From the NCBI GenBank assembly GCA_012728095.1, contig JAAYFU010000041.1, positions 1-50,218 of the forward strand: 50,218 nt of DNA. The letters are read 5' to 3'. Numbering within the stretch: the stretch's first letter is position 1; every line of letters starts with the position of its first letter. Position numbers and translations under genes: made by a program. Origin of the DNA: Clostridiaceae bacterium. GTDB lineage: Bacteria > Bacillota > Clostridia > DSM-8532. Under the pieces are notes generated by a model. The model did no database searches and had not been told where the DNA came from. It worked only from the letters and a program-made list of their open reading frames with translations. Below are positions 1-50,218 of this stretch, piece after piece.

Positions 1-235
1 CGGCTATATTTGAAGTTACGATTTTCAGTTCGGCAAATCCATGGACAATGTTATCATTGTTGGAAAGTATCTCTATACCTTTTCTTTCTTTTATCGCCCT
101 TATTCGTTCCTCTCCGCGATTGTAGAGGCTTACGTCAAATCCCAATAACGAAAGGTGCCCTGCCATGGCAGTACCGCCATGTCCTGCACCCAATATGGCA
201 AATTTATACATTTTTTTAGCGTTTTCATTTTGCAT
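1..235 (-). CDS. Opine (octopine/nopaline) dehydrogenase-like protein, N-terminal part
   Basis: Only the first 78 codons are in the window; the gene runs off the left edge. The start is ATG at 235, preceded by AGGAGG with 7 bases of spacing. The N-terminus carries a Rossmann dinucleotide-binding motif, GAGHGG, at residues 16-21, followed by a helix and a basic strand end (SLYNRGEERI). This is typical of NAD(P)-dependent octopine/nopaline dehydrogenase-type oxidoreductases, which reductively condense an amino acid with a 2-oxo acid. A second in-frame ATG eight codons in (MYKFAILGAGHGG) lacks as good a ribosome site. The substrate cannot be inferred. Ketopantoate-reductase-like or glycerol-3-phosphate dehydrogenase-like enzymes share this fold and are the main alternatives. 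Confidence 0.6.
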   Translation of the reverse strand, partial: MQNENAKKMYKFAILGAGHGGTAMAGHLSLLGFDVSLYNRGEERIRAIKERKGIEILSNNDNIVHGFAELKIVTSNIA

Positions 236-593
236 ATGATGACCTCCTGCCTTGTTTTATATATTCCCTGTTCCTTTTTTTTTTATTTAATTTTATGATT
301 AACATTCGGGTGAACTGCAACAAGGAAGTACTGATCCGGTTTTTAAACTTGCGGAAAATACTGCAGTCCTTAAGGAATAAGATGCTCTTTAACCAGCGTA
401 GTCGTATTATAAAAAAATAAATAAAAGCAATCGCATTAATCGGATTGCAACAATTTCTATTAATTTCTGTCTAGGATTATTATATCAGAGTGATTGGATA
501 TAGAATAGATATATTAAAAAATTTATGTGTATGTCCATTCTGATAATACCTTTATTTTGACGCTACACCCCATATTTCGCTTTCGACGTTCCG
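236..593. other. Intergenic stretch, mostly without features
   Basis: This AT-rich stretch separates the dehydrogenase start from the small ORF at 594-695. Apart from the terminator-like hairpin at 405-448, I see no gene, RNA or repeat in it. Confidence 0.5.
405..448 (-). terminator. Possible intrinsic terminator
   Basis: A 6-bp stem (GCAATC/GATTGC, with a 10-base loop) at 427-448 is followed, on the minus strand, by a T-rich tract (406-426). The closest upstream reading frame on this strand is the small ORF ending at 594, so this may mark the end of a former gene there. Confidence 0.45.
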
Positions 594-695
594 TTAAGAG
601 CAGTGCAAATGGCTCATACCCATATACAAAGGATAAAACGATGCGACAAACACTCCAATAACAGAGAACAGGTAAAACTTTTTAAAAGCGGTCAT
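594..695 (-). CDS. 33-residue membrane peptide or 5' remnant of a gene
   Basis: An ATG at 695 is preceded by GAGGAAGTGATATAA, a good ribosome-binding site, and opens a 33-residue frame (MTAFKKFYLFSVIGVF...) with one hydrophobic helix, ending at TAA 594. The frame is short, yet its start signal is better than chance would suggest, and a terminator-like hairpin lies about 150 bases downstream. It could be a real small membrane peptide or the undamaged beginning of a decayed membrane-protein gene. I could not recover a convincing continuation in the other two frames. Confidence 0.35.
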   Translation of the reverse strand: MTAFKKFYLFSVIGVFVASFYPLYMGMSHLHCS

Positions 696-750
696 TTATA
701 TCACTTCCTCAGAATGAAGGTTTAGTTTATAAACAGTAACCTTGCCTTAG

Positions 751-787
751 GCAAAGCAGATTATCTCAATAAGAAATCTTGCACCTG
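751..787 (-). repeat. Dispersed repeat R1, copy 1 (shortened)
   Basis: Read on the minus strand this is GGTGCAAGATTTCTTATTGA followed by GATAATCTGCTTTGCC. It matches the longer copies at 2871, 3109 and 47287, but lacks their GGAGGAAAGACCACCG end. It lies 8 bp before an R2 element, the same arrangement as at 47099-47224. Confidence 0.7.
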
Positions 788-795
788 ACCGCTAT

Positions 796-873
796 TGTCA
801 TACTGAACGAAGCGTAGCGTAGTGAAGGCTCTTATGTTAACAATAAGATTCTTCACTGGCGCTCAGAATGACA
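796..873. repeat. Dispersed palindromic repeat R2, copy 1
   Basis: This is an imperfect palindrome of 78 bp. It begins TGTCATACTGAACGAAGCG and ends TGGCGCTCAGAATGACA, with ATGTTAAC in the centre. A second full copy is at 47143-47224 and a half copy at 47231-47270. It ends 8 bp from the stop codon of the lipoprotein gene, so its RNA hairpin may serve as that gene's 3' end. Similar TCATyCTGAGCGAAGCG repeats are widespread in bacterial intergenic DNA. Confidence 0.75.
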
Positions 874-881
874 ACATTGAT

Positions 882-1487
882 TTAACCAGATGTACCATCC
901 CTATGTTTTAAATCAGTGTATATCGAGAAGTGAGGTATATAATCGCCAAATCGGGAACTGAACATTCCTCGCATAATATCGTTCCAGGTAACCTTGTTAT
1001 CATCCACCAGTACATACCTTACATATGAAGAATAGACCGCATCTACTGTTTCAGCTTCTCCCTCATACTTCATCAGGTATTTGAATTCTTTCTGATACAG
1101 CTTATCTTCCTCGTAATATCTTAAGCGATATATATCTCCGGTATATTCAAGTTCAAGGATATACAGTACCGGATAATCGTCTTTTATACTCTCATAGTAT
1201 TCCGGTTCATAACGCGCCGGATCACCTAATGTATAGTAGTGAACGACCCGAACTTTAGACGGTTTCTTTTTTGATGACAACTTCACAAAGTCTTTCCATA
1301 TATTTTCTCCAAAGGTGACGTCTCCGTCCTCCATCACGACATAACCTTCATTCTTTGCGTCCTCTAAAGAAAAACTGTCGCTGACTTCTTTCAAGTCCTT
1401 CCATTCAGAAGGTAGTGCTTCCCCGCAGCCGGACAAGAAAAGCACGAATAGTACAGCCGCAAAGAAAGCTCGAAGAAATCTTTTCAT
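882..1487 (-). CDS. Lipoprotein, DUF4362-like, in the blaI/M56 operon
   Basis: A 201-residue protein with a lipoprotein signal: positively charged start, hydrophobic stretch and lipobox LSGC with the lipidated Cys at residue 21. The mature part is acidic and contains SLEDAKNEGYVV and KPSKVRVVHYYTLGDPARYE, resembling DUF4362 proteins, which are small secreted proteins of unknown function. The start ATG is preceded by AGGAGG with a 10-base spacer. Only 16 bases separate it from the M56 peptidase gene, so it should be co-transcribed with blaI and the peptidase. It may be a surface partner of that signalling system, which is inference from position. The DUF4362 assignment is from memory of the motif and is moderate. 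Confidence 0.65.
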   Translation of the reverse strand: MKRFLRAFFAAVLFVLFLSGCGEALPSEWKDLKEVSDSFSLEDAKNEGYVVMEDGDVTFGENIWKDFVKLSSKKKPSKVRVVHYYTLGDPARYEPEYYESIKDDYPVLYILELEYTGDIYRLRYYEEDKLYQKEFKYLMKYEGEAETVDAVYSSYVRYVLVDDNKVTWNDIMRGMFSSRFGDYIPHFSIYTDLKHRDGTSG

Positions 1488-1503
1488 ATGACTCTACCCT
1501 CCT

Positions 1504-2412
1504 TTAATAAGCATTTGTCAGAAGCACATAGCCGGCGGTAATCGCAAAAATTGTGAAACTAATGATTGAAAAGACTGACAGTTTCTTATATGACAAAATA
1601 TGGTCAATACGAACCCGTATCCTGGCACCGCCGAATGCCGAGACAAAAATATTCCTGCTTTCGGCGCAGTCTATAAGTACTTTTGCATAAGTCTTTTTTG
1701 CATCTTCACCATAGGTTGCCAGAACCTTCTCATCACATGCAAGCTCGGTTTCCTCCAGAAATTTTTTTAAAAACAGCCAGACCAAGGGGTTGAACCAGTG
1801 AACACAGGCAGAAATAACGGCTAGAATACGCCATAAATTATCCTTGCGTTTTATATGCGCCGATTCGTGTGCCAGGATATATTTTAGATCACCTGAGTCC
1901 AATCCTTCGGGAATAATAATTCTGGGACAGAAGACACCGTATGTTGCAGGTGTGGTTATTTTGTCAGATACATATACATTGTCCCTAAATGGTACAGCAT
2001 CATTTAATTCAGATTTTGTAATAAAATAAAGGACTGCAGTCATGATCACAAGGGCAAGAGCGATAACAATCCAGATTATAGAGGCAATTTTAAAAACATC
2101 TTCAAGTATGTTCACCTTATAGGTAATTGGTGAGTAACTTTTGGCCGCCATAATATGATTTGTATAGGTAAGATCCAATACGCCGTCATATACAAGCACT
2201 GTCTTTGTAGTGAATTTTGAAAGCAGAGTCATAAGACTGTATTTACTGGTCATTCCTGCCGGAATCCACATTCTTAGAAAAGGAATTGCCCATAAGATAT
2301 GTATTAGACGACGCGGAAACTTTCTTATTTTTCCTGTCAATAGAATAATTATCCCAACTATGGATGCCGATATGCTCATATTGAAAAGCCAATAGAATAC
2401 TTCGGACAGCAT
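1504..2412 (-). CDS. M56 family (BlaR1/MecR1-like) membrane metallopeptidase without sensor domain
   Basis: A 302-residue membrane protein with helices near residues 9-27, 35-52 and 108-131, then a cytoplasmic zinc-protease segment with HESAH at 182-186 and the downstream glutamate in ELACDEKV, then a last helix near 281-297. This is the BlaR1/MecR1 protease core. It stops right after that helix, so the extracellular penicillin-sensor domain of true BlaR1 is absent. In the family, activation leads to cleavage of the BlaI-type repressor. The start at 2412 is preferred because AGAGGTGA lies 4 bases upstream; an upstream in-frame start at 2430 would overlap blaI. The gap to the blaI stop codon is 4 bases, suggesting translational coupling. 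Confidence 0.85.
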   Translation of the reverse strand: MLSEVFYWLFNMSISASIVGIIILLTGKIRKFPRRLIHILWAIPFLRMWIPAGMTSKYSLMTLLSKFTTKTVLVYDGVLDLTYTNHIMAAKSYSPITYKVNILEDVFKIASIIWIVIALALVIMTAVLYFITKSELNDAVPFRDNVYVSDKITTPATYGVFCPRIIIPEGLDSGDLKYILAHESAHIKRKDNLWRILAVISACVHWFNPLVWLFLKKFLEETELACDEKVLATYGEDAKKTYAKVLIDCAESRNIFVSAFGGARIRVRIDHILSYKKLSVFSIISFTIFAITAGYVLLTNAY

Positions 2413-2416
2413 ACCG

Positions 2417-2770
2417 TCACCTCTCTTCAATCATCTTTCGCAATTCATCAATGTCGTCGGAAGAAAGTTTTTCATCCTCAAGCAAAGCAGAGAAAAGCGC
2501 TTTTTTCGAGCCGCCGAAAAGCCTATCTATAAGACTTTTGACTTCGGACTTGCAGACATCATCACGGGAAATCAGTGAGGTACAAATAAATCCGGGATCT
2601 TCTCTTTTAATATATCCCTTGCTTTCAAGTTTTTTGATAACAGTATATGTGGTGTTTTTATTCCAACCGATCTCCTCCGCGGCAATAAGGCTGATCTGTT
2701 TAGCGCTTATGGGCTCGTTTTCCCATATGATCTCCATAACTTTTATTTCGCTGTCGAATAATTTTTGCAT
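2417..2770 (-). CDS. BlaI/MecI/CopY family transcriptional repressor
   Basis: A 117-residue winged-helix repressor. The helix-turn-helix region is ISLIAAEEIGWNKNTTYTVI, followed by KKLESKGYIKRE, both classic for BlaI/MecI. These proteins are dimers that repress their own operon and are inactivated by cleavage by the partner M56 peptidase, which is the next gene. The operon's promoter carries two dyads that fit a BlaI-type operator, so autoregulation is likely. The ligand or stress is unknown: no beta-lactamase gene is in the window and the partner protease lacks a penicillin-binding domain. The ribosome site GGGGTG is weak and 8-9 bases from the ATG. Confidence 0.88.
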   Translation of the reverse strand: MQKLFDSEIKVMEIIWENEPISAKQISLIAAEEIGWNKNTTYTVIKKLESKGYIKREDPGFICTSLISRDDVCKSEVKSLIDRLFGGSKKALFSALLEDEKLSSDDIDELRKMIEER

Positions 2771-2788
2771 TACTTCAACACCCCAGCC

Positions 2789-2835
2789 AGACTATTGCTA
2801 TAGTCTATACTATCACAATAGTCTGACTTTGACAA
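2789..2835 (-). promoter_or_regulatory. blaI operon promoter with double-dyad operator
   Basis: On the minus strand, TTGTCA (2830-2835) and TAGTAT (2807-2812) are 17 bases apart, forming a sigma-70-type promoter. Two dyads overlap it: AGACTAT-TGCT-ATAGTCT at 2789-2806, with perfect 7-bp arms, and ACTAT-CACA-ATAGT at 2809-2822. Their centres are 18 bp apart. The second covers the -10 element and the first the likely start site. Spacing and position suit cooperative binding by the BlaI-type repressor encoded just downstream. Confidence 0.75.
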
Positions 2836-2870
2836 TATGTTTTTTCGAACAACCAGCATAACATAAGTTA

Positions 2871-2937
2871 GACAGGCGCAAGGCTTCTCATTGAGATAAG
2901 CCGATTTGCTTCGGAGGAAAGACCACCGAACGGTAAC
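2871..2937 (+). repeat. Dispersed repeat R1, copy 2
   Basis: The sequence contains GGCGCAAGGCTTCTCATTGA, GATAAGCCGATTTGCTTC and GGAGGAAAGACCACCG. It is a near-identical direct repeat of the copy at 3109-3165 and, inverted, of 47287-47350. The CTCATTGAG core is palindromic. Confidence 0.8.
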
Positions 2938-3108
2938 ATTATTGAAAATGTATGAGCGACCCGTAAGAGGAAGACCTCTCGGCCGGGACATGACGGAGCG
3001 CAAGCGGAGGAATGTCATAAAACGGCGCTATTGATCTTATAGGCCTGGGTGCTTAAAGGCGTTCGAAATGAGATCCTTGCGCCCGCACACGAGTTGATAC
3101 AATGAAAG
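2938..3108. other. Hairpin-rich stretch between two R1 repeats
   Basis: No gene is evident. It holds a small hairpin AGAGG-AAG-ACCTCT, an R2-like dyad (GACATGACGGAGCGCAAGCG then GAGGAATGTCAT), and an inverted R1 fragment at 3061-3086 (ATGAGATCCTTGCGCCCGC). With the flanking R1 copies it looks like a composite of intergenic repeat units. Confidence 0.5.
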
Positions 3109-3165
3109 GGGTGCAAGATTTCTCATTGAGATAAGCCAATCTGCTTCGGAGGAAAGACCATCGGA
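3109..3165 (+). repeat. Dispersed repeat R1, copy 3
   Basis: This contains GGTGCAAGATTTCTCATTGA, GATAAGCCAATCTGCTTC and GGAGGAAAGACCATCGG. It is in the same orientation as copy 2, 238 bp away, and lies just beyond the GH3 gene's terminator. Confidence 0.8.
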
Positions 3166-3168
3166 CAA

Positions 3169-3208
3169 TAAAAAAGCTTGGGATAGGTCGTTAATACCTA
3201 TCCCAAGC
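3169..3208 (-). terminator. Terminator of the GH3/dockerin gene
   Basis: A perfect 13-bp stem, GCTTGGGATAGGT/ACCTATCCCAAGC, with a 7-base loop is followed on the minus strand by TTTTTTATTG. It starts 12 bases after the stop codon. Confidence 0.93.
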
Positions 3209-3220
3209 CTGCATCAATGC

Positions 3221-6200
3221 TTAATATACTATGTTGATTGCTACATAAGCAAGATCTAATACATCTATAATATTATCTCCGTTCATATCTGCGATCTTAG
3301 CTTCAGACCAGTCTTCAGAAGAGGAATCCGTGCCGTAATAGTAAGCAACTATCGCAAGGTCTCCTACATCGGTTTCACCATCGTCATTAACATCAGGAGA
3401 CTTATTCACAGCTGCCTTAAAGGCTTCAACAGCACTATTCAGGGCCGTTACGGCGTTGTTGACCTGCGATTGTGTCGCGCTTGAGTCATCCCTTACAGCT
3501 TTAGCAGCATTGATTGCCGCAAGCAGAGCATCCTTAGCCTCCTGTGAGTATTGGCCGGGTTGTGTGCCTACAACCGCAGCGTCATACAGGCTTTGAGCAT
3601 TATTGATAGCCGAAATCAAAGCTGACTTGTCAACTGATGGTGTACCGCCGCCTATTGATATACTCTTTGCATCCAGTGTTGCCTCTAGGACATCTCCCGA
3701 AGGAGCTACGCCAAGTTTAGCCTGAGTAATTGCAATAGTTTGGGTTGTATTCACAACACCTGGCAACACCTTGAAGGTTAAATTCAATATATCGACGCTG
3801 TCGCCTGATATTCCTCCAATATTTGCTGCTATAATCCTTACTTTTCCGGCAGTTTCACTGTCCTCTCTGACTATCTGGATATCGCTGCTCGCTCCTTCTG
3901 CTCCCACATATTCAAATATGTTGGGATCGTATGTCAATGTAATATCCTCTGCATAAACCGACTGTGTAACATTATTCAGCGCTACTCCCACATTGAACGT
4001 GGCTCCCGGCTGTACACTGCTGCTTGCCTTAAGTGTAGCAGCAACTGGAGTTTCGCTGCCGGTTGCCTTGACCAGAATCTGTCCGTCAAATACAGTCACT
4101 TCACTGCTTCCGTCAATCTTTGCCAGCGGATGGCTGACTTTGATCTTGACACTGACTAATTTATCTTCCTCCGGCAGATTGATGGTACCATTCGGATTAA
4201 TGCATTCATCGGCTTCAAAGGTGACTGTGTAGTCATACGGGACAGTAAGCTTAATATCGGAAGAAACTTCACTGGGAATTTCCCCTGCAAGATATTCTAC
4301 AACATCCTTGAATGCATCATTAAGCACATCCTGATCTGTCTTGAGTACCTCACCGTTACGGCCGATTACATCAATGAATTCACAATAGGTATCGATGGTC
4401 GGTGATGTCGGGCTGGCTTTAGTGGCAAACAGACCCAAACGTACATCCTGCAGGTAGCTGGATTCACTTGCGCGCCGTCCGTCGGCACTCTGTACCCGTG
4501 TATAATTGATACCGTCGGTAGAGAACCATGCGGTGAACTTCAATCCTTCACGCTGTAGTTTTATATAGAATACCAGCGGATCAGGATCTGTGGAAAGTCC
4601 TGTGCTTGTGCTGATGCTGCCGTTGGAAGCTCCGCCGATGGTAGGTGCCATATTCATTGTAAGGCCCGCCGGTCCAAACCAGCTGAAGCCTGATTGCAGG
4701 CCAACACTAATAAAGTTATTGGGATCCTGCCATGCCATCAGTCTGACCTGCTGCGTCGCCTGAGTGGGACGGACAGGGAAGTAGAACTTTGTAACAATTG
4801 TCCAATCGCCTGCTGCAGGTCTTAAGAAGAGATTCTTGAAGGTATTGGCAGCTGAGATATTGTCCGGCAATGTTGGCAGTTTCAGACCTAAACCTTTCAC
4901 TGCTTCATACAGCGAAGCATCCTCGTTGACAATGGTCCAGTTATCGTCAATTATACCTTTAATGAAAGAAGTTGCCGATATTTCTTCATCGAACTGTACC
5001 CTGTAAATCTGGTCAGCGATACCTTCACCTGAGATCTTGATGTAAACGTTTCCGGGTATGGAAGACGGTTTTACGCCCTTGCCGCTTGTATCAGGCTGGT
5101 ATCCGATAGTACCCGAGCCGTCGTCAGTGGTGGAATATTCAACCGTATATCCTTCAAGGGCAGTTGCCTTGACAGCCAAGGCATCACTGGCCAGGTCAAT
5201 ACCGTCAGGAACATTGCATATATAATGCAGTGTATGGGGATCAAAATCTTCTATAAGTTTACCTCCCAATGTTAACTCGGTGATAACAGGTTCGCCCTCA
5301 ACGCATACTACAAAATCGGTGGTCGCTTCCTCTCCGCTGGGAGCAGTAACTTTAACTGTTATGGTTGCCACACCGGGTGCTTTCATAACAATCGGTCCTT
5401 CGGCAAATACATTGGTACCGGCATCTCCTACCTGCACAACAGCGGGACGGTTGGAGGCGTAAGTTACTTTATAAGTATCGGGCAGAACAAATTTGGTTCC
5501 GATCCTGGGGAGTTGGTCGGAAGTCTTGCCGATGTCCAGACGCTCTATGTTAGCCGCACTGTCAGGCACGGTCCATTTTGCTTCGGTAGAGGCTGTATAA
5601 GCATTGACTGCAGCCGGATCAACACCGATGTCCTTGCCTGGTACATTGTTTATAACACGTGTTCCGTACAGTTTTTCGTTGGCCATTGTAACCGCGATAT
5701 TGGGTAAAACAATGTTCTTTGACGGATCATCGGTGAGGGTGAAGATAACGCGTTCGCTTATGCCTTTGCTTTCGTCTCCATACTGAGTCGGCTTTACGGT
5801 AACAACCACAGGATCTTCGCGGATGGCTCCATTTTCGACTGTAAAGCTCTCGCAAAGGTCATCTTCGCCGAATTCGCTGCAGCGGGCTACCCAGATCTTC
5901 CACTCACCTGTGGGAAGCTCATAACAATCCTTCTCTTCATTGAAGAATGCCAAATCAGTAACCTTTATCGGTATGGTTACGATCTCGCTTCCGTTGGCAT
6001 CTATAAAGACTTTGTCAAAGCCCACCAGACGCTTCAACGGAATTGTGGGATCAGTTCCGGCTCCCGGTGAAACGACATATACCTCTGCGACCTGCTTGCC
6101 GGCTGTATTGTTGGTATTGGTAATTTTGAAATTGACGTTGATAACGCTGTCCTTTGTGATTGGTGAACTGTCTGTTCCAATAACCAGGGAGCCAGCGGTA

Positions 6201-8329
6201 TCAGCGCCCAGTATGGAACCGCCTTCTGCAACCGGTGCATACTCAACGTCTGCATAGCTCAAACCGAAACCAAACGGATAAATTGTCTCTTCGACGTTAT
6301 ACATATAAGTACGTCCGCCATTCCCGTCATTAGGGAACAGACTGTAATCAAAGAAGCCCGGGATATCATTGATCATATCCTTCAGCCATGTCGCATTTGT
6401 ACGACCGGAAGGATTGTTCTTTCCGGTGATGGACTCACCAAAGCCTGTACCCTTTCTGAAGCCGTTGAAACTGGACCAAAGAATGGCATCAGCATTGTTG
6501 ACGATATCGTCCACCATGTTCACCGGGCCATAAGTTTCCATGACAAGGATCAGCTTTTTAGGATTCTTGGCTTTTACTTGTTTTATCAGGTCAATCTGCG
6601 CCTGCGCCAAATTCAGATCAGTACGGTCGCCATCTTCACGTGAATCGCCGCTGCCCTGACCAACGACTACAATAGCTAAATCTACATTCTCCTCTATATC
6701 GTCAAGGCTGATATTTTCGCTTCTTAAACCAGTGAAGCTGCTTCTGTTTACCGGAGTATTGAAGCCATAGTGGTAAGAAATATCCAGTTTGCTGCGTGTG
6801 GCCTCATCATATGTATCCGGATCATTGAACGCTGCTTTGATGGCCTGCTCAATGGTAACTAAATTGGCTTCATTGGTCAGACGTGAAGAGTAGCCGCCGC
6901 GGAAATTACTCTGGCCAACAGGTCCTATGATGCGTACCTTGTATTCATCTCTGCTATTAATTTCTTCGGCAGTTATAGGAAGAGCTCGATTTTCATTTTT
7001 CAATAATACTACAGTAGCGCGGGATAGTTCATCAGCCAGTTCAATACGCTTCTGGGTCTGGCCTGCCGCACCGTTGACATAACCGCCTGCAAGCCCCTCT
7101 ACCAGGCGTTGTGCACCCTCGGTCACATACGGGTTCTCCTTATCGAATTCACCCAGCTGCATGCGCTTTGTCATCAGACGGTGCACAGAGTATTCCAACT
7201 GCTGTTCGGTAAAGTACCCCTTGTCAGTAACGATGGGGTTTCCATCAGCATCCTTCAGCATTAGCTTAATGTTGGAAGCGTAACTGCCAAGTCCGTCAGT
7301 TTCACCGGCATTACACTGCAGATCCAGGCCGGACGCCATTGCATTTGCAAAAGCTTCTCCCAGTGTGTAGCGTTTGCCGGTATGCGGATTGATATTATGG
7401 ACATTCCTGTTATAGGAAGTGGCTACCGAATCGCAGTCCGATACTATGTAACCCGAGAAGCCGAATATCTGCCTCAAGAGAGTGTCCATATAGTAACTGC
7501 TGTAGGAAATAGGAACACCGTCCACACTGCTGTAAGCCATCATTACCGAGGATACATCGGCATCATTTACAACGATCCTGTATGGACGGGTATAGTACTC
7601 TCGCATCTCCCGAAGAGTTACATTATCCGCTCCGCTTGTATAACGGTTCTTCTCAGTGTTGTTGGCCGAATAATGCTTAAGAGTGGTAACGGCCTGTTTA
7701 ATACCCTGGTTATTGGCATTGGTAACAAGGTAATTGCCATTTTGATCCTTGCCTTCAACTCCATTGACAAAAGCTGCGCCCATTTTTCCCGCCAGGAAGG
7801 GATCCTCGCCATAGCTTTCATCATTTCGGCCCCATCTTGGGTCGCGGGCAAGGTTAACTGTTGGAGAGAAGAAAGTAAGATTGTACTTGTTCCCCTTGAC
7901 ACGCTCACGGATTTCAGCACCGATTTCCAGGGCCTCCTGATAATAGAGGTCGGGGTCCCACGAAGCCCCCATTGAATAACTGGATGGATATGACGCTCCA
8001 TCAGATGTAATCCCAAACCAACCCTCCTGGGAATACCCATGCAGTGCTTCATTCCACCACATATAGCTTGCGATGCCGAGCCTGGGAATCGCACTGGAAT
8101 TGTACCCTGCGGTTTGAGAAGCCAATTCTGGCAATGTCATGCGTGAAACCAAATCGGCAGCCCGCTCCTCATATGAATAGCTTTCGTCCTGGTAAATCGG
8201 TACTGTTGCGGCAGAAGCGTATAATTGTACCGTGTCAGGTTCCTTTTCGTTATCCATTATGGCAAATGAAGCGGGAAAGCATGTCAGAACCATTGCTACA
8301 GTTAAAATCAGAGAAATAATTTTTTTCAT
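3221..8329 (-). CDS. Secreted GH3 beta-xylosidase/beta-glucosidase with cohesin-like, FIVAR and dockerin modules
   Basis: A 1702-residue extracellular enzyme. Approximate modules: signal peptide 1-23; GH3 N-terminal barrel 50-400 with WWNEALHG (91-98) and likely nucleophile Asp298 in IVSDCDSV; GH3 C-terminal domain 430-690 with candidate acid/base Glu565 in REDGDR; Fn3-like 700-830; Ig-like segments 840-1115; a concanavalin/DUF1349-like sandwich 1120-1330; cohesin-like domain 1426-1560; FIVAR three-helix module 1566-1643; type I dockerin 1644-1702 with two calcium loops (DVNDDGETDVGDL and DMNGDNIIDVLDL). The WWNEALHG form is usual in xylan-active GH3 enzymes. ATG 8329 is chosen because it begins the signal peptide and follows GAGAGAGG; the frame stays open 65 codons further upstream without a signal peptide. 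The exact substrate is uncertain. Confidence 0.9.
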   Translation of the reverse strand: MKKIISLILTVAMVLTCFPASFAIMDNEKEPDTVQLYASAATVPIYQDESYSYEERAADLVSRMTLPELASQTAGYNSSAIPRLGIASYMWWNEALHGYSQEGWFGITSDGASYPSSYSMGASWDPDLYYQEALEIGAEIRERVKGNKYNLTFFSPTVNLARDPRWGRNDESYGEDPFLAGKMGAAFVNGVEGKDQNGNYLVTNANNQGIKQAVTTLKHYSANNTEKNRYTSGADNVTLREMREYYTRPYRIVVNDADVSSVMMAYSSVDGVPISYSSYYMDTLLRQIFGFSGYIVSDCDSVATSYNRNVHNINPHTGKRYTLGEAFANAMASGLDLQCNAGETDGLGSYASNIKLMLKDADGNPIVTDKGYFTEQQLEYSVHRLMTKRMQLGEFDKENPYVTEGAQRLVEGLAGGYVNGAAGQTQKRIELADELSRATVVLLKNENRALPITAEEINSRDEYKVRIIGPVGQSNFRGGYSSRLTNEANLVTIEQAIKAAFNDPDTYDEATRSKLDISYHYGFNTPVNRSSFTGLRSENISLDDIEENVDLAIVVVGQGSGDSREDGDRTDLNLAQAQIDLIKQVKAKNPKKLILVMETYGPVNMVDDIVNNADAILWSSFNGFRKGTGFGESITGKNNPSGRTNATWLKDMINDIPGFFDYSLFPNDGNGGRTYMYNVEETIYPFGFGLSYADVEYAPVAEGGSILGADTAGSLVIGTDSSPITKDSVINVNFKITNTNNTAGKQVAEVYVVSPGAGTDPTIPLKRLVGFDKVFIDANGSEIVTIPIKVTDLAFFNEEKDCYELPTGEWKIWVARCSEFGEDDLCESFTVENGAIREDPVVVTVKPTQYGDESKGISERVIFTLTDDPSKNIVLPNIAVTMANEKLYGTRVINNVPGKDIGVDPAAVNAYTASTEAKWTVPDSAANIERLDIGKTSDQLPRIGTKFVLPDTYKVTYASNRPAVVQVGDAGTNVFAEGPIVMKAPGVATITVKVTAPSGEEATTDFVVCVEGEPVITELTLGGKLIEDFDPHTLHYICNVPDGIDLASDALAVKATALEGYTVEYSTTDDGSGTIGYQPDTSGKGVKPSSIPGNVYIKISGEGIADQIYRVQFDEEISATSFIKGIIDDNWTIVNEDASLYEAVKGLGLKLPTLPDNISAANTFKNLFLRPAAGDWTIVTKFYFPVRPTQATQQVRLMAWQDPNNFISVGLQSGFSWFGPAGLTMNMAPTIGGASNGSISTSTGLSTDPDPLVFYIKLQREGLKFTAWFSTDGINYTRVQSADGRRASESSYLQDVRLGLFATKASPTSPTIDTYCEFIDVIGRNGEVLKTDQDVLNDAFKDVVEYLAGEIPSEVSSDIKLTVPYDYTVTFEADECINPNGTINLPEEDKLVSVKIKVSHPLAKIDGSSEVTVFDGQILVKATGSETPVAATLKASSSVQPGATFNVGVALNNVTQSVYAEDITLTYDPNIFEYVGAEGASSDIQIVREDSETAGKVRIIAANIGGISGDSVDILNLTFKVLPGVVNTTQTIAITQAKLGVAPSGDVLEATLDAKSISIGGGTPSVDKSALISAINNAQSLYDAAVVGTQPGQYSQEAKDALLAAINAAKAVRDDSSATQSQVNNAVTALNSAVEAFKAAVNKSPDVNDDGETDVGDLAIVAYYYGTDSSSEDWSEAKIADMNGDNIIDVLDLAYVAINIVY

Positions 8330-8929
8330 AAACCTCTCTCTCTTTCTTGATTGATAGTATTTTTTTTTACCGGTAAGATCATAGAAATCGCACCAGATGG
8401 AGGTAATATAACTGCTCCAAATAATGTCGCTTGAAATGCGGGCAAGTCTGCCGCCGAATCTGCCGTTCAAAGATTTGCGCCTCAAAAGCTGCAGCATATT
8501 AAGCCCCTTAGCTGTCTCTTTCACAGGATTTTACAGATGTAGGAAGAGCTTCTGAGTTAATATCTTGAGAAGGATTGGTTTGAGCCCAGACTAAATATAT
8601 GCAAATTGCCGACGATAATAGTACCGCCGACTTCTTTGCCGGATAACACATGACATTTCCACCCAACGCAGGAATGTTAAAGTCTTAACAAGGTACATTA
8701 ACACATATTTTTTAAGGTTTATAATAATATCTTTGTTAGATTGGCCACTATCAGTAATACTGTTTACAGGAATATTATGTATTATTTCCCAGATAACTTC
8801 CAGAATATTGCCACGGCACATTACCCAGAAAAGAAAAAAGATGATTTATTGTATCCGAGAAATGCATTATAATTATAATAAGGAACAATTTTAAGAATTT
8901 ATTAATAAATAATTGTTTAAGGTTTAAAA
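8330..8929. other. Long leader/intergenic region upstream of the GH3 gene
   Basis: About 600 bases separate the GH3 start from guaA's terminator. The part nearest GH3 (8330-8524) stays open in the GH3 frame but encodes a basic, non-secretory sequence. A 76-codon frame at 8591-8821 (minus) has no convincing ribosome site. No riboswitch, catabolite-repression site or clear promoter was recognised, although GH3 transcription must begin somewhere here. Confidence 0.4.
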
Positions 8930-8964
8930 TAAAAAAAACCCGGAAATCCAATCAAGATTTCCGG
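8930..8964 (-). terminator. guaA terminator
   Basis: The stem CCGGAAAT/ATTTCCGG (8940-8964) with a 9-base loop is followed on the minus strand by an uninterrupted T8 tract. It begins about 12 bases after the guaA stop codon. Confidence 0.92.
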
Positions 8965-8975
8965 CACTGTTTTTC

Positions 8976-10511
8976 CTATTCCCACTCGATTGTAGCCGGG
9001 GGCTTGCTAGTTATGTCGTATACAATACGGTTTATATGCCCCACTTCGTTTATAATCCTGTTGGAAACCCTCTCAAGCAGATCATACGGTAGTCTGGCCC
9101 AGTCGGCGGTCATAAAGTCAGTAGTTGTAACTGCGCGAAGCGCAAGAGTATAGTCATAGGTTCTTTCATCTCCCATGACGCCCACACTTCTCATATTGGT
9201 CAAAACAGTAAAATACTGGTTAATTTCTCTCATCAGCCCTGCTTTGGCGATTTCATCCCTAAATATGAAATCGGTTTCCCGCAAAATGTCCAGACGTTCC
9301 TTTGTAACTTCGCCAATTATTCTGATTGCCAAACCGGGACCGGGGAAAGGCTGCCTCCATATCATGCTTTCAGGCAGACCCAATTCGATTCCCACCTGTC
9401 TTACCTCATCCTTAAATAGATCCTTGAGAGGCTCAATTATTTCCTCGAAATCAACATGGGCCGGCAGACCTCCAACATTGTGATGACTCTTTATCACGGC
9501 GGCATCGCCGGCGCCGCTCTCAATAACATCGGGATATATGGTCCCCTGGACAAGAAAGTCAACATGGCCTATTTTTTTTGCTTCTTCTTCAAAAACCCTT
9601 ATAAACTCTTCACCGATAATCTTACGTTTTGTTTCCGGATCGGTAACACCCTTAAGACGGTTTAGAAATCTATCCTGGGCATTTATTCTTACCAGGTTAA
9701 CTTTAAACTGCTTTCTAAAAACTTCCTCAACTTCATCGGGTTCACCCTTCCTTAAAAGGCCATGATCTACAAATATGCATGTAAGCTGATCTCCTACCGC
9801 CTTGTGCAGCAGAGTTGCAGCCACAGATGAATCAACGCCGCCTGACAAAGCACAGAGAACCTTCTTATTCCCTACTTTTTTTCTTAAATCATTTATGGCT
9901 TCTTCCACAAATGAGCTCATTTTCCATTCGCCTTTAAGTCCGCATACTTTATATAAAAAGTTTTTCAGTATCTCATTACCCTTTGGCGTATGCGCAACTT
10001 CCGGGTGGAACTGGACTGCATAGAATTTTCTTTTATCGTCAGCCATAGCGGCTATAGGACAGTTTTGTGAGCTTGATATACCATAAAACCCGTCCGGAAG
10101 CCTGGTTACCTGGAAAGTATGGCTCATCCAGCAGCTTGTTTTATTCTCTATACCTGAAAAAATAATATTATTGTTATTGACACTTATTTCAACCTTGCCA
10201 TATTCCCTGAGACTTGCTTTTGATACATCGCCGCCCAGCATAACGCTCATAAGCTGCATGCCATAGCATATTCCCAATATCGGAACACCCATTTCAAATA
10301 CTTCTTTCGAACATTTGGGGGCATTTTCATCAAGAACTGACGCAGGACCACCTGTAAAAATTATACCTTTTGGTGACTTCTCTTTTATTCTTTCAATAGA
10401 AACGCTATATGGCAGAACCTCGCAATATACATTGGCTTCCCTTACTCTTCTGGCTATCAGACGATTATACTGACCTCCGAAATCTAAGATAAGAATCAAG
10501 TCTCGTTTCAA
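8976..10511 (-). CDS. guaA: GMP synthase (glutamine-hydrolysing)
   Basis: The enzyme converts XMP, glutamine and ATP to GMP. At 511 residues it is full length. The N-terminal class I amidotransferase domain has the nucleophile Cys in GICYGMQL (about residue 82) and His-Glu in QFHPEV. It is followed by the ATP-pyrophosphatase P-loop [12 protein letters not shown] and the C-terminal dimerisation domain ending in the conserved PATIEWE. The start is probably TTG at 10511, because GGTGGAG sits 5 bases upstream; in-frame GTG 10517 and TTG 10529 would overlap or precede that site. It appears monocistronic, with its own terminator. No purine riboswitch is visible in the 100 bases upstream. Confidence 0.96.
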
Positions 10512-10686
10512 ATCCACTCCACCCTTCAAGTTTGATATCTATTTCTATTCTTTCATAAAAAAACGTTATATAAAAAAATACTCCTGATTACATAAAAAAT
10601 AAAAATATAGTTTCTTAATTGTCTATTCAATTTATAATTACAGAGAAAAACCGGTTTCAAATATTGCGGATTTCTTAATCAAATTA

Positions 10687-10724
10687 TTATTAAAAGCCGG
10701 AATCAGATAAAACTGAATCCGGCT
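10687..10724 (-). terminator. tRNA-Val terminator
   Basis: A 12-bp imperfect stem, AGCCGGATTCAG/CTGATTCCGGCT, with a 6-base loop is followed by TTTTAATAATAA on the minus strand, a few bases beyond the tRNA's CCA end. Confidence 0.85.
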
Positions 10725-10729
10725 CTTCC

Positions 10730-10805
10730 TGGTGGGCGATAAGGAACTCGAATCCCTAACTTTCACTACGTCAAAGTGACACTCTACCAATTGAGTTAAT
10801 CGCCC
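10730..10805 (-). tRNA. tRNA-Val (anticodon GAC), CCA encoded
   Basis: A 76-nt cloverleaf. The acceptor stem GGGCGAT/ATCGCCC is followed by A and an encoded CCA. The D arm is ACTC/GAGT, the anticodon stem TCACT/AGTGA with loop TTGACGT (anticodon GAC, reading GUC/GUU), the variable region AAGTT, and the T arm AGGGA/TCCTT with loop TTCGAGT. One G-T pair occurs in the T stem. It stands alone with its own promoter and terminator. The valS T-box at 20036-20275 has an apparent GUC specifier matching this anticodon. Confidence 0.95.
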
Positions 10806-10838
10806 ACGATTAATGCTAAATAGCATTTTGCGTGAAAT

Positions 10839-10867
10839 ATTATAGCATCATCGGCTCATTTTGTAAA
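10839..10867 (-). promoter_or_regulatory. Promoter of tRNA-Val
   Basis: TTTACA (10862-10867) and a perfect TATAAT (10839-10844) are separated by 17 bases on the minus strand. The expected start site leaves a leader of about 27 nt containing the small dyad AATGCTA/TAGCATT. Confidence 0.85.
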
Positions 10868-10920
10868 TATCCTTTTCAATGCAATTTATGACTTACCGTA
10901 ATTAATCAGACTTGCTTTTA

Positions 10921-12399
10921 TTAATACTCGGTTTCCAGGTAAATATCTCCTAAATCCACATCATCGTACCAATCAGCCGGAATTTCCAGGGCATAGTCCT
11001 CAGCTATCGGTAAATATCCGTCAGCATAAGCCAGGACAGAGTAGGAAGCGCCGGCAGGTATGTAATCGCATACAAAAATACCGTTCCTGTCGGACTCGCC
11101 GTATGCCAGGATCATCCACTCCTGGGGATTATAAGCAAACTCCCTAATAGTAACGCCTTCCTCAAGGATAATAAATATACCTCCCCTGATAGGTCTTTGT
11201 GTATATGAGTCGACCAGTCTTCCCGTAATGGATATTTCTGCCTTGGAACCAGGCTGTTCCTTACCCGGCCCCGGAGTCTGTGGAGTAGGAAGAGCAGGTT
11301 CATCACCCAGGGCAATCGCGTTCTCCAGGATCGGCAGAGCCTGATTGATAGGTTTCAGGTAAAACATGATATCATTGTCAGGCCCGGCTATTTTTGCAGT
11401 GGGAACGCCTATCATTTCACCTTTATTGTTTATTGCCGTCCCTCCGCTGTTTCCATGGTTTACGATTGCGTCAGTTTTTATCCAGTCAATTTCCGAATCC
11501 CCATCTTCATCAATAAATCCCGACACATAGCCTGCTGTAAAGGTTATAGTTTCTCCTCCAACGGCAGGATATCCGAGAATATTTATTATATCTCCTAATT
11601 CCACTTTGTCGGAGTCGGAAATAGTTATGGGAGAAAGATTAAGATCCCTTGCTGACACTGCATTCCAGTTTAGATCCGATACTATTTTTATTACCGCCAG
11701 ATCCAGGTTTTCCACGCCATACCTGTATTGTGCGATATACTGAGGCTGGATGTTTTTCTTTACATCGTCGGTAATTGCAATAGCAACATATCCGTCAGAA
11801 TTATAAAGCCTTCCGTTTTCACCTACACAATGAAAATTTGTCAGTATATAACCGTCTTTATTTATGATGGTTCCGGAACCCATTGCAATAACATTAAAAT
11901 TATCATCCAAGGTATATAGCTTAATAGTCGATTTTGAAATTTTCTTCAGGTTAAATTCGCTCTGCCCTGCCTGAGGAGCATCAGGAGTTCCCTGTTGTGC
12001 CTGAGGTTCCTGCTGATTTTGCGGTGATTTTTCTCCCGATATTGTAACGCTTTGTTTTATACTCTTGGGTGAACGGTTGCCGGCTTTATCATAGGCCACT
12101 ACATAATACTCATATTCCCCGCCGATTTCGACATCCCTGTCTTCATACTCTGTTTCCTTTACTTTAGCCAGAACCGAATTGTTTCTGTAAAGCCTGTATT
12201 CGTCAACACCCACGTCATCATAGCTCTCGCTCCATGCAAGCTCTACGGAGTCCTCGTTAACGCTCAATATAGTTAAAACAGGCGTAGTGGGTGGTGTCTC
12301 GTCTTCTTTCTCCAAAGCACATGATGTTAACAATGCGGCCATCAGGATTACGACGGCTGTTATAATAAATTGATATATTCCCAGTTTCCTTTTAACCAT
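10921..12399 (-). CDS. Lipoprotein trypsin-like serine protease with Fn3 and carboxypeptidase-regulatory-like domains
   Basis: A 492-residue surface lipoprotein with lipobox LTSC (Cys27), a fibronectin type III domain at about 36-122, and a Gln/Pro-rich linker to about 147. The trypsin-like protease domain at about 150-360 has triad His190 (TNFHCVG), Asp233 (LDLAVIK) and Ser318 (GNSGGTAI). A carboxypeptidase-regulatory-like beta domain follows at about 390-492 (ITGRLVDSYTQRPIRGG...). The protease is HtrA-like, but no PDZ domain is seen. ATG 12399 is preferred with GGAG 8 bases upstream; the upstream GTG abuts that site. It lies 35 bases downstream of the PrsW-like gene, probably in one transcript, which suggests an envelope-stress or surface-processing role. 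Confidence 0.88.
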   Translation of the reverse strand: MVKRKLGIYQFIITAVVILMAALLTSCALEKEDETPPTTPVLTILSVNEDSVELAWSESYDDVGVDEYRLYRNNSVLAKVKETEYEDRDVEIGGEYEYYVVAYDKAGNRSPKSIKQSVTISGEKSPQNQQEPQAQQGTPDAPQAGQSEFNLKKISKSTIKLYTLDDNFNVIAMGSGTIINKDGYILTNFHCVGENGRLYNSDGYVAIAITDDVKKNIQPQYIAQYRYGVENLDLAVIKIVSDLNWNAVSARDLNLSPITISDSDKVELGDIINILGYPAVGGETITFTAGYVSGFIDEDGDSEIDWIKTDAIVNHGNSGGTAINNKGEMIGVPTAKIAGPDNDIMFYLKPINQALPILENAIALGDEPALPTPQTPGPGKEQPGSKAEISITGRLVDSYTQRPIRGGIFIILEEGVTIREFAYNPQEWMILAYGESDRNGIFVCDYIPAGASYSVLAYADGYLPIAEDYALEIPADWYDDVDLGDIYLETEY

Positions 12400-12434
12400 C
12401 AGAATCACTCCAATCTTTTATTCTTAAATAGCCG

Positions 12435-13874
12435 TCAGTATATGTTAAATGTATAGTCCATGTTTACCAGTTTATTATCATTACGGACAAAATTTTCATA
12501 ACTTGTTGACAGTGTAATTATGTATAAATCATTATCCACAATACTCAGTACGTCCCTTCCGTATCCGATATCAGGCTTATTAATATCCCTGGCGGCCGAT
12601 TGAGCGTTGGGAATATAAATATAGTTTATTATGTAGGTTTCCTTACCTTTGGTGTTAAGATAATATCCGTCTTCTGCCTGGTAGAACCGGTTCGTCATAG
12701 CTGCCTTTATTGTCCATGCGGCTGCAGCATTTTGCAATTTTTCTTCCTCGTCACTCGTATCTATAATCATCATACTGTCCAACGGAACTTTTTTTACGCT
12801 GATATAGTTGGTCCCGTTATCCTTATTAATATCCGACGCTTTAAAAAGCTCGGACTCGCTTCTGGATACAATCCAGCCGGACGGATAGCTTACTTCAATA
12901 AAATTGTCAACTGTAGAAATATTATTTTTTAAAGCCGCATTGCTGACTATAATTCCAATGCCAAGAGCAACGGCTAAAACAGCCCACACCGGAATCATCC
13001 CAATAAAAGCTTTTTCAGGCTCCTGGGGCACCAACTCGACTCCTGCGTCCTCTTTCTCATGTTTTGATGACAGGAATACCAGGACTCCGAATACTATGCA
13101 TGCCACCACTGCCGCAGGTATCAGACCTAAAAGATAATTAACTTTAAAACCTCGTCTTATAACGGCATTCAGAAGGAATTGAGTTATGGCATTCAGTGCC
13201 GAAGCAATGAGCACAGCCATAGGCAACCTTAGAATATGAAATTTACTGTATTTTGAAACACCCAGAATATAACAGCTTAAACCTGTTATACTGGCATGGG
13301 CGAATGTTTCTATTACTACCAAAGCTGTAACATTAGTAAGCATGGCGCCGCCGGAAGCAATGATATCTCCTAAATTGGTCATAGCGGCAAATCCAAGTCC
13401 CAATGCAGATCCGTAAATTATTCCGTCAATTACCTCGTCAAATTCTTTACTGGGATATATACTGTATCTTACCGCGATTAATTTAAGCGACTCCTGAATT
13501 ATTGCCAACAGTATAATATTAACAATCAGTCTCCCGCCGATTGATGTAATTCCGCTGTTACTTCCGGAAAAAACCAGGGATATAATCGGCGTATAAATAG
13601 CCTTCTGGACCAAAGCCCCCAATAACATAATCTTAAATACAAAACTCTTTGGTTCAGGATTGAGCCTATCCTGGCGATAAAAAATCGAAAGCCATAGCAG
13701 GGGCGGAATAAGCGCAATTATTACTGAAATAACAGTCAGTATTGTTTTATTGAAATTCGGACTGATTGTATTCTCAATGATGCATGCGATCAATACAATC
13801 AACAATAAGCCGGCCATTGAAATGAAAGTAGAAAGCCATAATCCAAGCTTGGTTCTGGAGCTCTTCATACTCAT
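12435..13874 (-). CDS. PrsW-like intramembrane metalloprotease-family protein with extracytoplasmic domain
   Basis: 479 residues. About eight membrane helices occupy residues 12-270 and a further one about 293-312, followed by a soluble domain of about 165 residues starting FIEVSYPSGWIV, which resembles PsbP/DUF1795-type lipoprotein domains. The membrane part matches PrsW: IIQESLKLIAVRY (126-138), DGIIYGSALGLGFA (150-163) and ETFAHASITG (189-198). PrsW cleaves membrane-bound anti-sigma factors at site 1. The family EExxK motif is here QESLK (127-131), so the first Glu is Gln; the enzyme may be altered or inactive. The start ATG has GGAGG 7 bases upstream. No sigma/anti-sigma pair is adjacent. 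Confidence 0.8.
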   Translation of the reverse strand: MSMKSSRTKLGLWLSTFISMAGLLLIVLIACIIENTISPNFNKTILTVISVIIALIPPLLWLSIFYRQDRLNPEPKSFVFKIMLLGALVQKAIYTPIISLVFSGSNSGITSIGGRLIVNIILLAIIQESLKLIAVRYSIYPSKEFDEVIDGIIYGSALGLGFAAMTNLGDIIASGGAMLTNVTALVVIETFAHASITGLSCYILGVSKYSKFHILRLPMAVLIASALNAITQFLLNAVIRRGFKVNYLLGLIPAAVVACIVFGVLVFLSSKHEKEDAGVELVPQEPEKAFIGMIPVWAVLAVALGIGIIVSNAALKNNISTVDNFIEVSYPSGWIVSRSESELFKASDINKDNGTNYISVKKVPLDSMMIIDTSDEEEKLQNAAAAWTIKAAMTNRFYQAEDGYYLNTKGKETYIINYIYIPNAQSAARDINKPDIGYGRDVLSIVDNDLYIITLSTSYENFVRNDNKLVNMDYTFNIY

Positions 13875-14060
13875 ATAATTACCTCCGAATATACTGTTTG
13901 CCTATCCGTTGAGGGGGCTTATAGGATTCAGTTTAACATATACTGGATGTGATGTCTATTATTAATAATGTTACTAACAAGACAATTATTAATAAGACAG
14001 GATAAAATAACACATGAGCGGTTTATTGTTTTGTTCGCTGCATATGGGAAATGAAGTCAT

Positions 14061-15743
14061 TTAAAAAGGAGGCAAAACGTCCATAGACAGTAAGGTAATG
14101 TCATCAGTGAGTTTCTCATCACCTATGAATTCTTTTACATCATTGATAATTGCCTCGGTCAGATAATCTATTCCCCATCTGTTATACTTTTTTATAACGG
14201 ATTTCAAGCGTTTAATCGAATATTCATCGTTGGATGAGTTACGGGCTTCGATCAATCCATCGGTATACAAAAGCAGCTTGTCTCCCGGAAAAAGAAGAAC
14301 CTGGCGATTCGCAAATTTTGGTTTTATAAAATCACCAAGCTTACAAATTGCAAAACCTTCGCTGTCCAATTCCTGGACAGACCCATCCGGTCTTATTCTT
14401 AAAGGCGATGTATTAAGTCCTCCTGAAGCATATGAAAGTATACCTGTTTGGGTGTTGAATACTCCGTAAATCATTACGATATACATATCATCATTGAAAT
14501 TAGCTGAATTAAATGATTCATAAAGATGGGTCAATACCACTGACGGTATGCTGACGCCTCCGTCTGCCGATTCTTCCATAAGAGACTGGATCTTCTGGAA
14601 TGTAAAAATCGACAGCATTGCCGCAGATACTCCATGACCCGACACATCTCCTATGCAGATTCCAAAGCGGCTGTCATCAATTTTAAACACATTATAGAAA
14701 TCACCGCTGAGCTTTTCTGCCGGCACGTACCCGGCTGAAAAGCTAACAAACTCGTTTTCCGGAAATTCTGACGGAAGCATGGACAACTGTATTCCTCTGG
14801 CTATTTCCTGGTCTGCCATAAGTTTTTCATACATGCCTCTCAGTTCAATGGTACGCCTGTCAACCAGCTTATCCATTTCCTCAATATATTCGTCCAGGTC
14901 TTCTTTTGCCTTGGCCAATTGTACGTATGGTTTTTTTATGCTTTCTATATAGAAAGCATAGAAAAATATCCCATAGGAAACGACCAGATAAAAATGGCTC
15001 AGCGCGCTGTTTATATCAAAAATCTCATCCATGCCCATCAATGATATCCCGCTGAAAAACATAAGGATGAAAGCACAGCACAGTATCTTAAAAACAAACT
15101 CATTTGTTTTTAAATATTCTTTCAGTGTAAAATAAAGCACATAAATATACAGGAAGCCTGTAAAAGTCAGTAAAGATACGCTTAAGGCAGTCAATCCGTG
15201 ATTGTTTATTAAATATTCCTGTTTTATCAACGGACTACTTATTATGTAATAAGTCACAAACACTACTATTATTGATAACCACATATATCTTCTTTTTATA
15301 TAGTGTTTATTCTTGAATCTTATAGTGGCTATCAAGCCAAAGCATATACCGTTAATGATTCGTATGGTTAAACACAGTAAAAATGTACACCTCGGACTGC
15401 TTATTCCATATCCTGCTCCTAAATAAGAAGGGATATCCAGAATTTGAATCCAGTATAATATCCCGCCGATTAAGAAAGTAAAACCTATGATAAGTAACCG
15501 GTTATCTTTTGTCTGGGGATATGTATGAAAAGAAATGAAGAAAATTGAAAAAGACACAATTAATAAGTAAACATCAAGAATTCTATGCCAGATATTATTC
15601 TCCACCAGGATCCGAGATATAAAACTGTTGTCGCTCAATTCAACAATCAAAAACAGTAAAAGAGTAAGCAATAAAGTAATGAATATCGAAAAATAACGCT
15701 CTTTCACATCAGATACTGATGATCCTGCTTTTGTAGAATTCAT
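14061..15743 (-). CDS. SpoIIE/RsbU-type PP2C phosphatase with MASE3-like membrane sensor
   Basis: 560 residues. About eight membrane helices (16-270) resemble the MASE3 sensor domain. A coiled-coil linker follows (about 273-315), then a PP2C phosphatase domain (about 330-555) with metal-binding motifs SGDFYN, GDVSGHGVSAAM and the late LLYTDGLIEARN/DDITLL. RsbU-type enzymes dephosphorylate an anti-sigma-factor antagonist (STAS protein) to release an alternative sigma factor; the partner is not in this window. The ATG at 15743 is preferred, with GGAGG 7 bases upstream; a closer ATG at 15747 is out of frame. Its signal is unknown, and the sensor is probably membrane-embedded because no large external loop is seen. 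Confidence 0.88.
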   Translation of the reverse strand: MNSTKAGSSVSDVKERYFSIFITLLLTLLLFLIVELSDNSFISRILVENNIWHRILDVYLLIVSFSIFFISFHTYPQTKDNRLLIIGFTFLIGGILYWIQILDIPSYLGAGYGISSPRCTFLLCLTIRIINGICFGLIATIRFKNKHYIKRRYMWLSIIVVFVTYYIISSPLIKQEYLINNHGLTALSVSLLTFTGFLYIYVLYFTLKEYLKTNEFVFKILCCAFILMFFSGISLMGMDEIFDINSALSHFYLVVSYGIFFYAFYIESIKKPYVQLAKAKEDLDEYIEEMDKLVDRRTIELRGMYEKLMADQEIARGIQLSMLPSEFPENEFVSFSAGYVPAEKLSGDFYNVFKIDDSRFGICIGDVSGHGVSAAMLSIFTFQKIQSLMEESADGGVSIPSVVLTHLYESFNSANFNDDMYIVMIYGVFNTQTGILSYASGGLNTSPLRIRPDGSVQELDSEGFAICKLGDFIKPKFANRQVLLFPGDKLLLYTDGLIEARNSSNDEYSIKRLKSVIKKYNRWGIDYLTEAIINDVKEFIGDEKLTDDITLLSMDVLPPF

Positions 15744-15876
15744 TCATTATCCTCCGGAAGATTTATCTGGCAGTAAATCTACATAAAAACTTATGTATAT
15801 ACTATTAATTACAAAATTTTCTATGCTTATTCTATCATATATTGCGGAATTAACACAATATTAAATAACCGCGACG

Positions 15877-16965
15877 CTACTTGGTCTTTATTAATACATA
15901 GGAAGAACCGTTTATAAATTTTTCGGTAAATTCCAGTTTATAATTTTCAATAGAATATTTATTATTTAATGCTTCTTCTGCCAAGGCCCCATACTTAACG
16001 ATTGCGTCCCAGCCTTTAACGCTGGTGCTTACGTTTTTACTTATTACCTCTGCGATTTTTCCGAGCTTAGCAAGGTTTTTCAACGTTACATGCTGTTCAA
16101 TGAAGGCTTTGATAAACCTGTTCTGATTCTCTTTTCTGAATATATCGCCGTAATTTACAAAATTGCCGTTTTCATCCCAGCCCTGTCTGAACCTTACATA
16201 TCCTTCCGCCTGTTTGCCGTTGAGGGTTTGGGTGCCTTTTTCTATATATATCTCCAGGTCCTGATAGGGATCATAATATTCCATATGAACAGGGACATGA
16301 ACAGTTACACCGCCAAAATAGTCAACTATATTTCTGAATCCGTTTACCTTGACATATGCATAATCATCAATGTGAATATCGAATATCTCTTCGATAAGAT
16401 CTGCGATGAAATCTATATACGTTTTATTAAAACGACCTATACCCTTTTGGTATTCAATAGTCTGGCCTATTGAAGGAGCCGCATTTATCCGGTTCATGCC
16501 CTTTTCTTTCAGATACGAAGGCTTGGCCTTCTTCAAAGCATTTATGACATAATCGCTGTAATCAATATAAATATCTCGCGGAAGGCTGATGATTTTTACC
16601 TTTTTGGAATGCTTGTCAATACTAAGTATCATAATGGTATCAAAATTGAAACCTGTAGGCTCCGTCCCCAACAGCAGAACATTTGTACTTTCAGGATGTA
16701 CGATACTCTCGAAATATTTCTGGTTATTTGTAAGGGAAAAACCTTCATCTTCCTCTAAATCATCGTTAGGCACAACAACCGGCCCCTGTTGAGGACCAGG
16801 AGTAGGGGTGATTACAACCGGTTCTTCAGGCTGCACCTCAACAGAACCTGTTGAAAGGTTCTGAAATGCCATTATACTGAAAAGTACGGCAAATACTGTT
16901 GAAAAAAATGCCATGGTTATTCTTGCCTTTGGAGACCTGAAAATAATATCACCCCCGAAAATCAA
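15877..16965 (-). CDS. LytR-CpsA-Psr (LCP) family cell-wall glycopolymer transferase
   Basis: A 362-residue membrane-anchored protein with one N-terminal helix at about 18-36, a Pro-rich external linker, and an LCP domain at about 90-300. The domain has NVLLLGTEPTGFNFDTIMIL and SLPRDIYIDY, matching the pyrophosphate-lipid-binding strand and the conserved R/D of the family. LCP proteins attach teichoic acids or capsule to peptidoglycan. The start is unclear: TTG 16965 opens the frame but lacks a ribosome site, while GGGGGTG lies a few codons inside, next to ATT-ATT, implying either a rare ATT start or ATG at 16914. It follows valS by 68 bases with no clear terminator between them. Confidence 0.85.
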   Translation of the reverse strand: MIFGGDIIFRSPKARITMAFFSTVFAVLFSIMAFQNLSTGSVEVQPEEPVVITPTPGPQQGPVVVPNDDLEEDEGFSLTNNQKYFESIVHPESTNVLLLGTEPTGFNFDTIMILSIDKHSKKVKIISLPRDIYIDYSDYVINALKKAKPSYLKEKGMNRINAAPSIGQTIEYQKGIGRFNKTYIDFIADLIEEIFDIHIDDYAYVKVNGFRNIVDYFGGVTVHVPVHMEYYDPYQDLEIYIEKGTQTLNGKQAEGYVRFRQGWDENGNFVNYGDIFRKENQNRFIKAFIEQHVTLKNLAKLGKIAEVISKNVSTSVKGWDAIVKYGALAEEALNNKYSIENYKLEFTEKFINGSSYVLIKTK

Positions 16966-17033
16966 AAACTAATTCTAGGATATCACTTTTTAAACTTAAA
17001 TAATACATCCCATGTTGTCAACTTCTGAATGGT

Positions 17034-19685
17034 TTAACGGTTGACAAGCGTCTCCAGCCTCTCCAGTATTTTTTTATACATTTCGGAATACTTCCTTAAT
17101 TTCTCTTTTTCGGCTTCAACAACAGCCGCAGGAGCTTTTGAAACAAATCCCTGGTTGGAAAGCTTTTTATTTACTCTATCCAGTTCCATTTCAAGGTTTG
17201 CCTTTTCTTTTTCGAGCCTTTCAATTTCTTTCTTCAAGTCAATAAGTTCTTCAAGAGGTATAAATATTTCCGCTCCTTCGACAACAACAGCCACGGCATC
17301 CTGAGGTATTCCGGATTTATCACTCTTTATGATAATATCGGACAGGCCTGCCAGACGGTTAAAGGTAGATTTCTCTTTCTCAACCAGCTCCCTGATATCC
17401 TGCTCCTTTACTACAAAGAACGCTTTAACTTTCTTGCCTGCAGGCACATTCATTTCAGCCCTTATGTTGCGTATTCCTCTTATGGCATCCATCAGGAAAA
17501 ACATAAGTTTTTCTTCCTCAGGATACAGGATAGTATCGGTATACTCCGGCCAGGAGGATATCATGATGCTCTCGTCATCAGTAATAAGATGGCTGTATAT
17601 CTCTTCTGTGATAAAAGGCATAAAAGGATGCAAAAGCTTCATGGCTTTTTTCAACACCTCGTTAAGCACAAACATTGCCTCTAAACGATCCTTGGCCTCG
17701 CGATCATATAACCTTGGCTTAACAAGCTCTATATACCAATCACAGAATTCTTCCCAAATAAACTCGTAAATCTTTGAAAGCCCGATACCCAACTCAAACT
17801 TCTCCAGGTTCTCGGTAACTTCCCGGGCTACAGTGTTGATACGACTCAATATCCATTTGTCTCCGACTGTAAACTTGCTTTCATCCACCTTGCCGAAATC
17901 AACTTCATCGTCAAAATTCATCATAACAAAGCGGAAAGCGTTCCATATCTTATTTGCAAAATTTCTGCTGGCTTCCAGCTTTTCATCGGAAAAACGCATG
18001 TCATTTCCGGGCGAGGTTCCAACGGTAAGCGCGTACCGAAGGGCATCGGTACCGTATTTCTCAATCACTTCAAGTGGATCGATACCATTTCCTAATGATT
18101 TGGACATCTTTCTTCCCTGGGCATCCCTGACAAGACCGTGAATCAAAACATACTTAAACGGTTCTCTTCCCATTTGTTCAAGCCCGGAGAAAATCATACG
18201 GGCAACCCAGAAGAAGATAATATCATAACCGGTAACCAGTACATCGGTAGGATAAAAGTATTTTAAATCAGGTGTCTCTTCAGGCCAGCCAAGAGTGGAA
18301 AACGGCCAGAGCGCAGAGGAGAACCATGTGTCAAGGACATCTTCATCCTGCCTGATATTTGTTGACTTACATTTGGTACATTCCTTCGGAGCGGTTCTTG
18401 CCACCATCAGCTCACCGCAATCATCACAGTAGTATGCCGGTATCCTGTGCCCCCACCAAAGCTGACGGGATATGCACCAATCCTGGATATTTTCCATCCA
18501 GTTGAAATAAATCTTGGCGAACCTTTCAGGCACAAACTTGATGGTACCGTTTCTTACAACTTCAATCGCAGGTTCTGCCAAAGGTTTCATCTTAACGAAC
18601 CACTGCCATGATACCCTTGGCTCAATAACGGTTGAACAACGATAGCATTCGCCAACATTATGTTTATGCGGCTTGACCTGGACAAGCAGGCCTAAGTTTT
18701 TAAGGTCTTCCACTATCTGCCTGCGAGCCTCATAGCGGTCCAAACCCGCGTACTTCCCGCCGTTTTCATTGATGGTGGCATCTCCATTCATGATGTTGAG
18801 TATTTCAAGATTGTGCCTCAAACCCACCTCAAAGTCATTGGGATCGTGGGCAGGAGTAATCTTAACCACGCCAGTTCCGAAATCGCGTTCAACATAAGTA
18901 TCGGCAATTACGGGGATTTCACGGTTCATAAGCGGGAGTATGACTTTTTTCCCTATAAGGTGTTTGTATCTTTCATCATCAGGATGTACAGCTACGGCCG
19001 TATCTCCCAGCATTGTCTCGGGTCTTGTCGTGGCAATCTCCACATATTCATCAGACCCAACAACGGGATATTTTATATGCCAGAAATAACCGTCATGTTC
19101 CTGATATTCCACTTCAGCATCAGATATTGACGTACCGCAGACAGGGCACCAGTTGATTATTCTCTCGCCGCGATATATAAGGCCTTTTTCGTAAAGCCGT
19201 ACAAACACTTCCTTAACAGCTTCAGACAGACCTTCGTCCATAGTGAAGCGCTCCCTCTTCCAGTCGCAGGAGCTGCCTAATTTTTTAAGCTGCTCAACAA
19301 TTCTGCCGCCGTATTCCTCCTTCCATTTCCACGCTCTCTCCAGGAAACCTTCTCTTCCGATATCTTCTTTTGTGATACCTTCTTTTGCCATGGTCTCAAC
19401 AATTTTTGCCTCTGTTGCTATACTGGCATGATCGGTTCCCGGAAGCCATAGAGTACAGTATCCCTGCATACGCTTCATACGGATCAGTATATCCTGAATT
19501 GTGTTATCCAGCGCATGTCCCATATGAAGCTGCCCGGTAATATTCGGCGGCGGTATTACAATGGTGAAGGGCTTTTTCTCAGGATCAATCACAGCATGGA
19601 AATAATCTTTTTCCATCCATTTTTTATATAACGCATCTTCAACCTTTTTGGGATCATATACTTTTTCTATTTCTCTTTTACACAT
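17034..19685 (-). CDS. valS: Valine--tRNA ligase
   Basis: A full-length 883-residue class Ia synthetase. It has the HIGH motif as HMGH (54-57), an editing (CP1) domain around 190-340 with [10 protein letters not shown], a zinc-finger-like CDDCGE...CTKC segment (420-439), KMSKS at 526-530 followed by LGNG, an anticodon-binding domain, and the C-terminal coiled coil typical of ValRS (about 810-883). It charges tRNA-Val and deacylates mischarged Thr-tRNA-Val. ATG 19685 has AAAGGAAG 6 bases upstream. It is the second gene after a T-box leader, so read-through when tRNA-Val is uncharged should control it. Confidence 0.97.
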
Positions 19686-19772
19686 GATATACTTCCTTTC
19701 CGTATGACCTGGATAATTGCTTGTTATATTGTTCTTTAATTTATATAAATTTAGATATAAAATGGTTCAGAT

Positions 19773-20024
19773 TCACATATTTCTGAAAGAATAAAATACT
19801 AAAAATACACCGGGCAACATGATGAGGAGTCCGATAATCTTTACTCTTGCAATGGCCTTGGTCTGTTTATACCGCTCAAGTTCTTCACCTGAAAGTTCTT
19901 CGGCCTCTTTTGCATCTGTTTTTTCTGCAAGATTCATTATTATTGCAATCAGCCCGGCCCCGTAATTAATAACGGCGCCTATTAATATCAAAACAAAAGC
20001 AATAATTTTAAGTGTCATATTCAT
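19773..20024 (-). CDS. Small two-helix membrane protein between the T-box and valS
   Basis: An 83-residue protein with a hydrophobic helix at about 5-30, a charged central part (LAEKTDAKEAEELSGEEL), and a second helix at about 60-78. No family is recognised. GAAGG lies 6 bases before the ATG, and the gene starts right after the T-box terminator, so its expression should rise when valyl-tRNA falls. valS follows 87 bases later. Its function is unknown; its position suggests only co-regulation with valS. Confidence 0.72.
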   Translation of the reverse strand: MNMTLKIIAFVLILIGAVINYGAGLIAIIMNLAEKTDAKEAEELSGEELERYKQTKAIARVKIIGLLIMLPGVFLVFYSFRNM

Positions 20025-20035
20025 TAGTGTCCTTC

Positions 20036-20275
20036 AATTAAAAAGCTTTCATCCAAAACATTTGGACGAAAGCTGACTTCCGCGGTACCACCAAAATTCC
20101 CAATAGGGCTCTCAACAAGACTATAACGGTTCTTAACCGGAATAACCTACTCATATTTCAGCTATTCAGCTCAGGAGCGACTTCAACAGTAATTTCCACG
20201 GAAACGCTTGCAGCCTATGGCATTTCCTCTCTGTTTGGCTTTTCTGCCTACTCCTCTCCGTCCTCGCAATAATAT
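20036..20275 (-). ncRNA. T-box leader (valS operon), tRNA-Val sensing
   Basis: On the minus strand the leader contains the T-box core GGTGGTACCGCGG (about 20080-20092), which pairs with the tRNA acceptor end. A terminator hairpin follows at 20036-20074, AGCTTTCGTCCAAA/TTTTGGATGAAAGCT then TTTTTAA. Upstream is a long Stem I with AGAGAGGAAATG and GGCTGCAAGC distal motifs. The likely specifier is GUC in TGTTGAAGTCGCTCC (valine), which fits valS and tRNA-Val(GAC). I placed the specifier by eye, not by folding. Confidence 0.9.
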
Positions 20276-20303
20276 GGAAATAAAATATGGTTATCAAGTT
20301 GTT

Positions 20304-20332
20304 AAGATAGCATATTATACGGGCTATGTCAA
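20304..20332 (-). promoter_or_regulatory. Promoter of the T-box/valS operon
   Basis: TTGACA (20327-20332) and TATCTT (20304-20309) are separated by 17 bases on the minus strand and precede Stem I of the T-box by about 25 bases. Confidence 0.75.
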
Positions 20333-20421
20333 CCGTCGACAACTATATTTAATACGATTGTAAATTGTTTCTTAGTTTCTCATTATACTACATATTTTTT
20401 AGTCTCAACTTTAAAATTACA

Positions 20422-20478
20422 TAAAAAATTAATAAGGCCAACTTGCCATTTTCAGACAGGTAAGCTGACCTTATTAAC
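20422..20478 (-). terminator. Terminator after the ATC-hydrolase-like gene
   Basis: A long imperfect 19-bp stem between TTAATAAGGTCAGCTTACC and GGCAAGTTGGCCTTATTAA (20429-20477) is followed on the minus strand by TTTTTTATG. Confidence 0.85.
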
Positions 20479-20560
20479 ATTTATTATCAATACACAAAGG
20501 TGGGCTAAATATATAGTCTTAATTTGCAATCTCATTTAAAGGACTAATTATTTATTTTTA

Positions 20561-21058
20561 TTACTTCTTTTCAACTTTGTCAATTCGGATTTCGCATACA
20601 TCATCGCCTTTTGCAATGGTCTTTCCAAGTTCAAATGTGAACTTAGGATATGTACTTATAATTCCGCGGTCCCCGTCCATTGCTATATCGCAGAGCTCGG
20701 CAATTTCCTCTTCAGAGAAACCGAGCTTAAGCCATGCAGCCACTAAAGGACAATAATGGAAGTCAATGTGCAGGTGCTCTTCACTGCTTTCCTTAATTTC
20801 CATTTCAAACACATTTACAACATCTTCATTTGCAAAAGCAGGTGCAAATTCGGTAAGATCATCGGTTTGAGGATACTTGTTGAGACCATGGAACACTCCG
20901 CATCTTTTAATTGCCTCATGAGCAAAAGAAGTGTCAAGTCCTCTTTTTTTGGCTTCATCAATCAGAAGCGCCGCCCAGGTAGCACGATGCTCAATAGCGT
21001 TTCTTAAAAGTTCCGTTCTTTCATTGGTTTTAGAGGGTGTGTTCTTTATCATATCCAA
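20561..21058 (-). CDS. L-2-amino-thiazoline-4-carboxylate (ATC) hydrolase-like protein
   Basis: 165 residues. The central HLHIDFHYCPLVAAW and the following LKLGFSEEEIAELCDIAMDGDRGI match the PF14196-type family named after the Pseudomonas enzyme that opens ATC on the way to L-cysteine. Most clostridial members are uncharacterised, and the conserved His/Cys cluster may instead bind metal. It follows dhaL by 29 bases and ends at a strong terminator, so the two form an operon. The physiological substrate is unknown. A relic resembling an L-cysteine desulfidase lies just upstream of dhaL; any metabolic link is speculative. Confidence 0.75.
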   Translation of the reverse strand: MDMIKNTPSKTNERTELLRNAIEHRATWAALLIDEAKKRGLDTSFAHEAIKRCGVFHGLNKYPQTDDLTEFAPAFANEDVVNVFEMEIKESSEEHLHIDFHYCPLVAAWLKLGFSEEEIAELCDIAMDGDRGIISTYPKFTFELGKTIAKGDDVCEIRIDKVEKK

Positions 21059-21087
21059 TTTCTCCTTTATATTTTTTTGCCAAAATA

Positions 21088-21741
21088 TTATTTACTGATT
21101 AAATTGTCTATTATATAGTCGCACAGGCATTCTATCTGGTAGCTCATGGTGACAGCGCCCGGATCAAGATTGCCGACACCTTTGTTGAGTTGATAGCTGG
21201 CTCTTCCCTTAACAGCTTCCATATTTCTGGTAGCCTCTGCTCCGTCAATCGCCGCCTGCTTTACAAGAAGCATTGTTTCCCGGTCATCAGTCTGGGTTTT
21301 CAGCGCATCTTTATATGCCATAACAGCGGGATAGAGCGAATCAATCATGGTTTTCATGCCGGGTTCAGCCTTTCCTCGCTGAATCATGTCATTAACCATT
21401 GCCTCCAGTACATTGCAAAGATCCTGACTGTTTATGCTATTCTTGCCTGATATGACCTTCGAAGCAGCCATATATGCTCCGCCGTACAATATGCCGGAAC
21501 TTCCCCCGATTTTACTCATCATAATCATGCCAATCTTCTTGAACGCGGCATCAATTGGCATATTTTTCAGCTCATCGCCTGCTGCTGTAAGATTTTCAAA
21601 TCCCATATTCATATTTGACCAGTGATCCCCGTCACCTGTCGCCGCATCAAGGCTGCTTATATAATCTCCGTTTTCAAAGATTTTTTTATGAACAATCTTT
21701 AAATAATTTACATAGTCTTGGGATGTGAGTGTAAAGCTCAT
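21088..21741 (-). CDS. Dihydroxyacetone kinase L-subunit-like (DAK2/DhaL) protein
   Basis: A 217-residue all-helical nucleotide-binding domain. The signature LDAATGDGDHWSNMNMGF (31-48) supplies the Mg-coordinating aspartates, and KIGGSSGILYGGAYM is the glycine-rich loop. In standard systems DhaL holds ADP/ATP and transfers phosphate to a sugar bound on DhaK; no dhaK or DhaM-like partner is in this window. The family's usual His-Gly after GDGD is here His-Trp. AAAGGAGG lies 6 bases before the ATG. It forms an operon with the ATC-hydrolase-like gene. It may pair with a distant DhaK or act on another substrate. Confidence 0.85.
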   Translation of the reverse strand: MSFTLTSQDYVNYLKIVHKKIFENGDYISSLDAATGDGDHWSNMNMGFENLTAAGDELKNMPIDAAFKKIGMIMMSKIGGSSGILYGGAYMAASKVISGKNSINSQDLCNVLEAMVNDMIQRGKAEPGMKTMIDSLYPAVMAYKDALKTQTDDRETMLLVKQAAIDGAEATRNMEAVKGRASYQLNKGVGNLDPGAVTMSYQIECLCDYIIDNLISK

Positions 21742-21788
21742 GTTTTACCTCCTTTTATACGCGGAACCCCGGAGCCATGGAAGGATAA

Positions 21789-21992
21789 TCAAGTTGTGCC
21801 GCAAAGATAGCTTCTGCTTTAAATTCCGGAATAATGGCTTTTGAAATGGCAGTCAAAAACAAGACCTTCCGTGCCAATGACGGACTGGTTGGAAAAGACA
21901 TTGAAGAAACCATCGAAAATATCGGACGGGTCGGCCGTGAAGGGATGCGTTCTACAGATTATGAAATTCTTAATATTATGGTCGGCAATTAG
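21789..21992 (+). pseudogene. C-terminal relic of an L-cysteine desulfidase (CyuA/UPF0597)-like gene
   Basis: A 67-codon frame after an in-frame stop encodes CAAKIASALNSGIMAFEM, later IEETIENIGRVGREGM, and ends ILNIMVGN. This pattern resembles the conserved C-terminus of UPF0597/CyuA-type proteins, whose Fe-S-binding Cys lies in a similar PSCAAKIAS context. There is no start codon or ribosome site for the fragment's beginning, and the upstream sequence does not continue the family in any frame. It is therefore a 5'-deleted remnant, opposite in strand to dhaL and overlapping that operon's promoter region. The family assignment is from memory and moderate. Confidence 0.5.
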
Positions 21993-22008
21993 CGAACTCA
22001 TAGTCTTG

Positions 22009-22050
22009 TTAAAAAATGAAGACGCTTGTAAGCACCAGCTTATAAGCGTC
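22009..22050 (-). terminator. Terminator of the chemoreceptor gene
   Basis: The stem GACGCTTATAAGC/GCTTACAAGCGTC (22021-22050, one mismatch) has a 4-base loop and is followed on the minus strand by TTCATTTTTTAAC. Confidence 0.8.
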
Positions 22051-22109
22051 TATTCTTATCAATTGCCATTTCCTTTCCGGCATATAAACTAAAAACTATA
22101 TCATAAGAA

Positions 22110-24197
22110 TTACTTGAAGAAAATGCTCATGTTACTCTTGTTGATTTCATATGTACCGGTATCTTCGTAAGCAGGGATGTTTTTCCCGCTGCAAGCTTCA
22201 TGAAGTCTTCTGATTGAAAGTTCTCCCCATAGTCTCGGACGTTGAGCCAATACATGGAGATACCCGTCTTCCATGGGTTTCCTGGAATCTTCGGTCTTAT
22301 CAAATACAACACAAAGCGGTGTAATTCCCAGGTCTTCTTTCATTCTCCGCGCAAAGTAACTGCCCATTGCATCCATACATACAAAGCAGTTAAAGTCAGG
22401 ATAGCTTTGTATGGTCTTCTTAATACTATTCCAGCGTTCTTCAACGTTTGGCTGGTCCGTTACCTCAAAAGATAACACTTTAATGTCAGGCCAGTCTGAA
22501 ATTGCTTTCATGAACCCTTCCATCCGATCCTGCATATTCTTGTTCTTGTTGGAAAGGGTTCCAATAATCTTACCCTTTCCGTTAAGTTTCTTTACGACTA
22601 TCTCGCCAAGCATTTCACCTGCGCTGTAATTATCCGTTCCTATAAAGCAATCTTTTTCTACTCCTGAAATATCAGTATCAAAGCAAACTATTTTAATACC
22701 CTTTTTACTTGCTTTCTTCAATGCTTCTCTAACCTCAGGACTGTCAATAGGTCCTATACCTATACCTGAAACACCCTGTTCAATTACTTCCTCGATAAGC
22801 TGAGCCTGTTCAGTCGGGGAACCGGATTTAGGAACTCGCCATAAAACATCAACACCAAGTTTGGCGGCTGCATCCATGGCTCCTTCCCTGGTATCATTGA
22901 AAAAAGGTATGTCAATACATGGAATAATAGCGTAAGAAGTCTTATTAACTGCAATCTTATTAAAGTTGAATTTCTTAATAGCATTCTCCAGGTTTGCAAT
23001 AACAGAATCAAAGCTTTCGGAAAGCTGAACAAGAATCTCCGAAGAATTCATGTGAGAGTACATTAAGGAAGTTATTTCCTCGGTTGAGGCAGCCGTTTCC
23101 TCGGCCACCGCCGCGATATTGGTAATAGAGTCTGAAATCGTCTGTTTAAACTCATTGAGAATAATGATTCCCTTCTTAACTTCCAACAGTTGGGCAAACA
23201 ATTCGTCAACCGCATTGGATATCGCAATAAAAGCCTCATTCGTCTTATTCACCGACTGGGTCTGCGCTTCCAGCGTTTTTGCCGTCAAAGCTATTGTTTC
23301 AGTAGTTACATCTATCTGGTTCTGGACACCTTGAATGATTTTGTCGATTTCGGTACTGGATAAATAACTTTGTTGCGCCAATTTTTTTATTTCATCGGCA
23401 ACAACGCCGAAACCCTTGCCCATCTCTCCTGCCCTGGCCGCTTCGATTGAAGCGTTAAGAGACAGCAGGTTTGTCTGGCTTGAAATACCTGATATTACCG
23501 AAGTTATCTGGCTTATATTGTTTGTCATTTCATTCAGTTCTTTAATTTTCTGGTTGATTTCGGCCATATTCTTTTCTGTCAGTTTGCTTTTTTCCAACAA
23601 ATCATTAATATTTGACATTCCGAACTTGGCCATCTCCTTGGTGACATCAGCCTTTTTGGTCATGAGTTCGGCGGATTTTACAACTTCCTCAAACTTACTT
23701 ACCATTTCAGCTGTCACTCTTGAACTGTGTTCAGCGTCTTCGGCCTGTTCTCCCGCCCCCTTGGAAACGGATTCGGCTGCTTTCGCTATTTGACTGGCCA
23801 CATCGGAAGCTTCTTTCGATGTGGATTTTACCGTAAAGGCCAGGTGCTTCGCTTCTTCGGTCGAACGATCAACATCGGAAAGGACCCGGTTAAAATGCTG
23901 AATAAGCGCATTGCTTTCTTTTTCAAGAACAGTGTTCCCTTCAATTTTTGTCAGAAGATCGCCTTCCCTTGCTCTTCTCAAAGCTTCAACCAAAGCCTGG
24001 TTGTCCTTTATTCTTTTTGTAGGAATGTAATATTGCAAGGCTGTTCCTCCAACAACCAGAACACATCCTATTATGATAAATAACTGCAAATTACCAATTT
24101 TCGCAAAATATGCTATTGCTATGATGAGAAAAGGAAGAACAGCAGTTAACAGGTGTGTCAACAGAATCGGAATCCTGACCGTTTCTTTCTTATTCAT
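22110..24197 (-). CDS. Methyl-accepting chemotaxis protein with C-terminal periplasmic-binding-protein-like domain
   Basis: 695 residues. Two membrane helices (about 10-31 and 36-58) have almost no external loop between them. They are followed by a HAMP-like/coiled-coil segment and the MCP signalling domain (about 120-400), with hairpin tip [20 protein letters not shown] (244-263). A substrate-binding fold of the Peripla_BP_4 (ribose-type) class follows at about 421-690: [39 protein letters not shown] and [11 protein letters not shown]. Given the topology, this binding domain should be cytoplasmic, which is unusual because these folds are normally extracellular. It may sense an internal sugar or metabolite. 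Ribosome site AAAGGAG is 8 bases from ATG 24197. No other chemotaxis genes are nearby. Confidence 0.9.
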
Positions 24198-24487
24198 AGT
24201 ACAAACTCCTTTTAAATAAAGATTTCTTTAACGAAAGACGCCGAATAATCGCAATACTTAGATGCAATCGACAAAATTAGACGTATTCTACTATAATTAT
24301 ATTACCATTAAATTTCATTATAAACAAATGCTATTATAGAAATATATAAAAATTGTACAATTAAATTCTATTCACCCCCTCTTATCTCTACAGTTCTCCA
24401 TAGTGTAATATTCTTCCGCTTTGTGTTAGAATTGTCTTGTGTTTTAATGAAATCAAACATCGGTTTAACTGATAAGGAGGTGAAAAC

Positions 24488-24970
24488 ATGATAATGAACG
24501 ACTATATAAATATTCCAATCCCTAAGCAGAAGCGGATTGCTTTGATTGCCCATGACAATAAGAAACAGGACCTGGTGAATTGGGTCAAAGAGAACGTTGA
24601 TGTTTTACGTAAGCATTTCCTTTGCGGTACCGGCACTACAGCCAGGCTCATAGCAGAGGAAGTTGAGTTGCCTGTCCGTGCATATAACAGCGGGCCTTTG
24701 GGCGGAGATCTCCAAATAGGTTCACGCATTGTTGAAGGCGCAATCGACATGGTAATATTCTTTTGGGATCCCCTGGAAGCACAGCCCCATGATCCGGATG
24801 TTAAGGCTTTGCTGAGAATTGCGGCGGTGTATGACATCCCATTAGCCAACAATCGTGCCACTGCAGATTTCTTATTGGCATCCACGCTTATGGACGGCGA
24901 ATATAACCGCAGAATAATAAACTATAATAAGAAAATCCAGGACAGGCTCACTGAGCTTAAAGAAAAATAA
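24488..24970 (+). CDS. mgsA: Methylglyoxal synthase
   Basis: 160 residues. It converts dihydroxyacetone phosphate to methylglyoxal and phosphate, a bypass that relieves phosphate-sugar overload. Family motifs are KRIALIAHDNKK, LCGTGTTARLI, NSGPLGGDLQIG with the catalytic Asp, and WDPLEAQPHDPDVKALLR. Its length is normal. AAGGAGGTGA lies 4 bases before ATG 24488. It is one of the few plus-strand genes, stands alone and has its own terminator. The 290 bases between it and the divergent chemoreceptor gene must hold both promoters, but none is clear by eye. Confidence 0.95.
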   Translation: MIMNDYINIPIPKQKRIALIAHDNKKQDLVNWVKENVDVLRKHFLCGTGTTARLIAEEVELPVRAYNSGPLGGDLQIGSRIVEGAIDMVIFFWDPLEAQPHDPDVKALLRIAAVYDIPLANNRATADFLLASTLMDGEYNRRIINYNKKIQDRLTELKEK

Positions 24971-25013
24971 AACGGCTGACAGGGTAAGATTTTCCTTGTC
25001 GGCCGTTTTGTTT
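24968..25013 (+). terminator. mgsA terminator
   Basis: The stem AAACGGCTGACAGGG pairs with CCTTGTCGGCCGTTT (two mismatches) across a 9-base loop and is followed by TGTTTA. The opposing A-rich flank may let it also end folA transcription from the other strand. Confidence 0.85.
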
Positions 25014-25039
25014 ACGGAGCAAAATTTTCATCTGTTACA

Positions 25040-25552
25040 TTATTCACCATTATCCGATTTAACATATTCCACATACCTGAACCATACACCGGCATGGCTT
25101 TCCTGCCATTCTCCCGTAACCGTCCTCTTCCAGTCGCTTTTTTCGTCCAGATTAACCAGATGGGTATCGGCTTCATACTCCCCATCTATTTGGGTGATAA
25201 GAGCCAAGTTGCAATACGGCAGAAGCTGTTTGTAAATTGTTTCACCACCACAGACATAAACTTTTTTGTCAAATCCTTTTATGGCATTAAACATCTCCTC
25301 AATACTGTGTACTATCACGGCACCCTCGCAGGTGTAGTTTTTATCCCTTGTCAGAACAATATTGATACGTTCGGGCAACGGTTTTTTATCCTTGAAGGTT
25401 TCAAGAGTTTTTCTTCCTACAATAATGACATTCCCTCTTGTAAGCTCAGCAAAACGTTTTAAATCCTCGGGTATCCTTATTAAGAGATTATTATCCTTGC
25501 CCAGACCCCAGTTTCTGTCCGCCGATGCAATCAGAATAAGATCATCTCGCAT
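25040..25552 (-). CDS. folA: Dihydrofolate reductase
   Basis: 170 residues. It reduces dihydrofolate with NADPH and so regenerates the cofactor consumed by thymidylate synthase, encoded just upstream. Motifs are LILIASADRNWGLGKDN, the active-site acid Asp30 in RIPEDLKRF, VIIVGRKT, and VYVCGGETIYKQLLPY for NADPH binding. ATG 25552 is preferred because GGGGGAG lies 6 bases upstream; the more distal in-frame TTG overlaps that site. It is 24 bases from thyA and should be in the same transcript. Confidence 0.95.
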   Translation of the reverse strand: MRDDLILIASADRNWGLGKDNNLLIRIPEDLKRFAELTRGNVIIVGRKTLETFKDKKPLPERINIVLTRDKNYTCEGAVIVHSIEEMFNAIKGFDKKVYVCGGETIYKQLLPYCNLALITQIDGEYEADTHLVNLDEKSDWKRTVTGEWQESHAGVWFRYVEYVKSDNGE

Positions 25553-25576
25553 TGATTTCTCCCCCAAAAACCTTTA

Positions 25577-26407
25577 TTAAACAGCGACGGGAATGTTTTT
25601 GATTTGCGGTCCGTGTTCATAGCCTTCAAGAACAAAATGCTCCACTTTAAATTCATAGAAATCTTTTATGTCTTTATTTATTATAAGCCTGGGAGCTTTT
25701 TTCGGTTCCCTGGTAATAAGCTCTCTTACCAAAGGCTCATGCCGGTCATAGATATGTGCATCGGCAATAACATGAACCAGCTCACCCACCTCGAAACCGG
25801 ACACCTGGGCAAACATATGCAATAATATGGCATACTGGACCACATTCCAGTTATTGGCGACCAACACATCCTGTGATCTTTGATTTAGAATCGCGTTAAG
25901 CTTGTTTCCCGTCACGTTAAAAGTCACGCTGTAAGCGCAGGGATAGAGATTCATAGCATGTAAATCCGCATGATTATAAAGATTTGTAATAATTCTGCGG
26001 CTGTAAGGGTTATTTTTAAGATCGTACAAGACCCTGTCAACCTGGTCAAATTCGCCTTCCTTATACTTGTGCTTGATCCTCAGCTGATAGCCGTATGCCT
26101 TGCCTATTGAACCGTTTTCATCAGCCCAGGCGTCCCAGATATGGCTGTTCAAGTCTTTTACATTGTTTGATTTTTTCTGCCAAATCCACAGGATTTCGTC
26201 AATAGCAGCTTTATAGTTTATCGGCCTTAATGTCAGAATCGGAAATTCCTCGGATAAATCATACCTGTTGACTACTCCAAATCTTTTTTTTGTATAAGCC
26301 GGAGTTCCGTCTTCCCATCTTGGCCTTACATTTGTTCCCTCATCAGAAAAGCCATTCTCAAGAATATCCTTGCACATATTAATAAAAATAATATCAGCGC
26401 GGCTCAT
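25577..26407 (-). CDS. thyA: Thymidylate synthase
   Basis: 276 residues, a typical length for ThyA. It methylates dUMP to dTMP with methylene-tetrahydrofolate. The active-site Cys157 lies in NLYPCAYSV, with the dUMP/folate-binding arginines in YSRRII, NQRSQDVLVANNWN and HVIADAHIYDRHEP. The C-terminus ends NIPVAV, as in the family. ATG 26407 has GGAGG 9 bases upstream; the frame stays open into comEC, but no better start exists there. About 158 bases lie between it and the comEC stop. Confidence 0.95.
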   Translation of the reverse strand: MSRADIIFINMCKDILENGFSDEGTNVRPRWEDGTPAYTKKRFGVVNRYDLSEEFPILTLRPINYKAAIDEILWIWQKKSNNVKDLNSHIWDAWADENGSIGKAYGYQLRIKHKYKEGEFDQVDRVLYDLKNNPYSRRIITNLYNHADLHAMNLYPCAYSVTFNVTGNKLNAILNQRSQDVLVANNWNVVQYAILLHMFAQVSGFEVGELVHVIADAHIYDRHEPLVRELITREPKKAPRLIINKDIKDFYEFKVEHFVLEGYEHGPQIKNIPVAV

Positions 26408-26565
26408 ATTAAAGAACCTCCTCATATGAAACAATCGCCGTTCAGGTGTGAAGCTAAAAATAATATAACCTACATGTTTTTTTATTACAACCCGGAAACG
26501 GAAGAAAACCCGGATTATTAAAAAAATGGCTTCGTTGCCCGAAAACAGGCATGTTAAAAATTCAA

Positions 26566-28932
26566 TCATCGGACAACGGTAGTAACTCTCATACGGGTTT
26601 CTTTTTCCCATACCTCAACCAAAATGCCGCCGTTATTAACTGTCTGGTATATTTGGGACCCTTGTCCGGCAATTCGTTCTAACGTTTCAGGACTCGGGTG
26701 CCCATATACATTCCTGCCCACCGAAATAACGGACATTTTTGGTCTTGTTGCCTCAATAAAGCTTTTACCTGAGGAATACTTGGAACCGTGATGGGCGACT
26801 TTTAATAAATCACAGCTTATGCCCTCATATTTTTCCAGTATAATATTCTCTGACATAAAACCTATATCCCCGGTAAAAAGCGCACTGAACTCTCCGTAAT
26901 CCAGTCTCGCTACCAGCGACAGCTCGTTGGCGTCGAAGGTTGAATTTTTCGGCATCAGTCTTTCATCTTTCAAAGGATATAGCGCTTTAATGGTTAAACC
27001 GTTTTCTTCATAGAGAATGTCATCCTCTTTCATATACATGACGGGAATACCTTTTTCTGCTGCATAATCAGTGAGATACCTCATCTCAATATCATTGGCG
27101 TCTGCAACGATAAGCTTTCTTACATTCATTTTTTCAATTATGGTTTTCAGTCCCCCGACATGGTCCATATGCCCGTGGGAGGCAATCATCAGGTCAATAT
27201 CGGTCATGTTGAGGTTGTACAACAACGGCACTACTATCCGTTCCCCCACGTAGGAGCCATCCGAATCATTTATACTTCCTCCGCCGTCCAGAATAATGTT
27301 CTTCCCCGAAGGCGTCCTGATAACGGTACAGTCCCCCTGCCCCACATCCGCAAAATATATTCGGAGCGATTTATCAGGGATGCTGACAACGAGAATCACA
27401 ATCCCGCATAAAAACATGATTGAGGCAAATATCGGCCTTGATGTTTCCTTTGCAAGCTTCGGGTGCCAAAATTTAAGATATAGGAGAACAAAATAGTATA
27501 TCAATAACAAAAAAATGCTTGGAGTTGCCAAATTAATCTCGGCCCAGGGGATTGCCGACATTTTCCCCGTAATCATCACCATTAGGTTAATCATGGTGCC
27601 AAGTAGTATTCCGGTTAATCTTGCAGCCGGAAGAAAGATATTTCCCAAAACAACAAGTACGGCTCCCAGTACGGTGATTATTCCTGTTAAAGGCACTATG
27701 AGCAGATTTGTAAATACCGATATTATTGAAAATGTGTTAAAACAATAAGCGATTATCGGTATAACGCCTAACTGTGCAGCTATTGTTCCGGCTAATGTAT
27801 CTCTGATTATTTTCGGCAGTTTTACCGGCAATCTGCAAAATATAGGTTTATAGAAAATTACAAGTGAAAGGGTAGCGGCAAATGACAGTATAAAACCCAA
27901 ATCAAACAGCATAAAGCTGTTATATAACAGTATAATCATTGCCGATGCCGCAATAGAACAGTAAATATCTGCTTTTCGCCACAGAAGCATGCCGGTTAAT
28001 GTAATTCCAGCCATAATGGCGGCCCTGATTACCGAGGCCTCCATCCCGGTGGCAAACACATAAAACAGCATACATGGAAATGCCAACGCCGATGACCATC
28101 TGGAATTTAAGCCCGATTTTTTCAAAAGCCAGAGAAAAGGCGCCAATAAAAATGCTATATTTGCCCCCGAAACAGCCATAATATGCGAAAGACCGGCTCT
28201 GCGAAAATCTTCCTCCAGCTCTTCCGGCATTTTATCAGTATAACCTATCAACATTCCGGCCAGGATTGAAGATTCCTTTTCAGGCATGCTTCTGTTCAAG
28301 GTGTTCAATATATTATGCCTGAGCTTATACCCGGTTTTCTTAAGCCATGAACCCCTGTTTCCCTCAAGAATGGCAAGCGCTTTACCCTGAGCGGTCATAG
28401 TTCCTGAAATACCCCGTGAAGCCAGGAACTTTCCTGAATCGAAGCCCCCGATATTCCGTCTGCCCGGAGGTACTCGTATTTCTCCTGTAATATTTACGAC
28501 AGAACCATAATTAAGGTTATCAATAAAGCCATTGCTGTTGTATATACTAACCTGTATTCTAATTTTCCTGTTTTTAGCGAGTGGTTTATTGTCAATTGAT
28601 TCAACATTTAATACAAATCGTGTTCTCCCGTTTTCAAATTCCGGTTCGTTGTGCAATGTCCCCTTGACGGAAACACTTTTGCCTTCCCATTCCTTACAGG
28701 CATTATCGTAATAATTCTTATTGATACTGTGTAAAACGTATCCTGAAACAAGAAAGGGAACTGCAAGCAGAACGAAGACGGAAGATTTTTCTCTTACCGG
28801 GCGATAAATAAGTATGAAAATCAGTAAACTCAGCGAAAGAGAAATTATTCCCCAAAATTGACTTTTATTAACATCGGCAAGTATAATGCCCCAGATAAGG
28901 GCTATGGCAGCTACTGCCAAAGGTCTTTTCAT
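26566..28932 (-). CDS. comEC: ComEC/Rec2 DNA-uptake channel protein
   Basis: 788 residues. The N-terminal membrane segments and an OB-like external domain (DUF4131) cover about 1-200. The multi-helix competence domain is at about 220-490 (GLSHIMAVSGANIAFL), and a C-terminal metallo-beta-lactamase domain starts at about 525 (FADVGQGDCTVIRTPSGKN), with HxHxDH as SHGHMDHVGG and DLLKVAHHGSKYS. In competent bacteria this forms the inner-membrane channel for single-stranded DNA; the lactamase-like domain is a candidate nuclease. ATG 28932 has GAGG 5 bases upstream. comEA is not adjacent here. The GNAT gene ends 8 bases before it. Confidence 0.93.
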   Translation of the reverse strand: MKRPLAVAAIALIWGIILADVNKSQFWGIISLSLSLLIFILIYRPVREKSSVFVLLAVPFLVSGYVLHSINKNYYDNACKEWEGKSVSVKGTLHNEPEFENGRTRFVLNVESIDNKPLAKNRKIRIQVSIYNSNGFIDNLNYGSVVNITGEIRVPPGRRNIGGFDSGKFLASRGISGTMTAQGKALAILEGNRGSWLKKTGYKLRHNILNTLNRSMPEKESSILAGMLIGYTDKMPEELEEDFRRAGLSHIMAVSGANIAFLLAPFLWLLKKSGLNSRWSSALAFPCMLFYVFATGMEASVIRAAIMAGITLTGMLLWRKADIYCSIAASAMIILLYNSFMLFDLGFILSFAATLSLVIFYKPIFCRLPVKLPKIIRDTLAGTIAAQLGVIPIIAYCFNTFSIISVFTNLLIVPLTGIITVLGAVLVVLGNIFLPAARLTGILLGTMINLMVMITGKMSAIPWAEINLATPSIFLLLIYYFVLLYLKFWHPKLAKETSRPIFASIMFLCGIVILVVSIPDKSLRIYFADVGQGDCTVIRTPSGKNIILDGGGSINDSDGSYVGERIVVPLLYNLNMTDIDLMIASHGHMDHVGGLKTIIEKMNVRKLIVADANDIEMRYLTDYAAEKGIPVMYMKEDDILYEENGLTIKALYPLKDERLMPKNSTFDANELSLVARLDYGEFSALFTGDIGFMSENIILEKYEGISCDLLKVAHHGSKYSSGKSFIEATRPKMSVISVGRNVYGHPSPETLERIAGQGSQIYQTVNNGGILVEVWEKETRMRVTTVVR

Positions 28933-28940
28933 ACCAACCT

Positions 28941-29453
28941 CTATCGTTTTAATATTTTCCTCATAATGGCTGCATGGGATGTACCGATATGATGCAATGA
29001 GCGCTCCAGTTCCGGGTCATGTGAAAAACCGGCTTTTTCCCAGAAAGAAAGCCCTTTTTTGTTCTCAGTTGAAACCGCGGCTATGCACGCAACCGTTCCA
29101 TACTTTGACTGTACGAAGTTAAGAAGCTTATAAAGCGCATGCGTACCGTATCCCATGTTTTGATAATCCGGGTCAATAATAAATATACTGATCCACAAAA
29201 CCGAATGCCCGTTTACGTCCCTTAAGCATCCGTTAATAAAACCCACGGGTATATTGGTTTTATTATTATAAATCATAAAGTTTAATATGGAAGGATCAAC
29301 AGGTTCCTTAAACTTCTGCATAACATCCGAAAACTTTTTAAAACCTGTGGCATAGCCCAGGCAATCCTGCATGCCATACCATTTTTCCAAAATGGCCATG
29401 TCCTTAATTTCAGGCACTCTAAGGTCAATATCGATATCATGCTTAATCATCAT
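28941..29453 (-). CDS. GNAT family N-acetyltransferase
   Basis: 170 residues with the GNAT fold: LWISIFIIDPDYQNMGYGTHALYKLL holds the acetyl-CoA-binding Q/R-x-x-G-x-G/A loop, here QNMGYG, followed by the late strand and FWEKAGF motif. The acceptor is unknown; RimJ/RimL-like or small-molecule acetyltransferases are possible. The start is one of two adjacent ATGs (29453 or 29450), with only a weak AAAGTGA site upstream. It lies 8 bases before comEC and is likely co-transcribed with it. Confidence 0.82.
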   Translation of the reverse strand: MMIKHDIDIDLRVPEIKDMAILEKWYGMQDCLGYATGFKKFSDVMQKFKEPVDPSILNFMIYNNKTNIPVGFINGCLRDVNGHSVLWISIFIIDPDYQNMGYGTHALYKLLNFVQSKYGTVACIAAVSTENKKGLSFWEKAGFSHDPELERSLHHIGTSHAAIMRKILKR

Positions 29454-29524
29454 ACAATCACTTTGTTCCGGCAGTATTGTTTATTGAAAACAGGATCATT
29501 ACGGTTTACACCGAAAACTTACAA

Positions 29525-31066
29525 TCAGGGATTGGGATATACAAGATACCAATTCTGCCATCCGTTATAAATATTCTTCCAATTAGGGTTTCTTTCGCCC
29601 CTGATGTAATTGTTATAGAGTACAGCCCCATATTTTCTGTACAAAGGCAATATAACACTGTTGGTGTTGCTTAAATTGAGGCTTTTCTTTGTAGCCTCCG
29701 AAACTTCATCTATAGTCGCATAAAGCGGAATACGGCATCCCAGGAGCATCATGTCGAATTCACCGCTTCTTACAAGGCTTTGCTGTTTCTCAATATCAGC
29801 AGATTCAGTATCAACCTTAATCCCTATTTCGGCCAATGCTTCGGCCAGCCATTCGCTTGTATATTCCCTGTCGGCATTAAGTCCGTTATATATGAGCGAA
29901 AGCTGAACCGGTACCTTCTCATTATTTTTATAAGTATAGAGATAACCTTTGTCGTAATTATATAAAAAACCCAGGTTAATCAATTTATTTATTATAGCGT
30001 TTTTATTCAGTTTTTCTTCAGAATGGACGTTTTGCCGCTCCATTGCGGATTCTCCCCTGTTTATGGGATTTTCTTTTTCATATTCTTTTAAATATTCAAT
30101 AAGAATGGATCTGAATTCTTCCTGCCTTATAGGGGAAGAAGACGTGCCAACCGGGGATAAAACCAAAAATTCAAGATTATTGCTGACATATTTATTAAAG
30201 AATATGTCGGATCTCTTGGAATAACTGTCCAAATCCCCTTCCTCCAGCCACGCAATATCTATTTGCTGTCTTTGAAAAGCCTGCATCATTTGCGATTCGT
30301 CCTGGTATATTTTAAAAGTTATTCCGTCAAGCCATATGGGATGTGAAAGGCCGTCCTCGGCCTCTAAGAACCACCAGGAATCATTTCTCAGTAATGTAAT
30401 TTCATTTACGCTGTACGATTCATATTTAAACGGTCCGGTCCCGATTAATTTCAGGGAAGCCTTGTGTCCTTCTATAGGCCAGTCCTTGAATACATGTTCC
30501 GGTACTATCGGGAATGTGAGTTTTTCGGTGATTTTAGGATCAGTCTTGTTAAGTATCAGCCTGAAACTCAGTCTTGTCAAGGTCTTTATACTTTGTATAT
30601 TTGATACGTGTTCATAATACAGGGATTTTTTCCCGGCATTTTTAATGGTCTCCAAAGTGAATGCCACATCATCGGAACTGAGGGTTTTACCGTCATGAAA
30701 TAAAATATTGTCTCTTAGTTCTATATCAAGTATCAAACCGTCCTGACTTAATTTAAAACTTTCTGTAAGGCCTTTCTTTATTAATCCTGATTCATCCTCA
30801 TAAAAAAGACTGTCAAATACAAATGATGAAAGCTGCCTTACGTATATATCCTGTGTAGTCAACGGATTTAAGGTCCTGGGAGTGACCATGAAAAGCTTCA
30901 GGATTCCTCCCTGCGAAGGCCCTACATCTTCATAAATAACCTTAACAGCACCGTCATTGATTCCCGTAATAGGTTCCTGTTGCGGACTCTGAGGTTGCTG
31001 ACCACATCCGCTGATAATAATTGCCATTATTAAAAGTACTATGGAAGTGCTATGTATCTTTTTCAT
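29525..31066 (-). CDS. Peptide/nickel-type ABC transporter solute-binding lipoprotein
   Basis: A 513-residue SBP family 5 lipoprotein with lipobox IISGC (Cys at about 21), a Gln/Pro-rich tether, then GGILKLFMVTPRTLNPL, the LFHDGKTLSSDDVAFTLE motif of oligopeptide-binding proteins, and the C-terminal lobe. ATG 31066 begins the signal peptide and has GAGGG upstream; the longer frame overlapping pgeF lacks these. The start lies 2 bases after the pgeF stop codon, indicating translational coupling. No permease or ATPase genes are adjacent, so it either serves a distant transporter or has another surface role. Confidence 0.88.
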   Translation of the reverse strand: MKKIHSTSIVLLIMAIIISGCGQQPQSPQQEPITGINDGAVKVIYEDVGPSQGGILKLFMVTPRTLNPLTTQDIYVRQLSSFVFDSLFYEDESGLIKKGLTESFKLSQDGLILDIELRDNILFHDGKTLSSDDVAFTLETIKNAGKKSLYYEHVSNIQSIKTLTRLSFRLILNKTDPKITEKLTFPIVPEHVFKDWPIEGHKASLKLIGTGPFKYESYSVNEITLLRNDSWWFLEAEDGLSHPIWLDGITFKIYQDESQMMQAFQRQQIDIAWLEEGDLDSYSKRSDIFFNKYVSNNLEFLVLSPVGTSSSPIRQEEFRSILIEYLKEYEKENPINRGESAMERQNVHSEEKLNKNAIINKLINLGFLYNYDKGYLYTYKNNEKVPVQLSLIYNGLNADREYTSEWLAEALAEIGIKVDTESADIEKQQSLVRSGEFDMMLLGCRIPLYATIDEVSEATKKSLNLSNTNSVILPLYRKYGAVLYNNYIRGERNPNWKNIYNGWQNWYLVYPNP

Positions 31067-31068
31067 TT

Positions 31069-31902
31069 TTACCCTCGCATCATCAAAAATGCCGCTCCCG
31101 TTCCTGTTTGATTCCGGCTCCCGCGATGGGAAAAGAAAACATCGCTGTTGCATTTTGTACAAACCCGGCAACCGGAAATCTTTTCTTCCGATACGCCCCG
31201 GTCAATTAAATTACGTATAATTGTTCCTTCTAAATCTATGACCCATTTGTCCGCTCTTTTTGTAATATAGTCTGAAGCCCAAGAATACGCGGACTGAAAA
31301 GCGTCGGCCACATCACTGTCAACCTCAAAGCAGCATGTCTTTATATGAGGGCCAAACGCGACAAAAACATTCTCCGGAGAAGAACCGTAGGACTCCTTCA
31401 TAACATTTAGCGTCTCTCCCCCAATATTAAGAAGTGTCCCTCTCCATCCTGAATGGGAAAGTCCTATAACCTTATTAACGGGATCATAAAAATAAATCGG
31501 CACGCAATCCGCATAATAGGTAATCAGCATCAGGCAGGTCTCCTGTGTTACAAGCCCGTCAATCTTTTCATAGTTTCTTTCCCGGACAATCCCCATTCCG
31601 GAATGTTCTTTTGTTACTTTAAGAATCTTCTTATCATGCACCTGGTGCGAAAGCACCATATTATTCAACGGTACTCCCAGCTCATTGCCGAGAATTTCAT
31701 AATTTTTCCTTACATTGCTTAAAGGATCAGATCTGTTGAAATTAAGATTCAATGTAGCATAATCTCCTTTGCTGACTCCGCCGAACCTAGTCGTAAAGCC
31801 ATGCAGCAATGCAGGGAAAGCATAAAATGCGGGTATACCGATATAAGGCCTCCTGTATAATCTCGCTTCTTCAATGCAACCGTTATCCAGCAATAATCCC
31901 AC
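31069..31902 (-). CDS. pgeF: Peptidoglycan editing factor / YfiH-type multicopper oxidase-fold protein
   Basis: 277 residues of the DUF152/YfiH (CNF1-like) family. Conserved metal-site residues are in HQVHD, the ADCVP segment (ITYYADCVPIYF) and LSHSGWRG. In E. coli PgeF removes wrongly built muropeptide precursors (L-Ser for L-Ala); other members have purine-nucleoside phosphorylase or laccase activity. GTG 31902 is preferred because GGAGG lies 5 bases upstream; the more distal TTG 31914 overlaps that site. It is translationally coupled to the solute-binding lipoprotein. Confidence 0.88.
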   Translation of the reverse strand: MGLLLDNGCIEEARLYRRPYIGIPAFYAFPALLHGFTTRFGGVSKGDYATLNLNFNRSDPLSNVRKNYEILGNELGVPLNNMVLSHQVHDKKILKVTKEHSGMGIVRERNYEKIDGLVTQETCLMLITYYADCVPIYFYDPVNKVIGLSHSGWRGTLLNIGGETLNVMKESYGSSPENVFVAFGPHIKTCCFEVDSDVADAFQSAYSWASDYITKRADKWVIDLEGTIIRNLIDRGVSEEKISGCRVCTKCNSDVFFSHRGSRNQTGTGAAFLMMRG

Positions 31903-31962
31903 AGGAACCTCCAAGGATTAATATATTATAATCGATTATACCATAAATTACTGCTTTATTGA

Positions 31963-33249
31963 TTACTCAATGCTTTCTGCCTGCTTCAGCATGGATTCAA
32001 TAAAAACTCCGTATCCGCGTACAGGGTCATTTATAAATACATGGGTTACTGCGCCGATTAAGCGCCCGTCCTGAATAATGGGACTTCCGCTCATACCTTG
32101 CACAATGCCTCCGGTACTTTCTAAAAGCCTTTTATCAGTAATCTGTATAACTAAATTCTTTGTGCTGTTAAGGTCGTTTCTTGCTATACGTTGTATCTCT
32201 ATTTCGAATTCCTCAACCTCATCGCCGTTGATACATGTCAGTATTGTCGCACGTCCCAGTCTTACCGTGCTATGCGGACCGATACTGTATAATTTTCCTA
32301 ACTTATCTTTGTTTATATCATTTCCTATCCTCCCATAGATACCGAATTCACAGTTCAATTCAATATCCCCCAATATATCGGAGCTTCTCAAAAAGTCACC
32401 TTCCAGCTCTCCGGGCGCTCCTTTGACACCTTTTTTAATACCTTTGATAGTTGATTTCATCAGGGTCCCGGAACCCACCTTCAAAAGCGAACCTGTATCT
32501 ATGTCATTGATCCCGTGGCCTAATGCGCCATAAATATTATTCTTTGGGTTTATGAATGTAAGGGTGCCTATCCCTGCCGAACTGTCCCTGACCCAAATAC
32601 CCAGTCTGTATTCACCATCGTCGCCTGATTTTACCGGTGTTATCGTGGTCATGTACTGGGTATCCTGTCTTCTATATATTATTTCCAGCGGTTTACCTCC
32701 GGAATTTTTGACAACACTTGTTAAATCGGATATGTTATTTAAATCTTTGCCTCCGGCCTTAATAAGTACATCTCCGGCAAGTAATCCCGCGGTTTCCGCA
32801 GGTACAACTTTTGTTCCGTCCTCAAGGAATACTCCTGAAACATTTATAATAATAATTCCGCTGGTTTTCAGTTTTATTCCGACAGGAGCACCGCTGGCAA
32901 TAACCTTTTGTTTTTCTATTGAGCGTACTTCCACTGTTTTGACAGGGATGATTCCCAGCACACTAAGGTCAAGCTCAGCTTCTCCTTCTTCGGTCGCCAT
33001 TATGTTATACGGTTTCTCAAACGCAGAAATGGAAGTGTCATTACTGTCGCTGACCTTGAGAATATTGCTTTGGGAATGAATCTGCAGGAACAGGGGAGAC
33101 CTGAACGAAATTTTATAATCCTCCCCGGCTAAAATGGTTATACTCCCGGGTATTGCAAAAAGCGTTATGACATACGATACCAATGCCATAAGCAATAAAG
33201 CACATATTAAAAACTTGGGTCTCAGGATTTTTTTCAACAAACAAATCAC
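31963..33249 (-). CDS. spoIVB: SpoIVB sporulation peptidase
   Basis: 428 residues: one N-terminal membrane helix (about 10-35), a PDZ domain (about 110-205, with AGLLAGDVLIKAGGKDL), and an S55 serine-peptidase domain with His in ALGHGINDID and the catalytic Ser in GIVQGMSGSPIIQDGR. In sporulation the mother-cell sigma-K checkpoint is triggered when SpoIVB, secreted from the forespore, cleaves SpoIVFA. This supports an endospore-forming host. The start is not settled: GTG 33249 is only one base from GGAG, and in-frame TTG 33240 has better spacing (10 bases). Confidence 0.94.
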   Translation of the reverse strand: MICLLKKILRPKFLICALLLMALVSYVITLFAIPGSITILAGEDYKISFRSPLFLQIHSQSNILKVSDSNDTSISAFEKPYNIMATEEGEAELDLSVLGIIPVKTVEVRSIEKQKVIASGAPVGIKLKTSGIIIINVSGVFLEDGTKVVPAETAGLLAGDVLIKAGGKDLNNISDLTSVVKNSGGKPLEIIYRRQDTQYMTTITPVKSGDDGEYRLGIWVRDSSAGIGTLTFINPKNNIYGALGHGINDIDTGSLLKVGSGTLMKSTIKGIKKGVKGAPGELEGDFLRSSDILGDIELNCEFGIYGRIGNDINKDKLGKLYSIGPHSTVRLGRATILTCINGDEVEEFEIEIQRIARNDLNSTKNLVIQITDKRLLESTGGIVQGMSGSPIIQDGRLIGAVTHVFINDPVRGYGVFIESMLKQAESIE

Positions 33250-33349
33250 GCTCCATATGCAAAGTTACAATCATAAGTTAACCTGCATATGAAACTCTTA
33301 TGCTTTTCAAAAAATCCTTATTGTGTCATTCACTGGACAAAAATTTTAT

Positions 33350-34063
33350 TTACAGTCCCACCCAGTTGACGATTTGTTTCGTGTCAATCATGCAGTTACT
33401 CTTTAAAAAATCATCCGGATATGTTTTTGAACACATCATCGGATGGCGGGATTCATAAAATTTACCGCTTATTATAAAAGATTTGTATGCCTGAGAATTT
33501 TTTCCCCATAAAAACCAAATAAGATCCGGATGGTTCCTTGATAACCATAACAGTAGTTTTTCTGTAAATTCATGCCAGATTTCGGTATGGCTCAGGGGTT
33601 TGCCCGGGTATACGGTAAAACAGGTATTTAGAAAAAGGACCCCCTGTTTCTCCAGGTTTTCGAACAACTCCGGAGGACTGGCAATCATGAACCTGCCTTC
33701 TTTAATTTCATTCACTATAACAGAGAATTTTGGAATATTGTCATAGTCCTCTATTCCTTTTTGTGCCTTATAGATCAACCTGACGATATTCTTCAGGGAA
33801 ACCTGCCGGAACGGTTCATCCCACGCGTTTAAATCTCCGACTTCAAAAGCGCGTCCCGTGGCCTTTCCCTTTTCAGGATAAGGATCTTGTCCTAAGATTA
33901 TAATTTTCAAATTATTTGAGTCAGTTTCAAGAAAGCGAAGAACTCTGTGCTTTTCTGGCTGATAATTTCCATCCAGTTTCTTTTCTATTGCTTCAATCAT
34001 TGGCAAAGTTTCTGACAAAAAATCATTCCAGGACTGATGAACCTTCTCTGGCAGTAAACTCAT
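33350..34063 (-). CDS. ung: Uracil-DNA glycosylase (family 1-like)
   Basis: 237 residues. It removes uracil from DNA as the first step of base excision repair. The water-activating Asp60 is in LGQDPYPEKGKATG, GVLFLNTCFTVYPG lies in the uracil pocket, and the leucine-loop equivalent is SRHPMMCSKTYPDDF. Two family 1 motifs are altered: the canonical GQDPYHG reads GQDPYPE, and HPSPLS reads HPMMCS. It may thus be a divergent subfamily with changed specificity. A ribosome site near ATG 34063 (GAGGAGAAC) supports the start. Confidence 0.87.
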   Translation of the reverse strand: MSLLPEKVHQSWNDFLSETLPMIEAIEKKLDGNYQPEKHRVLRFLETDSNNLKIIILGQDPYPEKGKATGRAFEVGDLNAWDEPFRQVSLKNIVRLIYKAQKGIEDYDNIPKFSVIVNEIKEGRFMIASPPELFENLEKQGVLFLNTCFTVYPGKPLSHTEIWHEFTEKLLLWLSRNHPDLIWFLWGKNSQAYKSFIISGKFYESRHPMMCSKTYPDDFLKSNCMIDTKQIVNWVGL

Positions 34064-34149
34064 ACTGTTCTCCTCTATAACGAAAGTCGTTTTATATTGA
34101 AAACTGTGAACTTCTTTATTGTTTCACTTTATGCCGAAATAAAATTTGA

Positions 34150-36141
34150 TTATTTAGAGTTTAATATACGTTTAAGCTCCTCGATCTGATCTCTTATTAC
34201 GGCCGCCTGCTCAAATTCAAGCGCCCGCGCAGCCTGGCGCATATCCTTTGTAAGGCTTTCGATCAATGCTTTCAAAGTAATTTTGTCCAGGTTCTCTGCA
34301 TCTGTCTTTTTGCGTTTCTTATATATATCAGCATCCTCAGCTGTTTTTGTGGCTTCAATAACATTGTGGACAGCCTTTTGAATAGAACGTGGGGTGATAT
34401 TATGTTCTTTATTATATGCCTCCTGGACCTTGCGACGGCGGTTGGTCTCTCCGATTGCATTTTTCATGGCAGTTGTAATGGTATCGGCATACATTATGAC
34501 TCTTCCCTCGACATTTCTGGCGGCTCTACCGATAGTCTGTATCAGGGATGTTTCAGACCTTAAGAAGCCCTCTTTATCAGCATCCAGAATAGCCACCAAA
34601 GCGACCTCAGGTAAATCCAGGCCTTCTCTTAAGAGATTTATGCCCACCAGCACATCGAATTCGCCCATGCGCAAATCCCTTATTATTTGAAGGCGTTCAA
34701 GGGTATCAATATCCGAATGAAGGTATTTTACCCTGATTCCCATATCGTCCAGGTATTTTGTCAGATCCTCCGCCATCTTTTTTGTCAATGTGGTTACTAA
34801 GGTTCTGAAACCTTTCCTGGTTGTTTCATTAATCTCATGTATCAGATCATCTATTTGCCCTTTAACAGGTTTTACGGTAACCTGTGGATCAACAAGCCCC
34901 GTAGGCCTGATAAGTTGTTCCACTATCATTGTGGAATGCTTTTTTTCATAACTTCCGGGTGTCGCGCTTACGTAAATTACCTGGTTTATCCTCTCTTCGA
35001 ATTCTTCAAATGTTAACGGCCGGTTGTCAAAAGCAGATGGCAGTCTGAACCCGTATTCAACCAACGACTCTTTCCTGGAACGATCCCCCTGATACATGGC
35101 GCCAATTTGTGGCACGGTTACATGGGATTCGTCTATTACCAACAGGAAATCTTTTGGGAAATAATCCAACAGGGTATATGGAGCGCTTCCCGGCTTCCGA
35201 CCGCTGATATGCCTGGAGTAATTCTCAATCCCCTTGCAGAACCCTATTTCCCTCATCATTTCGATATCGTATCTGGTCCTCTGTTCGATTCTTTGCGCTT
35301 CCACCAGCTTGCCATTATCCTTGAAATATTTAATGCGTTCTTCAAGTTCAGCCTCAATAGTTTTAATTGCCCTTTCCATCTTTTCTCTTTTTGTTGAGAA
35401 GTGTGAGGCTGGGAAGATTGCTACATGAGATCTTATCCCTTTAATCTCTCCCGTAAGGACGTCTATCTCAGTTATCCTCTCTATCTCATCTCCGAAGAAT
35501 TCGACTCTTATAGCCGTATTGGAAGAAGACGGGGGAAATATGTCCAGAACATCGCCCATGGCACGGAAAGTTCCTCGTTTAAAATCATACTGATTGCGGG
35601 TATACTGGATATCAACCAGTTTCCGAATAATCTCGTCCCGGTCCCTTATCATACCGGGACGTAATGAAATCATAAGATCAGTATAGTCCTCAGGATCCCC
35701 CAGACCGTAAATACACGAAACACTTGCCACAATTATTACGTCTCTTCTCTCAAAGAGGGCAGCCGTAGCCGAGTGCCTGAGTTTATCAATCTCGTCGTTG
35801 ATGGATGAATCTTTTTCTATATAAGTGTCAGTTGACGGAATATATGCTTCCGGCTGATAGTAGTCATAATAACTGACAAAATATTCTACTGCATTATCGG
35901 GAAAAAAATCGGCAAATTCATTGCAAAGCTGAGCCGCAAGAGTTTTGTTATGAGCCAGCACCAAGGTGGGCTTTTGAACCCTTTCAATCACATTGGCAAT
36001 AGTATATGTTTTCCCTGATCCGGTAACACCAAGCAATGTCTGATGTTTGCTTCCCTGTTTTATCAAGTTTGTTAGGGTCTCTATTGCTTTGGGCTGATCT
36101 CCCGTAGGTTTATAATCGGATTTTAACTTAAATTCAGGCAT
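34150..36141 (-). CDS. uvrB: UvrABC excinuclease subunit B
   Basis: 663 residues. In nucleotide excision repair UvrB is loaded on damaged DNA by UvrA and recruits UvrC. It has Walker A GVTGSGKT (38-45), the beta-hairpin [15 protein letters not shown], helicase motifs including VIDESHVT and [10 protein letters not shown], and a C-terminal UVR motif ([20 protein letters not shown]) that contacts UvrC. ATG 36141 has GGAGGTG 6 bases upstream; the longer frame has no ribosome site. uvrA and uvrC are not in the window. Confidence 0.97.
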
Positions 36142-36203
36142 ATTATTCACCTCCGTTACGGGAAAAGTCATGATTCTGAGTTTCAATGACAGGAAACAAA
36201 AAC

Positions 36204-36241
36204 AGCAAAAGGCTATACATGTTGTTAAACATGTATAGCCT
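36204..36241 (-). terminator. secG terminator
   Basis: The long stem GGCTATACATGTT/AACATGTATAGCC (one unpaired base) at 36211-36240 is followed by TTTTGCTG on the minus strand, 20 bases after the secG stop. Confidence 0.88.
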
Positions 36242-36260
36242 CATTCTCAACATATTAGAA

Positions 36261-36500
36261 TTACAGCAGGAATACCAGGACAACAGAAACTATAACAAAC
36301 AATATTGCAATGATACCTGTATATTTACTAAGAATTTGTTCGTATGCACGTCCCTTATTCTTTCCAAAGAAAGTCTCAGCACCACCGGCAATAGTACCGC
36401 TGATTCCCGCCGAACGACCGGACTGCAGCAATACAACCGCTATAATAGCCAAGCAGATGATCAAATAAACAATATTAACAATAATTGCCCAAACACTCAT
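36261..36500 (-). CDS. secG: Preprotein translocase subunit SecG
   Basis: 79 residues with two hydrophobic helices (about 3-25 and 58-78) and the family signature VVLLQSGRSAGISGTIAGGAETFFGKNKG between them. It is an accessory subunit of the SecYEG translocon. AGGATTATAG precedes ATG 36500. It is transcribed alone and ends at a strong hairpin. Confidence 0.93.
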   Translation of the reverse strand: MSVWAIIVNIVYLIICLAIIAVVLLQSGRSAGISGTIAGGAETFFGKNKGRAYEQILSKYTGIIAILFVIVSVVLVFLL

Positions 36501-36572
36501 ACCTATAATCCTCCGATTCGTTTGTACAGCGTTTAATATTTTAGCACATCGGCAGCTTTAAAGCAAGATTAA

Positions 36573-37916
36573 TTAAAGACGTTGCTGGAGCATAGCCCTT
36601 TCCTTTTCATACCCCGGCTTCCCAAGAAGTGCGAACATATTCTTTTTATAAGCCTCAACTCCCGGTTGGTCAAAAGGATTTACTCCCAGCAGGTATCCGC
36701 TTATGCCGCAGGCCTTTTCAAAAAAGTAAACCATATAACCAAACCAGTAAGCATTCATTTCGGGTATGTTTATCATAAGGTTCGGCACGCCGCCGTCGCT
36801 GTGGGCCAGAACGGTTCCCTGCATGGCCATCTTATTTACGAAATCCATCTCTTTACCGGCAAGATAGTTCAGATTATCCAAATCGTCATCGGTTCTTATC
36901 ATCTTTATTGACTTATTGGTTTTTTCTATGTTGATAACGGTTTCAAAAATATTTCGCAAGCCGTCCTGTATATATTGCCCCATGGAATGAAGATCTGTCG
37001 AAAAATCCACTCCTGCAGGGAAGATACCTTTCTGATCCTTGCCTTCGCTTTCACCGAAAAGCTGTTTCCACCATTCCGTAACATAATGCATTGAAGGCTC
37101 ATAATTAACCAGTATCTCCGTAGTTTTTCCTTTCCGGTAAAGACAGTTTCTTACCGCCGCATACTTATAACAGTCATTTTCCATGAAGGGCTTTTTACAC
37201 TCTATATAAGCATCGGCCGCACCTTTCATCATTTCGGCTATATCTATTCCGGCAACGGCAATAGGCAGCAGCCCTACGGCGGTCAGCACTGAATAACGAC
37301 CACCTATGTCATCCGGGATAACAAATGTTTCATATCCCTCTTTATCAGCAAGAGTTTTCAAAGCTCCACTGCTCCTGTCGGTTGTTGCGTAAATACGGCC
37401 CTGAGCCCCATTTTTGCCATACTTTTTTTCCATGTAGTCTTTTAATATTCTAAACGCTATTGCCGGTTCGGTAGTTGTTCCCGACTTTGAAATTACATTA
37501 ACCGACACTTCCCTGCCTTCAATGATATCCAGCAAATCTGCAAGATATGCTGCACTTATATGATTGCCTGCAAAATATATTTCAGGGCCGTTCCGTTTTT
37601 CCCTAGGAAGCATATTGTGAAAAGAATGGGACAATGCCTCTATAGCCGCTCTGGCGCCCAAATATGAACCGCCGATACCTATTACTATAAATACGTCCGA
37701 GTTTTCTCTTATTCGTTGGGCTGCTTTAATAATACGGTCAAATTCTTCACGGTCATAATTATTCGGAAGCTCTACCCAGCCTGTGAAGTCACTGCCAGGA
37801 CCTGTTTTGTTTTCCAACATGTCATGCGCATTATTTACCTGGTTTTCCAAGTATTTAATCTCATTCTCATTTATAAATCCCAAAGCTTTTTTGTAATCAA
37901 AAGTAATTCTGGCCAT
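36573..37916 (-). CDS. pgi: Glucose-6-phosphate isomerase
   Basis: 447 residues, the shorter Gram-positive type. It interconverts glucose-6-phosphate and fructose-6-phosphate. Motifs are [35 protein letters not shown] (sugar-phosphate site), [18 protein letters not shown], the catalytic Glu in [10 protein letters not shown], and the late Lys region [20 protein letters not shown] 37916 is preferred, with GGAG 8 bases upstream; in-frame codons up to 37946 precede that site. No operon partner is evident. Confidence 0.96.
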
Positions 37917-38110
37917 TAGAACATCTCCTTGCTGCAAAATAGACATTTTCTAAAATATTCTATCATGTTTCCATTAGTTTTGCACAGGATACTTTCGCGC
38001 ATTCCTTCCACCTTTGTCAATATAAGCAAAAGTCTGCACCGTTATCAATAATTTATAATGGCATTGCATTCAGGGGGCAGATAAGCTCAGGGTTATCAAA
38101 AAAGAGCCAA

Positions 38111-38155
38111 TAAAAAAGGAACCGTCTCAAAATAAATTAGTATTTACTTTGAGAC
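38111..38155 (-). terminator. Probable terminator of the GntR gene
   Basis: The stem GTCTCAAAGTAAA/TTTATTTTGAGAC has a 6-base loop and is followed, after GGTTCC, by TTTTTTATTG on the minus strand. It sits about 90 bases after the stop codon. Confidence 0.7.
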
Positions 38156-38245
38156 AGCGACTTAAGCTTATATAATTAGTTCATATATTAGTAATGATAA
38201 GGCAAAGAATCGTTAACAGGTATCTATATGGACAATTCAAGGATA

Positions 38246-38959
38246 TTATCCTATCTTTTCTTCATGCATATGGTCTTCCACATAACTTGATACTTTGCTG
38301 GCAACATCATAACCATGACGTTCAAGGCTCGCGTCAAGAAGCCTTTTAAGTCTGTCAGCGTCCCTGTCTCTCAGAGCCTGTATATATTCACGGTGTTCCA
38401 TTATTTTATTATAATTGGAAAACTTGTCGTTTGCATAGGTTAATCCGTAAATCAATTTATAAAACGCCAGGTTGTCCCATAAAGTCTTTATAGCCGCACA
38501 TATGCGGTTCAGACCGCAGATGCTGTAAAGCGCAAAATGGAACTCGCGGTTAAGCAGATATATTTGTTTCGCTCCCGCCTTATCTTTCTGCATTTCTTCC
38601 TCAAAACGCTTTTGAATCTCTTCGATTTCCGCGATTTGATCATCATTAATTTTCAGACACGCGTAATAAGCGGCAATGGGCTCGAGTGCCCTGCGCATTA
38701 TATAAATCTCATGCACATCGTTCTTGGTCAGCGATACAACACGTGTGCCCGCATAAGGTATTGATTCTACAATACCCATCTTTTCAAGACTTTTGATTGC
38801 CTCACGGACGGGCATCCTGCTGACACCAAGAATCTGGGCGATATCATCGGTGATTAGCTTTTGTCCCATATGGATTTTTCCGTCCATAATCCAGTCCATT
38901 AACTTTTCCAAAACCTGTTCTGACAAACGGCTGTGTTGAAGTTTCAAACTACTACTCAT
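38246..38959 (-). CDS. GntR family (FadR/FCD) transcriptional regulator
   Basis: About 237 residues. The N-terminal winged helix (about 10-75: KLITDDIAQILGVSRMPVRE, then KSLEKMGIVES) is followed by an FCD ligand domain (about 82-220) of helices with the metal-binding pattern spread over REFHFALYSICGLNR and MEHREYIQALRDRD. Such regulators usually control sugar-acid or organic-acid catabolism. The gene next to it on the same strand is a broken triosephosphate isomerase fragment, so its original target operon may be decaying. ATG 38959 is a guess among weak sites; ATG 38977 is also possible. Confidence 0.85.
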   Translation of the reverse strand: MSSSLKLQHSRLSEQVLEKLMDWIMDGKIHMGQKLITDDIAQILGVSRMPVREAIKSLEKMGIVESIPYAGTRVVSLTKNDVHEIYIMRRALEPIAAYYACLKINDDQIAEIEEIQKRFEEEMQKDKAGAKQIYLLNREFHFALYSICGLNRICAAIKTLWDNLAFYKLIYGLTYANDKFSNYNKIMEHREYIQALRDRDADRLKRLLDASLERHGYDVASKVSSYVEDHMHEEKIG

Positions 38960-39075
38960 TCCATAACACCATATCATTGTATTTTTATTTATTTACTCCA
39001 ATTAATACCAATCAATAAATAAAATTAATATAATTTTTATAATTTATAGTATAGATATAACCTGTTGTTATATTA

Positions 39076-39352
39076 TTACAATTGCAGCTTTTTTGCAAGA
39101 GCGTTGAGAAACGCGACCTGCGCTGCTTCCGATAAACAAACCATCGATATTGGACACTTCAATCAGTCCAACCGCATTATCATTATTAACGCTGCCGCCG
39201 TATAATACAGGAATATCGGGTCCGACCTCTTCCCAGAACATTTCGCACAGTCTCTGCTTGATTATGACGTGTTTTTCATCGGCATATTCCTTGCTGGCAG
39301 GAATTCCGTTCACACCAATTGCCCAAACCGGCTCATACGCTATCCATATAAC
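39076..39352 (-). pseudogene. Triosephosphate isomerase-like relic, 5' deleted and frameshifted
   Basis: On the minus strand an in-frame TAA (39353-39355) is followed by WIAYEPVWAIGVNG, with the catalytic Glu in EPVWAIG, then VLYGGSVNNDNA and IDGLFIGSSAG, the C-terminal third of a TIM barrel. About 160 N-terminal residues are missing. Near 39125 the reading appears to shift: the current frame ends RVSQRSCKKAAIVII, whereas the neighbouring frame gives AAQVAFLNALAKKLQL, which looks like a native C-terminus. It is probably a dead remnant of a TIM or TIM-like paralog from a catabolic operon governed by the adjacent GntR gene (inference). Confidence 0.75.
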
Positions 39353-39355
39353 TTA

Positions 39356-39485
39356 ATACTGTTTAAAAGGAATTAAACGGCAGACAATCTAAATAATTTT
39401 CTTCACTAAACATAGAGTTATTTCATTTAATATGTTTTGCGGATTAATTCTGAACACGCTTAGTTCAGCACGAAAATCGATATAA
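39356..39485. other. Intergenic, nothing recognised
   Basis: This AT-rich sequence lies between the isomerase relic and the terminator of the transcarboxylase operon. I see no gene or RNA here. Confidence 0.4.
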
Positions 39486-39524
39486 TTAAAAACAGACCGG
39501 AAGCGATTTACAACGCTTCCGGTC
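39486..39524 (-). terminator. Terminator of the transcarboxylase-like operon
   Basis: A perfect 11-bp GC-rich stem, GACCGGAAGCG/CGCTTCCGGTC (39495-39524), is followed by TGTTTTTAATT on the minus strand. It lies about 120 bases beyond the last stop codon. Confidence 0.9.
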
Positions 39525-39643
39525 TATTATATACGATTTTTATATTACCTGAATTGCCCTGTTAAACTCAGCAGTTCCAAACGACGGTTAAATGGCCACT
39601 TTATTTTAATAAAAATCCATTTGTTCCTTTATTCCATTATGTT

Positions 39644-41041
39644 CTATGCCATAGGATGAACCCTGTTTTCATAGTCCACCATATCCGGGTCAATCTTGTA
39701 CTTTTGAGCCTTGCGGTACTCAAAGAACTTAACTGCAACCTGCGGGAACATTGCATAGGTCAATACGTCCTCGTCCTGCTCGATGTATTCAGCAGCTTCT
39801 TTTCTGATTTTATCCAGTTCGTTGGGTATTAAGTCAGCAGGTCTGCATGTAATACGTTCATCATCACCGATGATTTTCTTAACTATTTCCTCCTTGATAG
39901 GTGCAGGTGTCTTCCCATACTCACCTTTTACAAGACCTTTGGTTTCCTTGGGTATCATCTTATAGCGCTCGCCCATAACAACATTTAAAACTGCCTGTGT
40001 TCCAACTATCTGGCTGGTAGGCGTAACCAGTGGAGGATATCCCAAGTCTTCCCTTACTTTGGGTACTTCCTTCAGTACTTCCTGCAGTTTGTCTTCCTGC
40101 CCGGCCTGTTTTAACTGTGAAACCAGGTTGGAGAGCATTCCTCCGGGAACCTGGTATATAAGGGCGTTAATATCGACGCCCATAACCTTTGTATTAAGCA
40201 AACCAGTGGACAGGTATTTATCACGAAGTTTAGCGAAATATGAAGCAATTTCACTCAAGAGATTCAGATCATAACCTGTGTCATAGGGAGTACCCTGCAA
40301 TGTAGCTACCAACGGCTCTTCCGGAGGCTGGGACGTACCCATTGCCATTGGGGAAATAGCGCAGTCTACCACATCTACTCCGGCTTCAATGCCCTTCAGA
40401 TATGTCATTGAACCAACGCCGCTGGTATAATGGGTATGCAGTTGAATAGGAACCTTAACATTTTCTTTCAAGGCTTTTACCAATTCATAAGCCTGGTAAG
40501 GGACCAAAAGCCCTGCCATATCCTTAATGCAGATGGAATCGGCTCCCATCTCAACAAAGGTTTTAGCGTCCTTTACAAACTGCTCAAGGCTATGGAACGG
40601 GCTAACGGTGTATGAAAATGCCGCCTGAGCGTGTCCGCCCTCTTTCTTGCAGGCCTTCATGGCTCGTTCCATGTTTCTCGGGTCATTTAACGCGTCAAAA
40701 ATTCGAATGATATCTATTCCATTGGCTACTGCCTTCTGAACAAAATAGTCAACCACATCATCCGCATAATGCTTGTAACCCAACAAATTCTGGCCTCTCA
40801 AAAGCATCTGCAGTTTTGTGTTCTTGGCTTTATCCCTTATTTTCCTGAGTCTTTCCCAGGGATCCTCATTCAGGAACCTGACACATGCATCGAAGGTGGC
40901 TCCGCCCCAACATTCAAGTGAGTGATAACCAACCTTATCCATTAATTCTACAATGGGCAGTATATCATCAGTTGTCATTCTGGTAGCTATGAGGGACTGA
41001 TGAGCATCTCTCAAGCTTGTATCAGTTATCTTTATTCCCAT
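39644..41041 (-). CDS. Pyruvate/oxaloacetate carboxyltransferase (transcarboxylase 5S / OadA-type)
   Basis: 465 residues. A TIM-barrel carboxyltransferase begins ITDTSLRDAHQSLIATR, with the metal-binding and substrate residues of the family in LLRGQNLLGYKHYADDVV, DSICIKDMAGLL and QLHTHYTSGVG. A conserved carboxylase domain runs from about 300 (the ALIYQVPGGMLSNL segment). It moves CO2 between oxaloacetate/pyruvate and biotin. The C-terminal biotin domain found in many OadA proteins is absent; the carrier is the separate gene upstream. Without a sodium-pump beta subunit or a biotin carboxylase nearby, a soluble transcarboxylase role is more likely than a membrane decarboxylase. Confidence 0.92.
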   Translation of the reverse strand: MGIKITDTSLRDAHQSLIATRMTTDDILPIVELMDKVGYHSLECWGGATFDACVRFLNEDPWERLRKIRDKAKNTKLQMLLRGQNLLGYKHYADDVVDYFVQKAVANGIDIIRIFDALNDPRNMERAMKACKKEGGHAQAAFSYTVSPFHSLEQFVKDAKTFVEMGADSICIKDMAGLLVPYQAYELVKALKENVKVPIQLHTHYTSGVGSMTYLKGIEAGVDVVDCAISPMAMGTSQPPEEPLVATLQGTPYDTGYDLNLLSEIASYFAKLRDKYLSTGLLNTKVMGVDINALIYQVPGGMLSNLVSQLKQAGQEDKLQEVLKEVPKVREDLGYPPLVTPTSQIVGTQAVLNVVMGERYKMIPKETKGLVKGEYGKTPAPIKEEIVKKIIGDDERITCRPADLIPNELDKIRKEAAEYIEQDEDVLTYAMFPQVAVKFFEYRKAQKYKIDPDMVDYENRVHPMA

Positions 41042-41070
41042 ATTTTAATAAGCCCTCCCTCTTAATCTGA

Positions 41071-41502
41071 TTAGTTCAATGTCAGCATCACATCTCCGCT
41101 GTTAACCTGCTGCCCTTTGGTTACATTAACCGAAGCAACAACAGCATCATATGGCGAGAGTATTTCGTTCTCCATCTTCATGGCTTCCAAAATAATAACC
41201 AGGCTGCCTTTCTGAACTTTGTCCCCGGGCTTAACCTTGATGTCCAGGATTGTACCCGGCATAGGAGCTGTTATCTTTAAGGAACCCTCTGTTCCGGCCG
41301 GTGCCGGTGCTGCAGGGGCCGGAGCTGCCTTCGGAACTTCAGGCGCAGGCGCCGGTGCCGGTGCCGGTGTCGGCGCAGGCTCAGATGTTACAGCGGCTTG
41401 AACGGGTCTTGCGGTGGAAGGCGCACTTGCAGGCGTTGCTCCTACTTCTTCTACTTCAACTTCATAACTGTTTCCATTAACATTTACTATAAACTTTCTC
41501 AT
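41071..41502 (-). CDS. Biotin carboxyl carrier protein (1.3S-like)
   Basis: 143 residues: an N-terminal beta segment (MRKFIVNVNGNSYEVEVEEV), a long flexible Pro/Ala linker (about 22-72), and a biotinyl domain (about 74-143) with EAMKMEN, where Lys109 is the biotinylation site. It shuttles carboxybiotin between the 12S-like and 5S-like subunits encoded on either side. It lies 29 bases before the 5S-like gene. AGGAGG precedes its ATG. Confidence 0.95.
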   Translation of the reverse strand: MRKFIVNVNGNSYEVEVEEVGATPASAPSTARPVQAAVTSEPAPTPAPAPAPAPEVPKAAPAPAAPAPAGTEGSLKITAPMPGTILDIKVKPGDKVQKGSLVIILEAMKMENEILSPYDAVVASVNVTKGQQVNSGDVMLTLN

Positions 41503-41579
41503 ATTAATAATCCTCCAATGACTTACTAGACTGTATTGTTAGGCTGTAATGTTATTATTCATTTCTATATACTCAATAC

Positions 41580-43130
41580 TCATAGCGGTATATTACCATG
41601 TTTTTTTGAAGACCTGCTTTCACGTTTTGATGCCAGCATATCCAAAGCGCTTGCTATACGCTGACGGGTCGTGGCAGGTTCGATAACATCGTCAACATAA
41701 CCTCTTGCAGCAGCAATATACGGATTGGAGAACTTATCACGGTACTCCTGGATTTTTTGCTGCCTGAATTCCACAGGATTCTGGGCTTCTCCGATTTCCT
41801 TCTTAAATATAATGTTAGCAGCTCCCTCGGGGCCCATAACAGCTATTTCAGCCGTAGGCCATGCCATAACCATATCGGCGCCGAGATGCTTGCTGTTCAT
41901 GGCAATATAAGCGCCGCCGTATGCTTTTCTGATTATGATATTTATTTTCGGAACCGTGGCTTCCGAGAAGGCATACAACAATTTTGCGCCATGACGTATT
42001 ATTCCGTTATGTTCCTGTTGTACACCGGGAAGATATCCGGGAACATCAGTAAATGTAACAAGAGGAATATTAAAAGCATCGCAGAAACGTACAAATCTGG
42101 CAGCTTTGTCGGATGCGTCCACATCCAGGGCTCCGGCTGCTACTTTTGGCTGATTGGCTACTATTCCAACCACTTTTCCTCCTATGTGCGAGAACCCGAC
42201 TATAATATTTTTTGCAAACCCTTTGTGAATCTCAAAAAATTCCCCGTTGTCCGTAACCCTTGTGATTATATCCATCATATCATAAGGCTTATTGGGATCA
42301 TCGGGGATAATTGTATTAAGCTCCGCATTAATTCTGTTTACATCATCCTGGGACGGGATCTCCTCCGGATCGCTTAAATTATTGTCGGGCAGATAAGAAA
42401 TGAGTTTCTTAATTTGTTCAAAGCAGCTTTCCTCATCCTGGCATTCGAAATGAGCAACACCGCTTATGGTGTTATGCGTGTGGGCGCCACCCAGAGTATC
42501 AAATGTCACCTCTTCTCCGGTTACGGCTTTTATGACCTGAGGTCCCGTAATAAACATATGACTTGTTTTGTCAACCATAAAAACAAAGTCGGTTATTGCC
42601 GGAGAATATACAGCTCCCCCTGCACAAGGCCCTAATATTACTGAAATCTGAGGAATAACTCCGGAAGCCAATGTATTTCTGAAGAAGATATCGCCAAAGC
42701 CTCCTAAGGCATCGATTCCTTCTTCTATACGGGCTCCGCCGGAATCATTGATGCTAATAAACGGGGCTCCCATTTTCATAGCCATATCCATGACTTTTGT
42801 TATCTTTTTTGCATGCATTTCGCCAAGGGATCCGCCAATTACAGTAAAATCCTGAGATGATACGAATACAAGACGCCCGTCTACTGTTCCATAACCGGTA
42901 ACTACGCCGTCACCCGGAATCTTCTTCTTCTGCATATCAAAATCAATGCCTCTGGCCTCAACAAAAGCATCGATTTCAACAAAACTTCCCGGATCGAATA
43001 ACAAGTTAAGTCTCTCTCTGGCGGTTTTCTTTCCCGATTCATGTTGTTTTGAAATCTTTTTTTCTCCTCCGCCCAGTTTAAGGCGTTCTTTTCTTGCGTG
43101 AAGATCATTCACTTTTTCAATAGTTGCCAT
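41580..43130 (-). CDS. Acyl-CoA carboxyltransferase (12S transcarboxylase / PccB / MmdA-type)
   Basis: 516 residues with two crotonase-like carboxyltransferase domains. The N-terminal half includes [42 protein letters not shown] and [16 protein letters not shown] (acyl-CoA oxyanion loop). The C-terminal half includes [27 protein letters not shown] and [18 protein letters not shown] (biotin side). Substrates of such enzymes are methylmalonyl-, propionyl- or related acyl-CoA. It is first in an operon 12S, 1.3S, 5S, the set that makes methylmalonyl-CoA:pyruvate transcarboxylase in propionibacteria. GAGGTG lies 6 bases before ATG 43130. I did not find a promoter I trust. Confidence 0.93.
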
Positions 43131-43431
43131 TTTTTCACCTCGTTAAATGCTTGTATGGGTTTCGCGAATATATACACTAATGTATTGTCAAAAAGCTAGC
43201 CAAATTAGTACCTGGTGATAATTATATATTAGTTTATTTATCAGCGCAATATTTATTACTTTTAAAGAGTTAATACTTATACATTACAAATGCCAATTAC
43301 ATATACCCATGATCTTATGATACAAAACTGTTAATCCTTAGAACTGAAAAACATTCCTGTTTTTTATAATAAGTATATAAATCACAGGAAATACACAAAA
43401 TCTTTTTAGATATTATTTAGGAGGAGTCTTT
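43131..43431. other. Divergent intergenic region between carboxyltransferase operon and DUF1328 gene
   Basis: It must hold two divergent promoters. TTGACA lies upstream of the carboxyltransferase gene (about 43185), followed by the near-palindrome TACATTAGTGTA, but no well-spaced -10 goes with it. TATAAT occurs about 60 bases before the DUF1328 start, without a clear -35. No RNA element was recognised. Confidence 0.4.
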
Positions 43432-43605
43432 ATGATCAAGTGGGCAATAACTTTTTTGGTATTGGCACTTTTAGCCGGCTTGTTTGGTTTTGGCCTGATA
43501 GCAAATTTGTCGTTCGGAATAGCAAAAATTCTATTCTATATATTTATTGCTCTCTTTGTAATTAGTCTTATTTTCGGAGGACGGACGACAAGATCCAGAA
43601 CCTGA
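43432..43605 (+). CDS. DUF1328 family small membrane protein
   Basis: 57 residues. The sequence MIKWAITFLVLALLAGLFGF, then IAKILFYIFIALFVISLIFG, gives two membrane helices with the spacing of the DUF1328 (YtjA) family, whose members are often stress-induced envelope peptides of unknown function. A strong TTAGGAGGAG site precedes ATG 43432 and a perfect terminator follows. It is on the plus strand, unlike its neighbours, and stands alone. Confidence 0.85.
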   Translation: MIKWAITFLVLALLAGLFGFGLIANLSFGIAKILFYIFIALFVISLIFGGRTTRSRT

Positions 43606-43640
43606 TAAATGATATGAGGAAATCTCCTTTATTACCTAAA

Positions 43641-43681
43641 GAGCCTTATGATTAAAGAATTTTTAATCATAAGGCTTTTTC
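43641..43681 (+). terminator. Terminator after the DUF1328 gene, probably bidirectional
   Basis: A perfect 15-bp stem, AGCCTTATGATTAAA/TTTAATCATAAGGCT, with a short loop is followed by TTTTTCC on the plus strand. It lies 6 bases from the end of the convergent DUF438 gene, so it can serve both. Confidence 0.9.
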
Positions 43682-43687
43682 CATGTT

Positions 43688-44914
43688 TTATTCGCTCACA
43701 AGCCGTTTTTCACCCGTTATTTCCTGTATTGGTTTTATATCCTGGGTCACTTCCAGGGTACCAAGGTATTCGCCTTTTGAATTTCTAACTGCATAATAAC
43801 GAATTAATACATATCTTGGTCCCACATGAATCCAGAAATCCTCATTATCTTTTTTGCCCGTCTTAAAATCCTCCAAAATTTTCTCAACTACATGCACGCT
43901 TGCCGGTGGATGGCAATTTTTCACCTGTCTGCCTATTACAGTCCGGGGACGTGGGAAGATCCTGTCCTTGCCCATGGTAAAATATTTGACAGCCCCGTCT
44001 TTATCAACAAAGGTCATATCAAACGGCACCGTATTTAATATGGCATTAATTTCTTCAGGCGACATGAATCCCGCGTCAAATTCAATATACCCGCCATTGG
44101 AAGGTTCTTCGCCCTGATCCAGTATCTTGCCTTCAACATCCACCCTTTCAGGTTTCCATTTTTCCTTGGGCTTTATAAGTGTAAAACCGAATTCCTTGCT
44201 TTCTTGCTGTATTTTAAGCCATTCATCTTCCGACAGGGTATCAATTGCCAGGGGAAACAGAATGTTTTCTTCCTTAAAAATCATTTCTTTTACACGATTT
44301 AAAGCTGATTCGGCTTTTACAACAAGTTGATCTTTTTCAAACGAATCAGATTTCAGAATTTCAATAACTTCTTTAAGTTCCTGGCGTATCTCATCATCAA
44401 CTCCCCACATAACCTTCGGCGGAGCAGTAATGCCGTATTTCTCCAGGTAGGGGAACAAAAGATTTTCTTTTCGTAAATAATGCTTGTCTATTTCCTGCAG
44501 CATTTCAAAACCTTTGAGAATTTTTTTGGCATTCTTTTTCGATGCATCGGATTTATAGGCATCAATATCCTTTTGTATTTCTTCCACAAGCTCGCTTATC
44601 GCTTTATTCTCCTTAATAAAAGTATGAACGGGATGCCCCGGAATCTCCTGCGGTTTTTGAGGCCGATGAATCTCTTCTATAGAACCCTTGAATACTTCAG
44701 CATGAACATCACAGAGACGCTGGATTTCTTCCACAGGCATTCCTTCGGCAATCAATGCTGCTTCCATCTCTGAGATTTCAGTTGTTGAAACCCCCTTAAT
44801 CAACTCTTCGAACTTTGCTTTTACATCGTCCACAGCCTTTCCGTTATGAAGCTCCTTGATAATCTCTTTCAGAACCTTTTGCCGATACTCCCGGTTATTA
44901 ATCAATTCACTCAT
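43688..44914 (-). CDS. DUF438 / hemerythrin-like / PAS domain protein
   Basis: 408 residues: DUF438 (about 10-85), a hemerythrin-like four-helix region (about 90-240) with PVHTFIKENKAI, IDKHYLRKENLLFPYLEKYG and MIFKEENILFPLA, and a C-terminal PAS-like domain (about 285-400) with MTFVDKDGAVKYFT and NCHPPASVHVVEKIL. Such proteins are thought to sense or bind oxygen, NO or iron/heme, but their biochemistry is poorly known. AAGGAGG lies before ATG 44914, inside the end of the DUF1858 gene, with which it overlaps by 8 bases. An FNR-type regulator is encoded just upstream. Confidence 0.88.
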   Translation of the reverse strand: MSELINNREYRQKVLKEIIKELHNGKAVDDVKAKFEELIKGVSTTEISEMEAALIAEGMPVEEIQRLCDVHAEVFKGSIEEIHRPQKPQEIPGHPVHTFIKENKAISELVEEIQKDIDAYKSDASKKNAKKILKGFEMLQEIDKHYLRKENLLFPYLEKYGITAPPKVMWGVDDEIRQELKEVIEILKSDSFEKDQLVVKAESALNRVKEMIFKEENILFPLAIDTLSEDEWLKIQQESKEFGFTLIKPKEKWKPERVDVEGKILDQGEEPSNGGYIEFDAGFMSPEEINAILNTVPFDMTFVDKDGAVKYFTMGKDRIFPRPRTVIGRQVKNCHPPASVHVVEKILEDFKTGKKDNEDFWIHVGPRYVLIRYYAVRNSKGEYLGTLEVTQDIKPIQEITGEKRLVSE

Positions 44915-45152
44915 TTTCTGTACCTCCTTGAATTACCGTAAAGCCCTTGGCTTCGAACTCTTTTATGACTGTATCCAGGTTGAGCTTTTTAATTGCCGCT
45001 CCTTTTGGTATTGTCATATATCTTCCCACGGTGTTTACCATCAGGGGGTCTGATATTTTTTCAAAACCTATGCTCTTCATAATACCTGATATTTCAGGGT
45101 ATTGTTTGACTAATTCATATACTGGTTTTTTAAGATCGATAACTTTTGACAT
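44907..45152 (-). CDS. DUF1858 domain protein
   Basis: 81 residues in the DUF1858/ScdA-N-like fold: VIDLKKPVYELVKQYPEISG, then MKSIGFEKISDPLMVNTVGR and the MTIPKGAA motif. Family members are linked to hybrid-cluster proteins and iron-sulfur repair. This one has no cysteine, so a redox disulfide role is excluded. ATG 45152 is preferred, with AAGG 9 bases upstream; the longer frame adds a non-conserved extension. It overlaps the DUF438 gene by 8 bases and is surely co-translated with it. Confidence 0.85.
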   Translation of the reverse strand: MSKVIDLKKPVYELVKQYPEISGIMKSIGFEKISDPLMVNTVGRYMTIPKGAAIKKLNLDTVIKEFEAKGFTVIQGGTENE

Positions 45153-45247
45153 ATACATCATCCTTTGCAATAATCTTGAAGGCATACAGCTAGTCTGCCT
45201 TATTTTTATTTTTTTAATCAGGTATCACTATTTGTTAATTTTAAGAT

Positions 45248-45281
45248 ATAACAAAACCAGGTCTTTGACTGTGACCTGGTT
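45248..45281 (-). terminator. Terminator of the FNR-like regulator gene
   Basis: The 9-bp stem AACCAGGTC/GACCTGGTT (45255-45281) has a 9-base loop and is followed by TTGTTATATC on the minus strand, between the regulator and the DUF1858 gene. It separates the two transcripts at least partly. Confidence 0.82.
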
Positions 45282-45314
45282 CACGTTTTCCATAAGATTT
45301 ACCTATGAACTGAG

Positions 45315-46043
45315 CTATTCTATGGATTTTTCGAGGGCTGCTTTGTTCAGCAACAGAATTTTCTTATTTCCTATCATTTCTATTAAACCTTCATCCTGCA
45401 TTGAACTCATTTTTCTGCTGACGGTTTCTCTTGTGAGCCCAATATAATTAGCAATTCCCTCCCGGCTTAAAGGCAGATCTATAATAATCCCCTGCGGGCT
45501 TTCTTTTCCGAATTTTTCAGCAAATTCAAGCAAAACGGAACTTATCCTCGCGCTTACTGTACGGGTTCCCATGTTTTCTATCGTATTCTCCAGCCGATCA
45601 AGCCTTTGGCACAATACCTCCATTACTTTCAGCCCTATATCCGGATACTGTTTAACCAAATTCTGAAAATCATCCTTACGTATTATACAGACATGTGTCT
45701 CCTCCAGGGCTTCTACCGCATAATTCGATGCCTGGTCTCTCAGAAGATTCTTTTCTCCGAAAAAGTCCCCTTCAGAAAATATATACAGGATTTGTTCCTT
45801 ACCGTCTGCGGTATTTCTGAAAGCTTTCACCTGGCCTTTGTTCACAATCACCAGGTCATTTCTGACTTCACCTTCATAGAGCAGTAATTCTCCTTTTTTG
45901 TATTCCTTATGAACAATAAGCTTCATAACCTGCATTAATTGCTCGGTATCAAGTGAAGTAAACAATGAAACACGTCCTGCGCAAAGTTTATGCTGACAAG
46001 AATTACATGTGTAAAGAGAACTATCCATAGACGATTCATCCAT
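45315..46043 (-). CDS. Crp/Fnr family regulator with FNR-like cysteine set
   Basis: 242 residues: a cyclic-nucleotide-binding-like barrel (about 30-140), a dimerisation helix, and a winged helix with the recognition sequence LTRETVSRKM (203-212). Its E-x-x-S-R equals that of E. coli FNR, predicting a TTGAT-N4-ATCAA-like target. Cysteines 13, 16 and 21 (TCNSCQHKLC) plus Cys119 (HVCII) line up with the four [4Fe-4S] ligands of FNR, although the spacing is C-x2-C-x4-C rather than x5. An oxygen- or NO-sensing cluster is therefore likely. The start is uncertain: ATG 46043 has a poor site, and AAGGAG at about 46078 is too distant. I saw no perfect FNR box nearby. Confidence 0.88.
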   Translation of the reverse strand: MDESSMDSSLYTCNSCQHKLCAGRVSLFTSLDTEQLMQVMKLIVHKEYKKGELLLYEGEVRNDLVIVNKGQVKAFRNTADGKEQILYIFSEGDFFGEKNLLRDQASNYAVEALEETHVCIIRKDDFQNLVKQYPDIGLKVMEVLCQRLDRLENTIENMGTRTVSARISSVLLEFAEKFGKESPQGIIIDLPLSREGIANYIGLTRETVSRKMSSMQDEGLIEMIGNKKILLLNKAALEKSIE

Positions 46044-46249
46044 CCTGTATATCAAAATAAATATTGTTTTTTTATCTCCTTATAATTAAAATGATAAAGA
46101 TATTATAACATAATATAGCATCACGCATAGCGATTTATTTGGTATGCGGCATAAAAGTTTTTTATAGTAATATGCCCGTGAAAACCTCTGAAAGTAAAAT
46201 TAAGCAAAAGCGCTTGTCTTTCGCTTTTGCTTTGCTCAAGATAATCCCA

Positions 46250-47013
46250 TTATTTCATCATACCCGTGTAGATTAGAATTGCATCTCTCAGAAATTCGGC
46301 TCTTCCTGGCTGCTTTTTATCATAATAAGCCTTGAATCTTTCGTCTTCTACATACATTTGAGCGAGTCCCGCATGTGCTTCCCTGTCATAATAGTTCCAC
46401 CACATGCTGATCCATTCTTTATGAAGTTCTGCGGCTTTTTGAGCGAGAGGACCTGCGGGGTCACCGGTTTCAAATGCTTTTGCCAAAGTTTCATCTATCT
46501 CTTTCGAGAGAGCATTGATTTTTTCAAACTCTTCTTTACTCATGTTTCTTAATCGGGCATTTGAGCTTTCGACCGCCTCGTCGCCATATTTTTCTCTGAC
46601 TTCTTTCCCGTATTTTGCTTCGTTTTCGTCAATAAGCTTTTGCTTAAAACCTTCAAATTTCTCCTGATCTGTCATTTTAATTCTCCCTTCCGCCAAAGCA
46701 ATAGACTTTTCAACGTTTTTTATCAATGCATCCAATTGCTTCTTTTTCTCCAGAAGTTTAATATGGTGCTGCCTCAGTGCTTCTACCCTGTCAAAAGAGG
46801 GGGAATGAATAATTTTTTTATATTTTCCAGACTTACTCCCAGTTCCCTGTAAAAGAGAATTTGCTGCAGAAGGTCAACCTCCTTCTGCCCGTATATCCTA
46901 TATCCTGACGAATTTATTCTTGCCGGCTTAAGAATCCCTATTTCATCATAATATCTCAGGGTTCGGGCACTGATTCCCGCGAGCTTTCCTAATTTCTGTA
47001 CTGTGTACTCCAT
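46250..47013 (-). pseudogene. MerR-TipAS family regulator split by a one-base frameshift
   Basis: The N-terminal part (47013 down to about 46800) is a MerR winged helix: YTVQKLGKLAGISARTLRYY, then LKPARINSSGYRIY. It stops at TAG soon after LENIKKLFIPP. Adding one base at the C5 tract (46799-46803) restores PPSFDRVEALRQHHIKLLEK, running into a TipAS ligand-binding domain (46735 to 46250; HKEWISMWWNYYDREAHAGL). Intact homologs are single proteins that activate their own promoter on binding thiopeptide-like or other drugs. The TipAS part could still be made from TTG 46735, as TipAS is in Streptomyces, but its ribosome site is weak. Sequencing error at the homopolymer is possible. Start ATG 47013 has AAGGAG 9 bases upstream. 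Confidence 0.88.
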
Positions 47014-47037
47014 ATGTGTCAACTCCTTGCATAACCA

Positions 47038-47068
47038 ATGTTACACCTTTACGTAACGTCAATGTCAA
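47038..47068 (-). promoter_or_regulatory. MerR-type promoter with 19-bp spacer
   Basis: TTGACA (47063-47068) and TAACAT (47038-47043) are separated by 19 bases on the minus strand, the over-long spacer typical of MerR-activated promoters. The spacer contains the dyad TTGACGT-T-ACGTAAA. It should be the autoregulated promoter of the MerR-TipAS gene. Confidence 0.75.
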
Positions 47069-47098
47069 CAATTTTTTAAAAACATTTTTGCCTTCTTA

Positions 47099-47137
47099 AT
47101 CAAACCGACTTATCCCAATAAGATCCTTGTTCCGTCT
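47099..47137 (-). repeat. Dispersed repeat R1, copy 4 (degenerate)
   Basis: The plus-strand sequence AAACCGACTTATCCCAATAA followed by GATCCTTGTTCC matches copy 1 (AAAGCAGATTATCTCAATAA, then GAAATCTTGCACC). As with copy 1, an R2 element follows within 10 bp. Confidence 0.55.
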
Positions 47138-47142
47138 ACAAA

Positions 47143-47224
47143 TGTCATCCTGGACGAAACGAAAGTGAAGTGAAGGAACTTATATGTTAACGTAAAGATT
47201 CTTCGCTGGCGCTCAGAATTACAT
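47143..47224. repeat. Dispersed palindromic repeat R2, copy 2
   Basis: This 82-bp element begins TGTCATCCTGGACGAAACG, has ATGTTAAC in the centre and ends TGGCGCTCAGAATTACA. It aligns along its length with 796-873. Confidence 0.75.
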
Positions 47225-47230
47225 GGGAAA

Positions 47231-47270
47231 ATGTCATCCTGAGCGAAGCAAAGCGGAGTCGAAAGATCTT
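47231..47270. repeat. R2 half element
   Basis: ATGTCATCCTGAGCGAAGCA, then AAGCGGAGTCGAAAGATCTT, matches the first half of R2 and the widespread bacterial TCATCCTGAGCGAAGCG repeat type. It directly follows the full copy. Confidence 0.65.
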
Positions 47271-47286
47271 ATTCATTATATGGATT

Positions 47287-47350
47287 ACCGCCCGGTGGTC
47301 TTTCCTTCGAAACAGATCGATTTATCTCAATCAGAAAACTTGCGCCCGCC
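47287..47350 (-). repeat. Dispersed repeat R1, copy 5 (long form)
   Basis: Read on the minus strand it contains GGGCGCAAGTTTTCTGATTG, AGATAAATCGATCTGTTTCG and AAGGAAAGACCACCGGGCGG. It is the inverted equivalent of copies 2 and 3. Confidence 0.75.
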
Positions 47351-47438
47351 TATTTTATTAGCCTATGGTACAATTCTACTGATTGCCTGCTTCTGATTGG
47401 TTTCTAGCCATTATAACCGTCCCTTAGGTATACTTATA

Positions 47439-48224
47439 TTATCTGATATAGCTGTTTATTATTGTTCCCAGTAATCCCCAGGCAGAACCTAAAACTGATC
47501 CTGCAATAACATCCCGGGGGTAGTGCATGCCCACATAAATACGCGTTATTCCTACCAACAGGGCAACTGTATAAAGAACCAGCGCTCCGATAATTCCCGG
47601 TTTGAAATGCTGATACAGCATGGTAGCAAGGAAAAAAACCTGACTGGTATGACCACTGGGAAATGAATGACCTCTTGCCCTATCCCCGACAATCCGAATA
47701 TTTCTTAGTTTGCTATAGGGGCGTTTTCGGCGTATCAATATTTTCACAAGCTCGACAACAAGCCATAATGTCAGGGTCCCAAGAACAAGCTCATACGACA
47801 ACAAACGGTCAACCCACAGGTAAAAAGTAACCGCCATGGCAATTGCAAAGAAACCGTGCCCTAACTGTGTCGTTCCAAGCATAGCCTGATCTATCCATTT
47901 AGGCCGGTTCCCCTGTCTGTTTAAAAACATGAACACGCAGACATCTATACTCTGGCCTTTTTTCCAAATCAGTGACAACGCAGTGATACAGAATATCAAA
48001 ATAAGACCGACCAATACTTTTTGCGCTTTAAGCAAAGCCCAGAACCGGTTCAGCACACTGTCAGGAATAAGCACAAATGCCAGGGCCAATAAAATGATAG
48101 TGAGTATAACCCAGTAAATATAGTTTATGCGGCTTACCCAATTAATAATTTTTTTCCAGAACCAATGAATTTGTAATTCGGGTAGCCGGATATATTCCCA
48201 TGTTTCATTATTCCTGTGTCTCAA
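47439..48224 (-). CDS. PAP2-family membrane lipid phosphatase
   Basis: 261 residues with about six membrane helices. The three PAP2 active-site blocks are present: KILIRRKRPY, SFPSGHTSQ and RIYVGMHYPRDV. Likely substrates are phosphatidic acid, phosphatidylglycerol phosphate or undecaprenyl pyrophosphate. The start codon is TTG 48224, with GGAGG 6 bases upstream. It overlaps the diacylglycerol kinase gene by 17 bases, so kinase and phosphatase are made together. Confidence 0.9.
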   Translation of the reverse strand: MRHRNNETWEYIRLPELQIHWFWKKIINWVSRINYIYWVILTIILLALAFVLIPDSVLNRFWALLKAQKVLVGLILIFCITALSLIWKKGQSIDVCVFMFLNRQGNRPKWIDQAMLGTTQLGHGFFAIAMAVTFYLWVDRLLSYELVLGTLTLWLVVELVKILIRRKRPYSKLRNIRIVGDRARGHSFPSGHTSQVFFLATMLYQHFKPGIIGALVLYTVALLVGITRIYVGMHYPRDVIAGSVLGSAWGLLGTIINSYIR

Positions 48225-49176
48225 TGTTATCCTCCATTCTTGCGGAAATGGCGGTTTTCTTTGATCCTGTCAGTATCGTTAAAGCGCGTCGATATATTCC
48301 GATTCTGATTGTACCTTCTTTGCATGCCAAGCCGTCGACCATGACAGGCATGGGAGGGTTTGTTTCAACAATCAGATCGCGTACCTTGTAGCGCTTAATA
48401 AAAGGGATATCTGAAGTTGCCGTCTCAAATCTTTTCAGTATATAACCTATCATTAAATCAAGTTTGGGTATATCAGTGCATAATAATACATCAAGCAAAC
48501 CATCGGTATAGGAATTATCGTCTCCCGCCCTATAGTTGCGGCCGATATACGGCATATTTGACACAAGTACAGCATGCCCCTCTTCTGCAATCTCGTGCTT
48601 ATTATCCAATAAAAGACTTATTTTTGACGGATTTGAAGAAGCAAGGGTTTTCAAAAAATCGCCAATCCGGCTTATATCGCCATGCTGAATCTCGTCACCT
48701 GACTGGAATAAAGCTGAAAACAGGCCGACTGAACATATCTCCAGGAAAGGTATTGTTTTGTCGCCACAGGTTACTTTTCCCATATCAGTTTTTATGCTTC
48801 GGCCGGTTCTCAGCAAAGCGATAGCAGATGGTATATCAAAAGGAATATCCAAACTTAATGCCACGTTATTCTGGGTTCCCGTCGGGATTATCCCCATTAT
48901 GGCATTCTTCCCCAAGATCGCCCTGGCAATATTCGAAACCGTACCGTCTCCTCCACAGACCACGAACGTGTTAATACCTTGTGCCAGGGTATCTGAAACT
49001 ATTGCGTCATAATTGGTATCAGGTTCGGTTATAAAAGGTTCAGGCAAAAAATGCCACGCCTGCAGTTCCTTTATTATGTCCAATAACTGCAAGGATGATT
49101 TTTTCGCTATTCCAGAAGCTGGATTGAATATAAGCCTTACCCGCTTGTTATGTTTATCTGAATATACTGAGTTCAT
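48208..49176 (-). CDS. Diacylglycerol kinase family protein (DagK/YegS-like)
   Basis: 322 residues of the soluble lipid kinase family. It has the phosphate loop RLIFNPASG (13-21), the ATP-site motif CGGDGTVSNIA, IPTGTQNNVALSL, and the C-terminal beta domain with YRAGDDNSYTDGLLDVLL, where the family's Asp/Glu catalytic acid is expected (DGLLDV). It phosphorylates diacylglycerol (DgkB) or a related lipid and usually recycles diacylglycerol from lipoteichoic acid synthesis. It overlaps the PAP2 gene. The ribosome site before ATG 49176 is weak (GGGAA). Confidence 0.88.
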   Translation of the reverse strand: MNSVYSDKHNKRVRLIFNPASGIAKKSSLQLLDIIKELQAWHFLPEPFITEPDTNYDAIVSDTLAQGINTFVVCGGDGTVSNIARAILGKNAIMGIIPTGTQNNVALSLDIPFDIPSAIALLRTGRSIKTDMGKVTCGDKTIPFLEICSVGLFSALFQSGDEIQHGDISRIGDFLKTLASSNPSKISLLLDNKHEIAEEGHAVLVSNMPYIGRNYRAGDDNSYTDGLLDVLLCTDIPKLDLMIGYILKRFETATSDIPFIKRYKVRDLIVETNPPMPVMVDGLACKEGTIRIGIYRRALTILTGSKKTAISARMEDNIETQE

Positions 49177-49329
49177 ATTTTTATTCCCGGTTTAATCGTA
49201 TTGTATCATGTTCTTAATAGCATTTCCTCATTATATTTTTTTATTATTGTCGTAACCTTACGAGTGAATTTTTGCAAACAGGAAATAATTTAATAATAAC
49301 TAATTAAAAAATTTCAGGAGGAACTGTTT

Positions 49330-49953
49330 ATGAAAATTTTAAGCACAAAACCAATAATTTCATTGTTTCTTTTATTTTCTATCTTTCTTGTCGGCTGCGG
49401 AAAGGTAACTCCTTCGCCTCAGCCTACCAAGACCCCTACACCTACATCCGGCGCCACCTCAAGTCCTGCTGTGAATCCTTCTGGCAGCCCTGCCGCGACA
49501 ACAGATCAGGACGCAAAGACCACACCTTCAATGGTAAATACCAACGAGGCATTTGAAAAGGCCATCAGTAAGGATGGAACCTGGATAATCTGTCTGTTGA
49601 CGGATTTAACTTTTGACAAGGAACTGGTCCTGGAAGGTGAATTTACAAACGGTAAGAAGGACGAAGCCGGCAAAGACATAATTCAAAGAAAAATAGCGCT
49701 TTATGAACAGGATGAAAACAGAAAAGTTACAGCAAGGTATACTCTGACCGCCCCAAAGCTCACAATAAAGAGCCCTGAAGCACGAATTCAAAGTGGTACC
49801 TTTAAAGGGGATCTTTATGTTTCTTCAAAAAATTTTCAGCTGGTAGATGCGATAGTTGAAGGAAATGTCTATTTTACCAACGAGGAAGCGCAATCCACCT
49901 TTAAAATGGATGCCACAAGCAAAGTCACAGGCAAACAGGAACTGAAAAAGTAA
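49330..49953 (+). CDS. Lipoprotein with Pro/Thr-rich tether, function unknown
   Basis: 207 residues: signal peptide with lipobox LVGC (Cys at about 23), a Pro/Thr/Ser-rich spacer (about 27-66), and a compact domain (about 70-207). The end of that domain, ARIQSGTFKGDLYVSSKNFQ and VEGNVYFTNEEAQ, has the short-strand rhythm of a beta-helix, somewhat like bactofilin/polymer-forming repeats. No family is recognised with certainty. AGGAGGAAC precedes ATG 49330 by 7 bases, and a hairpin follows the stop. It is a single plus-strand gene. Confidence 0.75.
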   Translation: MKILSTKPIISLFLLFSIFLVGCGKVTPSPQPTKTPTPTSGATSSPAVNPSGSPAATTDQDAKTTPSMVNTNEAFEKAISKDGTWIICLLTDLTFDKELVLEGEFTNGKKDEAGKDIIQRKIALYEQDENRKVTARYTLTAPKLTIKSPEARIQSGTFKGDLYVSSKNFQLVDAIVEGNVYFTNEEAQSTFKMDATSKVTGKQELKK

Positions 49954-49990
49954 TGACCGATTGGTTGTTTTTACAGCAACACAGCATATA

Positions 49991-50023
49991 GAATACTCCC
50001 GTCCAAATACGGCGGGAGTATTC
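49991..50023 (+). terminator. Hairpin after the lipoprotein gene
   Basis: The perfect 11-bp stem GAATACTCCCG/CGGGAGTATTC has an 11-base loop and lies about 40 bases after the stop. The following bases are TTGGAATG rather than a T tract, so termination may be weak or Rho-assisted. Confidence 0.6.
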
Positions 50024-50093
50024 TTGGAATGTTAAGACTGTATGCAATTTTTTCGGATGGACTTTATATAAAAGCGGGGTTCCTGTAAAGCAT

Positions 50094-50133
50094 TAAAAAA
50101 GGACTATTTCAAAATCAATTTTTAAAATAGTCC
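50094..50133 (-). terminator. Terminator of the gene at the right edge
   Basis: The stem GGACTATTT/AAATAGTCC (50101-50133) with an AT-rich loop is followed by TTTTTTAATG on the minus strand, 16 bases after the stop codon at 50149. Confidence 0.8.
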
Positions 50134-50148
50134 CCTCTTTAATTCTGT

Positions 50149-50218
50149 TTACTTTTGTTTGGAGATTTCTGAAAGAGCTTCGGAAGCTTCCATCATAAAG
50201 CGGTTATCGGTAGCCAGA
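50149..50218 (-). CDS. C-terminal end of an unidentified gene
   Basis: Only 23 codons are in the window, reading LATDNRFMMEASEALSEISK and ending QK before TAA 50149. The immediate downstream terminator supports a real gene end. It is too short to assign to a family. Confidence 0.55.
   Translation of the reverse strand, partial: LATDNRFMMEASEALSEISKQK

Follow-up and report, generated by a model that had tools for sequence, protein, structure and literature searches.

Glycosidases bearing a cohesin and a FIVAR-dockerin on one chain in a Clostridiaceae bacterium: a possible route to enzyme assembly without a scaffoldin

The GH3 enzyme encoded in the window (the whole analysed stretch of 50,218 nucleotides, contig JAAYFU010000041.1 of the Clostridiaceae assembly GCA_012728095.1) carries on a single chain both partners of one solved complex, the cohesin and the FIVAR-dockerin of the Clostridium perfringens NagJ–NagH pair (PDB 2OZN). 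We suggest, with a probability of about 0.55, that the dockerins of such enzymes engage cohesins on other copies of the enzymes in trans to form head-to-tail or mixed chains, which would be tethered to the cell wall in related bacteria and would probably be cell-free in the organism studied here.

The gene (Table 1) starts with an ATG at 8329, with AGAGAGG just before it, and its stop is at 3221. The product is a secreted protein with a signal peptide. The GH3 N- and C-terminal, Fn3-like, cohesin, FIVAR and dockerin matches all exceed their own curated Pfam cut-offs, with 51.1 bits against 24.1 for the cohesin (PF00963, residues 1430–1545), 31.5 against 29.2 for FIVAR (1567–1636) and 25.5 against 22.9 for dockerin_1 (1646–1696). 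The closest named GH3 models are beta-xylosidases, none of which attains its cut-off. The initial annotation had described GH3, cohesin-like, FIVAR and two-loop dockerin parts on one chain, and this layout is confirmed by Pfam and, for the C-terminal cassette, by AlphaFold2 fold matches. Its concanavalin-like sandwich has no direct Pfam match but is probable, since GH43_C2/DUF1349 occupies the corresponding region of L029, a GH3 homologue from the sister genome G010 which aligns with the window protein at 35% over 1471 columns, this region included.

Table 1. Modules of the GH3 enzyme and their positions in the window
Feature	Position	Strand	Basis
GH3-Fn3-(ConA-like)-cohesin-FIVAR-dockerin protein, 1702 aa	3221..8329	-	translation, Pfam
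Signal peptide, residues 1-23, inferred	8261..8329	-	sequence MKKIISLILTVAMVLTCFPASFA
GH3 N-terminal domain, residues 102-341	7307..8026	-	Pfam PF00933, E 6e-36
GH3 C-terminal domain, residues 440-692	6254..7012	-	Pfam PF01915, E 1.5e-36
Fn3-like domain, residues 747-816	5882..6091	-	Pfam PF14310
Probable concanavalin-like sandwich, residues ~1114-1325	4355..4990	-	homologue L029 with GH43_C2/DUF1349 in the aligned region
Cohesin module, residues 1426-1560	3650..4054	-	Pfam PF00963; AlphaFold2 model vs 2vo8, Z 20.2
FIVAR module, residues 1567-1636	3422..3631	-	Pfam PF07554
Type-I dockerin, two Ca loops, residues 1646-1696	3242..3394	-	Pfam PF00404; with FIVAR vs 2ozn_B, Z 14.9

On the 3' side of the GH3 gene, the window contains an apparent gene pair for a BlaR1-like M56 peptidase and a BlaI/MecI-type repressor (1504–2770, minus strand). 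A dispersed 40-base repeat (TCTCATTGAGATAAGCC..GCTTCGGAGGAAAGACCA) lies at 2886–2925 and 3121–3160 on the plus strand; ten copies with at most three mismatches occur in the genome, none was obtained with a reversed-pattern control, and the repeat has no Rfam match.

The C-terminal cassette was modelled with AlphaFold2 as a single chain, together with 19 homologues (20 cassettes in total). In the window cassette (pLDDT 92.6, pTM 0.56), the predicted cohesin superimposes on the C. perfringens GH33 cohesin 2vo8 at 1.8 A over 132 residues, which assigns it the cohesin jelly-roll fold and speaks against a different fold for residues 1426–1560, the outcome that would have spoken against the initial annotation. 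FIVAR directly precedes the dockerin, as in the C. perfringens type, and the predicted pair resembles 2OZN_B (4.3 A, 129 of 131 residues). By sequence too, the best PDB matches are the two partners of the NagJ–NagH complex. The correspondence of the modelled modules to both halves of this proven complex supports their pairing. High pLDDT combined with low pTM means that the modules are well defined and their mutual placement is not; this suggests, although only tentatively, that the cohesin and dockerin of the window cassette do not dock confidently in cis. For a direct cohesin-dockerin fusion from Bacillus (207 residues, pLDDT 92.1), the pTM was 0.73, a value which the cohesin alone, with about 140 residues, could largely explain, and this is also no more than suggestive.

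The dockerin has two F-hand calcium loops (DVNDDGETDVGD and DMNGDNIIDVLD) with D/N at positions 1, 3, 5, 9 and 12, as expected of type I. Its positions 10–11 had been read as Val-Gly in the loops, which holds for loop 1 but not for loop 2, where they are V-L. The separate specificity drawn from this feature loses most of its weight, since (V/I)-G occurs in loop 1 of the NagH dockerin as well (DIGDLAMV) and hence points to the NagH dockerin type and not to a unique specificity.

Profile searches of the window's genome (a draft of 82 contigs, 99.87% complete) returned five cohesins and six dockerins. All five cohesins belong to dockerin-bearing chains, namely two GH3, two GH43 and one metallophosphoesterase ORFs, each enzyme having one cohesin and one dockerin as in the Paenibacillus guangzhouensis type, while the gene of the sixth dockerin is truncated by a contig start (C76:12). 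The distribution of the two modules over different enzymes, which defines the pairwise complexes of C. perfringens, is thus not seen, and no ORF with two or more cohesins, the mark of a cellulosome scaffoldin, was found in this genome. This whole-genome search lends partial support to the earlier proposal of multimers or mixed complexes without a scaffoldin: the modules are distributed accordingly, and the search detected no scaffoldin. Of the 11 cohesins in the sister genome, 10 are dockerin-linked, and the eleventh is a weak match in a family of ~1100-aa proteins without a dockerin. The weak cohesin-like proteins of this size in the genus (e.g., L052) were excluded from the system, as they have no dockerin and come from genomes in which dockerins are lacking; L052:701-3763 (plus strand) and its ~1100-aa homologues in the genus are secreted and carry the weak cohesin-like domain at the C-terminus. 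A scan of 398 genomes of the phylum gave mainly FIVAR-only or cohesin-only matches, and the complete cohesin-FIVAR-dockerin match was obtained in the window's own genome only.

Cassettes are present in many Paenibacillus and in a few clostridial MAGs, often in consecutive genes. We examined the best-scoring 148 of 293 cohesin matches from 12 related genomes, mostly Paenibacillus, and found 139 of these 148 linked to a dockerin; of the remaining nine, seven belong to SLH wall anchors, and contig ends truncate the other two. In 102 cases, the dockerin is in the same frame and always downstream, so that the order is cohesin then dockerin in 102/102 pairs measured; the other 46 cohesins comprise 37 with a dockerin, the two cut at contig ends, and the seven, all N-terminal, on SLH proteins. 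Each assessable cohesin among the best 148 of 293 thus shares its chain with a dockerin or belongs to a wall anchor. The gaps between the two modules in the 102 pairs are 4–25, 81–104 or 161–170 aa (steps of about 0, 90 and 165) and correspond to 0, 1 or 2 FIVAR modules wherever the modules were mapped. Paenibacillus planticolens (G039, L032) contributes 120 of the 293 cohesin matches and has at least 101 dockerin matches; nearly all of its examined cohesins are in single-chain cassettes.

Other architectures were also noted. A circularly permuted GH3 (L016:5249-9283, plus strand), with GH3-C and the Fn3-like domain before GH3-N, bears the same cassette. Paenibacillus chondroitinus (G034) encodes a non-catalytic cohesin-dockerin-fn3-cohesin-dockerin protein (L142:1425-3008, plus strand) next to the gene of a 351-aa SLH-cohesin anchor, and this protein looks like a pure chain extender. 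Two proteins with an N-terminal membrane-helix-like segment, a coiled-coil-like stretch and a weak C-terminal cohesin (L057:270-1241 and L058:3094-4032, both minus strand) adjoin a dockerin-only protein of 627–669 aa, possibly a second cohesin-dockerin pair.

Genes for SLH proteins with an N-terminal cohesin adjoin cassette genes in ten loci, which belong to two lineages, Paenibacillus and the window's own bacterial family. A profile of the anchor cohesin detected such a gene in G014, G015, G017 and G025 but in neither the window's genome nor that of the sister; in the former, it matched only the cassette cohesins. All SLH ORFs listed in the scan of the window's genome were read, and a recognisable cohesin was found in none, so that the SLH-cohesin protein typical of P. 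guangzhouensis is not seen in this draft. The window's genus seems to run its cassettes without an SLH-cohesin anchor. In the same family, G015 encodes a classical cellulosome with five or six cohesins and six enzymes with strong dockerins (contigs C50 and C242), which coexists with cassette enzymes and an SLH-cohesin anchor.

The relationships among cassettes differ from those of the enzymes that carry them. In two enzyme pairs shared by the window's genome and its sister, the upstream parts are 89% and 85% identical and the cassettes only 68% and 67%, whereas the values between cassettes on unrelated enzymes within a genome are 71% and 75%, and the tree groups the cassettes by genome (support 96/86 and 99/93). 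The cassette most closely related to that of the window protein, in L068 (82%), follows an upstream part without similarity to the GH3 part of the window protein. Paenibacillus methanolicus behaves similarly, with cassettes 87% alike within the genome. The signal of homogenisation is modest (nine sites genome-wise, one orthologue-wise and four cross), and in the very close species pair L024/L026 the cassettes group by orthologue. It was not seen in the G014/G015/G025 lineage, where the two cassettes of each genome are only 28–32% alike and follow their enzymes. In this lineage (L055, L059 and L060 for G015, G014 and G025), two enzymes with divergent cassettes are followed by an SLH-cohesin gene; one can speculate that distinct specificities could there serve an ordered, orthogonal chain. 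Cassettes which do not track enzyme orthology fit interchangeable modules of shared specificity.

We suppose that the cassette would act as an assembly tag with one "socket" (the cohesin) and one "plug" (the FIVAR-dockerin). Through its dockerin, a secreted enzyme would bind the cohesin on a second copy of itself or on a different cassette enzyme from that cell, and the enzymes would join in trans, head-to-tail or mixed, with no need for a multi-cohesin scaffoldin. Chains of relatives would begin at the wall-bound SLH-cohesin protein; in the window's genome, assemblies would be cell-free or held by the substrate only, because no SLH-cohesin anchor was found there. Both the cohesin-dockerin binding and its occurrence in trans are what we infer. 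The trans mode is favoured by three points: the short linkers of direct fusions, in which few residues separate the last cohesin strand from the dockerin (e.g., DIFVEETWTVGDVN), which argues against folding back; the SLH-cohesin anchors beside cassette genes, which need free dockerins; and the cassettes not tracking orthology. Against it stands the only tested enzyme of this type with both modules, the C. perfringens GH31, whose cohesin showed no binding despite self-pairing predicted by AF3 (PMC12997984). A more far-reaching version, to which we give only tentative credence, is a scaffoldin-free and anchor-free enzyme polymer, where each cassette enzyme would be both link and socket, the length and composition of chains would be set by stoichiometry only, and species-specific modules would be kept interchangeable via within-genome homogenisation.

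The same cassette could instead close on itself, the dockerin folding onto the cohesin of its own chain to give a self-capped monomer which opens only for a competitor. The presence of both modules on one chain with a FIVAR spacer, where local concentration favours cis contacts, and their obligatory pairing across genomes agree with this, but the tightness of direct fusions, the free dockerins required by neighbouring anchors and the AlphaFold2 models, which place the modules without confidence in both the window cassette and the 207-aa direct fusion, make it unlikely. We also consider it unlikely that the cohesin-like module is a spacer, stability or carbohydrate-contact module and that its linkage to the dockerin is simply inherited architecture. 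The C. perfringens cohesins of GH31 (with both modules) and GH3, for which the published assay detected no binding (PMC12997984), speak for such a role; however, single-cohesin SLH anchors recur beside cassette genes in two lineages, and the dockerin retains its calcium loops and the C. perfringens-type fold.

Partners may also come from outside, the cassettes scavenging dockerin or cohesin proteins of other microbes, as put forward for P. guangzhouensis (PMC11557425). Neither an anchor nor a scaffoldin was found in the window's genome, and the classical cellulosome of G015 shows that 5–6 cohesins and strong dockerins occur within the same family. Nevertheless, dockerins and cohesins are always produced as pairs, cassettes within one genome resemble each other no less than orthologues do, and in relatives the cassette paralogues and anchors already supply partners, so that we find this idea unlikely as well. 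It is improbable, too, that the organism has the same wall-anchored system as Paenibacillus and that the SLH-cohesin gene was merely lost from the 82-contig draft. The draft is indeed incomplete, as the dockerin gene cut at a contig start demonstrates, but its completeness is nearly full, the sister genome has no anchor either under a profile which detects it in four other genomes, and the SLH-bearing ORFs that were read lack a recognisable cohesin. This last possibility overlaps with trans assembly and bears only on the wall-tethering of the chains.

Enzymes carrying both modules are already known. P. guangzhouensis has five SLH anchors and 28 cohesin-dockerin proteins, many of which include a glycosidase (PMC11557425, 2024). 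Its "monovalent adaptors" resemble the enzymes described here in having one cohesin and one dockerin each, nearly all dockerins on cohesin proteins and no large scaffoldin; it differs in having SLH-anchoring scaffoldins, for which the searches of the window's genome and of G010 revealed no counterpart, and in belonging to Paenibacillus, whereas the present system is clostridial and its FIVAR cassette is defined here. Its authors propose scavenging and not chain formation. The NagJ cohesin (X82) and NagH FIVAR-dockerin of C. perfringens (PDB 2OZN, 2JNK, 2VO8) share with our cassette the cohesin subtype and the FIVAR-dockerin, in sequence and fold, as well as the single cohesin on a glycosidase, but their modules are on separate enzymes which form pairs, while in the window's genome both are on every chain. 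The GH31 enzymes of C. perfringens and Akkermansia muciniphila combine cohesin and dockerin on one glycosidase (PMC12997984) as single proteins, whereas here the combination is a genome-wide rule. Cellulosomes likewise have cohesin-dockerin modules on secreted glycosidases, but they load dockerin enzymes onto a multi-cohesin scaffoldin, while in the window's genome it is the enzymes that carry the cohesins, and the search revealed no multi-cohesin scaffoldin. What is new is the anchorless clostridial version, the linkage and spacing rules across ~150 cohesins, and the evidence of module interchange; a proposal of head-to-tail enzyme chains for such proteins was not found in the open-access literature.

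The cassette architecture is found in genomes with 5 to ~120 cohesin matches. If binding in trans is true, these bacteria would build multi-enzyme complexes via self-chaining instead of scaffoldin loading, which would explain why surveys demanding a multi-cohesin protein miss such genomes and would represent a natural design for enzyme polymerisation.
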